The translations under genes and the position numbers were made by a program. 64,000 nt of DNA from Thermogemmatispora tikiterensis (GTDB lineage: Bacteria > Chloroflexota > Ktedonobacteria > Ktedonobacterales > Ktedonobacteraceae): NCBI RefSeq assembly GCF_003268475.1, contig NZ_MCIF01000002.1, positions 5,811,088 through 5,875,087 of the forward strand. Direction: 5' to 3'. Every line of letters starts with the position of its first letter. Position 1 is the stretch's first letter. Below the pieces are notes generated by a model that was not told the origin of the DNA, did not search any database, and worked only from the letters and a program-made list of their open reading frames with translations. Shown here one piece after another: positions 1 through 64,000 of the stretch.

Positions 1-1
1 G

Positions 2-1228
2 GAAGTGAAGGCGGGCGCGGCCAGTGTCGGAGGCACCCTGGGGCAGAAGGAAGCCGAGGTGGCCAACTACCCGACCGCCGTCTGGCTGGATAGCATTGCG
101 GCGGTGACCGGCGGGACCGGCTACCCGACCAACCTGTCCGGCTATCTGGATGCTGCCGAGCAGCAGGCGGCTTCCAGCAGCCAGCCGATCGTGATCACCT
201 TTGTGATCTACGATCTGCCGGATCGCGACTGTGCGGCTCTGGCCTCCAATGGAGAGCTGAGCGTCTCCAACAACGGGCTGGCCATCTACGAGTCGCAGTT
301 CATCGATCCGATTGCGGCCACCTTCAGCCAGGCCAAGTACAGCAACCTGCGCATTGTGGCCATTATTGAGCCGGACTCGCTGCCCAACCTGGTGACCAAC
401 CTCAGCGTTCCCAAGTGTGCGGAGGCCAACTCCAGCGGGGCCTATGTGCAGGGGATTCAGTACGCCATCAACAAGCTGCACCCCATTCCCAACGTCTATC
501 TGTTCATCGATATTGCTCACAGCGGCTGGCTGGGCTGGACGAATAACTTCCAGAACGCCGTGACGCTGATCAGCAACACGATCAAGGGGACGGCGGCGGG
601 GGTCAACAGCATTGATGGCTTCATCAGCAACACGGCCAACTACACCCCGACGACGGAGCCGTACATGACGGCCAACGAGATGATCGGGGGGCAGCCGGTG
701 CGCTCGGCGAACTTCTACCAGTGGAACAACTATATCGATGAGATGCCCTATGACATTGACATGCGCAATGCCTTCATAGCGCAGGGCTTCCCGAGCACGA
801 TCGGGATGCTCATCGATACGTCGCGCAACGGCTGGGGAGGGCCGAACCGCCCGACGGGGCCGAGCAGTGCCACGGATGTGAACACGTTCGTGGATCAGAC
901 GCGCATCGATCGGCGCTACAGTCGAGGGAACTGGTGCAACCAGCCGGGCGGGATCGGAGCGCGTCCGCAGGCCGACCCGGCGCCGGGTTTTGACGCCTTT
1001 GTGTGGATCAAGCCGCCCGGGGAGTCGGATGGCTCCAGCAGCCTGATCCCGCAGGGGCCGAACAACCCGACGGGCAAGGGCTTCGACGAAATGTGCGATC
1101 CCAACTATGGCGGTAATGCCATGAACAACTATCAGCCGACGGGAGCGATGCCGAACGCGCCGGTGGCTGGGGCCTGGTTCCAGGCGGGCTTCGACACCCT
1201 GGTCCAGAACGCCTATCCGCCCTTCTAA
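2..1228 (+). CDS. GH6 family cellulase, 5'-truncated by window edge
   Basis: Glycoside hydrolase family 6 enzyme (endoglucanase or cellobiohydrolase) that hydrolyses beta-1,4-glucan by inversion, very likely secreted. Both family signatures are visible: a Y-x-LPDRDCAALASNGE segment near residue 70 (the RDC aspartate region of the family) and IIEPDSLPNL near residue 120. The later DAFVWIKPPGESDG stretch is the conserved C-terminal part of the GH6 barrel. The reading frame is open to the window start. The GTG at position 5 is internal and is not taken as the real start, so any signal peptide or carbohydrate-binding module lies outside. The frame ends in TAA, followed about 80 bases later by a strong terminator. 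Family assignment is firm; endo or exo mode cannot be told. Confidence 0.93.
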   Translation, partial: EVKAGAASVGGTLGQKEAEVANYPTAVWLDSIAAVTGGTGYPTNLSGYLDAAEQQAASSSQPIVITFVIYDLPDRDCAALASNGELSVSNNGLAIYESQFIDPIAATFSQAKYSNLRIVAIIEPDSLPNLVTNLSVPKCAEANSSGAYVQGIQYAINKLHPIPNVYLFIDIAHSGWLGWTNNFQNAVTLISNTIKGTAAGVNSIDGFISNTANYTPTTEPYMTANEMIGGQPVRSANFYQWNNYIDEMPYDIDMRNAFIAQGFPSTIGMLIDTSRNGWGGPNRPTGPSSATDVNTFVDQTRIDRRYSRGNWCNQPGGIGARPQADPAPGFDAFVWIKPPGESDGSSSLIPQGPNNPTGKGFDEMCDPNYGGNAMNNYQPTGAMPNAPVAGAWFQAGFDTLVQNAYPPF

Positions 1229-1307
1229 TAAAGAGACGTTCGGTCCGCCGGGAGAAGCTGGTTACATACAGAATCTCTTTCTCCCGGGGACTCCTCGTTC
1301 GGTCAGA

Positions 1308-1358
1308 GGCGGGTGCCGTGGCTGACTCCTCCGGTTCAGTCACGGCACCGCCTTTTTT
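1308..1358 (+). terminator. Rho-independent terminator after GH6 gene
   Basis: An 18-base arm at 1308-1325 pairs with a 17-base arm at 1336-1352 (TGCCGTG against CACGGCA at the core), with a 10-base loop and six T at 1353-1358. This is a textbook intrinsic terminator ending the cellulase transcript. Confidence 0.9.
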
Positions 1359-1423
1359 GGGGGCGCTGCCGCTCTCCTCTCCCTGACTTCCCCCGTTCCA
1401 GGCCCTCTTTCCGCCTCTTGCTC

Positions 1424-1453
1424 TTGACAGCCAGGCCCCCTGAAGTGTACCAT
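1424..1453 (+). promoter_or_regulatory. Promoter of tetR-type gene
   Basis: Perfect -35 box TTGACA at 1424-1429 and TACCAT at 1448-1453, 18 bases apart. It lies about 85 bases before the regulator start and directly before a palindromic operator. Confidence 0.7.
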
Positions 1454-1462
1454 GAATATGGG

Positions 1463-1476
1463 TGACCGGTCGGTCA
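1463..1476 (+). promoter_or_regulatory. TetR-type operator, probably autoregulatory
   Basis: TGACCG-GT-CGGTCA is a perfect 6-base inverted repeat of the type bound by many TetR/AcrR regulators. It sits at the expected transcription start of the promoter just upstream, so binding of the encoded regulator would block its own transcription. Binding is inferred from position and pattern. Confidence 0.65.
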
Positions 1477-1535
1477 TTAATCAAAAAGGAGGGGACACGG
1501 CAGTCGAGAGCTGTCGAACCAGAGGAGGCGAGGCC

Positions 1536-2171
1536 ATGCCGAAAATCGTCGATGAGCAGACGCGCGAGGCCACGCGCCAGCGCATTTTGCGCGTAGCAGC
1601 CAGCGAGTTCGCCCGTCTGGGCTTTGAACAGACCAACATTAACCTCATTGCCGAGCAGGCTGGCATCGGGAAAGGCACGATCTATCTCTATTTTGAAAAC
1701 AAGCGGACATTGTTCCTGGAAATGCTACGCTTTATTGCCCAGGCCCACCTGCGGGAGATCCGCGCTGCGCTGGGGGCGGGGGATTCGTTGCGTCAGCGCC
1801 TGGAGGCTCTCTTTCTGGCCTTTGTCAGGCTGGCGGAACAGGAAAGCGACAGTTTCCATGTCTTCATGAGCGCGCTCTATGGGGTCAACCGCATCTTCCA
1901 GCAAGAGGCCGCGGCGCTGCTGAGAGAGTACGTTGCGGCAATTGCCCACCTGCTGGCCGAGAGTCGGGCCTGTGGGGCCATGAACGTGTCAGAGCTGGAG
2001 GCCAGCGCGCTGATGGTCTTGTCGGTGACCGAATCCTACGTTCTGGCTGCGCGCGTGCTTGGATATCCTGCCTCTGTGCTGGCCAGCCAGGCTGGAGCGG
2101 TGGCCGACTTCGTCTTACATGGCCTCGGGACCTCCGACAGCCATGCTGGTGAGCGTGAGCAAGGAAAGTAA
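1536..2171 (+). CDS. TetR/AcrR family transcriptional regulator
   Basis: A 211-residue DNA-binding repressor of the TetR family. The N-terminal helix-turn-helix covers about residues 11-60 (TRQRILRVAASEFARLGF, then IAEQAGIGKGTIYLYFENK, the classic TetR recognition helix with YxYFxxK). The remainder is the ligand-binding helical domain, which has no assignable ligand. The ATG at 1536 is chosen because AGAGGAGG stands 8 bases before it and the family start fits. An upstream in-frame ATG at 1452 would overlap the promoter and operator. The ClC gene follows in the same direction 85 bases downstream with its own ribosome site and may be cotranscribed, but no target is proven. Confidence 0.88.
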   Translation: MPKIVDEQTREATRQRILRVAASEFARLGFEQTNINLIAEQAGIGKGTIYLYFENKRTLFLEMLRFIAQAHLREIRAALGAGDSLRQRLEALFLAFVRLAEQESDSFHVFMSALYGVNRIFQQEAAALLREYVAAIAHLLAESRACGAMNVSELEASALMVLSVTESYVLAARVLGYPASVLASQAGAVADFVLHGLGTSDSHAGEREQGK

Positions 2172-2256
2172 ACGCCAGGGCTTCTCTTCCTTCCCCTTCT
2201 TTTATCTCTTATTTTGACTGACTACCCACCCATCATGAAAAGGAGGCAGAGAGTGC

Positions 2257-4176
2257 ATGCTGACTGATTGGCTGACCGTTCTCCTTCGGGGCTGGAGGCC
2301 TGGCGGGCCTCGTCGGGAGGGCCGTGAGAAGGGGGTAGAGCGCCCTCATCTGCTCTGGAAGTGGCTGCTGCTCAGCACGGCCATCGGTCTGGTAGCTGGC
2401 CTGGGGGCCATCGCCTTCTTCAAGGCCATCCAGCTGGCGAGCGCCTTTTTCCTGGGCCTGCTGATTGGCTATCGACCGCCTGATCCGGCGGGGGAAGGCA
2501 GCACGGCCTGGGCCCCGCTCTGGGAGGCGAGCCGTCCCTGGCTGCTGCCGCTGGTGACGACCGGTGGCGGCCTGCTGGCCGGCCTGATTGTCTTTCGCTG
2601 GGCGCCCGAGGCCGAAGGACATGGAACCGATGCGGCGATCGCGGCCTTTCACCAGGGCAGGCCGATCCGGGCGCGGGTCCCCCTGGTCAAACTTATCGCT
2701 TCGGCCATCACCATTGGCTCTGGAGGTTCTGGCGGGCGTGAAGGGCCTGCCGCCCAGATCAGCGCTGGCTTTGGCTCTTTACTCGCTAAATTCTTGCATC
2801 TCGATACCTACGAGCGTCGCCTAGCGATCGCCACGGGGATCGGGGCCGGTATTGGAGCAATCTTTCGGGCGCCGCTGGGGGGGGCTGTACTGGCTGCTGA
2901 GATTCTCTATAAAGAGGATCTGGAAGTTGAGGCGCTGCTCCCGGCGCTGATCGCCTCGATTGTTGGATACAGCGTCTTTGGCGTCTTCTCGGGCTGGAGT
3001 CCCATCTTTGCTGTCCCTGCCAACCTGGCCTTCAGCTCGCCTCTACAGCTGCTGTGGTATGGCCTGCTTGGTGTGCTCTGCGGGCTGGTTGGGCGGGCCT
3101 ATGCCACAGGTTTCTACGGCCTGACGGCTCTCTTTCATCGTCTGCCCTGCCCGCGCTGGCTCAAACCGGCCCTGGGCGGCCTGCTGGTGGGACTCATCGG
3201 CCTGGCGGTTCCCCAGGTCCTGGGCATGGGCTACGGTTGGGTGCAGCTCTGGATGGGGCCGGGCCTGAGCGCCTGGCCGCTCTGGGTGCTGCTCGCGCTC
3301 CCTTTCCTCAAGATCCTGGCGACTGGTCTCTCTATTGGCTCGGGTGGCTCGGGTGGAATCTTCGGCCCTGGCATGGTGATCGGGGCTGCCGTCGGGGCGG
3401 CATTTTGGCGCCTGCTAGCTCCCCTGGTGCCGGGCTTGCCGGGGGTGCCTGCTCCGTTTGTCATCGTAGCGATGATGGCGCTCTTTGGTGGGATCGCTCA
3501 TGCGCCGCTGGCGGTCATGCTGATGGTTGCCGAGATGACCGGCAATCTTTCGCTCCTGGCTCCGGCCATGCTGGCCGTAGGGATAGCCGTGCTCATCGTC
3601 GGCGAGCAATCGATCTACAGCAATCAGCTGCGAACACGGGCCGATTCGCCAGCGCATCGCCAGCGCTGGTCGTGGCCCCTGCTCTCGCTCCTCCAGGTCC
3701 GTCAAGCGCTGCTGCCTCCTCAGCCTGTGCTAACCGGTGACCTATCGCTCTCCCAGGCCGAGTCGTTGCTGAGGGAGTGGAAGATCGACAGTGTGGCGGT
3801 CCTCGATGAGCGGGGGCTCTGGCTGGGCAGGCTGGCGCTGGCGCAGGTGCTGGCGGTGGCGGCTGCCGAACGGGAGCAGCGGCGCGTGGCAGAGTTGCTT
3901 GAGCCAGGGCAGGCCCTGGCGGTGACGCCCTCTGACCCGCTTGATCGGGTGCTGGCGGTGCTGCTCGACCAGCGCTGCGATTGGTTACCGGTAGTGGAGG
4001 AGAGGGCTGGCTCCCGCTATCTGATAGGCTACGTTTCTGCCCGGTCGATCCTGCAGGCCTATCAGGCGGCGCGCGCTCCCCAGGCCCAGCCCCCTGGGCC
4101 TGAACCAGGACTGCCGCCCTCGTCCGTCCTGGCACTCACCGGCACAGATGGAGAGACAATCGGCGTTGGTCGGTAG
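2257..4176 (+). CDS. ClC family chloride channel/antiporter with CBS pair
   Basis: Integral membrane chloride channel or Cl-/H+ exchanger of 639 residues. The ClC core (about residues 25-450) shows the selectivity motif GSGGSGGREGP at 154-164, with the gating glutamate in GREGP, and a second GSGGSGGIFGP at 361-371. The C-terminus (about 480-605) carries two CBS domains, a cytoplasmic nucleotide-sensing module. AGGAGG lies 10 bases before the ATG. The GREGP motif and the CBS pair match the chloride branch. The fluoride-specific ClC-F branch has a different motif and lacks CBS domains, so this gene is not a clear partner of the fluoride riboswitches found 15 kb away. Confidence 0.92.
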   Translation: MLTDWLTVLLRGWRPGGPRREGREKGVERPHLLWKWLLLSTAIGLVAGLGAIAFFKAIQLASAFFLGLLIGYRPPDPAGEGSTAWAPLWEASRPWLLPLVTTGGGLLAGLIVFRWAPEAEGHGTDAAIAAFHQGRPIRARVPLVKLIASAITIGSGGSGGREGPAAQISAGFGSLLAKFLHLDTYERRLAIATGIGAGIGAIFRAPLGGAVLAAEILYKEDLEVEALLPALIASIVGYSVFGVFSGWSPIFAVPANLAFSSPLQLLWYGLLGVLCGLVGRAYATGFYGLTALFHRLPCPRWLKPALGGLLVGLIGLAVPQVLGMGYGWVQLWMGPGLSAWPLWVLLALPFLKILATGLSIGSGGSGGIFGPGMVIGAAVGAAFWRLLAPLVPGLPGVPAPFVIVAMMALFGGIAHAPLAVMLMVAEMTGNLSLLAPAMLAVGIAVLIVGEQSIYSNQLRTRADSPAHRQRWSWPLLSLLQVRQALLPPQPVLTGDLSLSQAESLLREWKIDSVAVLDERGLWLGRLALAQVLAVAAAEREQRRVAELLEPGQALAVTPSDPLDRVLAVLLDQRCDWLPVVEERAGSRYLIGYVSARSILQAYQAARAPQAQPPGPEPGLPPSSVLALTGTDGETIGVGR

Positions 4177-4250
4177 AAGGCTGAGGAAAGCCTCTCGCTG
4201 TGATCCCCCCAGACAGGCGGGCCAGGTTTGGGCCTGGCCTTGGCTGCTCG

Positions 4251-4280
4251 TTGTCGCGGGTCTTCGATGTTTGCTATAGT
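4251..4280 (+). promoter_or_regulatory. Promoter of cupredoxin gene
   Basis: TTGTCG at 4251-4256, an 18-base spacer and TATAGT at 4275-4280 with an extended TG (TGC before the box). A 7-base hairpin (GGCCAGG/CCTGGCC) at about 4220-4239 just upstream may end the ClC transcript. Confidence 0.6.
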
Positions 4281-4400
4281 ATGTTCGGAATGAAGAAGTG
4301 AGAACAAGCAGCAGATCGTCTGGTCATGGCTGGTCCAGCCTCTGCGGTTCCGTCTACCAGCTGATCCAGGTCGGATGAGAAAGGAGTGGAAGAGAAGCAT

Positions 4401-4853
4401 ATGCGCCATATCTGGAACTGGCAACGATGGTTTGTGCTGCTGGCCCCTCTGGCCCTTGTGCTGGCAGCCTGTGGCGGGTCGGCGCCGACGCAGTCTTCGG
4501 CCCCCGCTGGGGCCCAGACTGTGGCCATTACAGAGCGTGACTTTGCGATCCAGGCCTCGCTGACCACTTTTCGGCCTGGCGTACCCTATCACTTTGTGAT
4601 TACCAATCAAGGGGTGGTCGCCCATGAGTTTATGATCATGCCGCACAGTATGGGGTCGATGGCGCAGCATATGTCAATGGATGAGATGGACCATATGGCC
4701 CTGGCGATGGTAGAGAACATTCCACCTGGGGCCACTGTGACCCTCGATTATACCTTCCCCCGCTCTGCGGCTGGCTCGCATCCCGAATTTGCCTGCTATC
4801 TCCCGGGACACTACGAAGCCGGCATGAAGCTGGCCGTCTCCGTTCAAGGCTGA
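4401..4853 (+). CDS. Cupredoxin-domain lipoprotein (sulfocyanin-like)
   Basis: A small blue-copper-type protein of 150 residues anchored outside the membrane. Residues 1-24 form a lipoprotein signal ending in the lipobox LAAC (Cys24). The cupredoxin fold follows, with copper ligands expected from HEFMIMP (His) and CYLPGHYEAGM (Cys, His, Met) at the C-terminus. A Met/His-rich insert (HSMGSMAQHMSMDEMDHM) sits between them and may bind extra copper. The likely role is electron transfer or copper handling, perhaps with the multicopper oxidase encoded 2.5 kb downstream. The ATG at 4401 is preferred. A GTG at 4386 overlaps the AGGAG ribosome site and is less likely. Confidence 0.82.
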   Translation: MRHIWNWQRWFVLLAPLALVLAACGGSAPTQSSAPAGAQTVAITERDFAIQASLTTFRPGVPYHFVITNQGVVAHEFMIMPHSMGSMAQHMSMDEMDHMALAMVENIPPGATVTLDYTFPRSAAGSHPEFACYLPGHYEAGMKLAVSVQG

Positions 4854-4953
4854 GAGAGCCTGGTCTGGCTTGCTGGCTGGCTGTTCTGACAGGAAAGATG
4901 GCCAGGCCAGAGCGGCCAGCCAGGCCGACGGGCCACTCTGGTCGGAGCTGTGC

Positions 4954-4982
4954 TTGTCGCTGGCAGCCGGCGATGCTATAAT
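4954..4982 (+). promoter_or_regulatory. Promoter of PAS histidine kinase gene
   Basis: TTGTCG at 4954-4959, 17 bases, then perfect TATAAT at 4977-4982 preceded by TGC. It has the same TTGTCG box as the cupredoxin promoter, so both may share a sigma factor. Confidence 0.7.
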
Positions 4983-5096
4983 CCTTCTGGCGAGAACTTG
5001 CCGCATCGACAGGCAGCAACGCCCAGCGAGCGCAGCCGCCCCTGACTTGCTCTCTGAGTGACCTTACTGCCTGTTTGCATGGGAAGCGGAGGTGTC

Positions 5097-7172
5097 ATGA
5101 CAGCGCACGATCCTCAAGGAGCGCCGGAGCAAGGCCAGGGGGAGCCAGTTCCTTCGACCTTTCCTCCGATCGTTGCTGATGTCACCTCAGCGCTCTTCCG
5201 CCAGTTCCTCGACCTCCTACCCGATGCCCTCATCGTCGTAGACGAGCAGGGGTATCTTGTCCAGGCCAACGCCCAGGCTACGACGGTCTTTGGCTATAGC
5301 CGCGAGGAGCTGCTCGGCCAATCGCTGGATCTCCTCCTGCCGGAGCGCTTCCGCGAGATCCATCGTCGGCATGCTGCCCACTACTTTAAAGCCCCGCGCC
5401 TGCGTCCGATGGGCATCGGCTTACACCTTTTTGCCCGTCGCAAGGATAACAGCGAGATCCCGGTTGAGATCAGCCTCAGCCCCTTGCGCGTCGGCGAACG
5501 GCTCTATGTCATCGCTGCCGTACGTGACATGACCGCCCAGCGCCGGGCCGAGCGCGAGAAGGCCCTCCTGTTGCAGAATCTGAGCGTGCAGGGCGAGCTG
5601 CTCAATCAGGCTTACGATGCCATTATTGTGCGTGATCCTCTTGATCGCATTCTGCTCTGGAATCGCGGGGCTGAGCGTCTCTACGGATGGCCTGCACAGG
5701 AGGCTCTTGGGCGCATCAGCACGCGCCTGCTCAAGACTGGCTTCCCCGAAGGAGAGGTGGCAGTGCGGACCGCGCTGGAGCAAAACGGTCAATGGGAAGG
5801 GGAACTGACTCAGGTCTGTCGTGATGGGCGCCTGGTCGTGGTCGAGAGCCGACAGGCCCTGGTGCGTGATCAGCAGGGCCAGGTTCTGGCCACCCTGGAG
5901 ATCAATCGCGACATCAGCGAGCGGCGCCAGCGCGAGCGCGAGGCGCGGGCCATGCTGGCGGGCCATCTCTCGCTGCTGGAGCAGCTTTTTGAGGCCCTGC
6001 CTTTTGCTGTGGCCCTGGTGGCCGGCGAGCAGGCCCGTCTCCTGCTGGCCAATCAAGCCGTGCGCCGGGTCTGGGGGACCGATTGGCCGCCGGGCCTGCC
6101 GTTTCTGGAATTTCTGCGGGAGCATGGCATCGTCATCAGCGATCTGCGAGGCAAGGCTCTGGCGTCCGAAGAGCTGGTCACGCTGCGTGTCCTGCGCGAG
6201 CAACAGGCGATCTCGCTCTATCAGGAGCAGATTCGCCGTGCCGATGGGACCCTCCTCCCCGTGCTGGTGAGCGCTCTGCCGCTGCATGTCCCTCCCGAGG
6301 CTCTGCAAGGCGAGCGGCTGCGCCAGTGTGAGCCGGGGGAGCCGCTCGCTCTGGTCATTCACCAGGACGTGACGCCCCTCAAAGAGGCCGACGAGCTGAA
6401 AGATGAGTTCATCAGCATCGCAGCTCACGAGCTGCGCACACCCCTGGCCGCTCTGACCGGCTATGCCGAGATGCTCCTGCGCCAGACCGAGCGCGGACAC
6501 GGTCCTCCGCTGGCCTCCTGGCAGCGCGAAGCCCTGGAAGAGATCCAGCAGGGCACGGCGCGTCTGGTCAGCCTGACGGAGGAGCTGCTCGATCTCAGCC
6601 GCCTGCAGGCCGGACGCCTGCAGCTGCAGCGCCTGCCGGCGGACCTGGTTCCCCTGGTGCGCCAGGTGGTGCGGCGCCTCCAGCCGACGACCGCGCGCCA
6701 TCAGCTAACGGTACAGGCGCCGGCGGAGCCGCTGGTGGCCCTGATCGATCCCCATCGCCTGGAGCAGGTCCTGACCAATCTGGTGGAGAATGCCATTAAA
6801 TACAGCCCCCAGGGTGGTCCGGTTGAGGTCAGGGTGGTGCCCGAGGGCGACGGACGGGCCATTCTGATCAGCGTCCAGGATCACGGCATCGGCATCCCGC
6901 GTCATCAGCAGGGGCAGATCGGCGGGCGTTTCATGCGGGCTGAGAATGCCCGCGCCTGGGGCATCGAAGGGACGGGCCTCGGCCTCTACCTGGCCCGCGC
7001 CCTGGTAGAACAGCATGGGGGCCGCCTCTGGTTTGAGTCGGAGGAGGGGCGAGGCTCGACCTTCTTTGTGCGTCTGCCGCTCTTGTGTGAGGAGAGCGAG
7101 GAGGGCTGTGAGCAGCGGCTAGATGGCGAGGCCAGCGCGGCAACGCCGGGCCTGCCGGAAGCCAGCGCCTGA
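5097..7172 (+). CDS. Multi-PAS sensor histidine kinase
   Basis: Cytoplasmic sensor kinase of 691 residues with no membrane segment. A PAS domain at about 25-145 is followed by a second at about 160-285 and a PAS-like third region at about 290-440. Then comes HisKA with the phosphorylated His444 in AAHELRTPLAAL, and a HATPase_c domain with the N box NLVENAIKYS, G1 box DHGIGIP and G2 box GTGLGL. GGAGGTG just before the ATG at 5097 decides the start; GTG 5058 and ATG 5079 are alternatives. No response regulator is adjacent on this strand, so it is an orphan kinase. The sensed signal is unknown (PAS may bind haem, flavin or small ligands). Confidence 0.9.
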   Translation: MTAHDPQGAPEQGQGEPVPSTFPPIVADVTSALFRQFLDLLPDALIVVDEQGYLVQANAQATTVFGYSREELLGQSLDLLLPERFREIHRRHAAHYFKAPRLRPMGIGLHLFARRKDNSEIPVEISLSPLRVGERLYVIAAVRDMTAQRRAEREKALLLQNLSVQGELLNQAYDAIIVRDPLDRILLWNRGAERLYGWPAQEALGRISTRLLKTGFPEGEVAVRTALEQNGQWEGELTQVCRDGRLVVVESRQALVRDQQGQVLATLEINRDISERRQREREARAMLAGHLSLLEQLFEALPFAVALVAGEQARLLLANQAVRRVWGTDWPPGLPFLEFLREHGIVISDLRGKALASEELVTLRVLREQQAISLYQEQIRRADGTLLPVLVSALPLHVPPEALQGERLRQCEPGEPLALVIHQDVTPLKEADELKDEFISIAAHELRTPLAALTGYAEMLLRQTERGHGPPLASWQREALEEIQQGTARLVSLTEELLDLSRLQAGRLQLQRLPADLVPLVRQVVRRLQPTTARHQLTVQAPAEPLVALIDPHRLEQVLTNLVENAIKYSPQGGPVEVRVVPEGDGRAILISVQDHGIGIPRHQQGQIGGRFMRAENARAWGIEGTGLGLYLARALVEQHGGRLWFESEEGRGSTFFVRLPLLCEESEEGCEQRLDGEASAATPGLPEASA

Positions 7173-7284
7173 TAGTGGCACTGGCACCGGCCAGGCCGAT
7201 TAGCACCAGAGTGAGCAGAAAGACGGGAGCAGGCCGTCGCCTTTCCTTATGGCGTTGTGAAGTGATCTTCATAGACAAAACCAG

Positions 7285-7316
7285 GCGCCTGGACTATCCT
7301 CCAGTCCAGGCGCTTT
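7285..7316. terminator. Bidirectional terminator between convergent genes
   Basis: An 11-base perfect inverted repeat GCGCCTGGACT (7285-7295) and AGTCCAGGCGC (7303-7313) with a 7-base loop. TTT follows on the plus strand and a GGTTTTG tract on the minus strand. It lies between the convergent kinase and multicopper oxidase genes and can serve both. Confidence 0.75.
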
Positions 7317-7369
7317 CTCCTGTGGGGCTTGTCGGGAACCTGTGCCTCAGCGACTGACTGATCAATCTG

Positions 7370-8725
7370 CTAACGGTCGTAGATCACCAACATGACCAGG
7401 CCGCCCATCTCGCTCGCATTCTGCCCTGGATTCATCAGATGCGAGAGAATGTGACAGTGGAAGGGGTAGATGCTGCCCGGCGCGGCCCAGGCCGTAAAGA
7501 TCAGGTCATAAGTCTCGCCGGGGGCGACTTGCAGGGTGTCGCGCTGATAGGGCTGTGTGAGTGGATGGCCGTCCTGAGCGATCACGGTGAAGGTGTGCCC
7601 GTGCAGATGCATCGGGTGGATGCTCAGCGTATCGGCCCCGATCAGGCGCAGGCGCACGGTCTGGCCATGCCTGACGTGCAGCGGCTGGGTATCGGGGAAA
7701 CTCTTACCATTGATGACGTAGTAGCCGCCGGGCAAGGTGCCGATGAAGGCCGTATAGTCGACGTCGGCATGGACCTCCGCGCGGGCCTGGGGCGAGCCGG
7801 GACGTGGGTCAACGATGAAGGCCCCGTAGCAGCCGCCGGCTATTTCATTCAGGTCGTTATAGTGGCTGTGGTACCAGTGGGTGCCGACGTCCTGGTCGTG
7901 GACCGTGAAGTCGTAGACATAGCTCTGGCCTGGCTGAATCGGCTGCTGACCAATGCCAGGCACGCCGTCCTCCTGGCTGGGCACCTCCAGACCGTGCCAG
8001 TGGATGCTGGTGGCCTCATGGAAATGATTGATGAAGGTAATGCGCACGTGGTCGCCGGCGGTAACGCGGATCATCGGCCCTGGTACGGTACCGTTGATGG
8101 TGTAGGCTGGCACCCAGCTGCCTTTAACAACCTCCCAGAGCACTTGCTCGGCGACCAGGGTGAAGTGTTTGGCTCCGTCGGGATCGCGCACGTAGGTGGC
8201 GAGCTGATTGCCCTGGCTCTGGGTTGCCCGTGGCAGAGCCGCGACTGTGGCGGTGGCATTGGCGTCCTGGCTGCTCGTATTCATGTTCATGTTGCTCATG
8301 CCGCTCATGGTGGCGCTCTGGTCCGAGCTGGTGCTGCCTGTGGCGCTCCCGCCGCTGGCAAGGGTACTGCCAAGGCCAAAGCTGAGAACGGCCACCATGA
8401 CGAGCAGGGCAGCGATCAGAACGGCCAGTGGAGCGAAGGCCCGGCGCCAGGGATAGGCGGGCTGCGGCTGGCGACGACGCACGAAGACGACGTTGCCGCT
8501 TCCAGCTGCGAGCTGGCGGTAGGTCTCCGGGCGATAGCTGCCCGCCTCCAGGATGATTGGCCCCGCTGCCGATGCCGGCGGCAGCTCCGGCTGCCCCGCC
8601 TGAGCTGTACCATTGCGCTGGGCTGGCGCTGGCGCCTGCTCGTCTGGGCCGGCTTCAGGAGAAGCTGAGGCGGCTGGCTGCGTTCGCGTCTCCTTGACGA
8701 CCTCTCCCGTTTCTTGCGATGCCAT
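7370..8725 (-). CDS. Membrane-anchored multicopper oxidase
   Basis: A 451-residue copper oxidase. A cytoplasmic Pro/Ala-rich N-terminus of about 90 residues is followed by one membrane anchor (about 97-120) and a Met-rich linker (MSGMSNMNMN). The extracytoplasmic part has two cupredoxin domains. Type 2/3 ligands are visible in HWHG, HWYHSH, HPMHLHGH and HCHILSH. It would oxidise Cu(I), phenols or another one-electron donor with reduction of O2. AGGAGG stands 10 bases before the ATG. The last motif is unusual: HCHxxxH is followed by LMNPG, so the expected axial Met/Leu position is Gly unless a nearby Met serves. It is convergent with the sensor kinase and divergent from the DoxX gene. Confidence 0.9.
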   Translation of the reverse strand: MASQETGEVVKETRTQPAASASPEAGPDEQAPAPAQRNGTAQAGQPELPPASAAGPIILEAGSYRPETYRQLAAGSGNVVFVRRRQPQPAYPWRRAFAPLAVLIAALLVMVAVLSFGLGSTLASGGSATGSTSSDQSATMSGMSNMNMNTSSQDANATATVAALPRATQSQGNQLATYVRDPDGAKHFTLVAEQVLWEVVKGSWVPAYTINGTVPGPMIRVTAGDHVRITFINHFHEATSIHWHGLEVPSQEDGVPGIGQQPIQPGQSYVYDFTVHDQDVGTHWYHSHYNDLNEIAGGCYGAFIVDPRPGSPQARAEVHADVDYTAFIGTLPGGYYVINGKSFPDTQPLHVRHGQTVRLRLIGADTLSIHPMHLHGHTFTVIAQDGHPLTQPYQRDTLQVAPGETYDLIFTAWAAPGSIYPFHCHILSHLMNPGQNASEMGGLVMLVIYDR

Positions 8726-9394
8726 GATACTGCCTCCTATCTATGGACAGGGATAGTTTTAGCTCTTTGACTGGCTTCAGCGTCTGAGCTGAACGATCAT
8801 GCCTTGTGCATCCTGTCTTGCGGGCCGATCTGGTTGGCTGGCTGGGATCAGCTCAACAGAGATCAGATCAGCTCGCATTGAGAACAGTAGCGCTGCCAGG
8901 TGTCAGCCCCCTCACAGAGCCGGCTCCCGTTCTCTCAAAGGCGTCACAGCTCAAGCGCAGGTCTGGGTTAATGTCGGCGGTGGCGGCGACCACCACTGAG
9001 GCCGCGACTGCGGCTGTGTGTCGTATAGTCATACTTAAGGGGTAGGGGTGGGCCAAACTGGGGAGGGGAGAGGGAGAGGAACACGGTCGTAGTGGGGGCC
9101 TGTGACGCTCCTGTGATGAGGGTGAAGGTGGCCGAGAGCCTCTCGTGAGAAGTGTGGGCTATATTCCCTTCTGGAAGCGGTGGTAGGGGCTGGAGATGAG
9201 GAGGCCGGGGAGTGGCTGGGAGTGGCTGGGATGGAGGAAAGGGAAGAGGGGGTGGCCCGATCGCTGATGCTCTCCGCTGTTCGCCCGGGCGGTGCAGCAG
9301 CCGTTGGGAGGCGGACAGCGGAGGCCGCGCGGGCCATCGCATCGGAGTTATGAAGAATCGCTTGTTCGCACTGATACAGGAGGGAGGACCACCT
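8726..9394. other. Divergent intergenic region with G-rich tract
   Basis: A 669-base gap between the divergent oxidase and DoxX genes. No supported gene is seen. Positions 9039-9063 hold four runs of three or more G on the plus strand with loops of 1-7 bases, a possible G-quadruplex. Positions 9208-9232 hold a twice-repeated GGGAGTGGCT. TATAGT at 9024-9029 lacks a good -35 box. Confidence 0.5.
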
Positions 9395-10057
9395 ATGAAA
9401 ATCATCAGCGTCTTGAAGCCGCGCTCTGTTACTCAAATCCCTGAGCCGCCGCTGGCGCGCTTCCTCTTTGCCGACACGCGCATCGCCTGGCTGTGGCTAC
9501 TCGTGCGCCTCTACGTCGGCTACGAATGGCTGACCGCCGGTCTTGAGAAGCTCACCGGCTACAACTTCGCCTTTGGGGCCGGCTTTGGCCAGCGCATCAG
9601 CAGCCCGTGGGTCTTTAGCGGCCATGATGGAGTCGCCCTGCAAGGCTTTGTCAAAGGGGCGTTAGCGCTGAGCAGCGGGCCGCATCCAGCAGTGCAGGGC
9701 TGGTACGCGGCCTTCCTGCAGCACGTTGTTCTGCCGAACGCCGGCCTCTTCGCCTACATGGTGACCTTTGGCGAGGTGCTGGTTGGTCTGGGCCTGATCT
9801 TCGGCGCCCTGACCGGTATCGCGGCCTTCTTCGGCGTCTTCATGAACCTGAACTTCATGCTGGCTGGGGCGGTCAGCATTAACCCGATCCTGGGCACGCT
9901 TGGACTGCTCCTGATGCTGGCCTGGCGCATCGCCGGTTATTATGGACTCGATAGCCTTCTGCTGCCGCTGCTGGGCACGCCGTGGACCGGCTCGTTGCTG
10001 AGCCGCCTGCGCGCGCAGCGCACAGAGCCGCTGGAGGCTGGAGCTGGAGGTCGCTAG
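9395..10057 (+). CDS. DoxX family membrane protein
   Basis: A 220-residue integral membrane protein with about four hydrophobic segments. Early conserved features are RIAWLWLLVRLYVGYEWLTAGLEKL near residues 27-52 and a later GEVLVGLGLIFGALTG with FGVFMNLNFMLAGA, all typical of DoxX/DoxD-like proteins. Relatives take part in thiosulfate:quinone oxidoreduction or in redox homeostasis complexes; the role here cannot be fixed. The ATG at 9395 is chosen because an AGGAGGGAGG ribosome site lies 6 bases before it. Upstream in-frame codons back to 9212 are low-complexity and rejected. A perfect palindrome follows the stop. Confidence 0.85.
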   Translation: MKIISVLKPRSVTQIPEPPLARFLFADTRIAWLWLLVRLYVGYEWLTAGLEKLTGYNFAFGAGFGQRISSPWVFSGHDGVALQGFVKGALALSSGPHPAVQGWYAAFLQHVVLPNAGLFAYMVTFGEVLVGLGLIFGALTGIAAFFGVFMNLNFMLAGAVSINPILGTLGLLLMLAWRIAGYYGLDSLLLPLLGTPWTGSLLSRLRAQRTEPLEAGAGGR

Positions 10058-10107
10058 TCGGGACTGCGGATCTGCTGCGCTCAAATGCAGGACATGCTGG
10101 CAGGCAT

Positions 10108-10137
10108 GAGAGCCAGGGGTGATCACCCCTGGCTCTC
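10108..10137. terminator. 30-base perfect palindrome between convergent genes
   Basis: GAGAGCCAGGGGTGA (10108-10122) is followed immediately by its exact reverse complement (10123-10137), then TCTTTG. It lies between the convergent DoxX and response-regulator genes and probably acts as a bidirectional terminator, although no long T run is present. Confidence 0.55.
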
Positions 10138-10202
10138 TCTTTGTCTGCTTCCTGGTCGAGATCGGGCCAGTGCCTGGGTGGAGCGAGCGAGCGGCGACCA
10201 GC

Positions 10203-10922
10203 TTACGAAGCGAGGTCTTCGGGCGCAACCAGCATGTAGCCAACGCCGACCTTGGTGCGAATATAGCGCGGGTGAGCCGGGTCGTCCTCCAGCTTGCGCC
10301 GCAGGCGATTGATATTGACCTGCAGCATATGGCTCTCACCAACGTATTCCGCTCCCCAAACGCGCTCTAAGAGCAGGTCCTGCGTCACCACGCGCCCGGC
10401 ATGTTGCGCCAGATAGGCCAGCAGCCGATACTCGGTCGGCGTCAGCGCAATCTCGTGCCCGGCGCGCGTGACCAGGTGGCGCGTATCGTCGATAGTCAAA
10501 TCGCCGACCGTAATAATCGAGCGCAGCCCGCTGACGCGCTCGCCGCTACTAAATTGGGCGCGGCGCAGCACGGCGCGCACGCGGGCCAGCAGCTCCTCAA
10601 TGCTAAAAGGTTTCGTCAGGTAATCGTCAGCGCCCAGATCCAGGCCGCGCACTTTATCCTGATCCTGGCCGCGGGCCGTCAGCAGAATGATGGGCACGCC
10701 GGAATACTCGCGCACGCGCTGACAGACGCTGAAGCCATCCAGGCGGGGCATCATCACGTCGAGCAGGATCAGGTCCGGCTGCTGCTCCTTAAATACGGCC
10801 AGGGCCTGCTCGCCGTCACTGGCGGTCAGGACGGCGTAGCCTTCCAGCTCCAGGTTGCGCGAGACCAGGCGCAAGAGATGCGGATCGTCGTCAACGCACA
10901 AGATTGTTGTCTTACGCACCAT
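10203..10922 (-). CDS. OmpR/PhoB family response regulator
   Basis: A 239-residue DNA-binding response regulator. The receiver domain (about 5-120) has the acidic pocket DDD at 11-13, the phosphoacceptor Asp55 in LLDVMMP, the LLTARG switch residues and the KPF lysine. A winged-helix Trans_reg_C domain (about 140-230) ends with the conserved MLQVNINRLRRKLEDDP and GVGYML. It resembles KdpE. The histidine kinase gene lies about 100 bases upstream on the same strand and is the natural partner. No regulated genes can be named from the sequence. Confidence 0.93.
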   Translation of the reverse strand: MVRKTTILCVDDDPHLLRLVSRNLELEGYAVLTASDGEQALAVFKEQQPDLILLDVMMPRLDGFSVCQRVREYSGVPIILLTARGQDQDKVRGLDLGADDYLTKPFSIEELLARVRAVLRRAQFSSGERVSGLRSIITVGDLTIDDTRHLVTRAGHEIALTPTEYRLLAYLAQHAGRVVTQDLLLERVWGAEYVGESHMLQVNINRLRRKLEDDPAHPRYIRTKVGVGYMLVAPEDLAS

Positions 10923-11024
10923 GCTCCTGTTATCCTCCTCTTATGAGCGCGTTGTCGGGGCGAGGGCGGAGAGCGGCAGTGAGGGTAACTGGCCCGGCTC
11001 GCCAGGACCCGGTCCGACGCCGGC

Positions 11025-12416
11025 TCAGGCTGCCGGCGGGATGGCTGGCAGCAGCAGATGAAAAGTGCTGCCCTGCTCCGGCTCGCTCTCGGCCCAGATC
11101 TGGCCCCCCTGCAGTTCGACCAGATACTTGCAGAGCGTCAGGCCCAGTCCCAGGCCGCTGGCCTGACGCGCCAGGCCAGTATCGCCACGGTAGAAGCGCT
11201 GGAAAATTTGCGGAAGCTGCTCCGGTGGGATGCCGCGCCCCTGGTCACTGACGCAAATCTCTACCGCGGACGCCAGCTGACTGGCCCCGGCGGCAGAGGC
11301 CGGCTGCGGGCGCAGAACCACGCGGATCTCGCCCCCGGCGGGCGAGAAGCGAATGGCGTTCTCCAGCAGATGATCAAGGATCTCGCGCAGACGGCGGCGG
11401 TCGGCCAGCACTGAGGGAATGCTCTCCGTTGGAACCCCGCTCGCATCGAGCGGTACCACCTGGAAGGCAAATATCTCCTTTTGCTCGGGGGCCAGTCGCT
11501 GCACGGCGGCCAGCAGGGCCTCATGCACTACACTGAGCGGGTCAACGGCGGTCGGCTCCAGGCGCAGCAGACCGGCCTCCAGCTCGCTCAGCTCCAGAAA
11601 GCGGTCGCAGAGCTGAATCAGGCGATCGCCGGCTTCCTGAACGGTTTCGAGTAGCAGGCGGCGCTCTGCCAGGGGCAGGCGACGCTCGTGGCGCAGGAGG
11701 GTCGAAACGGAGGCGCTGATGATCGCCAGAGGGCTGCGCAGCTCGTGGCTGAGCGTGGCCAGCAGCTCGCTCTGAGGGCCAGCTGGCGTGGCCTGGCTGG
11801 TAGGCGTTGGCAACCCCTGCCCGGTGCTGGTCAGCAGCTCGGCGAGCAGGGTCTGGCGCACCAGGGCGGTGAGCAGGTGCTGATTGGCGGCAATGAGGGC
11901 CGTGCTCTCCCTCAGCCAGCCATCAAACAGGGCTGACTGGCTCGCGCGTCCTAGCAGTGCCAGCAGCGTGGGTCTGGCTGCGCCGGGATCTGTCTTCTCT
12001 GCTCGCAGCGTCACCAGCGGCAGATGCAGCAGCAGCCAGCCTGTCTCGGCAGTCTGTACCTGGCTGTGACGCAGGGCTTGCTCGCCAGCGCTGAACCTGG
12101 CCGGTCTGGGTGGATTGCCGGCGCTGGCCACGCTGACAAGCGCCCGGGCCTGCTCCTCTTCGAGGCGCTGCGCCGCCAGCAGCTGCAGCTTCTCCGCCTG
12201 TTGCGGAGCTTCCTGAGTGGTCTCCCAGTGCAGGAAGAGGGCTCCGTGCTCGGCGGCTGTCGCCTCACGCAGGGTCTCTAGCAAGGCGGCGGCCACCTCT
12301 GCCAGCGGCGCCGTTGCCAGTGCCGGCAGCAGGGTCAGCAGCTCCCTCTGAAGAGCCGCGGCCCGCTCCGCCGGCGCAGCTTCATCGGCAAACAAAGAGC
12401 GATCGCGATAGCTCAT
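11025..12416 (-). CDS. GAF-type sensor histidine kinase
   Basis: A soluble sensor kinase of 463 residues, partner of the response regulator downstream. The N-terminal half (about 15-200) is a divergent GAF-like sensor region, weakly supported. HisKA follows with the motif SHELRSPLAII (phosphorylated His), then HATPase_c with HLLENAIRFSPAGG, SDQGRGIP and GLGLGLTL. The ATG at 12416 has GGAGAGGAG about 6 bases upstream and is preferred over an in-frame ATG at 12545, which would add 43 low-complexity residues. No membrane segments are seen. A TAGAAT with an extended TG upstream, at about 12543-12552 on this strand, may be the promoter. Confidence 0.88.
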   Translation of the reverse strand: MSYRDRSLFADEAAPAERAAALQRELLTLLPALATAPLAEVAAALLETLREATAAEHGALFLHWETTQEAPQQAEKLQLLAAQRLEEEQARALVSVASAGNPPRPARFSAGEQALRHSQVQTAETGWLLLHLPLVTLRAEKTDPGAARPTLLALLGRASQSALFDGWLRESTALIAANQHLLTALVRQTLLAELLTSTGQGLPTPTSQATPAGPQSELLATLSHELRSPLAIISASVSTLLRHERRLPLAERRLLLETVQEAGDRLIQLCDRFLELSELEAGLLRLEPTAVDPLSVVHEALLAAVQRLAPEQKEIFAFQVVPLDASGVPTESIPSVLADRRRLREILDHLLENAIRFSPAGGEIRVVLRPQPASAAGASQLASAVEICVSDQGRGIPPEQLPQIFQRFYRGDTGLARQASGLGLGLTLCKYLVELQGGQIWAESEPEQGSTFHLLLPAIPPAA

Positions 12417-12705
12417 AGCGGCTCCTCTCCTGACTCCATTCCCCGCTGGGCGCGCTATCCCCTGCTGAGGTGGCGGGAGGCGCGCCTGAGCAAGCCGAGC
12501 GGCCCAGTTCTCTCCTGTCCAGCTTGGATAGTGGGTTGCCCTCATTCTAGCAGAGAGAGAATCACCATACCATCACGCCCGGTGTCTCCATCCTCACAAA
12601 GTTATCACAACCCTGGTCAGTCTGGCCGCGGCTGCGCCAGCCGGGCGCTCTGTGCCCGTGGGGGATCATGTGGCTACTGTTCCGCTTCTGTGAATTTGCT
12701 GAGGC

Positions 12706-12736
12706 TTGCGCCCTTGTTACTGGCATGGTACCATGC
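12706..12736 (+). promoter_or_regulatory. Promoter with overlapping palindrome, methyltransferase 1
   Basis: TTGCGC at 12706-12711, 17 bases, TACCAT at 12729-12734. The -10 box is embedded in the perfect 14-base palindrome GCATGGTACCATGC (12723-12736), so a repressor site on the promoter is plausible. Confidence 0.5.
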
Positions 12737-12816
12737 TCACAAAGTGCGATGGCACAAGGCGCGCACAACAGTTGGCTGATTTCTCTCCGACTGAGATGAG
12801 AGGAAGGAGGAACCTC

Positions 12817-13686
12817 ATGGATGAGTACGATGAGGCGCAGCCGGGCGAGAATACCTACGTGATCGACTCGGAACAGGCTGCCGAACTGGCGCGCCTCATG
12901 CAGCAGGATCGTATCTTGACGACAGCTCTGGGGGGACTCTTCCCGGAGGGGCTGCAGCTGCCCGAGGATGGACGCCTGCTCGATCTGGCCTGTGGCCCTG
13001 GAGGGTGGACCCTGGAGGTCGCTTTCGCGTATCCCCACCTTGAAGTCATTGGAGTCGATATCAGCCCTCCGATTGTCGAATATGCCAACGCTCAAGCCTG
13101 GTCGCGTCGCCTCGCCAATGTCCACTTTCGTGTCATGAATGTCATGGAGCCGCTGGCTTTCCCCGACTCCTCCTTCGATCTGATCAATGGACGCCTGATG
13201 TGCGGCTTCATGCGGCCTGAAGCCTGGCCGCGGCTATTGGCGGAGTGCCGACGTCTGCTCAAACCTGGCGGCATCATTCGCCTGACCGAGATGGAGCCAG
13301 TGCTGACCACCAGCCCGGCCTTTGAGCGCTTCGCGGCCCTGGGCGCACAGGCCATGAAGCGGGCGGGGTTGAGCTTCTCGCCCGATGGGCGTCACTTCGG
13401 CATTACGCCCGTTCTGCCTCGCCTGGTGCGTCGAGCCGGCTTTGTCGATGTGCACCTGCGTCCCTGTGCTATTGAGTGGTCGGCGGGTACACCCTATCAC
13501 TATCCCTTCTTCAAGGACTACCTGGTCTTCCTGGACCTCATCCAGCCATTCATGGTGCGCGTGGGCGTAGCGACCCGCGAGGAACTAGCTCGCCTCTATC
13601 AGCAGGCGGTCGCTGAGATGCAGCAGGAAGAGTTCTGTGCCATCTGGAACTTTCTCACTGTCTGGGGACGCAGGCCGGAGGCCTGA
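12817..13686 (+). CDS. Class I SAM-dependent methyltransferase (paralog 1)
   Basis: A 289-residue methyltransferase with the class I SAM fold. Motif I is LLDLACGPGGW. The acidic end of strand 2 is VIGVDISPP, and motif IV/post-I is FDLINGRL. The N-terminus TYVIDSEQAAELARLMQQDR and the C-terminus AVAEMQQEEFCAIWNFLTVWGRRP are shared with two other genes in this window (15843-16739 and 47269-48138), defining a paralog family. The substrate is unknown; UbiE/Coq5-like sequence layout suggests a small molecule. AGGAAGGAGG 6 bases before the ATG at 12817 fixes the start, and paralog alignment agrees. It appears monocistronic. Confidence 0.9.
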   Translation: MDEYDEAQPGENTYVIDSEQAAELARLMQQDRILTTALGGLFPEGLQLPEDGRLLDLACGPGGWTLEVAFAYPHLEVIGVDISPPIVEYANAQAWSRRLANVHFRVMNVMEPLAFPDSSFDLINGRLMCGFMRPEAWPRLLAECRRLLKPGGIIRLTEMEPVLTTSPAFERFAALGAQAMKRAGLSFSPDGRHFGITPVLPRLVRRAGFVDVHLRPCAIEWSAGTPYHYPFFKDYLVFLDLIQPFMVRVGVATREELARLYQQAVAEMQQEEFCAIWNFLTVWGRRPEA

Positions 13687-13786
13687 GCGACCTTGTCAGG
13701 GCCTCAACTCCGTCTTACCTCGTCTCTCCCTGCCCGCTGGCTGCAGTTGGGGTCAGTGGGGATGGCAGAACAGAAGGGAAAGGAAG

Positions 13787-13840
13787 AGCCAGCGCGGGCT
13801 GGGCTGACCCGACGCTGCGTTATCCTGGCCCGCGCTGGCT
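13787..13840. repeat. 13-base perfect inverted repeat
   Basis: AGCCAGCGCGGGC (13787-13799) and its exact complement (13828-13840), 28-base loop, between the methyltransferase and GH2 genes. It could be a terminator stem without a T run or a leader structure of the GH2 gene. Confidence 0.5.
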
Positions 13841-13899
13841 GCCGCTTCCAGTCAGGATCAGCAGTAGAAAAGCAGAGGAGGAGGAACTGAAAGCGCGCA

Positions 13900-15714
13900 A
13901 TGCTCTATCCGATTATGACCGACACGCGGGAAGTCTTTGATCTCAACGGTATCTGGCAGTTCCGCCTGGACCCTGGTCAGGGGCTGGCCGAGCGCTGGTA
14001 TGAGCGCCCTCTGCGGGAGGGCGTGCCTATGCCGGTGCCGGCCTCTTTTAACGAGCTTGGAGCAGCTGCCGCCGATCGCGACCATGTCGGGCGGGTCTGG
14101 TACGAGCGCGAACTGCTCATTCCTCGCCGTCTCCTGGAGCGGCGCCTTGTCTTGCGCTTTGGGGCTGTAGCCCATGCCGCGCAGGTCTACCTCAACGGGC
14201 AACTGCTGGTCGCCCATCGCGGTGGCTTCACACCTTTCGAAGCCGAAATCAACGCTCTAGTCCAACCGGGCAAGAACCGCCTGACCGTCCTGGTCGACAA
14301 CACCCTTGACTACAGCACCCTGCCCGTCGCCCACTATCGCGAGGAGCAGCTTCCCGACGGCAGCCGGCTGGTTACCGACATCCCCAACTTCGACTTCTTC
14401 AACTATGCTGGCATCCATCGCCCGGTCCGTCTCTATGCCACTGCCGCCACCTACATCCGTGATATTGTGCTCACCAGCGCTCTGGACGGCGCCGATGGCC
14501 TGGTCACCTACCGGGTAGAGGTTGACGGGGTTAGGCGCGATGCAGTCGCTGTGCGTGTGAGGCTGCTTGAGGCGGAGGGCAGAACAGTGGCCAGTGGCGA
14601 GGGGGCTCAGGGCCAGCTGCGCATCCAAGATGTGCAGCTGTGGGAGCCAGGCCGGCCCTACCTCTACACCTGCCTGGTTGAACTCTGGGACGGCAGTGGG
14701 TGTCTGGACAGCTACGAGGAGCCGTTTGGAGTGCGCACGGTGGCTGTTGAGGATGGGCAGTTCCTGCTGAACGGCAAGCCCTTCTATTTCAAGGGCTGCG
14801 GCAAGCATGAAGATTTCCCGATTCACGGGCGTGGCCTTGACGAGGCCGTTTGCGTCAAGGACCTCAACCTCTTGCGCTGGCTTGGGGCCAATTCCTTCCG
14901 CACCTCGCACTATCCCTACGCAGAGGAGCTGATGCGGCTGGCCGACTGTCTGGGCCTGGTCGTCATCGATGAGGTGCCGGCGGTAGGCCTCCACCTCAAC
15001 CTTGGTTCCAGCCCCGGTGGCGCACGGCGCCAGACCTGGCGGGAGCTGACAACGGCAGCACAGCATGAGCAGGCTCTGCGCGAGCTGATCGCCCGCGACA
15101 AAAACCATGCCTGTGTTGTCATGTGGTCGCTAGCCAACGAACCGGCCACTGAAGAGGAGGGGGCGCGGGCCTACTTTGAGCCGCTGCTGGACCTGGCGCG
15201 TCAGCTTGATCCGCAGCGTCGTCCGCTGACCATCACCTTACAAATGCTGGCCACGCCCTCCACCGACACCGTTGCTGATCTGCTCGACGTCATTGCCCTG
15301 AACCGCTACTATGGCTGGTATGTCCACGGTGGGCGTCTGGAAGCGGCGCGAGCCTTGTTGCGGGCCGAGCTGACAGAATGGATGAAGCGTCTGCCAGGCA
15401 AGCCGATCCTCTTGAGCGAGTACGGTGCCGATGCCATTGCCGGCATGCATGACGAGCCGCCGACCATGTTCTCGGAAGAGTACCAGGCGGCGCTGTTGCT
15501 GAGCTACCACGAGGTACTGGATAGCTGCTCGGCGGTTATCGGTGAGCATGTCTGGAACTTTGCCGATTTTCAGACGGCGCAGGGCATCACGCGCGTGCAG
15601 GGCAATCGCAAAGGGATCTTTACCCGTGATCGGCGGCCCAAGCTGGCGGCCCACCTGCTGCGGGAGCGCTGGCGGGCCATTCCCGATTTTGGCTACAAGG
15701 CTGGGCCAGGCTAG
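13900..15714 (+). CDS. uidA: GH2 beta-glucuronidase
   Basis: A 604-residue cytoplasmic glycoside hydrolase family 2 enzyme, about the length of E. coli UidA (603). Order: sugar-binding jelly roll (about 1-175), immunoglobulin-like domain (about 175-270), TIM barrel (about 270-600). The acid/base is Glu414 in LANEPA and the nucleophile is Glu507 in LLSEYGAD, both in family position. It would release glucuronate from glucuronides, for example glucuronoxylan fragments. No signal peptide is seen. The ATG at 13900 lies 15 bases after GGAGGAGG, a long spacing. The alternative ATG at 13915 is farther. Beta-galactosidase is a less likely reading because the SEYGAD and NEP context and length fit glucuronidase. 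Confidence 0.88.
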   Translation: MLYPIMTDTREVFDLNGIWQFRLDPGQGLAERWYERPLREGVPMPVPASFNELGAAAADRDHVGRVWYERELLIPRRLLERRLVLRFGAVAHAAQVYLNGQLLVAHRGGFTPFEAEINALVQPGKNRLTVLVDNTLDYSTLPVAHYREEQLPDGSRLVTDIPNFDFFNYAGIHRPVRLYATAATYIRDIVLTSALDGADGLVTYRVEVDGVRRDAVAVRVRLLEAEGRTVASGEGAQGQLRIQDVQLWEPGRPYLYTCLVELWDGSGCLDSYEEPFGVRTVAVEDGQFLLNGKPFYFKGCGKHEDFPIHGRGLDEAVCVKDLNLLRWLGANSFRTSHYPYAEELMRLADCLGLVVIDEVPAVGLHLNLGSSPGGARRQTWRELTTAAQHEQALRELIARDKNHACVVMWSLANEPATEEEGARAYFEPLLDLARQLDPQRRPLTITLQMLATPSTDTVADLLDVIALNRYYGWYVHGGRLEAARALLRAELTEWMKRLPGKPILLSEYGADAIAGMHDEPPTMFSEEYQAALLLSYHEVLDSCSAVIGEHVWNFADFQTAQGITRVQGNRKGIFTRDRRPKLAAHLLRERWRAIPDFGYKAGPG

Positions 15715-15842
15715 CATGAGACGGTGATCCTGCCTGGTTCGGTCTCTCTCGGCTGGCCAGCCGCGGGAAATGCCGGGGTGAGCACTGGATGCGACTGTGG
15801 CGACTGCTCACACTCAGCCGGGCGGGCTATTCCTCATGCTCG

Positions 15843-16739
15843 CTAGCTGCTGCTGAGGTTGGAGGGAGCTGAATCTGTAGCGGGACGGCGGCCCCAGGCG
15901 GTCAGCAGCAGGCTCACGGCGCAGAAATCATCTTGCTGCATCTCGGCCACGGCCTGCTGGGTCAGCCGCTCCAGCTCCTCCAGAGTAGCCAACCCCAGCT
16001 TGATCGAGAAGGGACGTCCTATCTCGAAGGCGATCAAGAAGTCCTTGAAGAAGCCGTAATGGGCTGGGGTGCCACTCGACCATTCGATGGCACTGGCGCG
16101 CAGGCGCACCTCTTCAAAGCCGGCCTGGCGCAACAGGCGAGGGAGCTGCGGCGTGATACCGACATGGCGTCCGTCTGGTGAGAAGCTCTGGCCGGCCCGC
16201 TGGAGCGCGCGTGTCGCCAGGTCCATCAGCGCTTCGAAGGCGGCGCTGGTGGTCAGCGGTGGCTCCCCCTCGGTCAGACGCAGCACCCCGCCGGGCTTGA
16301 GCAGCCGCCGACATTCTGCCAGGAGCTTCGGCCAGGCCGCGGGCACCATAAACCAGGCGATAAAGCGCGCGTTGATCAAATCAAAGAAGCTCGCGGGGAA
16401 AGCCAGCGGCTGCATAATATTCATCACGCGGAAGTGCACATTCTCCAGGTGGCGCGCCTGCGCCTGCCCCCGGGCATACTCAATAATGGACGGACTGATG
16501 TCGACACCGTAGACGCTCATCTGGGGATAGGTGAAGGCTACTTCCATTGCCCAGCCGCCGGGTCCGCAGGCCAGATCTAAGACCCGTCCATCCTCCGGCA
16601 GCTCCTGCCCTTCTGGCAAGAGGCCCCCCATGCCCTCGGTCACCACCCGCTCTTGTTGCATAAGGCGCGCCAGCTCGGCTACCTGCTCTGGGTCGATCAC
16701 GTAGGTTGAAGGTGGGATACCCTCGTCGGGCTTGCTCAT
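15843..16739 (-). CDS. Class I SAM-dependent methyltransferase (paralog 2)
   Basis: A 298-residue paralog of the genes at 12817 and 47269, on the opposite strand. It begins STYVIDPEQVAELARLMQQER and has motif I VLDLACGPGGWAMEVA, VYGVDISPS and FDLINARF. The C-terminal AVAEMQQDDFCAVSLLLTAWGRRP is conserved, followed by a short Ser/Asn tail not seen in the others. It carries one change of interest: INARF instead of INGR(L/F) in the post-I loop. GAGGAGG about 10 bases before the ATG supports the start. A good promoter lies 75 bases upstream. It is convergent with the GH2 gene. Substrate unknown. Confidence 0.9.
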   Translation of the reverse strand: MSKPDEGIPPSTYVIDPEQVAELARLMQQERVVTEGMGGLLPEGQELPEDGRVLDLACGPGGWAMEVAFTYPQMSVYGVDISPSIIEYARGQAQARHLENVHFRVMNIMQPLAFPASFFDLINARFIAWFMVPAAWPKLLAECRRLLKPGGVLRLTEGEPPLTTSAAFEALMDLATRALQRAGQSFSPDGRHVGITPQLPRLLRQAGFEEVRLRASAIEWSSGTPAHYGFFKDFLIAFEIGRPFSIKLGLATLEELERLTQQAVAEMQQDDFCAVSLLLTAWGRRPATDSAPSNLSSS

Positions 16740-16813
16740 CTGTGCTTTACCTCCTCAAGACCGGCTCTCAGACTCTCTGACGGCGACAGCGCATTTTTTC
16801 GGCAGATATTTCG

Positions 16814-16842
16814 ATAATAGCACACTGAAATACAGCAAGCAA
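16814..16842 (-). promoter_or_regulatory. Promoter of methyltransferase 2
   Basis: Read on the minus strand: TTGCTT (16842-16837), 17 bases, TATTAT (16819-16814) with an extended TGC. The AT-rich patch contrasts with the surroundings. Confidence 0.65.
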
Positions 16843-17056
16843 GTAGAATGGCTCGGCGGCCCCCGGCTAGAGGTCGCAGACAGAGCCGGGTAAGGGCGAT
16901 ACTCTCCTGGGGAGCGACTTGGCTACGTCGTCACTGCCTTGCTGGCTGTTTGGACGCCTTATCTGACGGCAGCTATCCTGCTGATCTCTAGAGCAACAAC
17001 GACTGCGAGCCTACCCGCTGAGGAAGCTGTCGACGCTATGCTAGCGTCGGCCTGGC

Positions 17057-17086
17057 TTGACGCTCCTCGAGGTAGGTGGCTATACT
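17057..17086 (+). promoter_or_regulatory. Promoter of MutS-like operon leader
   Basis: TTGACG at 17057-17062, 18 bases, TATACT at 17081-17086. A perfect 8-base hairpin CGACGCTA/TAGCGTCG (17031-17049) stands just upstream. The predicted transcript starts near 17093 and carries a 440-base leader with the fluoride riboswitch. Confidence 0.7.
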
Positions 17087-17141
17087 GAAAAGAGATACGG
17101 CCTCTCAACACGAGGAGGCTGGAGAACAAAACAACTACATA

Positions 17142-17238
17142 GCGATGAGGCCCGCATACCGCCGACTGGCTAAGTGCTGCCCCGTGCTTTCTGTCGAAGG
17201 GAGCAGGGTGGCCAGGCCAGGAGGCTGATGGCTTCTAC
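17142..17238 (+). promoter_or_regulatory. Fluoride (crcB) riboswitch A, long P2, before MutS-like pair
   Basis: Elements of the crcB aptamer occur in order. P1 is GCG/CGC closing the loop ATGAGGCC (17142-17155). The linker ATACC follows. P2 is GCC (17161-17163) with GGC (17223-17225), then TGAT and GGCTTCTAC (17226-17238). The pseudoknot pairs GAGGCC (17147-17152) with GGCTTC (17230-17235), with one G-U. P2 is extended by an unusual arm of about 60 bases: an internal GA/GA loop, CTGGC/GCCAG, then a further imperfect stem. The 3' strand GGCTTCTAC is shared with a downstream terminator, as expected for a transcriptional ON switch. Identification is by motif recognition only. Confidence 0.8.
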
Positions 17239-17302
17239 TCATGGCCTTGGGTGCGCTGGCGCGTGCCGGTGCGCGGCTGGCTGAGGGGTAGGAGCCATTT
17301 TT
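17230..17302 (+). terminator. Switch terminator of riboswitch A
   Basis: GGCTTCTACTC (17230-17240) pairs with GGGGTAGGAGCC (17285-17296) through G-U pairs, followed by ATTTTT (17297-17302). It competes with the aptamer pseudoknot, so ligand binding should prevent termination. Confidence 0.7.
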
Positions 17303-17535
17303 GTCGAAACCTGCTTGCTGCCTGCCAGCACTGCCTGCCTCGTCTATCGTGCGCGCCGCGCCGTCAGGACCAGGCGCTGGCGCATTCTCCCTCTGTTTCA
17401 GCCACGCTGGCGCCCCTGCGAGACAAGCTCGTCCCCAAGGCGTTACCCCTTCTCTCGAAGAAGCTTCTACTCCTCATCAGAGCAGAAGGTCGAGACACCT
17501 GAGTATCTGTACTGTACTGGAGGCTTGTCTCACAC

Positions 17536-19071
17536 ATGGTTTTTCGCAGTATCCTGTTTGCTGACAGCGAGCAAGGTCAGCAGGCCGAGGCCAACCCCGT
17601 GCCCGCCTGTTTCAGCGACCTCCAGCTTGAACGTATCATCGAGTCGATCACGACCCCGAAAGAGGATTATCGTCTCAGACCTTTCTTCTACACGCCTCTG
17701 CGCGATCTTGATCTCATCGCCTATCGTCACGAGGTCATGCGCGATCTCGAGAAGCCGGAGGTTTTTGCCCTGCTCGATCAATTTTCGAAGCACATGCGTA
17801 CGATGCACCGCTACCGGGAGCAGGCGCAGAAGCTCTACTACCGTTATCAGCAAGAACGCTGGTGGCTCGACGCCATTGACCAGTATTGTCAGGCGCTCGT
17901 CACTTTGACCCAGGGTTTGAAACAGCTCCCTATCGAGTCACGCGGCCTGCAGGCTTTCCTGAGCTATCTTCAGGACTACCTGACCTCGCCCGCCTTTCTG
18001 GCCCTGCAGCAGGAGACGGAGGCCCTCAAGGAGGCCCTGGCTCAGGTCCATTACTGCCTGCACATCAAAGGCGACGCTGTTACTGTGCGGCTCTATGCTG
18101 GCGAAGAGGACTACAGCGCTGAGATTGAGGCAACCTTTGCCCGCTTCAAACAAGGAGCAGTCAAGGACTACAGCGTCAGGTTGATCGATTGGCAGGAGAT
18201 GAATCACGTTGAGGCTCAGATTCTCGAACGGGTGGCCCGTCTCTATCCCTCGGTGTTTGCTCAGCTCGATGATTACTATCTGCGCTATCAGCGGTATCTC
18301 GACGAGACCATTGCGCGCTTTGAGCGCGAAATCCAGTTCTATCTGGCCTATCTGGAATACCTGGCCACCTTCCGGCGGCGTGGTCTCCCCTTCTGCTATC
18401 CTCTGCTCTCTCTGGAGGAGAAAGCATCGGCTGCCGAGGACTGTTTTGACCTGGCATTAGCTGACCTCCTCCTACGCGAGGGGGGCCAGATTGTCACCAA
18501 TAGCTTTGCCCTCGCTGGGCGGGAGCGCGTGCTGATCGTCACCGGTCCTAATCAGGGGGGAAAGACCACCTTCGCGCGCGCAGTAGGTCAGCTATACTAC
18601 CTGGCCTCCCTTGGCTGCCCTGTGCCTGCTCGCAGCGCTCGCCTCTTTCTTCCCGACCGCATCTTCACCCATTTTGAACGCGAGGAACAGATTGAGAATC
18701 TGCGTGGCAAGCTGGAGGATGACCTTGTCCGTCTGCGGACTATCCTGAAGCAGGCCACTCCGGCCAGCCTCATCATTCTCAATGAGATTTTCACTTCCAC
18801 AACGCTGCAGGATGCCCTCTTTCTCTCGCAGCAGATCCTGCGCCGCCTGCTCGCTCTCGATGTCCTTGGCGTCTGGGTGACCTTCCTCGATGAGCTGGCT
18901 TCCTACAGCCAGCAGACGGTGAGCATGGTGGCCGAGGTTGATCCGGGCGATCCGGCGCGCCGCACATTTCGCGTCTTGCGTCGTCCAGCCGATGGCCTGG
19001 CCTATGCCCTGGCCCTGGCCCAGAAATATCGTCTGACCTCTGCCTGTCTCAAGGAGCGACTGCCAGCATGA
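17536..19071 (+). CDS. MutS-like ATPase, first of pair
   Basis: A 511-residue protein with the MutS C-terminal ATPase and part of the helical lever/clamp, but without the N-terminal mismatch-recognition domain of true MutS (about 850 residues). Walker A is GPNQGGKT (337-344). The Walker B region near residues 410-417 reads LIILNEIF, with Asn-Glu instead of the usual Asp-Glu. The middle region is mostly helical. The function is unknown; it is unlikely to read mismatches by itself. GGAGG 12 bases before the ATG supports the start. The stop overlaps the next start by four bases (ATGA), so the two proteins are probably made together and may form a heterodimer. The operon is led by fluoride riboswitch A. 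Confidence 0.85.
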   Translation: MVFRSILFADSEQGQQAEANPVPACFSDLQLERIIESITTPKEDYRLRPFFYTPLRDLDLIAYRHEVMRDLEKPEVFALLDQFSKHMRTMHRYREQAQKLYYRYQQERWWLDAIDQYCQALVTLTQGLKQLPIESRGLQAFLSYLQDYLTSPAFLALQQETEALKEALAQVHYCLHIKGDAVTVRLYAGEEDYSAEIEATFARFKQGAVKDYSVRLIDWQEMNHVEAQILERVARLYPSVFAQLDDYYLRYQRYLDETIARFEREIQFYLAYLEYLATFRRRGLPFCYPLLSLEEKASAAEDCFDLALADLLLREGGQIVTNSFALAGRERVLIVTGPNQGGKTTFARAVGQLYYLASLGCPVPARSARLFLPDRIFTHFEREEQIENLRGKLEDDLVRLRTILKQATPASLIILNEIFTSTTLQDALFLSQQILRRLLALDVLGVWVTFLDELASYSQQTVSMVAEVDPGDPARRTFRVLRRPADGLAYALALAQKYRLTSACLKERLPA

Positions 19072-20594
19072 AGGTACATTTGCTCTATCGTGACCGTGAC
19101 CTTGACGTCACGCAACCGTTGCCACGTCATGCCGCTGACCTCATCCAGGACCTGGAGCTAGAAACGGTGCTCAATGCGATGGCCCGCGGCGACCGTTTCG
19201 TATTTGAAACAGCCAGGAGAGTGATCCTCTCCAGCCTTGTCAGCGATCTGGAGACCGTCCGCTATCGGCAGGCTGTGCTAGAAGACTGTCTACGCCAGCC
19301 GGCCCTGATTCGCACCCTCTATCAGCTTACCATTGAGGCCCAGGAGAGCGAGCGCAAAGCTTCTTTCATTTTTTTCAAAGATCCCAGTCTCATTCTCATG
19401 CGCTCGGTTCAGATTCTGGAACTGCTCTTCGCGGTCTTGCGTAAGCTACGCGCGATTGCTGACGAGCAGACAGAGACCTTTTGCTCCGAAGGCTTGCGTG
19501 AACTGTGTGCTATGCTGCAGCGCGAGCTAAGTGATGACTATCTCGCGCGTATTGAGGAACACCTGCGTGAGCTGCATTTTCGCGATGGCGTGCTACTCAG
19601 TGCGCGCCTGGGCCAGGGGAACAAAGGCCGAGATTATACGCTGCGCCGTGCTGCTGCTCCGCAAGGCCCGTGGTTCAGCCGTCTCCTGAGTCGAGGAAAG
19701 CGAGCGCCGGGCTACACCTTCCGCATTCCCGAGCGAGATGAGGCCGGCGCACGGGCCTTGTCGGAGCTGCGCAACCGCGGCCTCAATCTGGTGGCCAATG
19801 CCCTGGCGCGTTCCACTGAGCACATCTTGAGCTTCTTCGCACTGTTGCGCCGCGAGCTGGCCTTTTATGTCGGCTGTCTCAATCTGGCTGAGGAGCTCGC
19901 CGGGCGCAAGCTGCCGTTCTGTTTCCCTACAGTGGCGCCGACGGAGGAGCAGCGTCGCACCTTCGAGGGCCTCTATGATCCCGCTCTGGCCCTCACGCAG
20001 CGGACGGCCATCGTTGGCAACGATGGCCATGCCGATGGCAAACGTCTCATCCTCATTACGGGGGCTAATCGGGGGGGAAAGTCCACCTTTCTGCGCAGCC
20101 TGGGCCTGGCACAGCTCCTGTTGCAAAGCGGCATGTTTGTACCAGCGCGCGCCTTCCACGCCAGTCTCTGCAATGGTCTCTTCACCCATTTTCGCCGACG
20201 CGAGGATGCCACGCTGAAGAGTGGGAAGCTTGATGAAGAACTCAACCGCATGAGTGCTATTGTCGACGATATCAGGCCACATGCCCTGCTCCTGCTCAAC
20301 GAATCCTTTGCGGCCACCAATGAGCACGAGGGGAGCGAGCTGGCCCACCAGATAATAACGGCTCTGGTTGCGCATGGCATCACTGTCTGCTATGTGACCC
20401 ATCTCGCTACCCTGGCCCGTCGTTTCGCGCAAGAGCATCGACCTGAGATGCTCTTCCTACGTGCCGAACGCCTGGCCGACGGCAGGCGCACCTTCCGCCT
20501 AGTGGAAGGGGAACCGGAGGAGACAGGCTATGCTCGAGATCTCTATGCCCGCGTCTTTGCCTCTGACCTGGAGATAGAGGCGAAGCCCGGCTGA
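19068..20594 (+). CDS. MutS-like ATPase, second of pair
   Basis: A 508-residue relative of the preceding protein. It has a helical N-terminal half, then a MutS-type ATPase with Walker A GANRGGKS (332-339) and Walker B LLLLNESFAATNEHEGSE, again with Asn-Glu. The LNE and the following TNE/EGSE segment mark the MutS-like subfamily rather than MutS1 or MutS2; no Smr nuclease domain is present. A hydrophilic insertion (GRDYTLRRAAAPQGP to KRAPGYTF, about 185-225) is absent from the partner. It is translationally coupled to the upstream gene by a 4-base overlap. Role unknown; DNA repair or DNA remodelling under fluoride stress is inference from the riboswitch alone. Confidence 0.85.
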   Translation: MKVHLLYRDRDLDVTQPLPRHAADLIQDLELETVLNAMARGDRFVFETARRVILSSLVSDLETVRYRQAVLEDCLRQPALIRTLYQLTIEAQESERKASFIFFKDPSLILMRSVQILELLFAVLRKLRAIADEQTETFCSEGLRELCAMLQRELSDDYLARIEEHLRELHFRDGVLLSARLGQGNKGRDYTLRRAAAPQGPWFSRLLSRGKRAPGYTFRIPERDEAGARALSELRNRGLNLVANALARSTEHILSFFALLRRELAFYVGCLNLAEELAGRKLPFCFPTVAPTEEQRRTFEGLYDPALALTQRTAIVGNDGHADGKRLILITGANRGGKSTFLRSLGLAQLLLQSGMFVPARAFHASLCNGLFTHFRRREDATLKSGKLDEELNRMSAIVDDIRPHALLLLNESFAATNEHEGSELAHQIITALVAHGITVCYVTHLATLARRFAQEHRPEMLFLRAERLADGRRTFRLVEGEPEETGYARDLYARVFASDLEIEAKPG

Positions 20595-20722
20595 GGAGCA
20601 ACTAGCCGAGAGAGATGAGTGAGAGAGGGAAAGGAGCCTGCGATCGGCCAGTACGCCAGGGTAGAGGGCTGGCTTGGCCCTTTCAGACGTCCAAGGGCAG
20701 GCAAAAGAAGGAAAGAAGGAAG

Positions 20723-20764
20723 GGGAAAGCCGCCCCTCAATGGCCCCAAAGAAGCGGCTTTCCC
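20723..20764. terminator. Hairpin at end of MutS-like operon
   Basis: An 11-base perfect inverted repeat GGGAAAGCCGC (20723-20733) and GCGGCTTTCCC (20754-20764), 20-base loop, 130 bases after the stop. It may terminate the operon. It also lies in the path of minus-strand transcripts leaving riboswitch B. Confidence 0.5.
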
Positions 20765-20783
20765 AAAGCCAACCTCGGCCCAC

Positions 20784-20835
20784 AAAAAAAGGCTTCTACT
20801 CAACACGGCTCCATATGCCGTGCTGGGTAGAAGCC
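20784..20835 (-). terminator. Switch terminator of riboswitch B
   Basis: On the minus strand a 19-base arm at 20835-20817 (begins GGCTTCTACCC) pairs with 20809-20791 (ends GTAGAAGCC), loop of 7, then seven T at 20790-20784. The 5' arm contains the pseudoknot strand of the aptamer. Confidence 0.85.
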
Positions 20836-20870
20836 ATCAGCCTTGCGGCGGTAAGCGGGCTTCATCGCAG
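20826..20870 (-). promoter_or_regulatory. Fluoride (crcB) riboswitch B, minus strand, no target gene found
   Basis: Minus-strand order: GCG/CGC P1 closing ATGAAGCC, linker TTACC, P2 GCC-GCAA-GGC, TGAT, GGCTTCTACC. The pseudoknot is GAAGCC with GGCTTC, six perfect pairs. This is nearly the textbook crcB aptamer. It has its own promoter and terminator but points into the 3' end of the MutS-like operon. The minus-strand sequence to about 20500 contains only short frames without ribosome sites and no Fluc/CrcB-like protein. Confidence 0.88.
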
Positions 20871-20893
20871 GTTGTCTTGTACTTCCTGGAAGG

Positions 20894-20922
20894 ACAATAG
20901 CACAGTGGCGGAAATCTGTCAA
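20894..20922 (-). promoter_or_regulatory. Promoter of riboswitch B transcript
   Basis: Minus strand: perfect TTGACA (20922-20917), 17 bases, TATTGT (20899-20894) with an extended TGC. It is the strongest promoter match in the region and is divergent from the promoter at 20950. Confidence 0.8.
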
Positions 20923-20949
20923 GAGCAGGTTGGAAAAAGAAGCGGTTCC

Positions 20950-20978
20950 TTGTTTTACGCACTGCGATGGGCTATACT
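20950..20978 (+). promoter_or_regulatory. Promoter of riboswitch C / MoxR operon
   Basis: TTGTTT at 20950-20955, 17 bases, TATACT at 20973-20978. Transcription should begin near 20985, about 20 bases before the aptamer. The two divergent promoters lie 27 bases apart. Confidence 0.75.
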
Positions 20979-21002
20979 ATACCAGTACTGAACAACTGAT
21001 AC

Positions 21003-21056
21003 ACGGCGATGAAGCTCGCCGTATAGATCGCGCCAGTCGGCGCTGATAGCTTCTAC
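21003..21056 (+). promoter_or_regulatory. Fluoride (crcB) riboswitch C before MoxR operon
   Basis: P1 ACGGCG/CGCCGT (21003-21008, 21017-21022) closes the loop ATGAAGCT. The linker is ATAGATC. P2 is GCGCC-AGTC-GGCGC (21030-21043). TGAT follows at 21044-21047, then AGCTTCTAC (21048-21056). The pseudoknot pairs GAAGCT (21011-21016) with AGCTTC (21048-21053), six perfect pairs. The layout matches the fluoride aptamer element by element. A terminator that reuses CTTCTAC follows directly, indicating transcriptional activation on ligand binding. Confidence 0.92.
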
Positions 21057-21091
21057 ATCCTCTCTTGCCAGAGGCTGTAGAAGTTTTTTTT
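21050..21091 (+). terminator. Switch terminator of riboswitch C
   Basis: CTTCTACA (21050-21057) pairs with TGTAGAAG (21076-21083); inside, CCTCT pairs with AGAGG across one mismatch; loop CTTGCC. Eight T follow (21084-21091). The 5' arm overlaps the pseudoknot strand. Confidence 0.9.
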
Positions 21092-21139
21092 ATGGTGCCG
21101 GGTGCTGAGGTATCCAGTAAACAAGGGAAGTATTGCTCT

Positions 21140-22162
21140 ATGGAATGCAGAGAAGAAAGAGCCTCACGAGTTAACTTCGGCCTGCAGGAGCTGGCCGTCA
21201 GACTGCGGAGCAACATCGCGCGCGTCATCGTTGACAAAGAAGCCGTTATTGATCTGCTGCTTGTGGCCCTGCTCAGCGACGGGCATGTGCTGCTAGAGGA
21301 TGTCCCCGGCGTTGGGAAGACCTTGCTGGCGAAAGCTCTGGCACGTTCACTAAACCTGAGTTTTCAGCGCATTCAGGGGACACCCGATCTCTTGCCTGGC
21401 GATCTGACAGGCATTTCCTACTTCGATCAGCGCAGCAGTAGGTTCGTCTTTCGTCCCGGCCCCCTCTTCAGTCATGTTGTCCTGGTCGACGAGATCAACC
21501 GGGCGACCCCACGTGCGCAGGCGGCCCTGCTCGAGGCGATGGCTGAGCGGCAGATCACGATCGAGCGCGAGACACGGCCTCTTCCCCGACCCTATCTGGT
21601 GCTGGCAACGCAGAATCCAGTTGAGCTGGAAGGGACTTTTCCCCTCCCAGAGGCTCAGCTCGATCGTTTTCTGATGCGCCTGCCGCTGGGCTATCCCAGT
21701 GAAGAGGCCGAGCTGGCTCTGCTTCAGCGTTTCAGAGAGGCCGAGCCGCTGGAAGAGCTGGAGCCCGTAGCCGACGCGGAGGCTATTCTCCGGGCCCAGC
21801 GTGAGATTCGTCGTCTCTACTGGCAGCCTGAAGTCGAGCGCTATCTGCTGACCCTGGTACGGGCCACACGCAATCATCCAGCGATCAGTCTGGGCGTCAG
21901 TCCGCGTGGAACCCTGGCTCTCCAGCGAGCCAGCGCTGCCTACGCCGCCATTCATGGACGCGACTACGTGCTACCGGATGATATCAAGCGTCTGGCCCCT
22001 GTCGTGCTGGCTCATCGCCTGATGCTGACAACGCGTGGGCGTCTGCGGCATCAGGACGCGGAGCAAGTGTTACAGGAAATTCTGGAAAACACAGCGGTTC
22101 CGGTCGAGACTCCTGACCTGACAGCTCTCTCTCGGCGGAGCGCAAGGAGCGAGCGCCCATGA
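21140..22162 (+). CDS. MoxR family AAA+ ATPase
   Basis: A 340-residue MoxR-type AAA+ ATPase thought to act as a chaperone for activation of partner proteins. It has Walker A DVPGVGKTLLAKAL, Walker B VLVDEINRA, sensor ATQNP and GTFPLPEAQLDRF, followed by the C-terminal lid typical of the family. The ATG at 21140 has AAGGGAAG 9 bases upstream. Earlier in-frame starts (21092 and the frame open from 21065) fall in or against the riboswitch terminator and are rejected. It is first in a three-gene operon with a DUF58 protein (4-base overlap) and a membrane DUF4129 protein, the usual MoxR neighbours. Control by fluoride riboswitch C is the odd feature. Confidence 0.92.
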   Translation: MECREERASRVNFGLQELAVRLRSNIARVIVDKEAVIDLLLVALLSDGHVLLEDVPGVGKTLLAKALARSLNLSFQRIQGTPDLLPGDLTGISYFDQRSSRFVFRPGPLFSHVVLVDEINRATPRAQAALLEAMAERQITIERETRPLPRPYLVLATQNPVELEGTFPLPEAQLDRFLMRLPLGYPSEEAELALLQRFREAEPLEELEPVADAEAILRAQREIRRLYWQPEVERYLLTLVRATRNHPAISLGVSPRGTLALQRASAAYAAIHGRDYVLPDDIKRLAPVVLAHRLMLTTRGRLRHQDAEQVLQEILENTAVPVETPDLTALSRRSARSERP

Positions 22163-23562
22163 GCGATACGGCACTGTTACAACAGATGGCGCGCGAGACC
22201 CTGCTCAAGCGTCGTCCCTGGCTGGTTCTGGCTGTGGCCCTCTTCTTGCTGAGCGCCGTCAGCCGGCAGTCGCTGGTCTTCCTGACGGCCCTCTTTGCGC
22301 TGATTTGCGCTCTGGTGCCAGAGCTGTGGTATCGGCGCGCCTTGCAGCACTTGCGGCTAGACCTGGAGCTGGATCGCCGCACGCTCCCTCTTGGGGAGGA
22401 GCTTGGGCTCACCCTGAGCGTTGAGAACCGCAAGCTCTTGCCCTTGCCGTGGTTGGAAGTCGAGATCGAGATTCCCGCGCAACTGCCGCTCTTAAGCGGG
22501 CGCAGCCTGCCTAGCTATAAAGCTCAGCGGGCCTTGCTTGTCAACACGCTGGCCATCTGGTGGTTTCAGCGTGTCAGGCGTCGCTACCGGTTGTCCTGTC
22601 CCCAGCGGGGTGTCTACAGTCTGGGGCCAGTCATGGTGCGCACCGGCGATCCCTTCGGCTGGCTCATTCGCCAGGAACAACTGAAGCAGCAGGTGCGGCT
22701 ATTAGTCTATCCCCTGGTGGCTCCGCTCGAAGACTTTGGACTGACGCCCCTGGCTCCTCTTGGGATGCAGACCTCGCTGCTGCGCTTGCTGGAGGACCCT
22801 CTGCGCTTCGCCGGGGTGCGCCCCTACCAGCCAGGCGATGACCCCCGCTACCTGCATTGGAAAGCCAGCGCCCGTGGGGCTGGTCTCTATCGCAAGGTCT
22901 TTGATCCTGCCAGCACGGCGCGCCTGCTGTTGGTGCTTAACATCAATACCTTTCGTGAGCCGTGGATGGGCATTGACGTTGATCTGCAGGAGTGGCTTAT
23001 CAGCTTGACGGCCTCGCTGGCCGTCTGGGCCTTGAAAGCCGGCTACCAGGTTGGTCTGCTGGTCAACAGCCTGTTGGCACCCTGGGGCGACGATGAGAAC
23101 GAGCTGGAGGAGGGGCGTCAACTGGTACGCAGCGCCGAAGCCACCTATCATGCACGCGTCACGGTGCCCTGCGCGCGGGGTAGCGAGCAGGAAAGGCGCC
23201 TGCTCACCGCTCTGGCACGTCTCCTGCCCTACATGGGAGCGGCCATCGATCCCCTGTTAGAGCAAGAAGCACTGCCTCTGTCAACAGGGGGCACGCTGGT
23301 CCTCGTCTGTGCCGCCGCCGTCCTGCAAGAGAGCACCATCGAGCGGCTGCTAGAGCTGCGGCGCTCGGGGAGAGCGGTGCAGCTGGTGCTCTGTGGTGAA
23401 GGAGATGAGCGGGCTGAGGCGGCGCTGGCGCAGGCCGCTGGACTGATTCCTGTGCAACATATTCGAGGAAAGGAGCAATGGCATGAGCTGCTCCAGATGG
23501 CTGATATGGAGAAGAGGAGGCGAACGACATCACAGTCCGGGCAGCCCGTCCAGCTGGCTTGA
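22159..23562 (+). CDS. DUF58 domain membrane protein
   Basis: A 467-residue partner of MoxR ATPases. Two hydrophobic helices occur near residues 20-55, then a beta-rich region (about 60-180), then the DUF58 signature near 225-245 (RPYQPGDDPRYLHWKASAR), leading into a von Willebrand A-like fold. Such proteins are proposed to work with MoxR in cell-envelope protein assembly or stress responses; the exact role is unknown. It starts at the ATG overlapping the moxR stop (ATGA) and overlaps the next gene by about 80 bases, supporting coupled translation. Confidence 0.88.
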   Translation: MSDTALLQQMARETLLKRRPWLVLAVALFLLSAVSRQSLVFLTALFALICALVPELWYRRALQHLRLDLELDRRTLPLGEELGLTLSVENRKLLPLPWLEVEIEIPAQLPLLSGRSLPSYKAQRALLVNTLAIWWFQRVRRRYRLSCPQRGVYSLGPVMVRTGDPFGWLIRQEQLKQQVRLLVYPLVAPLEDFGLTPLAPLGMQTSLLRLLEDPLRFAGVRPYQPGDDPRYLHWKASARGAGLYRKVFDPASTARLLLVLNINTFREPWMGIDVDLQEWLISLTASLAVWALKAGYQVGLLVNSLLAPWGDDENELEEGRQLVRSAEATYHARVTVPCARGSEQERRLLTALARLLPYMGAAIDPLLEQEALPLSTGGTLVLVCAAAVLQESTIERLLELRRSGRAVQLVLCGEGDERAEAALAQAAGLIPVQHIRGKEQWHELLQMADMEKRRRTTSQSGQPVQLA

Positions 23563-25036
23563 GCGCCTGGCTCTGCCACTGAGCGTCACCTTGATGGAGG
23601 CCCAGCCGACCAGTGCGCTACTCCTTGTGGCTGCAAAGCTCTTGGAAGGCAGGCCGTTATTGCCCTTGCTTCTCTTCCCACAAAGCGACTGGCTGGCCTT
23701 TCTTGGGGGGCTGATTCTGCTCTGGTGGGCGCGCTCTGTCGAAGTCTGGACTGAACAACGGCCAGCGCGCCAGCGCTGGCGCGCTCCGGCCAGACTGCTG
23801 CCCTTGGCACTGGCTCTGGGAGGTGTTTGGGGACCACTGCTGCCACAGCTACTGGTGGGCCGATTCCTGGTCGATTTTTCCCTGGCTGCCTTGCTCCTCG
23901 TCTGGCTCTGGCGCCGGGCTTTGGCGCGGGCCCGTCTCGGCTTTGAGCATGAAGCGCTGACGCGCTCCTTCCGCCTGGGTTTCCTGGCGCTGCTGGCTAG
24001 CCTGATGCTGGCCCTATTGGCCCCCTGGCGCGACCTGCTGGCCGTCCTCAGTCTGACGCTGCCACTCTTCTTCTTCTCTGGCCTGCTGACGCTCTCGCTG
24101 GCACGTCTGAGCACGATTCGCCGCCAGCGTCTGCGTCGCGCCGGGGATACGGGCGCCGTTGCTGATCCGACACGCCCCTGGCTGCTGGCTTTGGCCCTCC
24201 TCTCTCTCCTGATCCTGCTGCTGGTAGCCCTTCTGGAGACAATCTTTTCGTTCGTTACGTTTCAGGCCGCGATCACGCTGCTCACTCCTGTTGTCGCCAG
24301 GGCCTGGGATTGGGTAAGCGAGGTCCTCCTCTGGCTCATCGTCCTCATCCTGACGCCTTTCTTCGATCTCTTTGCTCTTGTCGTGGCCGCAGTGCGTCGT
24401 GAAGGACCGGCCTCCGCTCCCGTCCTGATTTCGCCAGCGACTCTGCGCCGCCAGTTGCTGACACAGCAAGGACAGAGCCATCTCTCTGTGCCGCCGCTCC
24501 TTCTCATGGGTGGGCGTCTGCTCTTGCTTCTCCTGATCATCGGCGGTCTCCTCTGGCTTGTAATCCGCGTTGTCCATCTTGGACGCTGGCAATCCCTTGT
24601 ACCCGAGGTCGAGGAGGAACGCGAGATGCTCAATCCGCTGGCACTCCTCGGCGAACGTCTGAGACAGAGGCGGGGTCAGCGTCGAAGGCGAGTCTTGATA
24701 GAGCCGCTGCCACCAACCTCGCTGCGCTGGCTCTACCGGGCCTGGCTGCAGGATCTGGCTGCCCGTGATCGGACATGGGTACGTCATCCAGCAGAAACGC
24801 CACAAGAATATCTGGCGCGCCTTCGCACTTCGCTTCCGGCAACGACCTCAACTCAGCAATTGGTAGAGTTCGGGGACCAGCTCACGCAAGCGTACCTGCC
24901 CGAGCGCTACGGCGGTCAACCCGCTGAAGCGGGACGACTGGCAGCTCTCCGGCAATCCTGGAAGAAACTGCACACTTCCCTCTCGACCCGAGGCGGTCGA
25001 TTTGATGATCGACAGAAAAGCGAAGGTCCATCTTAA
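23483..25036 (+). CDS. Polytopic membrane protein with DUF4129 C-terminus
   Basis: A 517-residue protein with seven or more hydrophobic segments between about residues 40 and 370. It ends in a cytoplasmic or external DUF4129-like domain (WLYRAWLQDLAARD, HPAETPQEYLARL, LPERYGG; about 415-500). DUF4129 domains normally close transglutaminase-like proteins of MoxR operons; here the transglutaminase catalytic domain itself is missing. The ATG at 23483 has AAAGGAG 7 bases upstream but lies inside the DUF58 gene; ATG 23594 is an alternative with no ribosome site. It is the last gene of the fluoride-switch operon. Function unknown. Confidence 0.8.
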   Translation: MSCSRWLIWRRGGERHHSPGSPSSWLERLALPLSVTLMEAQPTSALLLVAAKLLEGRPLLPLLLFPQSDWLAFLGGLILLWWARSVEVWTEQRPARQRWRAPARLLPLALALGGVWGPLLPQLLVGRFLVDFSLAALLLVWLWRRALARARLGFEHEALTRSFRLGFLALLASLMLALLAPWRDLLAVLSLTLPLFFFSGLLTLSLARLSTIRRQRLRRAGDTGAVADPTRPWLLALALLSLLILLLVALLETIFSFVTFQAAITLLTPVVARAWDWVSEVLLWLIVLILTPFFDLFALVVAAVRREGPASAPVLISPATLRRQLLTQQGQSHLSVPPLLLMGGRLLLLLLIIGGLLWLVIRVVHLGRWQSLVPEVEEEREMLNPLALLGERLRQRRGQRRRRVLIEPLPPTSLRWLYRAWLQDLAARDRTWVRHPAETPQEYLARLRTSLPATTSTQQLVEFGDQLTQAYLPERYGGQPAEAGRLAALRQSWKKLHTSLSTRGGRFDDRQKSEGPS

Positions 25037-25190
25037 CGGATCGTAGTCGACCTGGGAGCTGGCAGCGCCAGCGCATGGACGGCAGTAGGGGGGAGAACCG
25101 GCAGAGGGCCGGGCCCAGGTGAGCAGGCGGCGCGAAGAAAGGCCGCCCATCTCTACCTGTGCTCGGCCCTGGGTGGCTCACGGCTCCAGT

Positions 25191-27905
25191 CTAGGAGCTG
25201 ACGGAGTCCGCCTCAGCTCCAGCAGGATAGGGTAGGCGCCAGCGATGGGTACCGCTGCCCACCTCGGCAGCGGGCTGCTGGCGGCCCGGCAGGATGATGC
25301 TGGCTGTCGTGTTGGGCGGGACCACGACCGTCAGCTCAAAGAGACCATCGACAAGCTGCCAGCGGACTTCCGCCTGACCGTAGGGGGTACGCAGGCGAGC
25401 CTCAGCTCTGGTCAGGCCGCCGCCCGGCAGCGGGCGCACCAACAGCCGGCGATAGCCCGGTGCCGCGGGCGCCAGACCTGCAACCGTACGATGCAACCAG
25501 TCGGCCACCGAGCCGAGAGCATAGTGGTTAAAGGAAGTCATCTCGCCAGGATTGACCGAACCATCGGGCAGCAGGCTGTCCCAGCGCTCCCAAACGGTTG
25601 TTGCTCCCATTGTGACCGGATAAAGCCAGGAAGGACACTCACGCTGCAGCAGCAGGCGGAAAGCAGCCTCAGCGGCTCCAACACTGCAGAGCGCATCACA
25701 GAGCAAGGGTGTGCCGACAAACCCTGTGCACAGGTGATAGTCCTCAGCCTGCACCAGCTCCACCAGGCGCCGGCCCGCAGCCTGACGCAGCTCCTCATTC
25801 TCCAGCAGGTTGAATTGCAAGGCCAGGGCGTAGACAGTAGGGGCATCGCTGAAGATGCGCCCATCGGGGCTAACGTAGGCTTGTCGGAAAGCTGCCCGCA
25901 CCTGGGCGGCCAGCTCTCGATAGCGCGCCTCCTCCGCGCGCAGGCCCAGCACACCCGCCGTCAGCGAGACGATCTCGGCTGAGCGAGCAAAGTAGGCCGT
26001 TGCCAGAACCTCTGGCGCCGCGCGCGCCGCCGCTGGCTTCTCTGGCGGGGCCGCCGGATCAAGCCAGTCGCCGAATTGAAAGCTCCCACGCCACAGATGT
26101 TCCGCGCCGGCCAACCGATCGATCAGATCGACCCAGGCCCGCATACTGGGAAATTGCCGCCTCAGCAGCTCGCTATCGCCATAGCGTTGGTAGAGCGTCC
26201 ACGGCACCAGCACAGCGGCATCACCCCAGGCTGCCACCGGCAGCAGTCGCCCCTCTGGCAGAGCTGGGATGCGCCGCAAAATATCGGGCACCACGAATGG
26301 GACAATGCCCTCCGGCGTCTGCTCGCTGGCCAGATCGCGCAGCCAGGAAGAGAGAAAACCGGCGCAATCGTAGAGGAAACAGGCCGTCGGCGCAAAGATC
26401 TGAATGTCGCCTGTCCAGCCGAGGCGCTCATCGCGCTGGGGGCAGTCGGTCGGAATAGACAGGAAGTTGCCGCGCATGCTCCAGACGACATTGTCATGGA
26501 AGCGGTTGAGCAGCGGCTCCGAGCAGCTGAACCAGCCCGTGCGCTCCAGATCAGAGTGACAGATCACCGCCTGGATGTCATCAGCCTGCAGCGAGCCGGG
26601 CCAGCCCTTGACCTCGGCATAGCGGAAGCCGTGGAAGGTAAAGCGCGGCTCCCAGATCTCAAGGCCGCCGCCGCGCAGAATGTAGCGATCGGTCGCCCGA
26701 GCGGTGCGCAACGGGCGGGTGCACAGCTCGCCCTCCTGGAGAATCTCGGCGTGACGCAGCGTAATCTGTTGCCCTGCCTCGCCGCGCACACGCAGGCGCA
26801 GCCGCCCAACCACATTCTGCCCGAAATCGAGGATCGTGCGCCCGCTCGGGGAGGTTAAGATGGCCTGCGGCGCCAGGAGGGCGATGCGTCGCACTGGTGG
26901 CCCCTCGGGGGCGGCCAGCCGTGTCAGGTCCCACTCCAGCAGACGCACATCTTGCCAGGCGCGATCGTCGTAGCCCGGTTCAGACCAGCCGTCCTGTTCC
27001 AGGCGCGCATCATACTCCTCGCCATCGTAGAGGTCGCTGGCGCGGATAGGGCCAGTGCTGGCGCGCCAGCTCAGATCGGTGACGACGCGCTCACAGCGTC
27101 CATCGGCGTAGTATAGCTCTAGCTGGGCCAGCAGCCCCAGACGCTCGCCATAGAGATTACGCCCTCCGCCGTGAAAGCCGAGGCGCCCACGAAACCAGCC
27201 GTCGCCCACGATCGCCCCGATAGCGTTGCGCCCCTCGTGCAAGAGCGCCGTCACATCAAAGGTCTGGTAAAGCAGGCGCTGATCGTAGCTCGTCCAGCCG
27301 GGGGCCAGCACCTGATCGCCGACAACCTGCCCATTCAAGTGAGCCTCATAAACGCCAAGGGCTGTGATGTAGAGGCGGGCCGCCGCCAGCCCTGGCGCCA
27401 CCTCGAACTCGCGGCGCAGGAATGGCGCCGGTTGCGGGCGCGTCGTATCCTCATCCCAGTCGGGTGTAATAAAGCGCGCCTCCCAGTCGGAAGGCTGCAG
27501 CAGCCCAGCCTCCAACGTGACCGGCGCGCTCCAGGGCGAGCGGCTACCATCCTGCCCCTCGACACGCACCCGCACCTGTAAACGCTGCCGCGAGTGCAGG
27601 GGAGCAAAGGGCCAGGGCACCAGCACCGACTCAGCCGAGCGCAGCAGGCCGCTGCTCGCCCAGAGCTGGCCAGCGGCGTCATACGCCTCGATCTCATAGC
27701 CAGCCTGACGCCAGGCGGGACGCTCCGTCTCGACCATCCAGCTCAGGCGGGGGCGCTCGGCACCCAGGCCCAGGACCTCCGACTCTGTATGATATTCAAT
27801 CCGGACTCGACGGATGTACAGCGCCGCCTCTCTCTCTGCTCTAATCTCGGCGCCAGCGGCCTGCGCCGGATCGTGTTCGTACTGATCTCCTTCGCGATCG
27901 GTCAT
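25191..27905 (-). CDS. GH78 alpha-L-rhamnosidase
   Basis: A 904-residue enzyme that removes terminal L-rhamnose from pectic or flavonoid glycosides. Order: N-terminal beta domains including the Bac_rhamnosid_N region (about 150-330), the (alpha/alpha)6 catalytic barrel (about 440-780) and a C-terminal beta domain. Visible family motifs are SIPTDCPQRDERLGWTGD, the catalytic-region FGDWLDP, and TTVWERWDS. No signal peptide is seen, so it acts in the cytoplasm on imported oligosaccharides. AAGGAG 6 bases before the ATG supports the start. It is last in an operon after the binding protein and two sugar permeases, which points to rhamnoside uptake and hydrolysis. Confidence 0.93.
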   Translation of the reverse strand: MTDREGDQYEHDPAQAAGAEIRAEREAALYIRRVRIEYHTESEVLGLGAERPRLSWMVETERPAWRQAGYEIEAYDAAGQLWASSGLLRSAESVLVPWPFAPLHSRQRLQVRVRVEGQDGSRSPWSAPVTLEAGLLQPSDWEARFITPDWDEDTTRPQPAPFLRREFEVAPGLAAARLYITALGVYEAHLNGQVVGDQVLAPGWTSYDQRLLYQTFDVTALLHEGRNAIGAIVGDGWFRGRLGFHGGGRNLYGERLGLLAQLELYYADGRCERVVTDLSWRASTGPIRASDLYDGEEYDARLEQDGWSEPGYDDRAWQDVRLLEWDLTRLAAPEGPPVRRIALLAPQAILTSPSGRTILDFGQNVVGRLRLRVRGEAGQQITLRHAEILQEGELCTRPLRTARATDRYILRGGGLEIWEPRFTFHGFRYAEVKGWPGSLQADDIQAVICHSDLERTGWFSCSEPLLNRFHDNVVWSMRGNFLSIPTDCPQRDERLGWTGDIQIFAPTACFLYDCAGFLSSWLRDLASEQTPEGIVPFVVPDILRRIPALPEGRLLPVAAWGDAAVLVPWTLYQRYGDSELLRRQFPSMRAWVDLIDRLAGAEHLWRGSFQFGDWLDPAAPPEKPAAARAAPEVLATAYFARSAEIVSLTAGVLGLRAEEARYRELAAQVRAAFRQAYVSPDGRIFSDAPTVYALALQFNLLENEELRQAAGRRLVELVQAEDYHLCTGFVGTPLLCDALCSVGAAEAAFRLLLQRECPSWLYPVTMGATTVWERWDSLLPDGSVNPGEMTSFNHYALGSVADWLHRTVAGLAPAAPGYRRLLVRPLPGGGLTRAEARLRTPYGQAEVRWQLVDGLFELTVVVPPNTTASIILPGRQQPAAEVGSGTHRWRLPYPAGAEADSVSS

Positions 27906-27982
27906 GGTTGCTCCTTACAGACACAGAGATTGCAGCAGCGGAAGGGCAGCGACCGCGAGCTGCTCACTCGCTTACTTGCGGC

Positions 27983-28927
27983 TTAACCCTTGAGAGCGCC
28001 AGCGGTCAGCCCCTTGATCACACGCTGATTCAGCAGCAGGTAGAGCAGCAACGTCGGGAAGACCGCCAGACTCACCGCGGCGAACGTCGGCCCCCAGGCC
28101 ACCTGTCCATACTGGCCGGTGAAGTTCAGCAGACCCGTCTGAATGGTGCGCAGCTGATCGTTGCTGATAAAGGTCAGCGAGAAAAGCAGGTCATTCCAGA
28201 GAAAGAAGAACTGTACCAGGGCCACCGTCACCAAACCATTGCTCACCAGCGGCACCGCCACGCGCAAAAACAATTGCACAAGACCCGCTCCATCGAGAAT
28301 AGCCGCTTCCAGCAGCTCGCGCGGGATAGCCTTGAAGTAGCCGGCCATCAGAAAGACCGTCAGTGGCAGCCCGAAGCCCGTATACGTAATGATCAAGGCC
28401 CAGCGTGTATCGATCAAGTCCAGATGAAAATAGATCGTAAACAGGGGCAGCAGCAGAATCTGCAGCGGGACCATAATACCCGCCAGGAAGAGCAACAGCA
28501 CGAGATTGCGCCCACGCCAGCGCATAACCTCCAGCGCGAAGCCGGCGGGCACACTCAGGGCCAGGATCAGCGCCAACGCCGGAAAGACAGTCAGCACGCT
28601 GTTGAGAAAGTAGAGGCCGATATTGCCGGTGGTCCAGGCCTCGACATAGTTCTGCCAGTGCAGGCCCGCGGGCAAGGCCCACAGCGGCCTGAGCGAGAAC
28701 TCCGCGTCCTCCTTAAACGAAGAGAGCAGCAGCCAAATCAGTGGATAGATCTCGATCGTCAGGAGCAGCAACAGGAGGAGGCGCACAGGAAGGCGCCGTA
28801 GCCAGGACAGACGGCGTCGGCGCGGCTGACGCTGGGAGCGACTCCGCGGCGACCAGCGAGCTACGCGGGTGAAAACAGGGGCCGGAGCAGGCCGGGACGA
28901 TCTGGCAGCCACATCAGAGCGCATCAT
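27983..28927 (-). CDS. Carbohydrate ABC transporter permease, MalG type
   Basis: A 314-residue inner-membrane permease with six predicted helices. An Arg-rich N-terminal tail of about 45 residues precedes the first helix (LLLLLLLTIEIYPLIWLLLSSFK). The EAA loop that docks the ATPase is IPRELLEAAILDGAG near residue 205. It ends with NQRVIKGLTAGALKG, a common end of the MalG/UgpE group. The upstream gene encodes the MalF-type partner. No ATPase gene is in the cluster, so a shared MsmX/MalK-like ATPase elsewhere is likely, as in many Gram-positive-type sugar systems. Confidence 0.93.
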   Translation of the reverse strand: MMRSDVAARSSRPAPAPVFTRVARWSPRSRSQRQPRRRRLSWLRRLPVRLLLLLLLTIEIYPLIWLLLSSFKEDAEFSLRPLWALPAGLHWQNYVEAWTTGNIGLYFLNSVLTVFPALALILALSVPAGFALEVMRWRGRNLVLLLFLAGIMVPLQILLLPLFTIYFHLDLIDTRWALIITYTGFGLPLTVFLMAGYFKAIPRELLEAAILDGAGLVQLFLRVAVPLVSNGLVTVALVQFFFLWNDLLFSLTFISNDQLRTIQTGLLNFTGQYGQVAWGPTFAAVSLAVFPTLLLYLLLNQRVIKGLTAGALKG

Positions 28928-29046
28928 TGAAAACGGCCTCCCTCTTTAGTCTGTTTCTTCCCTGTCTATCTCTTGCCTTGCAACAACATTGAAACTGGCG
29001 CAGGTCCTTAAACCAGAAGATAGGCTGGCTAGCTGATAAGCGCGGC

Positions 29047-29931
29047 TCAGGCCACATCGCGGCGCGCTGAGCCAAAGATCACGATGGTCACCATCAGGCT
29101 GAGCACAGCCAGCGCCATTGCCAGAGTACTGCCGTAGCCGTACTGGCCATAAGAAAAAGCGGTGTTGAACATATAGAGCGTCAGCGGCGTAGTAGCCTGG
29201 CCGGGGCCGCCCCCTGTCAGGGCCAGGATGCTGTCGAAGACCTTCAGAGTTCCATTGATGCTGAAGATCAGGGCTGAGAGCAGGATCGGCAGCAGCAGCG
29301 GTAGAATCACGTGCCAGACGAGACGCAGGCCGGAGGCGCCATCGACGCGCGCGGCCTCGATCAGCTCGGCGGGGATCTCCACCAGGCCGGCATAGAGCAG
29401 CACCGCGTAGAACCCCATCGCGCGCCAGATATCCATGAGAGCCAGCACCCAGAAGGCCGTTGATCCCTGACCGAGCCAGGCTTGAATCCAGCCGTCAAGA
29501 TGCAGCAACGCCAGCCCGGCATTCACCAGGCCATATTGCGGGGCAATGGCGAAGATCTTAGCGAAGAGCTGGGCCACGGCCACCGTCGGTAAGACCACGG
29601 GAAAGAAAACCAGCGTACGCACCAGGGCCGAGGCCCGGCGCAGATAGAACACATAGAGCAAAGCCAGCAGCAGGCCAAGCATGATCTGACCAGCCGTTAC
29701 TGTCACGGCGTACTTCAGCGTAAAGACCAGGGCCTGCCAGAAAGCCGCATCGCTCAGAAGCTGACGGTAGTTCTGCAGCCCGACGAAATGGAAACCGCCG
29801 ATAACATTGCCCTCGAAGAAGGTATAGACCAGCGACCAGACGATTGGCAACAACACCACGCCACTATAGACCAGTAGAGCCGGTCCCATCAGGAGCACAA
29901 TCGCCCGCCGGTTGTGCAAGATCTGTTCCAT
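29047..29931 (-). CDS. Carbohydrate ABC transporter permease, MalF type
   Basis: A 294-residue permease with six predicted helices. The first helix begins at about residue 12 (LLMGPALLVYSGVVLLPIVWSL). The EAA loop is IPAELIEAARVDGASG near residue 185, and the region after it holds the conserved LTGGGPGQATTPLTLYMFNTAF. It pairs with the MalG-type permease to form the channel. AAGGGAG 11 bases before the ATG supports the start. It lies between the binding-protein gene upstream and the second permease downstream, in one operon with GH78. Confidence 0.93.
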   Translation of the reverse strand: MEQILHNRRAIVLLMGPALLVYSGVVLLPIVWSLVYTFFEGNVIGGFHFVGLQNYRQLLSDAAFWQALVFTLKYAVTVTAGQIMLGLLLALLYVFYLRRASALVRTLVFFPVVLPTVAVAQLFAKIFAIAPQYGLVNAGLALLHLDGWIQAWLGQGSTAFWVLALMDIWRAMGFYAVLLYAGLVEIPAELIEAARVDGASGLRLVWHVILPLLLPILLSALIFSINGTLKVFDSILALTGGGPGQATTPLTLYMFNTAFSYGQYGYGSTLAMALAVLSLMVTIVIFGSARRDVA

Positions 29932-30172
29932 ACGGAGAGCACTCCCTTTCTCTCTCTTGCTTGCTTCTCCCTGTTAGGGCCTAGTCCAGGAGCCGAGGAT
30001 GGCTGTCTCTGGCGCGCAACGGTGGGAGGGAAGGCGCCGGGGCCTTGCCGCTGGCGGGCGAACAACCAGGCTGGAGAAGGGGCGTCCCCAGCCCGGATTG
30101 AATAAGGCAAGGTCCGGCGCCTCACAACGCGGCGCTCACACCAGGATCGCGCGCCTGCCGTGCAGAGGAAGA

Positions 30173-31510
30173 TTAGCCCTGGTCAAGCGCCTGCTGAATA
30201 GCGGCCATGAAGTCCTGCGGCGACATCGCTCCGGTCACCAGGGGAGCCGCATTCTGCTGCGACAGAGTGGTGGCCTTGGTTGAGAAGAGGGCCTCGAACC
30301 AGAGCACCGGCTGCTTCACCTGGCTGATCAGATTGAGCACCAGCCGCGTCAAGGCCGGAACAGAGGCCGGCTGCTGATGAACGACGAAACCGGTGACGGC
30401 CCCTTCTTTCGCGAGCGCGACGTCGCCATAGTGGCGAGCGACGTAGGCCAACCAGTCGCCGGCGGCGCTGTTATACTTGGCCTGGTTGACAGAGGTCGTC
30501 TGGCCGGCGTTCATCGGGGCCTGGTCGCTGGTGCCGCTGCCGCCGGCCACCGTGGGGAAGGGGAAATAGCCGATGGTCTCGGCCCCAATCTTATTGCGGG
30601 CCGGATTGTTGAAGTCGCGCAAGGCCCAGCTACCCATGTAGAAGATGGCGGCCTTCCCCTGGAGGAAGAGATCTTCAGCGGGATCATAATCCAGCTCGGC
30701 GACGCCCTTCCCGAAATAGCCTTGCTTCCCCAGGCTGGCCACAGCCTGGGCTGCCTCAACGTAGCCAGCGTCGGTCAGCCTGGCCTGCCCGTTTTTGACG
30801 CGCAGCAGGGCCTCGGGGCCATACTTGCGGAAGAGGTAGTTGCCGATCAGGCGCGTCAAGGGCCAGCCCTGGATGCCCGAGGCGGCGAAGGGCTGAACGC
30901 CGTGCTGCTGCAATTGACCAGCCAGGCTCACCAGCTCGTCCCAGGTCTGCGGCGGCTGCAACCCATAGCGCGTGAAGATGCTCTTGTTGTACCAGAAGCC
31001 TTCGATATTTAGCTCAAAGGGGAGAGCCAGCAGCTGATTGTTGAAGAGCTGTTTGACAATGGTAACAGCGGCGGGCACAAGCTGGTCCAGAACCCCCAGT
31101 TGTCGAAAGGCTGCCTCCAGATCGAGCACCTGGCCATTCTTCTGCAGTTGAAGCAAGGTATCGACGGGAGGACTGTTGTAGAGCAGAGGCAGGGCACCTT
31201 GCCCGGCCAGGAGCTGCACTTTCTGGTAGATATTCGTCTGAGCGACGTAGTCGACGGTGAAGCTAACGCCGGGGTGGGTCTTGGCGTAGTCGGTAGTGAT
31301 GGTCTGCAGCACCAGGGGCCAACCGGTGCCAGCTTGCTGGACCGAGAGGAAGTGAACGGCGAGTGAGCCGGAGCCACTGCTCCCGCCTCCAGACTCGCCG
31401 CCACAGCCACTCAGCAGAGCGGCCAATCCAAGTGTAGCGCCTCCAGCCAGGCGCACAAACTGGCGCCGATTCAGCAGGACCTTGGGGTCGCGATCGTCGG
31501 TGGTCTGCAT
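30173..31510 (-). CDS. Sugar ABC transporter substrate-binding lipoprotein
   Basis: A 445-residue extracellular solute-binding protein of the family 1 (MalE-like) group. The N-terminus NRRQFVRLAGGATLGLAALLSGC combines a twin-arginine-like motif (RRQFVRLAG) with a lipobox LSGC, so export may be by Tat before lipid anchoring. The mature protein begins with a Gly/Ser-rich linker. The ATG at 31510 has AGGAGG 10 bases upstream. In-frame extension to 31696 would run through a GATGC microsatellite and is rejected. It delivers sugar, probably rhamnose-containing, to the two permeases downstream. The divergent ROK regulator is the likely controller. Confidence 0.92.
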   Translation of the reverse strand: MQTTDDRDPKVLLNRRQFVRLAGGATLGLAALLSGCGGESGGGSSGSGSLAVHFLSVQQAGTGWPLVLQTITTDYAKTHPGVSFTVDYVAQTNIYQKVQLLAGQGALPLLYNSPPVDTLLQLQKNGQVLDLEAAFRQLGVLDQLVPAAVTIVKQLFNNQLLALPFELNIEGFWYNKSIFTRYGLQPPQTWDELVSLAGQLQQHGVQPFAASGIQGWPLTRLIGNYLFRKYGPEALLRVKNGQARLTDAGYVEAAQAVASLGKQGYFGKGVAELDYDPAEDLFLQGKAAIFYMGSWALRDFNNPARNKIGAETIGYFPFPTVAGGSGTSDQAPMNAGQTTSVNQAKYNSAAGDWLAYVARHYGDVALAKEGAVTGFVVHQQPASVPALTRLVLNLISQVKQPVLWFEALFSTKATTLSQQNAAPLVTGAMSPQDFMAAIQQALDQG

Positions 31511-31563
31511 AGGCGTCGATCCTCCTCTGGATTGCTGGCCCTCGTACTTGGGCCAGCGCATCT

Positions 31564-31608
31564 GCATTGCATCGCATCGCATTGCATCGCATCGCCTCAC
31601 CTCGCGTC
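31564..31608. repeat. Pentanucleotide microsatellite (GCATC)n
   Basis: Nine consecutive 5-base units: GCATT, GCATC, GCATC, GCATT, GCATC, GCATC, then the degenerate GCCTC, ACCTC, GCGTC. It lies about 55-100 bases before the start of the binding-protein gene, inside its likely leader. Confidence 0.85.
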
Positions 31609-31943
31609 GGCAGGCAGACAAACGCTGGCTGGTTTTGGCTCGCCGTGGCTGGCTGCGGCCCCTCTCGCAGCAGCCTGGGCGGGCCTCCACTCGCACCGTA
31701 CCCGTCGCCTTGGCTCAAGTGGGCCACGTTGCCCGCGCTCCTTCGCGCTCGGTGAGTTCGATCTGCCATGATGAGCGCGCTTCCTGGGTGTCCGGCCCGG
31801 CTGCCGTCACTGGCAGGGCGGGCCTGCGCCACGCTCCTCTTCCTGGTGCTTCTCTGCTCGCTTACCAAACTTGCCCGCCCGCCGGCTGACAGGTTGGTTT
31901 CCTGATCGCCCGCCTCCCAGGGGTGGCCTCCGGCGCTGACAAG

Positions 31944-31960
31944 TTAAGTAAGTAACTTAA
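31944..31960 (+). promoter_or_regulatory. Candidate ROK operator
   Basis: TTAAGT-AAGTA-ACTTAA is a perfect 6-base inverted repeat in an AT-rich patch just before the ROK gene and between it and the divergent sugar operon. The 9-mer TAACTTAAG (31953-31961) recurs at 32143-32151 inside the start of the ROK gene. Confidence 0.55.
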
Positions 31961-32008
31961 GTAAAATAGGATTAGTAGATAGTATAGTCGGGTGCGGGGA
32001 GCTTGTCA

Positions 32009-33436
32009 ATGGGCGAGGAGAGCAGCGCAACGACTGGGCTGGCGAAGGGCGATAATTTGCCCGCTGAGATGGAGGGAGCGCGCAGAGGCAGGAGCAACTC
32101 GAGCTTGACGCCGCAGGCTTTTTGCGCTACCATTTTCCTTACTAACTTAAGAAAGGCGGTGGCGGAACTGGCCGCGCAGGGACAACCTCGGAAGGCGGCG
32201 GATCGTTTTTTGATCCGTGGCATTAACCAGAGCATTGTCTTAAATCTCATTCGTTCCCATGCCCCGATCTCGCGTCCGCGGCTGGCGGCTCTCTCGGGTT
32301 TGAGCCAGGTGACGGTTATCAAGATCGTCAACAGCCTGCTAGAGCGTCAGCTCATTCTGGAGCGCGAAGGGATGGAATCGACCGGTGGGCGCAGGGCCGG
32401 GCTGCTGGAGCTGCATCCAGAGGGCGGTTTTGCCATTGGTCTGATTCCGCAGCCCGATTCGCTGACGGCGGCCATTGTCAATCTGACGGGTGATCTGGTG
32501 ATGGCGCGTCAATGGCCGTTGACGCTGGCTGGTCAGCAGCAGCGGGTCATAGAGCTGATAGCGGCCTGCGTTGAGGAGCTGCTAAGCGGTGGCGAGCTGC
32601 CGCGGGCGCGCGTGATTGGGCTGGGTCTTGGTCTCAGTGGCCTGATCGATGCCGAACGGGGCTGGTGTCTGCAGTCGCACATTCTCGGCTGGAAGGAGCT
32701 GCCGATCAGGGAGCCATTAGAGGAGCGGCTGGGCCTGCCGGTCTTTGTCGATAACGACGTCAACTGTTTGGCCATCTACGAGAAGCTCTTTGGGCTGGCG
32801 CGGGCCTACAACCATGCGCTGGTTGTGGCCATTGGGCGCGGTGTGGGCCTGGGTCTGATCCTCAACGGTGACCTCTACCGTGGGGCCTTTGGAGGGGCGG
32901 GTGAGTTCGGTCATACAGCGGTCGCCCTCGATGGGCGGCGCTGCAACTGTGGGAATCGCGGCTGTCTGGAGACTTATGTCTCGGAGAGCGGTATTGTGCA
33001 GAATTATCTGGAAGCTGTTCAGGCGGCGAGCGCGGTCCCGCTGCAGCTTGATCCGCTGTGGCAGCCATCCACGCCGACCTTGGGCGAGGTCATTGCGCGT
33101 GCCAGAGCAGGTGAAGAGGCGGCGCGGGCGGCCATTGGGCGTGCTGGTCTTCTCCTGGGGGTAGCTCTGGCCAATCTAGTCAATCTGCTCAATCCCGAGT
33201 GCATTATTCTCTCCAGCCCCGATACCTCCCTTGGCGTCAGCGACCTGCTCCTTGATTCGCTGCGTACCACCTATGAGCAGCATGTCTTTGCGCAGATGGG
33301 TCGCGACCTGCGCTTTCTGACGGTCAAGAAGCCAGGCTACGAGAGCTGGGCCCGCGGAGCGGGCAGCCTGGTGCTGCGCCACTTTTTCGCACCGCCAGCT
33401 CAGCTGCGTGCCGAGCCGGGGCTGCCGGAAAGCTAA
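32009..33436 (+). CDS. ROK family transcriptional repressor
   Basis: A 475-residue NagC/XylR-type regulator. After a poorly conserved N-terminal stretch of about 55 residues, a winged HTH (GINQSIVLNLIRSHAPISRPRLAALSGLSQVTVIKIVNSLLE) precedes the sugar-kinase-like ROK domain. The kinase-like part shows the metal site CNCGNRGCLE and the GEFGHTAV motif. It probably represses the divergent sugar-uptake and rhamnosidase operon until sugar binds; this is inference from position and from the paired operator-like sites. ATG 32009 has GGGGAG 7 bases upstream; TTG 32003 and ATG 32069 are alternatives. Confidence 0.88.
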   Translation: MGEESSATTGLAKGDNLPAEMEGARRGRSNSSLTPQAFCATIFLTNLRKAVAELAAQGQPRKAADRFLIRGINQSIVLNLIRSHAPISRPRLAALSGLSQVTVIKIVNSLLERQLILEREGMESTGGRRAGLLELHPEGGFAIGLIPQPDSLTAAIVNLTGDLVMARQWPLTLAGQQQRVIELIAACVEELLSGGELPRARVIGLGLGLSGLIDAERGWCLQSHILGWKELPIREPLEERLGLPVFVDNDVNCLAIYEKLFGLARAYNHALVVAIGRGVGLGLILNGDLYRGAFGGAGEFGHTAVALDGRRCNCGNRGCLETYVSESGIVQNYLEAVQAASAVPLQLDPLWQPSTPTLGEVIARARAGEEAARAAIGRAGLLLGVALANLVNLLNPECIILSSPDTSLGVSDLLLDSLRTTYEQHVFAQMGRDLRFLTVKKPGYESWARGAGSLVLRHFFAPPAQLRAEPGLPES

Positions 33437-33773
33437 AGGGCTGAAGGATTGCAGGACGGGGGTGGTGCCAGCCCGTCTGTGCACGGCTTGCTCTCGCTTG
33501 TCCCCTCAGAAGGGGAGCAATTGACCCCTGTTTGTCCTCCCGCTGGGCTGGCGCCCTGGCCTCTCTTCGGGTACTGTCTTCTCTATCAAATCAGCGCTGA
33601 GCTGAAGGGCATGGAAGCGAGCGGCGGCCCCGGATTGCCTGCGCCCTCCGGCTGCCAGCCAGGTCAGCAACCTGGGTGTGGCCTTTGCCCGCCTGGTCTG
33701 GCTTCGCTTCTTGTCGCTTCATTGCGCTCGTGTGCCTTATGTCTTTCGCTGACTTGCGGGAGGACCCACTGCC
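33437..33773. other. Intergenic region, no gene seen
   Basis: 337 bases between the ROK and MFS genes. A small hairpin CCCCTCAGAAGGGG occurs near 33504-33517. No convincing promoter or coding frame is visible. Confidence 0.4.
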
Positions 33774-35090
33774 ATGAACCTTGAGCAAGGCCACAGCAGT
33801 CTCGCTACCCCCCAGCGTAGCCGTCTCCTCTCTCTGGACTGGTATCGCACCCTGCGCGGTTCCTCCAGACACGCCTTCTGGGCCGCTTTCCTCGGCTACG
33901 CCCTCGATGCCTTCGACTACCAGATCTTTTCCTTCGTGCTGACGGCGACGGCGGCGGCCTTTGGCTTGACGACCGGTCAGTCGGGCCTGATTGCCACAGT
34001 GACGCTGGTCGTCTCGGCCTTCGGTGGCATCCTGGCTGGTGTCTTTGCTGACCTGATCGGGCGTGTCCGCACCTTGATGCTGACGATTGCTGTCTATTCG
34101 CTCTTTACCTTCCTCTCGGGCCTGGCGCCCAACTATGGTTTCTTGCTGCTGTTTCGCTCGCTGCAGGGCCTGGGCTTCGGCGGTGAGTGGGCTGCCGGGG
34201 CCATTCTGATTGCCGAGGTCGCCGATCCGTCCCAGCGTGGGCGCGTGCTCGGCATGGTGCAAAGCTCGTGGGCTGTAGGTTGGGGCCTGGCCCTCATCGC
34301 CTATACCCTGGTCTTCTCCTTCTTCCCGGCCTCGATCGCCTGGCGTATCTCCTTCTGCCTGGGCATTCTGCCGGGCCTCATGACCCTTTATGTGCGCTCG
34401 CGTGTGCCAGAGCCGGAGGTCTTTGTGCAGACGCGCGCCGCCGAGCAGCAGACTGCCGGGGGCCAGGTGCGTAGTACGCGCAGCTCGCTGTTGCAAATCT
34501 TTCAGCCGGACCTGCTTGGGCGCACGCTGCCGGCAACCTTGCTGGCTATTGGGGCCCAGGGCGGCTATTATGCGATCTTTACCTGGCTACCAACCTTCCT
34601 GAAGACGGTGCGCCATCTCTCGGTGGTGGGCAGCGCTCCCTACCTGGCGGTGGTCATTATCGGCTCCTTCGTGGGCTATGTGACCAGCGGCTATATCAAC
34701 GACTGGCTAGGCCGCCGTCCGACCTTTGCCATCTACGCTATTTGTAGTGCTGCCCTGATTTTCCTCTATACCCAGATCCCGACCGGGGCGAATGGCCTGC
34801 TGCTGGTCCTGGGGGCGCCGCTGGGCTTCTTTGCCTCGGGCATCTTCAGCGGCTTTGGCTCTTTCCTGGCGGAGATCTTCCCGTCGCGGGCCCGCGGGGC
34901 TGGCCAGGGCTTCTGCTACAATTTCGGGCGTGGCGTAGGGGCCTTCTTCCCGACGATCATTGGCTTCCTCTCGGGAGCTATTGGCCTGGGGGGCGCCATC
35001 GGCTTTGGCGCCTGTGCTTATGCCCTCTGCCTGATCGCTCTCCTGTTGCTGCCGGAGACGCGCGGCAAGCGTCTGGTGGCGGTCGATTAG
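33774..35090 (+). CDS. MFS transporter (sialate/aromatic-acid symporter type)
   Basis: A 438-residue twelve-helix major facilitator. The first helix carries GYALDAFDYQIFSFVL (compare the D-x-x-D/F-D pattern of acid:H+ symporters). The loop 2-3 motif GVFADLIGRVRT and the GFGGEWAAGAILIAEV motif of helix 4 place it with NanT/AAHS-like carboxylate symporters. GGGAGG before the ATG supports the start. It is first in an apparent operon with a DUF1445 protein and HyuA/HyuB, so it probably imports an organic acid or lactam acid used by them. Confidence 0.9.
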   Translation: MNLEQGHSSLATPQRSRLLSLDWYRTLRGSSRHAFWAAFLGYALDAFDYQIFSFVLTATAAAFGLTTGQSGLIATVTLVVSAFGGILAGVFADLIGRVRTLMLTIAVYSLFTFLSGLAPNYGFLLLFRSLQGLGFGGEWAAGAILIAEVADPSQRGRVLGMVQSSWAVGWGLALIAYTLVFSFFPASIAWRISFCLGILPGLMTLYVRSRVPEPEVFVQTRAAEQQTAGGQVRSTRSSLLQIFQPDLLGRTLPATLLAIGAQGGYYAIFTWLPTFLKTVRHLSVVGSAPYLAVVIIGSFVGYVTSGYINDWLGRRPTFAIYAICSAALIFLYTQIPTGANGLLLVLGAPLGFFASGIFSGFGSFLAEIFPSRARGAGQGFCYNFGRGVGAFFPTIIGFLSGAIGLGGAIGFGACAYALCLIALLLLPETRGKRLVAVD

Positions 35091-35148
35091 GAATGGGGAG
35101 CCTCGCTAACTCGTTGTCTTGACCTGAAAGGAGGTTCTGACGACTGCC

Positions 35149-35964
35149 ATGCAGATGGAAGAACTCGCTCGCCTGAGCGCGGCGGAGGCGCGCCAGCTGA
35201 TCCGCGCGGGCCGCTGGCGCCGTCCAACAACCGGGCTGGCCCTGGGCTATGTGCAGGCCAATCTGGTAATTCTGCCCGCCGACTGGGCTGAGGAGTTTGC
35301 TGAATTCTGTCGGCGCAATCCCCAGGCTCTTCCTCTGCTGGAAATGACGGCCCCCGGCGACCCTGAGCCGCGCCGCCTGGCGCCCGGGGCCGATCTGCGC
35401 ACTGACCTGCCGCGCTACCGTGTCTATCGTGAAGGCCGGCTGGTCGAAGAGCGGGAGGACCTCCTCCCGCTCTGGCGTCCCGATCTGGTGGCCTTCCTGC
35501 TTGGCTGCTCCTTCTCGGCGGAACGCGCCTTGCTGGAGGCCGGGGTCCGTCTGCGTCATCTGGAGGAAGGGCGCAACGTGGCCATGTATCGCACGAGCCG
35601 GCCTTGTCAGGCCACGGCCCGCTTGCATGGGCCGCTGGTGGTGAGCATGCGCCCAATCAAAGGCGATCAGGTGGCGCGAGCCAGCGAGGTGACAGCGCGC
35701 TATCCGCTGGCGCATGGGGCGCCAGTGCACTGCGGCGAGCCGACGGCTCTGGGCATTGTCGATCTGTCCCGGCCCGACTGGGGCGATCCGATCGTGGTGG
35801 CCCCCGACGAGGTGCCGGTCTTTTGGGCCTGTGGCGTCACACCGCAGGCGGTGATCATGGAGAGTCAGCCGCCGCTTGCTATCACTCATGCCCCAGGGTA
35901 TATGTTTATTACCGATTGGCGCGACCAGGAGATCGACCAGCGCACAAGCGCGGGCGCGCTCTGA
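35149..35964 (+). CDS. DUF1445 family putative hydro-lyase / D-glutamate cyclase-like
   Basis: A 271-residue member of the DUF1445 (YcsI) family. Visible conserved features are RRPTTGLALGYVQANLVILP at the N-terminus, FLLGCSFSAERAL, NVAMYRT and the C-terminal FWACGVTPQAVI with ITHAPGYMFITD. A vertebrate relative acts as D-glutamate cyclase, making 5-oxo-D-proline; bacterial members are annotated as hydro-lyases. AAAGGAGGT precedes the ATG by about 13 bases. Its position between a carboxylate transporter and an oxoprolinase-like pair supports a lactam or amino-acid role, but the substrate is not proven. Confidence 0.88.
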   Translation: MQMEELARLSAAEARQLIRAGRWRRPTTGLALGYVQANLVILPADWAEEFAEFCRRNPQALPLLEMTAPGDPEPRRLAPGADLRTDLPRYRVYREGRLVEEREDLLPLWRPDLVAFLLGCSFSAERALLEAGVRLRHLEEGRNVAMYRTSRPCQATARLHGPLVVSMRPIKGDQVARASEVTARYPLAHGAPVHCGEPTALGIVDLSRPDWGDPIVVAPDEVPVFWACGVTPQAVIMESQPPLAITHAPGYMFITDWRDQEIDQRTSAGAL

Positions 35965-36063
35965 GTGTCTGCGATGAGGCCGGGCAGCTGTCATCAGCGC
36001 TGCACTGGCCAGGCCAGCCTGCTTGTCGTAGGAGAGGAGAGAGGACTGTCGAGGAGTACAGGA

Positions 36064-38166
36064 ATGACTGCGATTCTTGCCGGAGTTGATACAGGAGGCA
36101 CGTTTACCGATCTGGTGCTCTTTCAGGAGGGGAAGCTGCGCGTTCATAAGGTCTTCTCGACCCCGCATGATCCGTCGCAGGCCATTCTGGAGGGCCTCCA
36201 GGAGCTGGGAGCGTTGCCGCGCCTGCGCACGCTGGTGCATGGCTCGACGGTGGCCACCAATGCTGTGCTGGAGGGCAAAGGAGCCCGCACCGGTCTGATT
36301 ACCACGGCGGGCTTCCGCGACGTGCTGGAGATCGGGCGGCAGACGCGGCCCAGCCTCTACAATCTGCGCGTGCAGAAGGTGCCGCCGCTGGTGCCGCGGG
36401 CGCGGCGGGTTGAGGTTGTCGAGCGGCTCGATGAGCGCGGTGAGGTGCTCATTCCCCTGGATGAGGGATCACTCGAAGAGGCCCTGGCCACCCTGGAGCG
36501 CGAAGAAGTGGAGGCGGTGGCCGTGGTGCTGCTCTTTAGCTTCGCCAATCCAGCCCATGAGCGGCGTGTAGCCGAGGCGGCCCGTCAGCGGGGCTGGTAC
36601 GTCTCGGCCTCGGCGGAGGTCCTGCCGGAATTTCGCGAGTACGAGCGCACCAGTACGCTCGTGCTCAATGCCTATGTGGGGCCGCTGATCGATCGCTATC
36701 TAGGCCAACTGGAGCAGGCGCTGCCAGCGGGCACGGGCCTGCGCATCATGCAATCAAACGGCGGCTCGATTTCGAGCGCGATGGCGCGACGTGAGGCGGC
36801 GCGGACGCTGCTCTCCGGTCCGGCGGCGGGCGTCGTGGGGGCGCGCTTTGTAGCCCGCGCTTCCGGTATTGAGCGTCTGATCGCCCTCGATATCGGGGGA
36901 ACGTCGACCGATGTCTCGCTGGTCGATGGGGCGATTACGGAGACGACCGATGGGCGCATTGGGGGCCATCCGACGAAGCTGCCGATGATTGACATCCATA
37001 CGGTAGGTGCTGGTGGGGGGAGCCTGGCCTGGTTCGATCTGGGCGGTGCCCTGCGCGTGGGACCGCGCTCGGCGGGGGCTGTGCCTGGACCAGCAGCCTA
37101 CGGACGCGGCGGCACGGAGGCGACGGTGACCGATGCTCACGTGGTACTTGGGCGTCTACTGCCCGAGGCTTTTCTCGGCGGCAGCCGGCGACTCGATATA
37201 GCCCTGGCGCGTCAGGCCGTGGGGCGGATTGCTGAGCGCCTGGGCACGTCGCTGGAGGAGGCGGCCCTCGGCATTGTGCGTATCGCCAACGCCAATATGG
37301 AGGCAGCCATTCGTCTGATCTCGGTTGAGCGTGGGCTTGATCCGCGTCACTTTACGCTGGTGGCTTTTGGCGGGGCTGGTCCTTTGCATGCCTGTGAGCT
37401 GGCGGCGTCCCTCTCGATCCCGCGCGTGCTCATCCCGGCAGCCCCGGGGGTGCTCTCGGCCCTTGGTATGCTGGTGGCTGATGTTCTCAAGGACTATGTG
37501 CGTACGCTGATGCTGCCGATCGATCAGGAGCAAGCCCAGGCGGCGATCGAGGGGGCGCTCGCTGCTCTGGAAGAGCAGGGGCGGGCCGATCTGCTGGCCG
37601 AGGGCTTCGCGGCTGAGCAGATCCAGATCGAGCGCTATCTCGATCTACGCTATGTTGGCCAATCCTACGAGCTGACCATTCCCTACGGGGGCGACTGTGC
37701 TCGTGCGGCTCAGCAGTTCCATCTGGCCCATGAGCGTCGCTTTGGCTACAGCGATCCCAACGAGCCGGTGCAGGTGGTCAACGTCCGTCTCAAGGCGCGC
37801 GGCCTGGTTGAGCCGCCGGTGTTGGAGCGCCAGCCGCTGCAGCCAGAGGCGGTGGTTCAGCCGCTGGAGCGGCGTCAAGTCATTTTCGCCGGCGAGGCCG
37901 GGCCGCTGGCGCACGAGGCGGCTATCTATGAGCGGAGCGCGCTGGTGCCGGGGGTGCAGTTCGTCGGTCCAGCCATTGTCACCCAATACGACACGACGAC
38001 CGTGGTGCCGCCAGGCTGGCGGGCGCGCGTCGATGCCGTTGGCAATCTCTTAATTGAGCTGGCCAGCGATGGCCCGACGGACGCGCAGCAGCTTCAGCAG
38101 CAGCGCCGTCAGCCCGCGCAGGCGGCTCAGGCCCAGCTTGCTGAGGAGGGGTCGCACGTATGGTAG
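36064..38166 (+). CDS. hyuA: Hydantoinase/oxoprolinase subunit A
   Basis: A 700-residue ATP-dependent amidohydrolase subunit of the HyuA/OplA family. The N-terminal hydantoinase domain begins GVDTGGTFTDLVLF, the phosphate-binding motif of the actin-like ATPase fold. The central domain holds IALDIGGTSTDVSLV and VGAGGGSLAWFD; the C-terminal part holds AFGGAGPLHACELA. It would hydrolyse a five-membered lactam ring (5-oxoproline, hydantoin or similar) with ATP, together with subunit B. GAGGAG 7 bases before the ATG at 36064 fixes the start; a longer frame from 35965 lacks a ribosome site. The stop overlaps the hyuB start by 7 bases. Confidence 0.93.
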   Translation: MTAILAGVDTGGTFTDLVLFQEGKLRVHKVFSTPHDPSQAILEGLQELGALPRLRTLVHGSTVATNAVLEGKGARTGLITTAGFRDVLEIGRQTRPSLYNLRVQKVPPLVPRARRVEVVERLDERGEVLIPLDEGSLEEALATLEREEVEAVAVVLLFSFANPAHERRVAEAARQRGWYVSASAEVLPEFREYERTSTLVLNAYVGPLIDRYLGQLEQALPAGTGLRIMQSNGGSISSAMARREAARTLLSGPAAGVVGARFVARASGIERLIALDIGGTSTDVSLVDGAITETTDGRIGGHPTKLPMIDIHTVGAGGGSLAWFDLGGALRVGPRSAGAVPGPAAYGRGGTEATVTDAHVVLGRLLPEAFLGGSRRLDIALARQAVGRIAERLGTSLEEAALGIVRIANANMEAAIRLISVERGLDPRHFTLVAFGGAGPLHACELAASLSIPRVLIPAAPGVLSALGMLVADVLKDYVRTLMLPIDQEQAQAAIEGALAALEEQGRADLLAEGFAAEQIQIERYLDLRYVGQSYELTIPYGGDCARAAQQFHLAHERRFGYSDPNEPVQVVNVRLKARGLVEPPVLERQPLQPEAVVQPLERRQVIFAGEAGPLAHEAAIYERSALVPGVQFVGPAIVTQYDTTTVVPPGWRARVDAVGNLLIELASDGPTDAQQLQQQRRQPAQAAQAQLAEEGSHVW

Positions 38167-39761
38167 ATGCCATCAGTCTGGAGATCTTTCGCAGCGCCTT
38201 GACGGCCATTGCCGAGGAGATGGGGGCCGTGCTGATGCGCAGCAGCTACTCGCCTAATATCAAGGAGCGGCGCGACTTCTCCTGCGCCCTCTTTGATGCC
38301 CGTGGGCGCCTGGTGGCCCAGGCGGCCCATATCCCAGTCCATCTTGGCTCGATGCCCGATTCGGTGGCCGAGGCCCTGGTGGCCTTCGACCATTTTGCGC
38401 CTGGCGATATCATCGCCCTCAACGATCCGTTTCTGGGGGGCACGCATCTGCCCGATATTACCTTGATTGCGCCGATCTTTGTGGAGGTTGAGGAAGAGCA
38501 GCGCCTGATCGGTTTTGCTGCCAATCGGGCTCACCATGCCGATGTCGGGGGGATGGCGCCGGGATCGATGCCGCTGGCGACCGAGATCTATCAGGAGGGG
38601 CTGATTATTCCGCCGCTCAAGCTCTGGGAGGCGGGCCAGCCCAATCGAGCTTTGCTGGCGCTGCTCTTGCGCAATGTGCGCACGCCGGATGAGCGCCGCG
38701 GCGACCTGGCGGCTCAGGTGGCGGCCAATCGGACGGCGGCGCGCCGCCTGCAGGAGCTGGTCGATCGCTGGGGCCTGGCAGCTCTGGAGGAGCATGTCGA
38801 GGCGCTCATCGACTATGCAGCGCGCATGGCGCGGGCCACCATTGCCGCCATTCCCGATGGCACCTATCGCTTTACCGACTATCTGGATGATGACGGTGTC
38901 ACGGGGGAGTGTATTCCGATTGCGGTGACGGTGACGGTGCGTGGCAGCGAGTTGACGGTGGACTTTACGGGGAGCGCGCCCCAGGTGCGCGGCAATGTCA
39001 ATACGGTGGCCTCGGTGGCGCGTTCGGCGACCTATTATGTGGTGCGCTGTTTGATGCCGGAAGATGCGCCGATGAATCACGGGACGTTTGCGCCGGTGAC
39101 GGTGATCGCGCCGCGGGGCTCGGTGGTGAATGCGCGTCCGCCGGCGGCGGTGGCGCAGGGCAATGTCGAGACGTCGCAGCGCCTGGTCGATGCCATCTTT
39201 GGGGCTTTAGCCCAGGCCCTGCCGGAGGTGGTGCCGGCGGCCAGCCAGGGAACGATGAACAATATTGCCGCTGGCGGCATCGATCCGCGGACGCAGCAGC
39301 CCTTTGCTTACTATGAGACAATGGGGGGTGGTATGGGGGCCCGCCCGGGCCTCGATGGGCTATCAGGGGTGCATACCCATATGAGCAATACCTTGAATAC
39401 GCCGGTGGAGGCCTTTGAGTACGCTTATCCGATGCGTGTGACGCGCTATGCTCTGCGCGATGGGTCGGGTGGCCTGGGGAAGGCGCGTGGGGGCGATGGG
39501 TTGCTGCGCGAGATTCGCTTTGAGGCGCCCGCAGAGGTGACGCTGTTGACCGAGCGGCGCCGCCTGCCGCCCTATGGCCTGCAGGGGGGTGAGCCGGGGC
39601 GCTGCGGAGAGAACTGGCTCTATCGCCGCGATGGCGAGGTGACCTTGCTGCCGGGCAAGGTGCATTTCCGCGCCGAGCCGGGCGATCGGCTGGTGATCGC
39701 CTCGCCCGGCGGTGGTGGCTGGGGCCAGGCGCCCGCGCCTGCTGCCGCTGAACGGACCTAG
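38160..39761 (+). CDS. hyuB: Hydantoinase/oxoprolinase subunit B
   Basis: A 533-residue HyuB family subunit. Conserved blocks are SPNIKERRDFSCALFD, HIPVHLGSMPDSV, NDPFLGGTHLPDIT, NRAHHADVGG and the late MGGGMGARPGLDG. It forms the hydrolase with HyuA. It is translationally coupled to hyuA through a 7-base overlap. It ends the MFS-DUF1445-hyuA-hyuB operon; the next gene on the strand is a regulator only about 60 bases on and could be cotranscribed. Confidence 0.93.
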   Translation: MVDAISLEIFRSALTAIAEEMGAVLMRSSYSPNIKERRDFSCALFDARGRLVAQAAHIPVHLGSMPDSVAEALVAFDHFAPGDIIALNDPFLGGTHLPDITLIAPIFVEVEEEQRLIGFAANRAHHADVGGMAPGSMPLATEIYQEGLIIPPLKLWEAGQPNRALLALLLRNVRTPDERRGDLAAQVAANRTAARRLQELVDRWGLAALEEHVEALIDYAARMARATIAAIPDGTYRFTDYLDDDGVTGECIPIAVTVTVRGSELTVDFTGSAPQVRGNVNTVASVARSATYYVVRCLMPEDAPMNHGTFAPVTVIAPRGSVVNARPPAAVAQGNVETSQRLVDAIFGALAQALPEVVPAASQGTMNNIAAGGIDPRTQQPFAYYETMGGGMGARPGLDGLSGVHTHMSNTLNTPVEAFEYAYPMRVTRYALRDGSGGLGKARGGDGLLREIRFEAPAEVTLLTERRRLPPYGLQGGEPGRCGENWLYRRDGEVTLLPGKVHFRAEPGDRLVIASPGGGGWGQAPAPAAAERT

Positions 39762-39823
39762 CGCGGGCGGGCCCGGGCTGGGCTGGACCAAGCCGGTCGT
39801 CATCTCCTGCAGGAGTGCCCACG

Positions 39824-41614
39824 ATGAAACCGAATCTGCGTCTGAGACATGAGCGCGAGATGCGCGGCTGGTCGCAGGCCAGGGTCGCCGAGGCCATCGG
39901 CTCGTCGGAGAAGAATGTCAGTCGCTGGGAGCGGGGCGTCTCCTCGCCGCAGCCCTATTATCGCGAGAAGCTCTGTCAGCTCTTCGGCAAGAGTGCCCGC
40001 GAGCTGGGCTTTGTGGAGGATGCCGAGGGGGCGCCTGTGGAGCGCGACGCTCTTCCTGGTCAGGGCCGCCATCAGGAGCGGGTGCTTGATCCGACTATGC
40101 CACCTCTGCCGAACGAGGGGCGTGGCCTGGTCGGGCGCGAGACCCTGCTTGGGGACTTGGCGGCCCAGCTCTGTTCTGGGCGCTCGCTGGCCCTCTGTGG
40201 GCTGCCCGGCGTGGGCAAGACGGCCCTGGCCGTGACGCTGGTGCACGATCCGCATGTGCTGGCGCGCTTCGAGGCCGGCGTGCTCTGGGCAGGGCTAGGG
40301 CCGCGCCCCAATGTGTTGGAGCATCTGCGCCGCTGGGAGCAGTTGCTGGGGGTGCCGGCGGCGGGAGAGCTATCGCTGGAGGCGCGGGCCCGCGCTTTGC
40401 GGGTGGCCATCGGGCAGCGCAGCTTTGTGCTGGTCATTGATGATGTTTGGGAGCTGGAGGCGGCCCTGGCCTTCAAGATCGGCGGGCCGCGCTCGGTCTT
40501 GATCGCCACGACGCGCTTTCCCCGCCTGGCGCTGGCTATCGCTGGCGAGGGGGCGCGCACGATCCACGAGCTAGAGGGGGCCGATGGTCTGGCCTTGCTG
40601 GCGCAGTGGGCGCCGGAGGTGGTGGCCCACGATCGGCGTGCCGCTTTGAGTCTGGTCGAGGAGGTCGGCGGGCTGCCGCTGGCTTTGACCTTGTTGGGAA
40701 AGTATTTGCAGTCCCAGGCTCATAGCGGGCAGCCGCGCCGTTTGCAAGCTGCTCTAGCGCGGCTGCGCAGCTCGCATCAGCGCCTGCATGTCAGTGAGAT
40801 GCGCAGCCCATTGGAGCAGCCACCGCATCTGGCCTGGGGGACACCGCTCTCGCTGCAATCGGCGATCGCGGTCAGTGATCAGCAGCTTGATGAGCAGGAG
40901 CGCGAGGTGCTGCGTGCCCTCTCGGTCTTTCCGCCGAAGCCCAATAGCTTTAGTGAGGAGGCAGCTCTGGCTGTGGCGCAGGCGCCGCCGGAGGCTCTCG
41001 ATGCCCTGGTCGATGCCGGCCTGCTGGAGAGCAGCGGCGCCGGGCGCTATTTGTTGCACCAGACGATTGCCGACTATGCCAGCGCCCATCTGCGCGATAC
41101 CCAGGCTGGCGAGCGTCTGGTGGCCTATGTGACGAGCCTGCTGGAGCGGCATGGAGGCGACGACGCAGCCCTGGAGTTGGAGAATCGCAATATTGTGGCC
41201 GGCCTGCAGTATGCCTTTGAGAATGGGCGCCATGCGCGCTTTATTCGAGGAGTGCTGGCTTTTGCACCTTTTCTACGCCGACGTGGCTTCTATGATCTGG
41301 CCCGTCTCTATCTGCAGCGTGCTTATCAGATCGCTATTTGGTCGAGCGATGCGGCAACGCAGGTACGTCTCTTGCTGGGCCTGGGTGAGGTGACACTACG
41401 TCAGGGCGATCTCAAGGCGGCGGGCGGCTATCTACGTGAGGCGCTGGTGCTGGCGCGCGAGGGTGGGCAGCGGCGTGAGTGGCGGCGCGCTCTACGTCTC
41501 TTGCGCTACCTGGCCTGGCGCCAGGGCGAGGTGGAGAGGGCCGCCGACTATGGGGGCGAGCTGGCGGCGTTGTGGGAGGAGAGTGGGGGGGCCGGAGCCA
41601 CGGGCGCTGATTGA
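39824..41614 (+). CDS. XRE-NB-ARC (STAND) regulator
   Basis: A 596-residue signal-transduction ATPase. An XRE helix-turn-helix occupies about residues 1-60 (WSQARVAEAIGSSEKNVSRWERG). The NB-ARC nucleotide switch follows from about 95: Walker A GLPGVGKTAL, Walker B FVLVIDDVW, and GLPLALTLLG. A winged region and a C-terminal helical, TPR-like sensor (LYLQRAYQIA, LLLGLGEVTLRQGDLKAAGGYLREAL) close the protein. AGGAG 8 bases before ATG 39824 decides the start. It may act as a ligand-triggered transcription switch; a defence role is possible but has no direct support here. Its last 67 bases overlap the convergent MFS gene. Confidence 0.88.
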   Translation: MKPNLRLRHEREMRGWSQARVAEAIGSSEKNVSRWERGVSSPQPYYREKLCQLFGKSARELGFVEDAEGAPVERDALPGQGRHQERVLDPTMPPLPNEGRGLVGRETLLGDLAAQLCSGRSLALCGLPGVGKTALAVTLVHDPHVLARFEAGVLWAGLGPRPNVLEHLRRWEQLLGVPAAGELSLEARARALRVAIGQRSFVLVIDDVWELEAALAFKIGGPRSVLIATTRFPRLALAIAGEGARTIHELEGADGLALLAQWAPEVVAHDRRAALSLVEEVGGLPLALTLLGKYLQSQAHSGQPRRLQAALARLRSSHQRLHVSEMRSPLEQPPHLAWGTPLSLQSAIAVSDQQLDEQEREVLRALSVFPPKPNSFSEEAALAVAQAPPEALDALVDAGLLESSGAGRYLLHQTIADYASAHLRDTQAGERLVAYVTSLLERHGGDDAALELENRNIVAGLQYAFENGRHARFIRGVLAFAPFLRRRGFYDLARLYLQRAYQIAIWSSDAATQVRLLLGLGEVTLRQGDLKAAGGYLREALVLAREGGQRREWRRALRLLRYLAWRQGEVERAADYGGELAALWEESGGAGATGAD

Positions 41615-42921
41615 GGACGCGGCAGGGTCTCGCGCATAAGCAGGGCGGCGAGGACGCCCGAGAGGAAGGTGAGCAGGGCAACCAGGCCGATGGCCCAGGG
41701 AATCGAGAGTAGATCGGCCAGTAGTCCGGCCAGGAGGCCCCCGACGGCATAGCCGCTGTCGCGCCAGAGACGGTAGACGCCGACCGCTGAGGCGCGCCAG
41801 TCGGGCGGGGTGACGTCGCTGACGGCGGCCAGGAGGGTCGGGTAGACGAGAGCGGTGCCACTGCCCAGGAGGATGGCCCCCAGGAGCCAGGGCCAGAAGC
41901 CGCGTGTGAGCAGCATCAGGGCCAGACCAATGGCCTGGACCCACATCCCCGCACTGATCATCCCCTTGCGTCCCAGGTGATCCGAGAAGGCTCCTGTCAG
42001 GAGCTGGCCCGCGCCCCAGACGGCGGGATAGGCGGCGACCAGCCAGCCGATGTGAGCGGCATCGAGGCCGGCGGCGGCGAAGTAGAGCGGGAAGAGGCCC
42101 CAGGAGAGGCCATCGTTGAGATTATTGACCAGGCCCGCCTGACTGATGGCCAGCAGGGTGCGATCGCGCCAGGAGACGTGTGCCACGATCTGCCAGAAGC
42201 TCAGTGCGGGCTGCGCCTGAGCCTGGCCCGGCTCTGTCTCCTCGGCGGCGCGTTGCTGCAGCTCCCTGGCCTCCTGGCGGGCGTGCCCCTGCGATTCGCG
42301 GGCGCCGAAGAGTGAGAGCAGCAGGCCGCAGAGGGCGAGCAGGGTGCCCAGCAGGAAGGGCTGGGGACGCAGGGCGTAGGTGGCGGCCAGGTAGCCAGCG
42401 GCCAGGGCGGCCCCGGAGACAGCCAGGTAGCCCGCTGCCTCGTTGAGGCCCATCGCCAGGCCGCGCCGCCGCGGTCCCACCAGGTCGATTTTCATGATGA
42501 CGGTGGTTGACCAGCACAGGCCCTGGTTGATGCCCAGCAGGACGTTGGCGAAGACGACCCAGCCCCAGTTAGGTGCGATGATGATGAGCGGCGGGACCAG
42601 CAGGCCGACGAGCCAGCCGGCGACGAGGATGCGCTTACGTCCGTAGCGGTCGCCCAGGTGGCCCGCCAGCAGGTTGGCCAGGGCCTTGACGAGGCCGAAG
42701 CTGATCAGAAAGGAGAGAATCGCCGTCTTGGAGGCCAGGCCAAAGTCGTGGGCGGCCAGCAGCGGCAGGATGGTGCGTTCGATGCCGACAAGCGAGCCGA
42801 CGAAGGCGTTGATGATGACGAGCAGGGTGAATTGCGGCCAGTTGGCGCGCAGGCCCAGCTGAGGCGCCTCTGATTGGAGATGCTGTCTCTGGCCGGCTGG
42901 GTGCTTAAAGCCTGACTGCAC
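41548..42921 (-). CDS. MFS transporter in sulfur-type operon
   Basis: A 457-residue twelve-helix facilitator. The loop 2-3 motif is LAGHLGDRYGRKR, the helix 4 region is LGINQGLCWSTTV, and the second half repeats the motif as GAFSDHLGRKG. A charged loop of about 50 residues separates the halves. It ends the operon ArsR-rhodanese, rhodanese-metallohydrolase, MFS; its start overlaps the preceding gene by 17 bases. It may export a sulfur species or toxic compound sensed by the ArsR protein; the substrate cannot be read from sequence. The 3' end overlaps the convergent NB-ARC gene. Confidence 0.9.
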   Translation of the reverse strand: MQSGFKHPAGQRQHLQSEAPQLGLRANWPQFTLLVIINAFVGSLVGIERTILPLLAAHDFGLASKTAILSFLISFGLVKALANLLAGHLGDRYGRKRILVAGWLVGLLVPPLIIIAPNWGWVVFANVLLGINQGLCWSTTVIMKIDLVGPRRRGLAMGLNEAAGYLAVSGAALAAGYLAATYALRPQPFLLGTLLALCGLLLSLFGARESQGHARQEARELQQRAAEETEPGQAQAQPALSFWQIVAHVSWRDRTLLAISQAGLVNNLNDGLSWGLFPLYFAAAGLDAAHIGWLVAAYPAVWGAGQLLTGAFSDHLGRKGMISAGMWVQAIGLALMLLTRGFWPWLLGAILLGSGTALVYPTLLAAVSDVTPPDWRASAVGVYRLWRDSGYAVGGLLAGLLADLLSIPWAIGLVALLTFLSGVLAALLMRETLPRPQSAPVAPAPPLSSHNAASSPP

Positions 42922-44071
42922 AGCGATTGGGTCCTCCTTCTAGTTCTTCGGGTGGGATGGCGGGCCAGTCTCCGCTTTCGTTAGCGGCGATGATCTCCTG
43001 ATAGTGGGCTGGTGGCGTGGGCAGGTTGCTGAGCATCTGGGTGCTGAAGACGGCGGGCGATGCCAGGAGTGGGACCAGCCAGGTGCGTACGGCGGCCAGG
43101 GTGGTCAGGACGGGCTGGCCGTCGAAGGGCAGCGGGCGTGCGCTGTGGGCGGCCAGTAAGATGGTGTTGTCGGGCAGCGTGAGCAGGTGCTGCAGGCTGG
43201 CGTAGAGCATCTCGGCGCGGCGGCGGGCCTCCTCGGTGTCGGCGTCGAGATCTGGGCGTCCCAGGCCCTCGGGAAAGAGGGTGTCGCCGCTGAAGAGCAG
43301 GGCTGGTGTCCCCGGGGGGCCGGGCAGCAGATAGCAGGTGCTCTCGGGCGTGTGGCCGGGCGTGCGCAGGGCCTGCAGGTGCAGGCGCCCGATGGCGAGC
43401 TGCTGGCCATCAGCGACGGGGATGAAGGGAAAGGCGACGCGCTGCTGAGCGGGCAGCAGCAGGCTGGCCCCGCAGCTCTCTGCCAGGGCGCGGGCCCGCG
43501 AGAGGTGATCGGCGTGGATGTGCGTTTCGAGGACAGCGGTGATCTGCCAGCCGCGCTGCCGGGCTTGTTGCTGGTAGACGGCGGGATCGAGGGCCGGGTC
43601 GAGGACGAGGGCGGCGGTGCCGTCGCTGATGAGGTAGGAGAGGCAGCCTTTGCCGGTACGCCGGATCTGGATGACGTGCCGCTGCTCTGGCGCTTGCGCT
43701 CTGCGGGCAGCTTCCGGCTGCCCGCAGACCCCAGGATCGGGCAGGACGGGGGCCGTGTTCCAGGCCAGGCTCCAGGCGCGCATGCCTCCCTCCAGGGAGT
43801 AGGCGGTGAAGCCGCGGGCGGTGAGGAGGGCGGCGGCGCGCTGGCTGACCTGGCCGGCCTCGCAGACGGTGACGACGGGCCGGTCCGCCGGTAGCTCTAG
43901 CTCTTCCAGTCCGCCTGTCTGGCCGGACTTGAGGGCCTCGTAGGCATCAAGGTGCTGGCTACCGGGGATCGACCAGGCAGCGTAGGCGGAGGCGGGTCGC
44001 ACATCAAGGATGGTCACGGGCAGGCCGCTCTCCAGCCAGGTGCGCAGGGTTTCGACGCTCACACTTGCCAT
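42905..44071 (-). CDS. Rhodanese-metallo-beta-lactamase fusion (persulfide dioxygenase-like)
   Basis: A 388-residue fusion. The N-terminal rhodanese (about 1-100) has a catalytic-loop cysteine in TVCEAGQ. The C-terminal metallo-hydrolase (about 145-360) shows THIHADH, TPGHTPES, FSGDTLF and a late AAHS, the ETHE1/persulfide dioxygenase arrangement that uses Fe(II). It would oxidise glutathione- or low-molecular-weight persulfide to sulfite and move sulfane sulfur. The order rhodanese-first is the reverse of CstB-like fusions. AAAGGAG before the ATG at 44071 fixes the start; a 43-residue Arg-rich extension upstream is rejected. It overlaps the upstream regulator by 13 bases and the MFS gene by 17, so translation is coupled. 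Confidence 0.9.
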   Translation of the reverse strand: MASVSVETLRTWLESGLPVTILDVRPASAYAAWSIPGSQHLDAYEALKSGQTGGLEELELPADRPVVTVCEAGQVSQRAAALLTARGFTAYSLEGGMRAWSLAWNTAPVLPDPGVCGQPEAARRAQAPEQRHVIQIRRTGKGCLSYLISDGTAALVLDPALDPAVYQQQARQRGWQITAVLETHIHADHLSRARALAESCGASLLLPAQQRVAFPFIPVADGQQLAIGRLHLQALRTPGHTPESTCYLLPGPPGTPALLFSGDTLFPEGLGRPDLDADTEEARRRAEMLYASLQHLLTLPDNTILLAAHSARPLPFDGQPVLTTLAAVRTWLVPLLASPAVFSTQMLSNLPTPPAHYQEIIAANESGDWPAIPPEELEGGPNRCAVRL

Positions 44072-44763
44072 GAGAAGTCGCTCCTTTCCTCGATCAGGGG
44101 AAGGCCACGTTCTTGCCATTCGGGGACGCCGACTTCCAGGCGCCAGGCGCGAAAGCCGTGGGCGCGCAGGAGGGCGACGGCTTCGTCGGCGAAGACGCAA
44201 TAGGGGCCGCGGCAGTAGGCGATGATCTCGCAGTCGCGGGGCAGCTCGCTCAGGTGGGTTGCCAGCTCGGCGACGGGCAGCGAGCGCGCCTGTGGCAGGT
44301 GGGCGCTGGCGTATTCGTCGCGGGGGCGCACGTCGAGCAGCAGGGCGCGCCCGGTGTTGAGCAGCTCAAGGGCGGCGTCGATGCTGAGGGCGGGCCAGTG
44401 GCGGCGCTCGGGTAGCCAGGTCGTGACGAGCTGCTCTAGCTCGGCCAGGTGGGCTTCGCCGGTGCGTCGCAGGGCCAGCCAGAGGCGTGCGACTTCGCCA
44501 GAGGCCAGGCGATAACGCCGGTGACGTCCGCGGCGCCGTACGTCGACGAGCCGCGCCGCGTGGAGAATCTGCAGGTGCTGGGAGACGGTGGCCACGGGCA
44601 GGGTGGTCTCGCGGGCCAGCTCTTCGACGCTGCGCTCGCTCTGGGCGAGCAGGTCGAGCAGCTCCAGTCGGTGGGGGCTGGCCAGGGCTTTGCCGATGCG
44701 CGCCAGTTGTTCGTAGAGCTGGTCTTTAAAGGCTCGCTTGCTTTCAGAGCGCTGATATTCCAT
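44059..44763 (-). CDS. ArsR family regulator fused to rhodanese
   Basis: A 234-residue regulator. An ArsR winged HTH (about 15-100: SPHRLELLDLLAQSERSVEELAR, ATVSQHLQILHAARLV) is joined to a rhodanese domain (about 125-225). The rhodanese loop is YCRGPYC, with cysteines 184 and 189; the only other cysteine is 178. The ArsR part has no cysteine at all, so any thiol or persulfide sensing must occur in the rhodanese. Gene order and the operator on its own promoter suggest derepression by reactive sulfur. ATG 44763 has GAGGAGAG upstream; extension to 45039 would cross the promoter and operator. Confidence 0.9.
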   Translation of the reverse strand: MEYQRSESKRAFKDQLYEQLARIGKALASPHRLELLDLLAQSERSVEELARETTLPVATVSQHLQILHAARLVDVRRRGRHRRYRLASGEVARLWLALRRTGEAHLAELEQLVTTWLPERRHWPALSIDAALELLNTGRALLLDVRPRDEYASAHLPQARSLPVAELATHLSELPRDCEIIAYCRGPYCVFADEAVALLRAHGFRAWRLEVGVPEWQERGLPLIEERSDFSWQV

Positions 44764-44964
44764 GCCGATCTCTGCTCTCCTCTTCTTTTCTCTCTCTGTT
44801 ATGCTCTTCGCTCTTCTCCTGGGTTCGCTGGTCTGCTGGCTGAGGCGAGCGGCGCGCCGTTGTTGGTGGGCCTGGCTCTGTGCTTGACTCAGTTGTCTCT
44901 GGCTGTCTGATTGTCTGGTCACCGGCTTTTCTGCGCCAGGCGTTGCTCTCTTCGATAGATTGAT

Positions 44965-45000
44965 ATTCAATAGAATAATTGAATGATTGAGAGATGTCAA
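44965..45000 (-). promoter_or_regulatory. ArsR-rhodanese promoter with operator on the -10 box
   Basis: Minus strand: perfect TTGACA (45000-44995), 17 bases, TATTCT (44977-44972). The perfect inverted repeat ATTCAAT-AGAATA-ATTGAAT (44965-44984) has the -10 box as its centre. This is an AT-rich ArsR/BigR-type operator in a GC-rich genome, and binding would block the polymerase. Confidence 0.85.
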
Positions 45001-45147
45001 GGGTAGGGTAGCAGGCCAGGCAGGGGCGAGGAGCTTCAAGCCTGGAGCGGACGGGGCAGGCTTACTGACCTGGATTACGGCTAGCGGTTCTTAGGTGTAG
45101 TCAAGCGGCTGCAGACTCGGGCAGGCAAAAGAGGCATACTGACGATA

Positions 45148-46291
45148 TTTTCAATCCCCAAGTGGGGAGACAAGCATTCTGACGTGGAGGCCTTGCTCCT
45201 GATCGGGGCGTTCTGGCTCTTTCAATCCCCAGGCGGGCAGGACAAGCATTCTAACGCGATGATGGGAGCACCGGTAAGGTCCATCTCTTCGTCTTTCAAT
45301 CCCCAAGCGGGCAAGACAAGCATCCTGACGTGGTGATCGGCCAGCAGCTCTTTGCAGTCGAAATCGTTTCAATCCCAAAGCGGGCAGGACAAGCATTCTG
45401 ACTCTAAGGTAATAACAATCAGTATTGATTACAATTTAGTTTCAATCCCAAAGCGGGCAGGACAAGCATTCTGACCGAGAAGAGCTGGCCGAGTTTATCG
45501 ATCAGGTATTTCGGTTTCAATCCCAAAGCGGGCAGGACAAGCATTCTGACCCTCAGAGATGTTTTTGGATCACCGCGCCATCATTGAGTTTCAATCCCAA
45601 AGCGGGCAGGACAAGCATTCTGACTCAGCCCGCCCAAGGCCGCCCTAGCCAACCAGCCTCGTTTCAATCCCAAAGCGGGCAGGACAAGCATTCTGACATA
45701 CGTGCATGTGGCAGGGTCAGGCAATAACGTCATGTTTCAATCCCAAAGCGGGCAGGACAAGCATTCTGACTGTCGCGCGCCACAGGCAGCCCCTGGGAGT
45801 ACCACCAGGTTTCAATCCCAAAGCGGGCAGGACAAGCATTCTGACAGAAGGAGGAGCAGTCCTTCTGGCCGGATGACCTGGTCGTTTCAATCCCAAAGCG
45901 GGCAGGACAAGCATTCTGACGGACGAACGCCGGCAGGCGTGGCAGCTGCCTGTCATGTTTCAATCCCAAAGCGGGCAGGACAAGCATTCTGACCCAGGCT
46001 CTTGGGCGGCTTCGTGCAGGCGGCCTCAGGTTTCAATCCCAAAGCGGGCAGGACAAGCATTCTGACGTAGTCTGATTTTCTGCAAGGGCTAGCGCTTCAT
46101 CGTTTCAATCCCAAAGCGGGCAGGACAAGCATTCTGACGAACTCCCCTCCCCTCATGAGCATTTCGGGCGCGGCAGAGTTTCAATCCCAAAGCGGGCAGG
46201 ACAAGCATTCTGACCAAAAATGATGCAACTACTTCACCATGAGTCAGTAGAATCGTTTCAATCCCAAAGCGGGCAGGACAAGCATTCTGAC
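45148..46291 (-). CRISPR. CRISPR array, 16 repeats, 15 spacers, no cas genes in window
   Basis: 37-base repeats start at 45148, 45219, 45293, 45366, 45439, 45514, 45588, 45661, 45734, 45809, 45884, 45957, 46030, 46102, 46178 and 46255. Spacers are 35-40 bases. The last 13 repeats are identical as read; the first three carry substitutions (the first is 36 bases), marking the old end. Read on the minus strand the repeat begins GTCAGAATGC and ends GGGATTGAAAC. The ATTGAAAC end is the usual 5' handle of type I and III crRNAs, so transcription from the right is inferred. Subtype cannot be set without cas genes. Confidence 0.97.
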
Positions 46292-46531
46292 GGTACCCCC
46301 TCTAGAGTAGCATTACAAGCGGCCTCAGTCAAGCCTTTTCGATGATCCCAAGAAAACGGTCATAAGTGACCGCTTTTGCGCGGTCATGATGCCAGCCAGA
46401 ATCGGCCTGAGACCGCCTGCAAAGCCATTCGAGGATCGCTGCGTGAAAACTCGGCAACTGAGATCCTCGAAGCGAACGGCGTGAGCGGCAAAAGAGGCTC
46501 ATCCCCTCTACCAGCAGCCGAAGGAGCAGCA
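46292..46531. other. Candidate CRISPR leader region
   Basis: Sequence beyond the conserved end of the array, where the leader is expected. It contains a perfect 10-base inverted repeat TTCGAGGATC (46428-46437) with GATCCTCGAA (46462-46471) and a hairpin around 46358-46386 (GGTCATaagTGACC). No gene or typical AT-rich leader is obvious. Confidence 0.4.
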
Positions 46532-46779
46532 TCAGCAGAGAGGAGCTACACCGGCACCGACTCGCCCTGCTACCGACCATCTCCGGCCTCCAGCGCCAGC
46601 CCGCTGGCCGACGAAGCCAGACCCTGACCTGAGTACACAGGGGAGAGAGACGCAGACCCCGTCGCCTTCGGCCAGACCCGCCGTCGGCATTGAGATCGAG
46701 CTGCCCACTGCCAACGGCGATCTCATCGTACTCTCGCTCTCGGCAGCGGATACCTGGCCTCCAGCGCGCGGCAAGAGCA

Positions 46780-47032
46780 GGGCCAGGCTACCAGCAACGT
46801 CCGCCGGCGCTCCCAGCGATCGACTCCCCACCCCAACCAGGGGACCGAGCAGCACATCGGGCAGAGCCGTCGCCAGAAAGAGCGCTCCCGTTGCCAGCAT
46901 CGAAGCCCTGCGGCGGTAGACAGCCAGCGGCAGCCCGATCAGCAGCAGCCAGGTGCTCATCAGCGAGATCAATGCCGCCAGCCAGCGGAGACCGAAGGCG
47001 CGCCGGCGTAAGGAGGTAGATAAGAGTGTCAT
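46780..47032 (-). pseudogene. Remnant of an MFS efflux gene (N-terminal fragment)
   Basis: The minus-strand frame encodes LRWLAALISLMSTWLLLIGLPL, LATGALFLATALPDVLLGPL and VGVGSRSLGAPADVAGSLALLLP. These resemble the first two helices and the loop 2-3 of macrolide-type MFS exporters, although the expected D-R-x-x-R-R motif after helix 2 is lost. The frame then runs into low-complexity sequence and no later helices are found. It is best read as a decayed fragment next to the CRISPR array. A very short membrane protein is the alternative. Confidence 0.55.
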
Positions 47033-47122
47033 CCGTTCGCTCCATCCATGCATGCTCTCCAGGGATATAAGTCAAGACTGCTGCGGCATAAGTAGAGGCT
47101 CCTGTAGAGGGAGCGAGATCAC

Positions 47123-47152
47123 TTGTCAAGCGATATTCTGTCCTGTTATCCT
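47123..47152 (+). promoter_or_regulatory. Promoter of methyltransferase 3
   Basis: TTGTCA at 47123-47128, 18 bases, TATCCT at 47147-47152 preceded by TGT. It lies about 120 bases before the start codon. Confidence 0.5.
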
Positions 47153-47268
47153 ACAGAAAGGAAGCAAGAAGCATCAGGTCCATCCTCTATGGAAAGGGGA
47201 TCGACAGGCCTGGGAGTGCAGTGTGGGAGCACAACCAGACGATCGAACACAAGGAAGGAGCAGTCAGC

Positions 47269-48138
47269 ATGGAGCCAAGCACTTCCAACGACGAACCGGC
47301 CCAGAGCAGCTACCCAATCGATCCCGAGCAGACCGCTGAGCTAGCGCGCCTGATGCAACAGGATCGCCTGGTGACCGAGGCGATGGGCGGCCTCTTTCCC
47401 GAAGGGCAGTCGCTCCCACCCGACGGGCAGGTTCTCGACCTGGCCTGTGGCCCTGGCGGCTGGGCCATGCAGGTTGCTTTTACCTATCCTTCTGTCGAGG
47501 TGATCGGTGTTGACCTCAGCCCTGGCGTGATCGACTATGCCCGCGCCCAGGCCCGTAGCCGCCGCCTGACCAACGTTGCCTTTGCCGTCATGGACATCAG
47601 GCAGCCGCTCACCTTCGCCGACGCCTCCTTTGACCTGATCAACGGGCGCTTCCTCTTCAGCTTCATGACGCCGACGGCCTGGTCGGCGCTGCTCGCCGAG
47701 TGTCGACGGCTCCTCAAACCCGGCGGTATCATCCGTCTCACCGAGACCGAGGGACCGCTGACAACCAGTCCTGCCACCGAGCGTCTCTTTGCCCTGGGCT
47801 ACGCCGCCCTCAAGCGCGCCGGTCAGAGCTTCTCGCCCGACGGCAACCATATCGGCATTACCCCAGTGCTGCCACGGCTGTTGCGTCGGGCTGGCTTCGA
47901 GGAGGTGCGCCTGCACGCTAGCGCCGCTGAGTGGTCGCTTGAGACGCCCCTGCACTATGCGTTTTTCAAAGATGAAATGGTGGCATTAGAACTGTCACTT
48001 CCCTTTCTGAGCAAGATGGGCATGGGCAGCGAAGAGGAGCTACGCCGCCTCTATCAACAGGCTGTGGCCGAGATGCAGGCTGACGACTTCTGCGCCCTCT
48101 GGACCTGGCTCACCGTCTGGGGCCGTCGCCCCGGCTGA
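47269..48138 (+). CDS. Class I SAM-dependent methyltransferase (paralog 3)
   Basis: A 289-residue third member of the family, equal in length to the gene at 12817. The N-terminus is SYPIDPEQTAELARLMQQDR. Motif I is VLDLACGPGGWAMQVA, then VIGVDLSPG, FDLINGRF and the C-terminal AVAEMQADDFCALWTWLTVWGRRPG. AAGGAAGGAG 8 bases before ATG 47269 sets the start; an earlier GTG at 47221 is rejected. It stands alone between the MFS remnant and the kinase gene with its own promoter. Substrate unknown. Confidence 0.9.
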   Translation: MEPSTSNDEPAQSSYPIDPEQTAELARLMQQDRLVTEAMGGLFPEGQSLPPDGQVLDLACGPGGWAMQVAFTYPSVEVIGVDLSPGVIDYARAQARSRRLTNVAFAVMDIRQPLTFADASFDLINGRFLFSFMTPTAWSALLAECRRLLKPGGIIRLTETEGPLTTSPATERLFALGYAALKRAGQSFSPDGNHIGITPVLPRLLRRAGFEEVRLHASAAEWSLETPLHYAFFKDEMVALELSLPFLSKMGMGSEEELRRLYQQAVAEMQADDFCALWTWLTVWGRRPG

Positions 48139-48246
48139 GCAGCAGCGCATCAGGATGAACCGTAGCAGAGAGGCAACACGAATCTGGGCGGAACTGCGGC
48201 CCAGATCGCGGTGGCCGTCCACAATCCCACATTGAAGGAGGGCCGG

Positions 48247-50364
48247 ATGAGCAGTACCTTCCCTCACGAGCGTTTCTGTGATCACTGTGGGGCGGCCAAC
48301 CCGCTGGATGCCGTGCGGTGTTGGCATTGTCAGACGCCGCTGACAGCCCCGCAGGAGGAGCCGGGGGCGGTGCTGGTTGGGCGCTATCGTCTGCTTCACG
48401 GGCTGGGCCAGGGCGGTATGGGGACGGTCTTTCTGGCCGAGGATCTGCACCTTGGGAGAAAATTGTCTGCGGTGAAGCGTCTCTACAAACGCCATCTGAC
48501 TGACCAGGAAAGGGCCGTGGCCGAGCGGGCCTTTCAACAGGAGGCGGAACTGCTGGCCAGGCTGCGTCATCCCGGGCTGCCGACCATTCTCGACTACTGG
48601 AGTGAGCCGGAGGCCAGCTATCTGGTCATGGACTACATCGAGGGCGAGACCCTGGAAGCCATCCAGCAGCGGGTCCCGCAGCAGAGGCTGCCCCTGGAGC
48701 AGGTGTTAGACTGGGGCCAGCAGCTCTGCGAGGTGCTGATCTACCTGCACGAGCAGCAGCCACCGATTATTTTCCGCGACCTCAAGCCAGCCAACGTAAT
48801 GCGCCGGAGCAGCGACGGGCGCCTGCTGCTGATTGACTTTGGGATTGCGCGTCACTTCAAGCCGGGCCAGACTCATGACACGCTGGTCTTTGGCTCACCC
48901 GGCTTTGCTGCACCGGAGCAATACGGGCTTGAGCAGACCACGCCGCGCAGCGATCTCTACAGTCTCGGTGCCTTGCTGCACAGCCTGCTGAGCGGGCGCG
49001 ATCCCCGCCACCAACCGTTTCGTTTCGCCCCTTTGCGGCAGCTCAATCCGGAGGTTCCCGAGGAACTAGCCCGGCTCATTGCCCAGCTGGTGGAGCTGGA
49101 ACCGAAGCAGCGCCCGCCATCAGCGCGCGAGGTGCTGAAGCGGCTGAAGCCACTGATCCAGCAGCCTGGAATCTCCGACGGTGAACCTTCTCAAGCGCAG
49201 CCCTCCGGCGCTTCTCCGCCAAAGCAGGCCCTGGCGCCGACGGTTCCAGCGGGGCCATTTGTTAACGTAGTGGGCCAGTCTGGTCAAAGCAACCCGGCTC
49301 ACGCGCGGCGGCTGCGCCTGCTTCAGCAGCCTGGGATATCACGGCGCTCCTTGCTCGCCCTGGGCCTCGGCCTGGGCGGTGCCGTCGCTCTTCCTCTTAC
49401 CATCGTCGGCATCAAAATTCTCCTCACTCAGTTGGCAAGGCAACAAACCTCTGCTGCAACAGCGAGCATCCTGGTGAATCCGCTACCTCTGCTCCTGACC
49501 TGCCGGGGGCATAACGATTGGGTGACGGCCCTGGCCTGGTCGCCAGACGGTGCCATGCTGGCCTCCGCCTCTAGTGACCGCACCGTTCGCCTCTGGGACC
49601 CCAGGCACGGCCAGACCCTACGCGTTTATCATGGCCACCGGAGCAGCGTCCTGGCAATATCCTGGTCCTTCGATGGTATCTACATAGCCTCTGCCTCCAC
49701 GGATGGTCTCATCCACGTCTGGGAAGCGAAGACCGGGCTGCCGCGGCTGAGCTACCAGGCGCATCACGGACCGGTCACTGCCCTCGCCTGGCTCAGGGAG
49801 CCGAAAAGCTCAGTCTTAGCCTCGGCGGGCGCGGATGGCCTCGTGCACATCTGGAACGGCCTTAGCGGCCAGCTCATCTTTACCTATGAGGGCCACCGCG
49901 GCAGTGTCCGCGCCCTCGCCTGGCAGCCCGGCAATAGCCTGCTTGCCTCAGCGGGCGACGATAGCACTGTCCAGATTTGGGAAGCCGTCTCAGGGAATCG
50001 CCGGCTCCTCTATCGCGGCCATCGCTGGTCGGTCACCTGTCTGGCCTGGTCGCCAGACGGTGACACAATCGCCTCCGGTGCGGCTGATACCACCGTGCAG
50101 GTCTGGGACCCCAACAGCGGCCAGCTGCAACAGACCTATCGAGGACACCACAATACGGTCACCGGTGTGAGCTGGTCGCCCCAGGGAGGCGAGATCGCCT
50201 CGTGCTCCTATGATAACACCGTCCAAGTCTGGTACAGCTATATCGAAATGCCTCTGGAACGTGGCCAGAGCTATGCCCCCCAGGCCATTGCCTGGTCGCC
50301 AACCTCTACCCTGATCGCCACTGGCGACCAGAATGCACTCGTAGAGATCTGGCAACCTTCCTAG
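48247..50364 (+). CDS. Ser/Thr protein kinase with Zn ribbon and WD40 repeats
   Basis: A 705-residue signalling protein. A zinc ribbon lies at the N-terminus (Cys11, Cys14, Cys25, Cys28). The Hanks-type kinase domain (about 45-310) has GLGQGGMGTV, the lysine in SAVKRLY, FRDLKPANV, DFGIARH and GSPGFAAPEQY. The catalytic loop has Phe for the usual His of HRD; the Asp and Lys remain. A disordered linker leads to one membrane helix (about 365-395, LALGLGLGGAVALPLTIVGI). The outside part is a WD40 propeller of six or seven repeats (GHNDWVTALAWSPDGAMLASASSD and similar). AAGGAGG before ATG 48247 sets the start. Targets unknown. Confidence 0.9.
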   Translation: MSSTFPHERFCDHCGAANPLDAVRCWHCQTPLTAPQEEPGAVLVGRYRLLHGLGQGGMGTVFLAEDLHLGRKLSAVKRLYKRHLTDQERAVAERAFQQEAELLARLRHPGLPTILDYWSEPEASYLVMDYIEGETLEAIQQRVPQQRLPLEQVLDWGQQLCEVLIYLHEQQPPIIFRDLKPANVMRRSSDGRLLLIDFGIARHFKPGQTHDTLVFGSPGFAAPEQYGLEQTTPRSDLYSLGALLHSLLSGRDPRHQPFRFAPLRQLNPEVPEELARLIAQLVELEPKQRPPSAREVLKRLKPLIQQPGISDGEPSQAQPSGASPPKQALAPTVPAGPFVNVVGQSGQSNPAHARRLRLLQQPGISRRSLLALGLGLGGAVALPLTIVGIKILLTQLARQQTSAATASILVNPLPLLLTCRGHNDWVTALAWSPDGAMLASASSDRTVRLWDPRHGQTLRVYHGHRSSVLAISWSFDGIYIASASTDGLIHVWEAKTGLPRLSYQAHHGPVTALAWLREPKSSVLASAGADGLVHIWNGLSGQLIFTYEGHRGSVRALAWQPGNSLLASAGDDSTVQIWEAVSGNRRLLYRGHRWSVTCLAWSPDGDTIASGAADTTVQVWDPNSGQLQQTYRGHHNTVTGVSWSPQGGEIASCSYDNTVQVWYSYIEMPLERGQSYAPQAIAWSPTSTLIATGDQNALVEIWQPS

Positions 50365-50486
50365 GAAACATCTCACAAACAGGCAAGCGGGCCACTGCCG
50401 CCGACACGGAGACAGCAGCCCGCTCTAGCAGTGGCGAGCAAGCAGCACTCAGCCGGCTGCTCGCCCTCCTCTCCTGGACGACCCTG

Positions 50487-51929
50487 CTACACCACGGCGC
50501 AGTTCATACTATTGAGCGTAAAGGCCGTCGGCGGCGGATTGCTTCCGCTCCAGGTGGCCTGGAAGCCCGGCGGCACACTCAAGCTGCTATTGGCCGGGAT
50601 CACCGCATTGACGGCCACGTTCGTCACCGTCACGGCGCTGCCCGCCTGCGAGAAATTCCCGTTCCAGCTCACCGTGATCATCTGGCCGTTGGTGAAAGAG
50701 AAGCGCAGCGTCCAGCCGTTGATGGCGCTGGAGCCAGTGTTAGTGATCGTCAGGCTGGCCTGGAAGCCGCCGCTCCACTGGCTGACGATGCCGTAGTGGA
50801 TCTGACAGGTGGAGGCCGCTGGCGTCGGGCTAGGTGTCGGAGTCGGCGTCGATGTGGCTGTCGAGCTGGGGGTCGGCGTGGGCGATGGGCTGCTGGTGGG
50901 CGTGGCTGTCCCGCTGCCGCTCCCGCCATTCATTGGGTGCTTCATGAAGAAGCTGTAGATGGCATTGGTGGCGCTGGGACCCTGCGGATCGGTATAGGAG
51001 CCGCTGCTGCTGCCGCCGGACCAGTCATGACCCATGCCATTGATCTTCCAGTACTCCTGAATCTCGTTTCCCTGGTTATCGTTCCAGGACTGCACCGTGT
51101 AGCTGTGCCCGCCCGAGACCTGGCCGCTGACACTACTGCTCGGACTGCCGAAGCTGGCGTTGTAGCTGCCGTTCGAAGCCAGGTGATCGGTTGTCATCCA
51201 CTGCTGGACCACCTGATCGCCATTGACCGGGTAGACCGTATAGTCGCTCTGGCCCTGGAAGACGATCGTCGGCACCACGCGGGCAGCGCTGCCCATCGCT
51301 TGATAAGCGGCCTGCCCCTGCTGCTGCGGATTCGGCCCGCCTTGCATCATCGCCGTGGTCGCCGCCGTCTGCGAGGTCGCCGCCTGATATTCCAGGCCCG
51401 AGGCCGAGGCGATGGCCGCAAAGATATCTGGGTAGGTCGCTCCCATAATCACCGCCATCGCCGCCCCTGCCGAGAAACCAGCAACATAGACGCGATTGCG
51501 GTCGATGGTCCACTGCGAGGTGTTCTGCTCGACGGTTTGGACAATGCCGGCGATGATGGCCGGCTCGCCGCTGCCGCGGGCCTGATCAGCGGGAAGAAAC
51601 CAATTCCAGCAGGAAAGAGAGTTGTAGCTGCTCGTTTGCTGAGGATAGACCACGATAAACTGATCCTGATCGGCCAGCGCGTTCATCTGCGTGCCGTTAG
51701 CGAAGTCCTGCGGCGTCTGGGTACAACCGTGGAGCATGACGATCAGGGGGACCGCCGTGCCAACCTGGTAATTGGCCGGCGTATAGACATAGTAGGGACG
51801 GCTGCCGGCTGGTCCGTTGTAGGTGTATTGGGTGAAGGTGCCGCTGCTGGCGCGAGCCTGGTGGAGGAAGAGCGCTCCACTAACGAGCAGCAAGGTGCAA
51901 ACGAGCGCCAGGCGAACGATGTTCCGCAT
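50487..51929 (-). CDS. Secreted PHB-depolymerase-type esterase with CBM2
   Basis: A 480-residue secreted serine esterase. A signal peptide covers about residues 1-28. The alpha/beta-hydrolase domain (about 30-330) has LHGCTQTPQDF as oxyanion region, the nucleophile in GFSAGAAMA and His in GMGHDWSGG. A Thr/Pro/Ser linker (about 345-375) leads to a C-terminal cellulose-binding CBM2 (about 375-480) with conserved cysteines near both ends and NGWTLRFSF. Relatives act as acetylxylan or feruloyl esterases (CE1) or short-chain PHB depolymerases. The CBM2 argues for plant cell-wall substrates. Confidence 0.9.
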   Translation of the reverse strand: MRNIVRLALVCTLLLVSGALFLHQARASSGTFTQYTYNGPAGSRPYYVYTPANYQVGTAVPLIVMLHGCTQTPQDFANGTQMNALADQDQFIVVYPQQTSSYNSLSCWNWFLPADQARGSGEPAIIAGIVQTVEQNTSQWTIDRNRVYVAGFSAGAAMAVIMGATYPDIFAAIASASGLEYQAATSQTAATTAMMQGGPNPQQQGQAAYQAMGSAARVVPTIVFQGQSDYTVYPVNGDQVVQQWMTTDHLASNGSYNASFGSPSSSVSGQVSGGHSYTVQSWNDNQGNEIQEYWKINGMGHDWSGGSSSGSYTDPQGPSATNAIYSFFMKHPMNGGSGSGTATPTSSPSPTPTPSSTATSTPTPTPSPTPAASTCQIHYGIVSQWSGGFQASLTITNTGSSAINGWTLRFSFTNGQMITVSWNGNFSQAGSAVTVTNVAVNAVIPANSSLSVPPGFQATWSGSNPPPTAFTLNSMNCAVV

Positions 51930-52333
51930 GCTGAACCCCCTTGACGGTGAGGTGATGCCAGGGGCAGGCTCTCTGGCATCCTCGCCCTGGAAAAACGGGC
52001 GTAGGAAGAGAGAACGGGTGAGAAAGCAGAAGTATCAGCCCGGTAAAAAGCGCTCTCGTGTAGATGAGGCAGGGGAGGAAGAAGGAGGTGCGCCACCTCC
52101 ACAGCTCTGGCCTGGCTGATCAGTGTAGAGAAAGGACCAGCCAGAGATGGGCAAGTTCTGGCTCCAGCTTCACACCATCCTGATGGTGACGGGCGGCTGG
52201 TCATTGCCGGCGTCCTCCTTGCTGAAATAGCGCCTCGCTGCGCTGGCCCTCACCCTTGTTCTGGCTGCCTGATCGGGCCAGCTTGCCGGGCGGCAGACTG
52301 ACCCTGAGTGAGCGCTGCTCTCCAGGGCTGAAA

Positions 52334-52374
52334 TGACATATGAATCATGTATCATATCACTGGCTCTTTGTCAA
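52334..52374 (-). promoter_or_regulatory. Candidate promoter/operator of esterase gene
   Basis: Minus strand: perfect TTGACA (52374-52369), followed by an AT-rich patch with an imperfect inverted repeat TGACATATGA / TCATATCA (52334-52343, 52352-52359). The -10 is unclear (TACATG at 17 bases). It lies about 400 bases before the esterase start and could be its regulated promoter. Confidence 0.4.
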
Positions 52375-52396
52375 GGGCTGGCGCTATGAGCCGTCT

Positions 52397-53167
52397 TTAC
52401 TGCTCAGAAGAGGGTCGCAGCTGCTTGAGGAAGAAGCTCAGGGGCTCGGCCAGCTCGTGCGTCAGCGCCTGACACCGCTGCCGGGAGAGCGCCATCAGCC
52501 GGTCATAAGTGGAAGGTGAGAAGAGCCAGACGCGCAGCAGAGGCCACTGGCCCCGCCGCCAGGCTGATGACCGCTCCTCAGCAGGTGCTGCCAGGCCCGG
52601 ACCTTCCTCGACGAAGAAAAGCGCCAGGTGATAGAGCGGCAGAAAGCCGGCGGTTTCTTCCCAGAGGTGCAAGAAGGGTGTGGGTGACTCCCGGCCCTCT
52701 GTCATTGAGCGCAAGGAGCCTGCCACGTCGTACCAGATCAGGGTTGCGGGTGGCTGCGAGAGCAGCAGCTACCAGGCGAGCAGCAGCGCCGCCTCAACGG
52801 CCTCCTGCTCGGCGCGCGGCCAGCTGCGCCACTGGCCGTACGCCAGCTTGTGAGCGAGCTGGCCCAACTCCAGCGCAAAACCATCATCCTGGCCGCGCAG
52901 GACCAGCTCCAGCCAGCGCGGCAGAAAATGCTTGAAATCCGTCACCTCGCCCCAGGTCGTCATGGCCTTCCAGGCGTAGTGCTGCAGATCGGCGCCCCTC
53001 AACTGTCTCAGCGGTAGGCGGCCCAGGCGCGCAATCTCCTCCTCTACCATACAATGTGGACAGGCCCACATCTCCCGACGGAACAGATAGACGGCAGCAG
53101 AGGTGCGGTAGAGCCGGGCAATGGCCTCCTCGCGGGCTGCTGCGGGCTGCTGCTCCGGTTGCCTCAT
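52397..53167 (-). pseudogene. Unknown CxxC protein gene interrupted by an in-frame amber codon
   Basis: The minus-strand frame runs from ATG 53167 (GAGGAG 9 bases upstream) to a TAG at 52771-52769 and then stays open in the same frame to 52397. The first part (132 residues) contains ACPHC and an acidic helical region; the second part continues smoothly with LLLSQPPATLIWYDV. A single base change from CAG or TGG would explain the stop, so this is probably one gene of about 255 residues that is broken or misread. ATG 53173 is an alternative start. No family is recognised. Two separate genes are possible, but the second has no ribosome site. Confidence 0.6.
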
Positions 53168-53470
53168 CGTCATCAGCTCCTCATAATAAGGAATGGGCCT
53201 GGTGGCCGCTCGTTGTTTGCACTCCTGCCCGGTATAACAGACCCTCTGGCCAGAGACCAGCAACAGTCTACTCCACTCGGGCGTGAGCGTGCCCATCTGG
53301 CTGGTAACAGGCGGCAGCCATATGGTATCATCTCTGTAGGTAGATAGGTAGAAAGAAGACGATCGACCTGTCCTGAGCGATGTGCTGGCGTCCGCCGTGC
53401 TGAATGGCTTGAGGCCGGCGGGCGAGCTGACAGACTCAGACAGGCGGACGGATAAGCAAGGAAGGAAGCG

Positions 53471-53563
53471 AGGGGAGTCCGGAGAGCCGGGCTGAGAGTG
53501 CGACCCCGCAATGTCGCAGACCCTGCAGCAGACACCTGATCTGGATCATACCAGCGGAGGGAA
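53471..53563 (+). promoter_or_regulatory. TPP riboswitch (THI element)
   Basis: It begins GGGGAGTC, contains the conserved GCTGAGAG at 53491-53498, and the 3' domain CACCTGATCTGGATCATACCAGCGGAGGGAA at about 53533-53562. These are the two diagnostic blocks of thiamine pyrophosphate riboswitches. It leads the thiO-thiG-thiE-thiS operon, where rising TPP should turn expression off through the terminator downstream. Confidence 0.95.
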
Positions 53564-53644
53564 CGCTTTCTTCTCCCACCGGCTCCGCTGCCCAACGTGG
53601 TATCACGTTCTCCAGCGGAGAGCGTCGGCAAGAAGCCGTTTCCC

Positions 53645-53672
53645 GGCCCGCCTGGGGAGGCGGCCTTTTTTT
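53645..53672 (+). terminator. Switch terminator of TPP riboswitch
   Basis: GGCCCGCC (53645-53652) with GGCGGCC (53659-53665), one bulged C, loop TGGGGA, seven T to 53672. A perfect small hairpin AACGTG/CACGTT just upstream (about 53595-53610) may belong to the antiterminator. It lies 38 bases before thiO. Confidence 0.85.
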
Positions 53673-53709
53673 ATGGGGCCGTCTGTCAAGGAGAGGAAGG
53701 CAAGAGCCT

Positions 53710-54966
53710 ATGCAACGGCGAACCTATGATGTCGTGGTAGTGGGAGCGGGCATCGTTGGCTGCGCCACGGCCTACCATCTGGCGCGGGCCGGACAGCGCG
53801 TCGCCCTGCTTGACCGCAGCGGCGTCGCTGCCGAAGCCTCCGACGCTGGGGCCGGCATGCTCACCCCCCTGGCCGAGGCCGGCGCCAGCGACCTGAACGA
53901 TCCCCTCTTGCGCCTCGGCCTGGCCGGCCTGCGCCACTACGAAGCCCTCGAAGCCCAGCTAGAGAGCGAAGCGGGCCTGTGGGCTGGTCTCGTCCATCTG
54001 CCGACCCTCTATCCTGCCTTCGACGACGGGCAGGCTGAGGCCCTGCGCCGCGACCTGGCCGCCCTGCAGACCCTGCGTCCCGAGCTGCGCTGGTTGGAGG
54101 CCGACGAGGTCCGCCAGCGTGAGCCGCTGCTGTCTCCCAGCGTACGCGGCGCTGTCTTCTCGCCCGCTGAGGGCAACGTTGCCATTGGCCACCTCACGCG
54201 CCTGCTCGCGCGCGCCTCCGTGCTCAACGGGGCCGAGCTGCTGGCGCCCCGGAGCGCCCTCTCTCTGCTCTGGGACGGCGCCCGCGTGCGGGGCGTCCTC
54301 ACTGAGGTCGAACCCATCGAAGCCGCTCATGTTGTACTCGCTACCGGCGCCTGGAGCAGCGCCTGGCATGCGCAGGGCGAATGCGCGGCCATCGTCTACC
54401 CGCTCAAAGGCCAGCTGCTGGCTCTGCGCACCAGCGGCCAGCCCTTGCGTCACACCATCTACGCTGGTCCGCTGGGCTATCTGGTTCCCAAGGCCGACGG
54501 CAGCGTCTTCGTTGGCGCTACCTCCGAGCGGCGCGGCTTCGACAAGACTCCGACTGCTGGCGGCCTGGCCCATCTGCTCACCGTCGTACACCGTGTGGCC
54601 CCGGCTCTTGAGGAGGCCGCCGTTGACCGCACCTGGGCCGGCCTGCGCCCCGTCTCCGCCGATGGTCTGCCCTTCATTGGGCCGGCGCCCAGCAGCCCCG
54701 GCCTCTGGCTGGCCGTCGGTCATGGGCGCATTGGCGCCATCACCGGACCCGTGACGGGCTTTATCATCGCCGAGCTGATCCAGGGGCGGCCCGTGCCCTA
54801 CGATCTCGACCTGCGTCCCTTCGCGCCCGAGCGCCTCGGCCCCTGGCGACGCCGGCTGACTGCCCTCAACGCAGCCGAGGCCGCGCAGCGCCAGCCAGAA
54901 CTGTTCAGCCAGGCTCCCACCCAAGCCGAAGCCGCCGCAGAAGACCAGAGGAGAGAACGATCATGA
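53710..54966 (+). CDS. thiO: Glycine oxidase ThiO
   Basis: A 418-residue FAD enzyme of the DAO family that oxidises glycine to iminoglycine for thiazole synthesis. The N-terminal dinucleotide motif is VVVGAGIVGCATAYHLARAG, followed by AGMLTPLAEA. The substrate domain includes GYLVPKADGSVFVGATSE, and the C-terminal FAD segment is TWAGLRPVSADGLPFIG with GHGRIGAITGPVTG. It is first of four thi genes behind the TPP riboswitch; the stop overlaps the thiG start by 4 bases. The presence of ThiO rather than ThiH indicates the aerobic, Bacillus-type route. Confidence 0.93.
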   Translation: MQRRTYDVVVVGAGIVGCATAYHLARAGQRVALLDRSGVAAEASDAGAGMLTPLAEAGASDLNDPLLRLGLAGLRHYEALEAQLESEAGLWAGLVHLPTLYPAFDDGQAEALRRDLAALQTLRPELRWLEADEVRQREPLLSPSVRGAVFSPAEGNVAIGHLTRLLARASVLNGAELLAPRSALSLLWDGARVRGVLTEVEPIEAAHVVLATGAWSSAWHAQGECAAIVYPLKGQLLALRTSGQPLRHTIYAGPLGYLVPKADGSVFVGATSERRGFDKTPTAGGLAHLLTVVHRVAPALEEAAVDRTWAGLRPVSADGLPFIGPAPSSPGLWLAVGHGRIGAITGPVTGFIIAELIQGRPVPYDLDLRPFAPERLGPWRRRLTALNAAEAAQRQPELFSQAPTQAEAAAEDQRRERS

Positions 54967-55748
54967 CAGAGGACCTGCTCACTATTGGCACGCGTACCTT
55001 CCGCTCCCGGCTCCTGCTGGGAACGGGCAAGTACCGCAGCTTCGAGGAGATGCAACAGAGCCTGGAGGCCAGCGGCACCGAAATCGTCACCGTGGCTCTG
55101 CGCCGCCTGGACCTCTCGCGCCCCGGGCAGCCAACGCTGCTCGACTATCTCGATACCGGGCGCTACACCATTCTGCCGAACACCGCCGGCTGCAAGACTG
55201 CCGAGGAGGCCATCCAGATCGCCCATCTGGCGGCGGCGATGGGTCTGCCGCGCTGGGTCAAGCTGGAGGTCATTCCCGATCCCGACTATCTGCTGCCCGA
55301 TCCCGTCGCCACCCTGGAAGCCACGCGCCAGCTCGTCAAAGAGGGCTTCGAGGTCCTGCCCTATATCAACGCCGATCCCGTCCTGGCTCGGCGCCTGCAG
55401 GATGCTGGAGCCGTCACCGTCATGCCCCTTGGCTCACCTATCGGCTCCGGACAGGGGCTGCTCAACCTGCCGCAGATCCAGATCATCATCGAGCAGGCGC
55501 GCGTCCCCGTGATCGTCGACGCCGGTATCGGCGCCCCCTCGGATGCCGCCTTTGCGATGGAGCTGGGGGCCGCAGCCTGCCTGATCAATACCGCCGTTGC
55601 CCAGGCCGGCAATCCGGTTCTGATGGCGCGCGCCATGAAACTGGCCATCGAAGCTGGACGGGCCGCCTTCCTGGCCGGACGCATTCCGCGCCGTCCCCAG
55701 GCCGTGGCCAGCAGCCCCCTGACCGGTCTGGTCGGCAGCCCATCCTGA
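54963..55748 (+). CDS. thiG: Thiazole synthase ThiG
   Basis: A 261-residue TIM-barrel enzyme that builds the thiazole phosphate ring from deoxyxylulose 5-phosphate, iminoglycine and ThiS-thiocarboxylate. Visible family blocks are SRLLLGTGKYRS, PNTAGCKTAEEA, WVKLEVIPD (containing the Schiff-base lysine), VLPYINADPVLARRL, MPLGSPIGSGQG and the phosphate loop DAGIGAPSDAAFAMELGA. Its ATG overlaps the thiO stop. The short Arg/Pro tail after residue 240 is ordinary for the family. Confidence 0.95.
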   Translation: MTEDLLTIGTRTFRSRLLLGTGKYRSFEEMQQSLEASGTEIVTVALRRLDLSRPGQPTLLDYLDTGRYTILPNTAGCKTAEEAIQIAHLAAAMGLPRWVKLEVIPDPDYLLPDPVATLEATRQLVKEGFEVLPYINADPVLARRLQDAGAVTVMPLGSPIGSGQGLLNLPQIQIIIEQARVPVIVDAGIGAPSDAAFAMELGAAACLINTAVAQAGNPVLMARAMKLAIEAGRAAFLAGRIPRRPQAVASSPLTGLVGSPS

Positions 55749-55766
55749 GCTGAGCAAGCGAGCACC

Positions 55767-56483
55767 ATGACAGAAGAGAGAGCACCAGCCGCGAGCGACT
55801 GGCCGGCCCTGGTTGCGGAGCGCGGGCCGCTGCTCTGTCTGGTCACCGACGAGCAGCATCCGGCTCTGCTGGACATCGCGCGCCAGGCCCTGGAGGCGGG
55901 TATTGACCTCCTGCAGCTGCGCGGGCCGAATCTATCGGCGGCGCGTCTCTATGAGCTGGCGACCATCCTGAGACCGCTGGCGCGCCAGCTCGGCGCCCGC
56001 CTGATCATCAACGATCGCCTCGATGTGGCCCTGGCTGCCGGGGCCGACGGCGTCCAGCTCGGCAGGCGCTCGCTGCCGCTGGCCGTTGCTCGCGCCCTGC
56101 TGCAGCGCTGTGGGCAGTCGCTGCTGCTCGGGGCCTCGGTCCACTCGCTGGCCGAAGCAGAGGAGGCCGTCGCTGCCGGTGCCGATTACCTGCTGGCCGG
56201 CACCATCTTCCCCTCACCCTCCCATCCCGGCCAGACCGGCGCTGGCGTTGAGCTGCTTGAACAACTGCGCGCCCGCTGGCCTCGCCTTCCGCTGCTGGCC
56301 ATCGGCGGCCTCAGTGCCGCCAATGCCGCCCAGGTGATCGCCGCTGGAGCCGACGGCATCGCCGTCATCTCGGCCATCTACGGTGCTGCCTCCGTGGCTC
56401 AGGCCGTGGAGGCGCTGCGCCAGGCCCTGGCCGCTGGTGCCCAGGCCCGCCGGCGGCCATCCCACGGCAGCCAGGCGATCTGA
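55767..56483 (+). CDS. thiE: Thiamine-phosphate synthase ThiE
   Basis: A 238-residue TIM-barrel enzyme that joins the pyrimidine and thiazole phosphates to thiamine phosphate. Motifs are LLQLRGPNLSAARLYE, LIINDRLDVALAAGADGVQLG, GASVHSLAEAEEAVAAGADYLLAGTIF and the C-terminal LLAIGGLSAANAAQVIAAGADGIAVI. The usual LR-KN pyrophosphate motif reads LRGPN here, so lysine is replaced by Pro; activity may still hold. It starts 18 bases after thiG. Confidence 0.9.
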   Translation: MTEERAPAASDWPALVAERGPLLCLVTDEQHPALLDIARQALEAGIDLLQLRGPNLSAARLYELATILRPLARQLGARLIINDRLDVALAAGADGVQLGRRSLPLAVARALLQRCGQSLLLGASVHSLAEAEEAVAAGADYLLAGTIFPSPSHPGQTGAGVELLEQLRARWPRLPLLAIGGLSAANAAQVIAAGADGIAVISAIYGAASVAQAVEALRQALAAGAQARRRPSHGSQAI

Positions 56484-56524
56484 AAGCCAGGCAAGGAGCA
56501 AGAAAGGAGGAGACGAGTACACCA

Positions 56525-56758
56525 ATGGCAGAAGATGCAGTATCCCAGGCGGAACTGATGACCATTGTCGCTAACGGCCAGCCCTGGAATGTCCCACGCG
56601 AGTGCACCATCGCCGACTTCCTGGGCCAGCTCGCCCTGACGCCAGGCCGCGTCGTGGCCCTGCTCGACGGTATCATTGTCCCGCGCGAGCGCTTCGCCGA
56701 AACGCGCCTGCACGAGGGCTGTCGCCTGGAGCTGGTCACGATGGTTGGCGGCGGCTGA
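56525..56758 (+). CDS. thiS: Sulfur carrier protein ThiS
   Basis: A 77-residue ubiquitin-like carrier whose C-terminal glycine is thiocarboxylated to donate sulfur to ThiG. It ends TMVGGG, the required Gly-Gly tail; the middle has TIADFLGQLAL and VVALLDGIIVPRERF, typical of ThiS. A ribosome site AAAGGAGG lies upstream. It is last in the operon, whereas ThiS more often precedes ThiG. ThiF (adenylation) and ThiC are not in the window. Confidence 0.92.
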   Translation: MAEDAVSQAELMTIVANGQPWNVPRECTIADFLGQLALTPGRVVALLDGIIVPRERFAETRLHEGCRLELVTMVGGG

Positions 56759-56853
56759 ACTGGGGCCATTGCCACAGCGGAGAGAAAGAAACTGGCGCGG
56801 CCCACTCCCTGGGGGAAAAGGAGCGGAACCGTGCCAGCCTGTCAACGCGGGGT

Positions 56854-56888
56854 AAGGCCGCGGGCTGCCGCGCGCACAGCCCGGCCTT
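56854..56888. terminator. Hairpin between convergent thiS and GH3 genes
   Basis: AAGGCC-gc-GGGCTG (56854-56867) pairs with CAGCCCGGCCTT (56877-56888) around a 2-base bulge. No strong T run, but the position between convergent genes fits a bidirectional terminator. Confidence 0.45.
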
Positions 56889-56915
56889 CCGCTCCGCGTG
56901 GAGTCGGCGCCTGCT

Positions 56916-59900
56916 TTACCTGGCGGCGACCGCGAAGAGGTGCAGGTTGCTGTTCGTCGGCAAAAGCAGGTAGGCCACCTGCTTGTCAGCCTGCAGCGGC
57001 AGAGCCGTATAGTAGACACTCACCGCATGGGGACCGAGCGTATCACCCGGGGGACGGTTCCAGTGATCCGCCGTCGCCAGCAACTCATCGCCCGGCGCCG
57101 GCTGATTGGCGTACCAGTCGGCCAGCGTCAGCGTGGCCTGCTGACTCGTCCCATCGCTATAGAGGATCGTCAACGACCCGCTCTGAGTGCCAAAGGCCGC
57201 CGCCCCGAGGAAGGCCAGCGTGGTCCCCTGGGCCGAGAAGGCCACAGCCTGCCCCTCAGCGCTCACATTATCGGGCTGCCCGGGCGGCACATTGGGCCAG
57301 GTAAAGGTCACCCCATCATGTATCACCGTCGCCCCAGGCGTCAGCCCGACCGCCGCCAGCGCCTGAGCCGAATAGCTGTAGCCGCCGCCGTCAAAATTGC
57401 CCGCCGACGGGTTACTATCATCGCTGATGCCCACATTGTTGTAGGCCGCCGCCAGCGAAGGATAAGGGACCGTCAGGCTGGTCGAAGCCTGCAGGTGTCC
57501 TGGCCCGTCCGCGCTCACAAAGCGCGCACTCGCCTGCAGCGTATAGCTGCCCGCGGGGGCGCCCGCCGGAGCCGTTACCTGCCAGTGTACCTGCACCGTC
57601 TGGCCGGCCCTCACCGTTGCAAACGTGGTTGTTCCCTCTGGACGTGCCTGCCAGCCCTGGGGAACCTGCAGCTCCAGCCGCAGCGCGTGCGCCGTCAGGT
57701 CCCCGCCATTGGTAAAGCTCGTTGTCACCGTCGCGCTCCCGCCGCCAGCCAGCAGCGCGGGCGCCTGTACGCTCACGTAGCGCGGACCGTTGGTCACGCG
57801 CACCGCGAAGCTGCCCTGCAGGCGGATATCGCGCGACGACGATCCCACCTGCACCGCATAGGTGCCGTCCTGCACCACCCAGGCATGGGCGTTCACGTCC
57901 CAGTATGAGAGATCGCGCGGATTCAGCTCAAAATGCACGTGCTTCGTCTGGCCAGGCTGCAGAAAGACTTTCTGAAAGCCTTTCAACTGGCGCGGCGGCT
58001 CCGGCACGTTTGTCGAGGGGATACCAAGATAGAGCTGTACCACCTCAGCCCCGGCGCGCCGCCCCGTGTTCGTCACATCCAGATCAATGGCAATCTGGCT
58101 GCGATAATCTGCCTGCGTTGGCGTCACCCGCAGATGGCTGTAGCGGAAGGTCGTATAGGAGAGGCCGTAGCCGAAGGGGAAGAGCGGCGTAATCCCGCGC
58201 TCATCGTAATAGCGGTAGCCAACAAAGACCCCCTCCGAATAGTCGGCCTGATCGTTGATCCCCGGATATTGGGCTGGCGTACTGGCTGGCAGATCGCTGG
58301 CCGAGCGCGGGAAAGTCATCGGCAGCTTCCCCGAGGGATTGACATCGCCGAAGAGCACCGCCGCAATGGCGTTCCCATCCTCCTGGCCTGGATACCAGGC
58401 CTCCAACAAAGCCGGCACCTGATCGACCCACGGCATCAGCACCGGTCCGCCTGTATTGAGCACCACAATCGTCCGCGGATTGGCCTGAGCGACCGCCTCA
58501 ATCAGCTGATCCTGGGCCCCGGGCAGCTCCAGACTGCTGCGATCGGAGCCTTCCGACTCCACATCGTTTGCAAAGACAATGGCCACATCCGAGCTTTTGG
58601 CCAGCGCCACGGCCTGCGAGAGCAAGGTATTCTCCTGACCTGGAATGCTCCAGCCCAGAGCCACATTGCTTGCGCCGCCGTTCTGGTAGTACTCCACGCG
58701 AATGGCGTAGGGCTGGCCCGCCGTCAGCTGGATGGTGGCCGTCTCGGTCGTCGTCGCCTGATCGCGCCAGTTATCGATCAGCAACTGATTATTAATATAG
58801 AGCCGGCTGCCATCGTCACTCGTCAGCGAGAAGGTATACGTCCCGCTCACCGGTGGCGTCAGCGTCCCCGTCCAGCGCGCCGACCACTGAGTCGCCGGCA
58901 CCCCGGGACCCGGCGATTGCCCGTTCCAATCGAAGTTGATCTGGCTATCGATGCGCGTCAGCACCGGGCTGCCCGAGAGCGTCATATTGTTAAAGTATTC
59001 GCCCAGCAAGCCCTGCCCGCTGCCCGAGGGCGGCGTCAGATACTGGGCCTCGATCGGTGGCAGCGTCCCCGTCGTCGTAATCCCCTGCGCGTAGCGCACC
59101 GTCACGCCACTCCCCGCGCGCTGCGTAATCCCCTGCAGCGGCGTCACCACGTAGGGCGGAATCACATGCGCGCTGCCGCCGCCCGTGGCCTGGGGGGAGA
59201 CCGAGGCATCGGGACCAATCACCGCAATCGAATGGATCTTACTCGGATCGAGCGGCAGTAGCTGACCGTCGTTCTTGAGCAGAACCGTGCCGGCCTCGGC
59301 GGCCTGGCGGGCGAATTGAGCATGTTGGGCGTTGGTCACCGTCGCGCTCGGGCTGCCAGTCGTCGGATAGTCGAAGAGGCCAATCGCGAACATCGTGCGC
59401 AGAATGCGATGCACCGCCTCATCGATCGTCGCCATACTGACTTCCCCGCTGAGCACCGCCTGCTTGAGGGCGTTGCCAAAGTAGGTGCTATCGGGCATCT
59501 CCATGTCGAGGCCCGCCGTAATGGCCGGCACCGTACTATGGGTTGCGCCCCAGTCCGACATCACGAAGCCTGGGAAGCCGAAGGTCCCCTTAAGCGTCGT
59601 ATTGAGTAGATAAGGATTCTCGCAGGCGTAGACGTTGTTGACCTTGTTATAGGAGCACATCACCGCTCCGACGCCTGCCTGTTTGACGGCGTACTCGAAG
59701 GCTGGCAAGTAGATCTCGTGCAGGGTGCGCTCGTCGACGTTGGCGCTCACCGTCGTACGGTGATACTCCTGATTATTGGCCGCATAGTGCTTCACCGTGG
59801 CGATGACATGCTGGCTCTGGATGCCCTGGATATCGGCACTGGCCAGCATAGCCGTCAGATAGGGGTCCTCGCCCAGCGTCTCGAAGCTGCGGCCCCACTG

Positions 59901-60389
59901 GGGATTGCGCAAAATATTGACTGTCGGTGCCAGGGCCACATTAGCGCCTTTGCCCCATTCCTCATTGCCGAGATCCTGGCCGTACTGGCGCATCAAACTC
60001 GTATCCCAGCTCGCGGCCAGGGCCTCCGGGGCCGGGAAAGCTGTCACGCCCGTCATGCCGTCGGCCACTCCGGCGGGGCCGTCCTCCAGGCCGAGGGCCG
60101 GAATGCCCAGGCGCGTATTGGCCGGAATGTAGCCGACATAGCTACCACCAGACCAGCCGTGCAGCATAGCGATCTTCTCGTCGAGCGTCATCTGAGCCAG
60201 CAAGAGATCGGCGCGCCGATCGGGTGAGAGGCTGCGGTTCATCCAGGGGCGAGCCGAGGCGGGGGCGGCCACGGCCTGCGCTCCTGTGGTAGAGAGGGAG
60301 AGGGAGAGGCTCCACAGACAGAGCAAGAGCAGCGTTAGCAGCAGTCTCAGCGCCATCCTGGCGCCAGGCAACAGTACAAGGCGTCGCAT
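56916..60389 (-). CDS. Secreted multidomain GH3 beta-glucosidase
   Basis: A 1157-residue secreted enzyme. A signal peptide covers about residues 1-42. The GH3 barrel follows with GLEDGPAGVA, VKHYAANNQE and the nucleophile region FVMSDWGATHS near residue 285. The second GH3 domain is split by a PA14 domain (about 475-600: GLLGEYFNNM, SLTSDDGSRLYINNQ), a carbohydrate-binding insert. A fibronectin III-like domain ends near 850, then a NEW3-type domain (about 865-960), then a C-terminal beta domain (about 975-1157). It would release glucose from cellobiose outside the cell, complementing GH6. It is convergent with thiS. Confidence 0.93.
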   Translation of the reverse strand: MRRLVLLPGARMALRLLLTLLLLCLWSLSLSLSTTGAQAVAAPASARPWMNRSLSPDRRADLLLAQMTLDEKIAMLHGWSGGSYVGYIPANTRLGIPALGLEDGPAGVADGMTGVTAFPAPEALAASWDTSLMRQYGQDLGNEEWGKGANVALAPTVNILRNPQWGRSFETLGEDPYLTAMLASADIQGIQSQHVIATVKHYAANNQEYHRTTVSANVDERTLHEIYLPAFEYAVKQAGVGAVMCSYNKVNNVYACENPYLLNTTLKGTFGFPGFVMSDWGATHSTVPAITAGLDMEMPDSTYFGNALKQAVLSGEVSMATIDEAVHRILRTMFAIGLFDYPTTGSPSATVTNAQHAQFARQAAEAGTVLLKNDGQLLPLDPSKIHSIAVIGPDASVSPQATGGGSAHVIPPYVVTPLQGITQRAGSGVTVRYAQGITTTGTLPPIEAQYLTPPSGSGQGLLGEYFNNMTLSGSPVLTRIDSQINFDWNGQSPGPGVPATQWSARWTGTLTPPVSGTYTFSLTSDDGSRLYINNQLLIDNWRDQATTTETATIQLTAGQPYAIRVEYYQNGGASNVALGWSIPGQENTLLSQAVALAKSSDVAIVFANDVESEGSDRSSLELPGAQDQLIEAVAQANPRTIVVLNTGGPVLMPWVDQVPALLEAWYPGQEDGNAIAAVLFGDVNPSGKLPMTFPRSASDLPASTPAQYPGINDQADYSEGVFVGYRYYDERGITPLFPFGYGLSYTTFRYSHLRVTPTQADYRSQIAIDLDVTNTGRRAGAEVVQLYLGIPSTNVPEPPRQLKGFQKVFLQPGQTKHVHFELNPRDLSYWDVNAHAWVVQDGTYAVQVGSSSRDIRLQGSFAVRVTNGPRYVSVQAPALLAGGGSATVTTSFTNGGDLTAHALRLELQVPQGWQARPEGTTTFATVRAGQTVQVHWQVTAPAGAPAGSYTLQASARFVSADGPGHLQASTSLTVPYPSLAAAYNNVGISDDSNPSAGNFDGGGYSYSAQALAAVGLTPGATVIHDGVTFTWPNVPPGQPDNVSAEGQAVAFSAQGTTLAFLGAAAFGTQSGSLTILYSDGTSQQATLTLADWYANQPAPGDELLATADHWNRPPGDTLGPHAVSVYYTALPLQADKQVAYLLLPTNSNLHLFAVAAR

Positions 60390-61293
60390 CTAGCACGCTC
60401 CTTCGTTGGCGAACTGAGCCAGAGAGAGACACTCAGCATTGCGTGCTCTGGCACCCTCGATCAGGCCCGCCTGGGCAGGCCGGACCGTGGCAGGCGACAG
60501 GCCGGCAGAGGTGGGGCCTGCCTGCGCTCCGGGGCGAGATCAGGAGAGGCTGGCTGGCCCCCCTGCTCACATTCCTGCAGCCTGCCGACGTTGTACCGAA
60601 CCGTGTGGCTGTCGAGCAATCCCCCGTTGCCCGAGCAGCGGCAGAACCCAACTGGCAAGACGAGTCACAGCGGAGGCAAGCACCTGGGTTCTGCCCGCAC
60701 TCTTCTCTCTTGCATAAAGCATGCCGAAAACTGTGCTCTGCCATACGGTTGCGCCTCTCGACAGTCATTCTGCGCTTTTATCGCTGCAGTGTGTTACACA
60801 GGAAAGCGCTGTGCTACACTGAAACCGGAGCGTGCCCTGTTTCAATGTTCTACCGAAAAGCTCCATAAAAAGCGCTCACAGTGATATAATCCCCGCACTA
60901 TAATTGCATCTATTTAAGGATAAGGAATCCGCGGTTGGAGTGCTTTATCTTCTCGCATCGCCGTCCGCTTCTTCTAGAAGAAGGGGTCTTTGGAAGAGAG
61001 GAAAAGCGGGCAGGAGCTAATGATCAGGTGAGCAGGGCGGAAAAAAAATCGCGTCGGGACAAACGCGGTTAATGATCAGCGAGCGATCCTCTTGTCTGCG
61101 ATAGGGGAGCAGCTTTCTCGGGCCACTTCTTTCAAGACGTAGAGCGGCGGCAGAGGAGAAGGCTACAGAGCGCCTTCCTCCCTGCCGCCCGTGTGAAGCA
61201 GAAGTCGAAGCGTAAGTGGAGAGCACTGCCTGAGCGAGCGAGCGAACAAGCAAGCAAGAGCAACGCCAGGATAACGGCCTGGCGACTGGTTAC
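60390..61293. other. Long intergenic region with repeats and AT-rich promoter-like island
   Basis: 904 bases without a supported gene. It contains an 11-base inverted repeat GGCAGAACCCA/TGGGTTCTGCC (60640-60650, 60685-60695), CAGTGT/ACACTG (60787-60792, 60816-60821), two plus-strand TATAAT boxes (60885-60890 with extended TG, and 60899-60904), a perfect palindrome CTTCTTCTAGAAGAAG (60968-60983) and the direct repeat TAATGATCAG (61018-61027, 61070-61079). The GH3 promoter must lie here. A small RNA is possible but unproven. Confidence 0.45.
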
Positions 61294-62196
61294 TTACTCC
61301 GCCTCGCTTGGCACGCGCACCGCCTCGCCCTTGGTCTCCGCCGTCCCCGACTTGGCCAGGCCACGAGCCTCCAGCACCTTACCGACCGTAAAGTCGTAGA
61401 TGAAGGCGCCGACCACGCCGCCCAGCAACGGAGCCACGATCGGAATCCAGAAGTAGTAATTATTGGCCGACAGGCTGGCCCCACCGCTCACGAGGGCGAT
61501 CCACAGGCGTGGACCGAAGTCGCGGGCGGGGTTGATGGCGTAGCCGGTATTCAGGCCGAAGGAGGCGCCGATGGCCACCACCAGCAGGCCGATAATCAGG
61601 GGATTCAGGTTGGCCTGCACGGGCTGATTGCGCCCGTCGACGATGGCGAAGATCAGACCCACCAGCAGAGCTGTGCCCACGAACTCATCGCAGAAAGCCC
61701 CGAACGTCCCCACGAAGGGCTTGGGGGCGGTATAGAAGACACCGCCGTAGCCGTTGGGATCGGCGATCTGCCCGATGGTCAAGTGATTGAGCGACAGGGC
61801 ATGCACCAGTGCCCCCTGATAGACGAAGTAGAGGATAGCAGCAGCGACAAATCCACCGAGCACTTGAGCGACCCAATAAGGAACGACTTTGCTCCAGGGG
61901 AGCTTTCCACGTGCGGCTAGCGCCAGCGTCACCGCAGGATTTAGATGGGCGCCACTGACCGCCCCAGCCACATAGATGCCCAGCATCACCGCCAGGCCCC
62001 ACCCCAGAATGATAACGATCCACTCGTTCGCGAAAGGCGTCGCTGCATTGTTCGCCCCGATATTCGTGAAGAGAGCGAACGTGGCCACGCAGCCATCGCC
62101 GAAGAGCAGCAGGATCATGGTGCCGAAGAACTCGGCGATGCATTCTCCCCACAGGCCCGCAAGCGCTGAGGGCCTACTCGTAAATTGACGGGCCAT
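61294..62196 (-). CDS. glpF: Glycerol facilitator / aquaglyceroporin
   Basis: A 300-residue MIP channel with six helices and the two NPA boxes, GAHLNPAVT and GYAINPARD. Asp after the second NPA-R (NPARD) is typical of glycerol facilitators. An extended loop (about 135-165) and a charged C-terminal tail are seen. ATG 62196 has AAAGGAG 9 bases upstream; GTG 62217 is rejected. It follows glpK in the same direction, about 200 bases apart, so glycerol would enter and be phosphorylated by the neighbour. Confidence 0.93.
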   Translation of the reverse strand: MARQFTSRPSALAGLWGECIAEFFGTMILLLFGDGCVATFALFTNIGANNAATPFANEWIVIILGWGLAVMLGIYVAGAVSGAHLNPAVTLALAARGKLPWSKVVPYWVAQVLGGFVAAAILYFVYQGALVHALSLNHLTIGQIADPNGYGGVFYTAPKPFVGTFGAFCDEFVGTALLVGLIFAIVDGRNQPVQANLNPLIIGLLVVAIGASFGLNTGYAINPARDFGPRLWIALVSGGASLSANNYYFWIPIVAPLLGGVVGAFIYDFTVGKVLEARGLAKSGTAETKGEAVRVPSEAE

Positions 62197-62260
62197 TGAT
62201 CCAAACTCCTTTGTCACTCAGAGAGATAGAAAGAATGACAGACCAGGGCAAAGCCAGGGC

Positions 62261-62327
62261 CCGGCCATCCACTGCGGAGCCGGAAGCGCGTGGGCGCAAG
62301 CAATCGACGCATCCAGTGGATGGCCGG
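62261..62327. repeat. 14-base perfect inverted repeat between glpK and glpF
   Basis: CCGGCCATCCACTG (62261-62274) and CAGTGGATGGCCGG (62314-62327), 39-base loop. Such a stem in the glpK-glpF spacer may stabilise or attenuate part of the transcript. Confidence 0.7.
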
Positions 62328-62398
62328 ACTGTGAGCAAGCGGCAGCCTGATAGCCTGCCAGTCAGGCGACCGCCTGCCATCCGTGCGGAGAAAGGCTG

Positions 62399-63901
<1,503 letters not shown>

Positions 63902-64000
63902 AGGTAGACAAGCCCTTTCTTGTTGCTGTGACGTCTTCCGTTGTCCAAAGATCGGCCAGCCTGGACGCCGCGCCGCTCCCGGCGCAGAACGGACCGCTGC

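Follow-up and report, generated by a model that had tools for sequence, protein, structure and literature searches.

An orphan fluoride riboswitch convergent with a MutS-like operon in Thermogemmatispora: a candidate fluoride-gated noncoding or antisense unit

When considering a fluoride riboswitch that is followed by no gene, a simple question has to be asked: what, if anything, does such a switch control? Fluoride riboswitches usually precede a gene, as part of its 5' UTR, placement being no part of the definition of the aptamer itself. The switch considered here, RS2, lies on the minus strand of a 64,000-nt stretch of the Thermogemmatispora tikiterensis genome (hereafter, the window), between an operon for two MutS-like proteins (MutSab) and an operon for a MoxR ATPase, DUF58 and DUF4129 proteins. 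Below we describe RS2 and its surroundings, reconstruct its likely origin, weigh the possible explanations of its persistence, and compare it with known systems.

Three fluoride riboswitches around two operons

The features of the locus, with their coordinates in the window, are as follows.

16757..25235, strand not assigned: fluoride block of 8.5 kb, present in T. tikiterensis, T. carboxidivorans PM5 and Thermogemmatispora sp. HOG59
17132..17302, plus: RS1, long-loop fluoride riboswitch with terminator (aptamer 17132-17244), leader of the MutSab operon
17536..19071, plus: MutSa, MutS domain V protein of 511 aa
19068..20594, plus: MutSb, MutS domain V protein of 508 aa, its 3' end facing RS2
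20706..20770, minus: second strong hairpin, 3' of the RS2 terminator, with a C/U-rich, moderately U-rich tail (fold -35 kcal/mol)
20784..20922, minus: RS2 transcription unit (promoter, aptamer and terminator), the orphan fluoride riboswitch
20784..20835, minus: RS2 intrinsic terminator (5' arm 20835-20817, 7-nt loop, 3' arm 20809-20791)
20821..20878, minus: RS2 aptamer (RF01734, 33.2 bits)
20894..20922, minus: RS2 promoter, TTGACA-17-TATTGT (-35 at 20922-20917, -10 at 20899-20894)
20996..21091, plus: RS3, fluoride riboswitch with terminator (aptamer 20996-21062, 31.1 bits), leader of the MoxR-DUF58-DUF4129 operon
21140..25036, plus: operon of the MoxR ATPase, DUF58 and DUF4129 proteins, under RS3

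The initial annotation of this DNA described RS2 as a complete minus-strand fluoride riboswitch, and so it proved: the aptamer covers the full RF01734 model (positions 1-64) at E = 2.8e-7 in an 800-base search and 5e-7 genome-wide, which, together with the score of 33.2 bits, rules out a chance match. This score is 0.8 bit below the gathering cut-off of the family (34 bits), and the Rfam scan of the window at gathering thresholds came out empty, all three switches scoring below the cut-off. The promoter given in that annotation is present in the sequence and was also recovered by an independent promoter search, and the terminator has the stem of 19 positions described there (including one G.U and one C.A mismatch), followed by seven T (A-run 20784-20790). 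The segment GGCTTCTAC serves both as the pseudoknot strand of the aptamer and as the 5' arm of the terminator, the terminator being the free fold. In the fluoride riboswitch family, the overlap of pseudoknot and terminator underlies ON logic; since the pseudoknot strand of RS2 doubles as a terminator arm, fluoride should permit readthrough and, judging from the family, RS2 should be a fluoride-ON transcriptional switch. The second hairpin, which is a mediocre terminator, is a possible end of the readthrough RNA. An Rfam match to SMCR2_1 at 20553-20721 was dismissed as chance (19 bits vs a cut-off of 50).

RS2 is divergent from RS3, and both operons that flank it are led by fluoride riboswitches. 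The earlier picture of the locus thus stands as far as RS2 is concerned, but RS1 and RS3 had been overlooked, which alters what the locus means. RS1, with a promoter at 17057-17086 (plus strand), retains the fluoride core and the terminator, carries a 58-nt loop insertion in its aptamer, scores 18.0 bits against RF01734, and recurs in both PM5 and HOG59. Long-loop fluoride aptamers of this kind (another is found at locus L001) can score poorly or escape the Rfam model, so that the number of fluoride switches in this group is underestimated.

The missing gene

On the minus strand below RS2, before the convergent MutSb, examination of the open reading frames and of Pfam matches revealed no Fluc, no ClC-F and no convincing gene, in agreement with the initial annotation, which had also correctly noted that RS2 points away from the MoxR operon into the 3' end of the MutS-like operon; the distance from the T-run to the MutSb stop codon is 190 nt. 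RS2 departs, therefore, from the usual placement in a 5' UTR, a departure that concerns placement and not the aptamer. The same orphan arrangement is seen in PM5 and HOG59, both of which likewise lack a gene in the interval corresponding to 20594-20784, the comparison that had been proposed as a check. Among the 118 fluoride-switch sites surveyed in Chloroflexota, the RS2 locus, with its copies in these two genomes, is the sole clear case without a codirectional gene, under a criterion (an ORF of at least 60 aa within 700 nt) that is liberal in GC-rich DNA, such that rare orphans may be missed. Most of the other apparent orphans had CrcB, DUF190 or Na+/H+ antiporter genes masked by spurious opposite-strand ORFs; flagged cases were resolved on inspection or ran off a contig.

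Comparison with related genomes suggests how this state came about. The syntenic site in a fourth Thermogemmatispora genome (G022) consists of ~350 bp between methyltransferase and rhamnosidase genes; as the block is missing there in its entirety, it behaves as a unit. Counting beyond the aptamer, the closest leader to RS2 outside the locus is that of the unk615-LTXXQ operon, with 72% identity over 105 nt, and the similarity extends to the post-terminator GTGGGCCG. This operon occurs in PM5, in HOG59 and in genome G020, and is absent from T. tikiterensis. In turn, unk615 resembles unk572 (37%) and LTXXQ resembles unk174 (42%), and in G002, a member of another genus, unk572 and unk174 share an operon with DUF190-CBS and two CrcB genes that has a riboswitch leader and lies directly after MutSab. 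At locus L058, from Xanthobacteraceae, MutSab and a dynamin gene with a riboswitch leader are convergently arranged. The likeness of the leaders, taken together with the relatives that adjoin MutSab and CrcB in G002, indicates that a fluoride-defence gene has probably been lost. The junction is common to T. tikiterensis, PM5 and HOG59, which places the loss before the split of the species. The simplest history is, probably, that a convergent fluoride-defence gene once separated MutSb from RS2 and disappeared by deletion in the common ancestor of the three; judging from leader similarity and the order of neighbours, it would most likely have been an operon of the unk615/unk572 type, the kind that accompanies CrcB in G002.

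Thus, among the three options raised in the initial annotation (loss of an exporter gene, antisense readthrough, an active short RNA), gene loss has the best comparative support, from leader likeness, gene order in G002 and L058; an antisense or active short RNA would best explain why RS2 has stayed intact afterwards. A coding remnant was not found in 20594-20720, and within 20580-20785 neither nucleotide nor protein comparison gave a convincing remnant of unk615, LTXXQ, CrcB or other island genes. No further copy of the post-terminator block turned up in the family.

The island in G002 (contig C30, L034/L035) holds ten fluoride riboswitches within ~30 kb, several of them paired back to back in divergent orientation, and these lead Na+/H+ antiporter, complex I-like, dynamin-like, MutSab, CrcB and MoxR operons. 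At L034:12272-12672 (minus strand), two fluoride switches of the same orientation, ~260 nt apart and separated by sequence that contains a long perfect inverted repeat, precede a Na+/H+ exchanger; they may be two switches in tandem, or one may be a further unit without a gene. T. tikiterensis has its own DUF190-CBS, DUF190, CrcB, CrcB operon (L050, C2:5029.7-5032.4 kb), with no fluoride riboswitch detectable in the 1 kb around the operon start.

Conservation and possible present roles of RS2

Has RS2 been maintained since the loss of its gene? HOG59 is ~99% identical to T. tikiterensis, and PM5 is 94% identical in MutSb. Between T. tikiterensis and PM5, none of the 64 functional positions of RS2 (hexamers, aptamer core, terminator end) has changed vs 17 of the 80 positions in the rest of the unit (p = 2.7e-5), functional positions having been marked by motif after the alignment was viewed and the comparison being in effect one divergence (T. 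tikiterensis/HOG59 vs PM5). The promoter hexamers are accordingly invariant, with a spacer of 18 in PM5, and the substitutions in the terminator stem mostly preserve pairing. The pattern matches that of RS3, which leads an operon (1/53 functional vs 25/87 other positions changed); for RS1, the corresponding counts, 2/49 and 23/217, do not differ significantly. Synonymous divergence of MutSb from PM5 is 0.12-0.15, and the MutSb-side flank of RS2 is only ~13% diverged. We consider these data good, not conclusive, evidence that RS2 has been under selection since gene loss.

The likeliest reading, to which we assign a probability of about 0.55, is that RS2 is a fluoride-ON former leader of a lost gene that selection has retained as a noncoding or antisense unit gated by fluoride. 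In the absence of fluoride, the RS2 RNA would be ~104 nt long and end at 20784; with fluoride, readthrough would yield an RNA of ~165 nt ending near 20722, at the second hairpin, or running further. The readthrough RNA would be antisense to the 3' UTR of MutSab and, possibly, also to the 3' end of MutSb, and might limit MutSab output, or readthrough toward MoxR, via convergent transcription or duplex formation. Going by its position, RS2 may exert an antisense effect on MutSab. However, RS1 should induce MutSab in fluoride, and it would be odd if a fluoride-induced antisense RNA opposed it, which counts against the antisense reading. Tentatively, the two opposing ON switches can be envisaged as an incoherent feed-forward loop that would produce a pulse or a ceiling of MutSab and insulate MoxR from readthrough.

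Ranked second, and in our view rather unlikely, is the explanation that RS2 is a passive relic, its target gene deleted, the switch useless and its decay merely pending. The signs of a lost gene (leader similarity, related operons) and the lack of any gene downstream fit this explanation, as do the modest divergence of the carriers (dS ~0.17) and the overall 9% divergence of RS2, which is not far below that of the MutSb-side flank. What speaks against mere delay is the distribution of the changes, which, at a neutral divergence of 13-15%, would leave all functional positions untouched with a chance of ~1e-4, and the shared junction, by which the loss is older than the species split. It is still less probable that RS2 makes a trans-acting small RNA with the second hairpin as its working part: the loop and 3' arm of this strongly folding hairpin are identical over ~43 nt between T. 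tikiterensis and PM5, with flanks that differ by 13-33%, but the block is found nowhere except at this locus and could equally serve the 3' end of the MutSab mRNA on the opposite strand. Finally, control by RS2 of a small unannotated protein is very doubtful: although the only long ORF below RS2 (94 aa) starts directly after the terminator T-run, with a start codon that is kept (GTG, ATG in PM5) and a frame that is open in both genomes across an in-frame 12-nt deletion, it lacks a Shine-Dalgarno sequence, it runs into a frameshifting indel of 4 nt further on, its second half is antisense to MutSb, its substitutions are near noncoding (pN 0.142 vs pS 0.199; codon-position counts 10/5/10), it was not found outside the genus and, like the other small ORFs below RS2, shows neither a Pfam match nor a clear coding signature.

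Relation to known riboswitches and to the fluoride regulon

RS2 shares with the fluoride riboswitch family (crcB motif, RF01734) the conserved aptamer core, the reuse of the pseudoknot strand as a terminator arm and a promoter of its own, and differs from it in the lack of a codirectional gene and in a score just below the gathering score; the known regulon of CrcB, Na+/H+ antiporter and MutS accompanies these switches here as well. Antisense-acting riboswitches are a known category, exemplified by the SAM switch at ubiG-mccB-mccA of C. acetobutylicum and the cobalamin switch at pocR of Listeria (PMC9943018). To be recognized as such, a switch has to lie no more than 500 nt from the 3' end of a gene on the opposite strand and be transcribed toward that gene, and a 2023 survey counted 9 antisense fluoride switches vs 1,446 sense ones (PMC9943018). 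RS2, 190 nt from MutSb and directed toward its operon, takes the same position as the SAM and cobalamin switches. Those switches, however, are ligand-OFF, whereas RS2 is predicted to be ligand-ON, and, unlike in the precedents, its putative target, MutSab, has a fluoride-ON leader of its own. If true, an operon with an ON switch for the same ligand at each of its two ends, in opposed directions, would be new. A conserved riboswitch that outlived its gene would show a route to ligand-gated noncoding or antisense RNAs, namely, gene loss beside a convergent operon, and the locus offers a simple test case, with two switches and one ligand, in cultured bacteria, as it is present in T. carboxidivorans PM5.

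The occurrence of crcB-motif RNAs upstream of mutS has been described (Weinberg et al. 2010, PMC2864571); RS1 similarly heads a MutS-like operon, and differs by its long loop insertion and poor Rfam score. In genomes of Peptococcaceae, Xanthobacteraceae and Chloroflexi, MutSab is immediately preceded by a fluoride switch, and in one of Thaumarchaeota it is immediately followed by one; a literature search joining fluoride riboswitch and MutS matched no paper. MoxR/DUF58 operons with a fluoride switch were found in four other genomes (G002, G124, G264, G394), and a search for fluoride riboswitch and MoxR returned nothing but an unrelated oral-bacterium genome paper. The fluoride regulon is thereby extended to MoxR-DUF58-DUF4129 operons in several Chloroflexota genomes. 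Besides 20996-25036 of the window, operons of this type under fluoride riboswitches were noted at L100, L105, L143 and L035, in several Chloroflexota families.

The MutSab pair is rare, with 12 loci confirmed in 84,980 species genomes (L054-L060), some of them merely distant MutS matches, and these loci span distant phyla, including a Thaumarchaeota MAG. Such rarity combined with phylogenetic scatter suggests that MutSab has spread by horizontal transfer along with the fluoride regulon.
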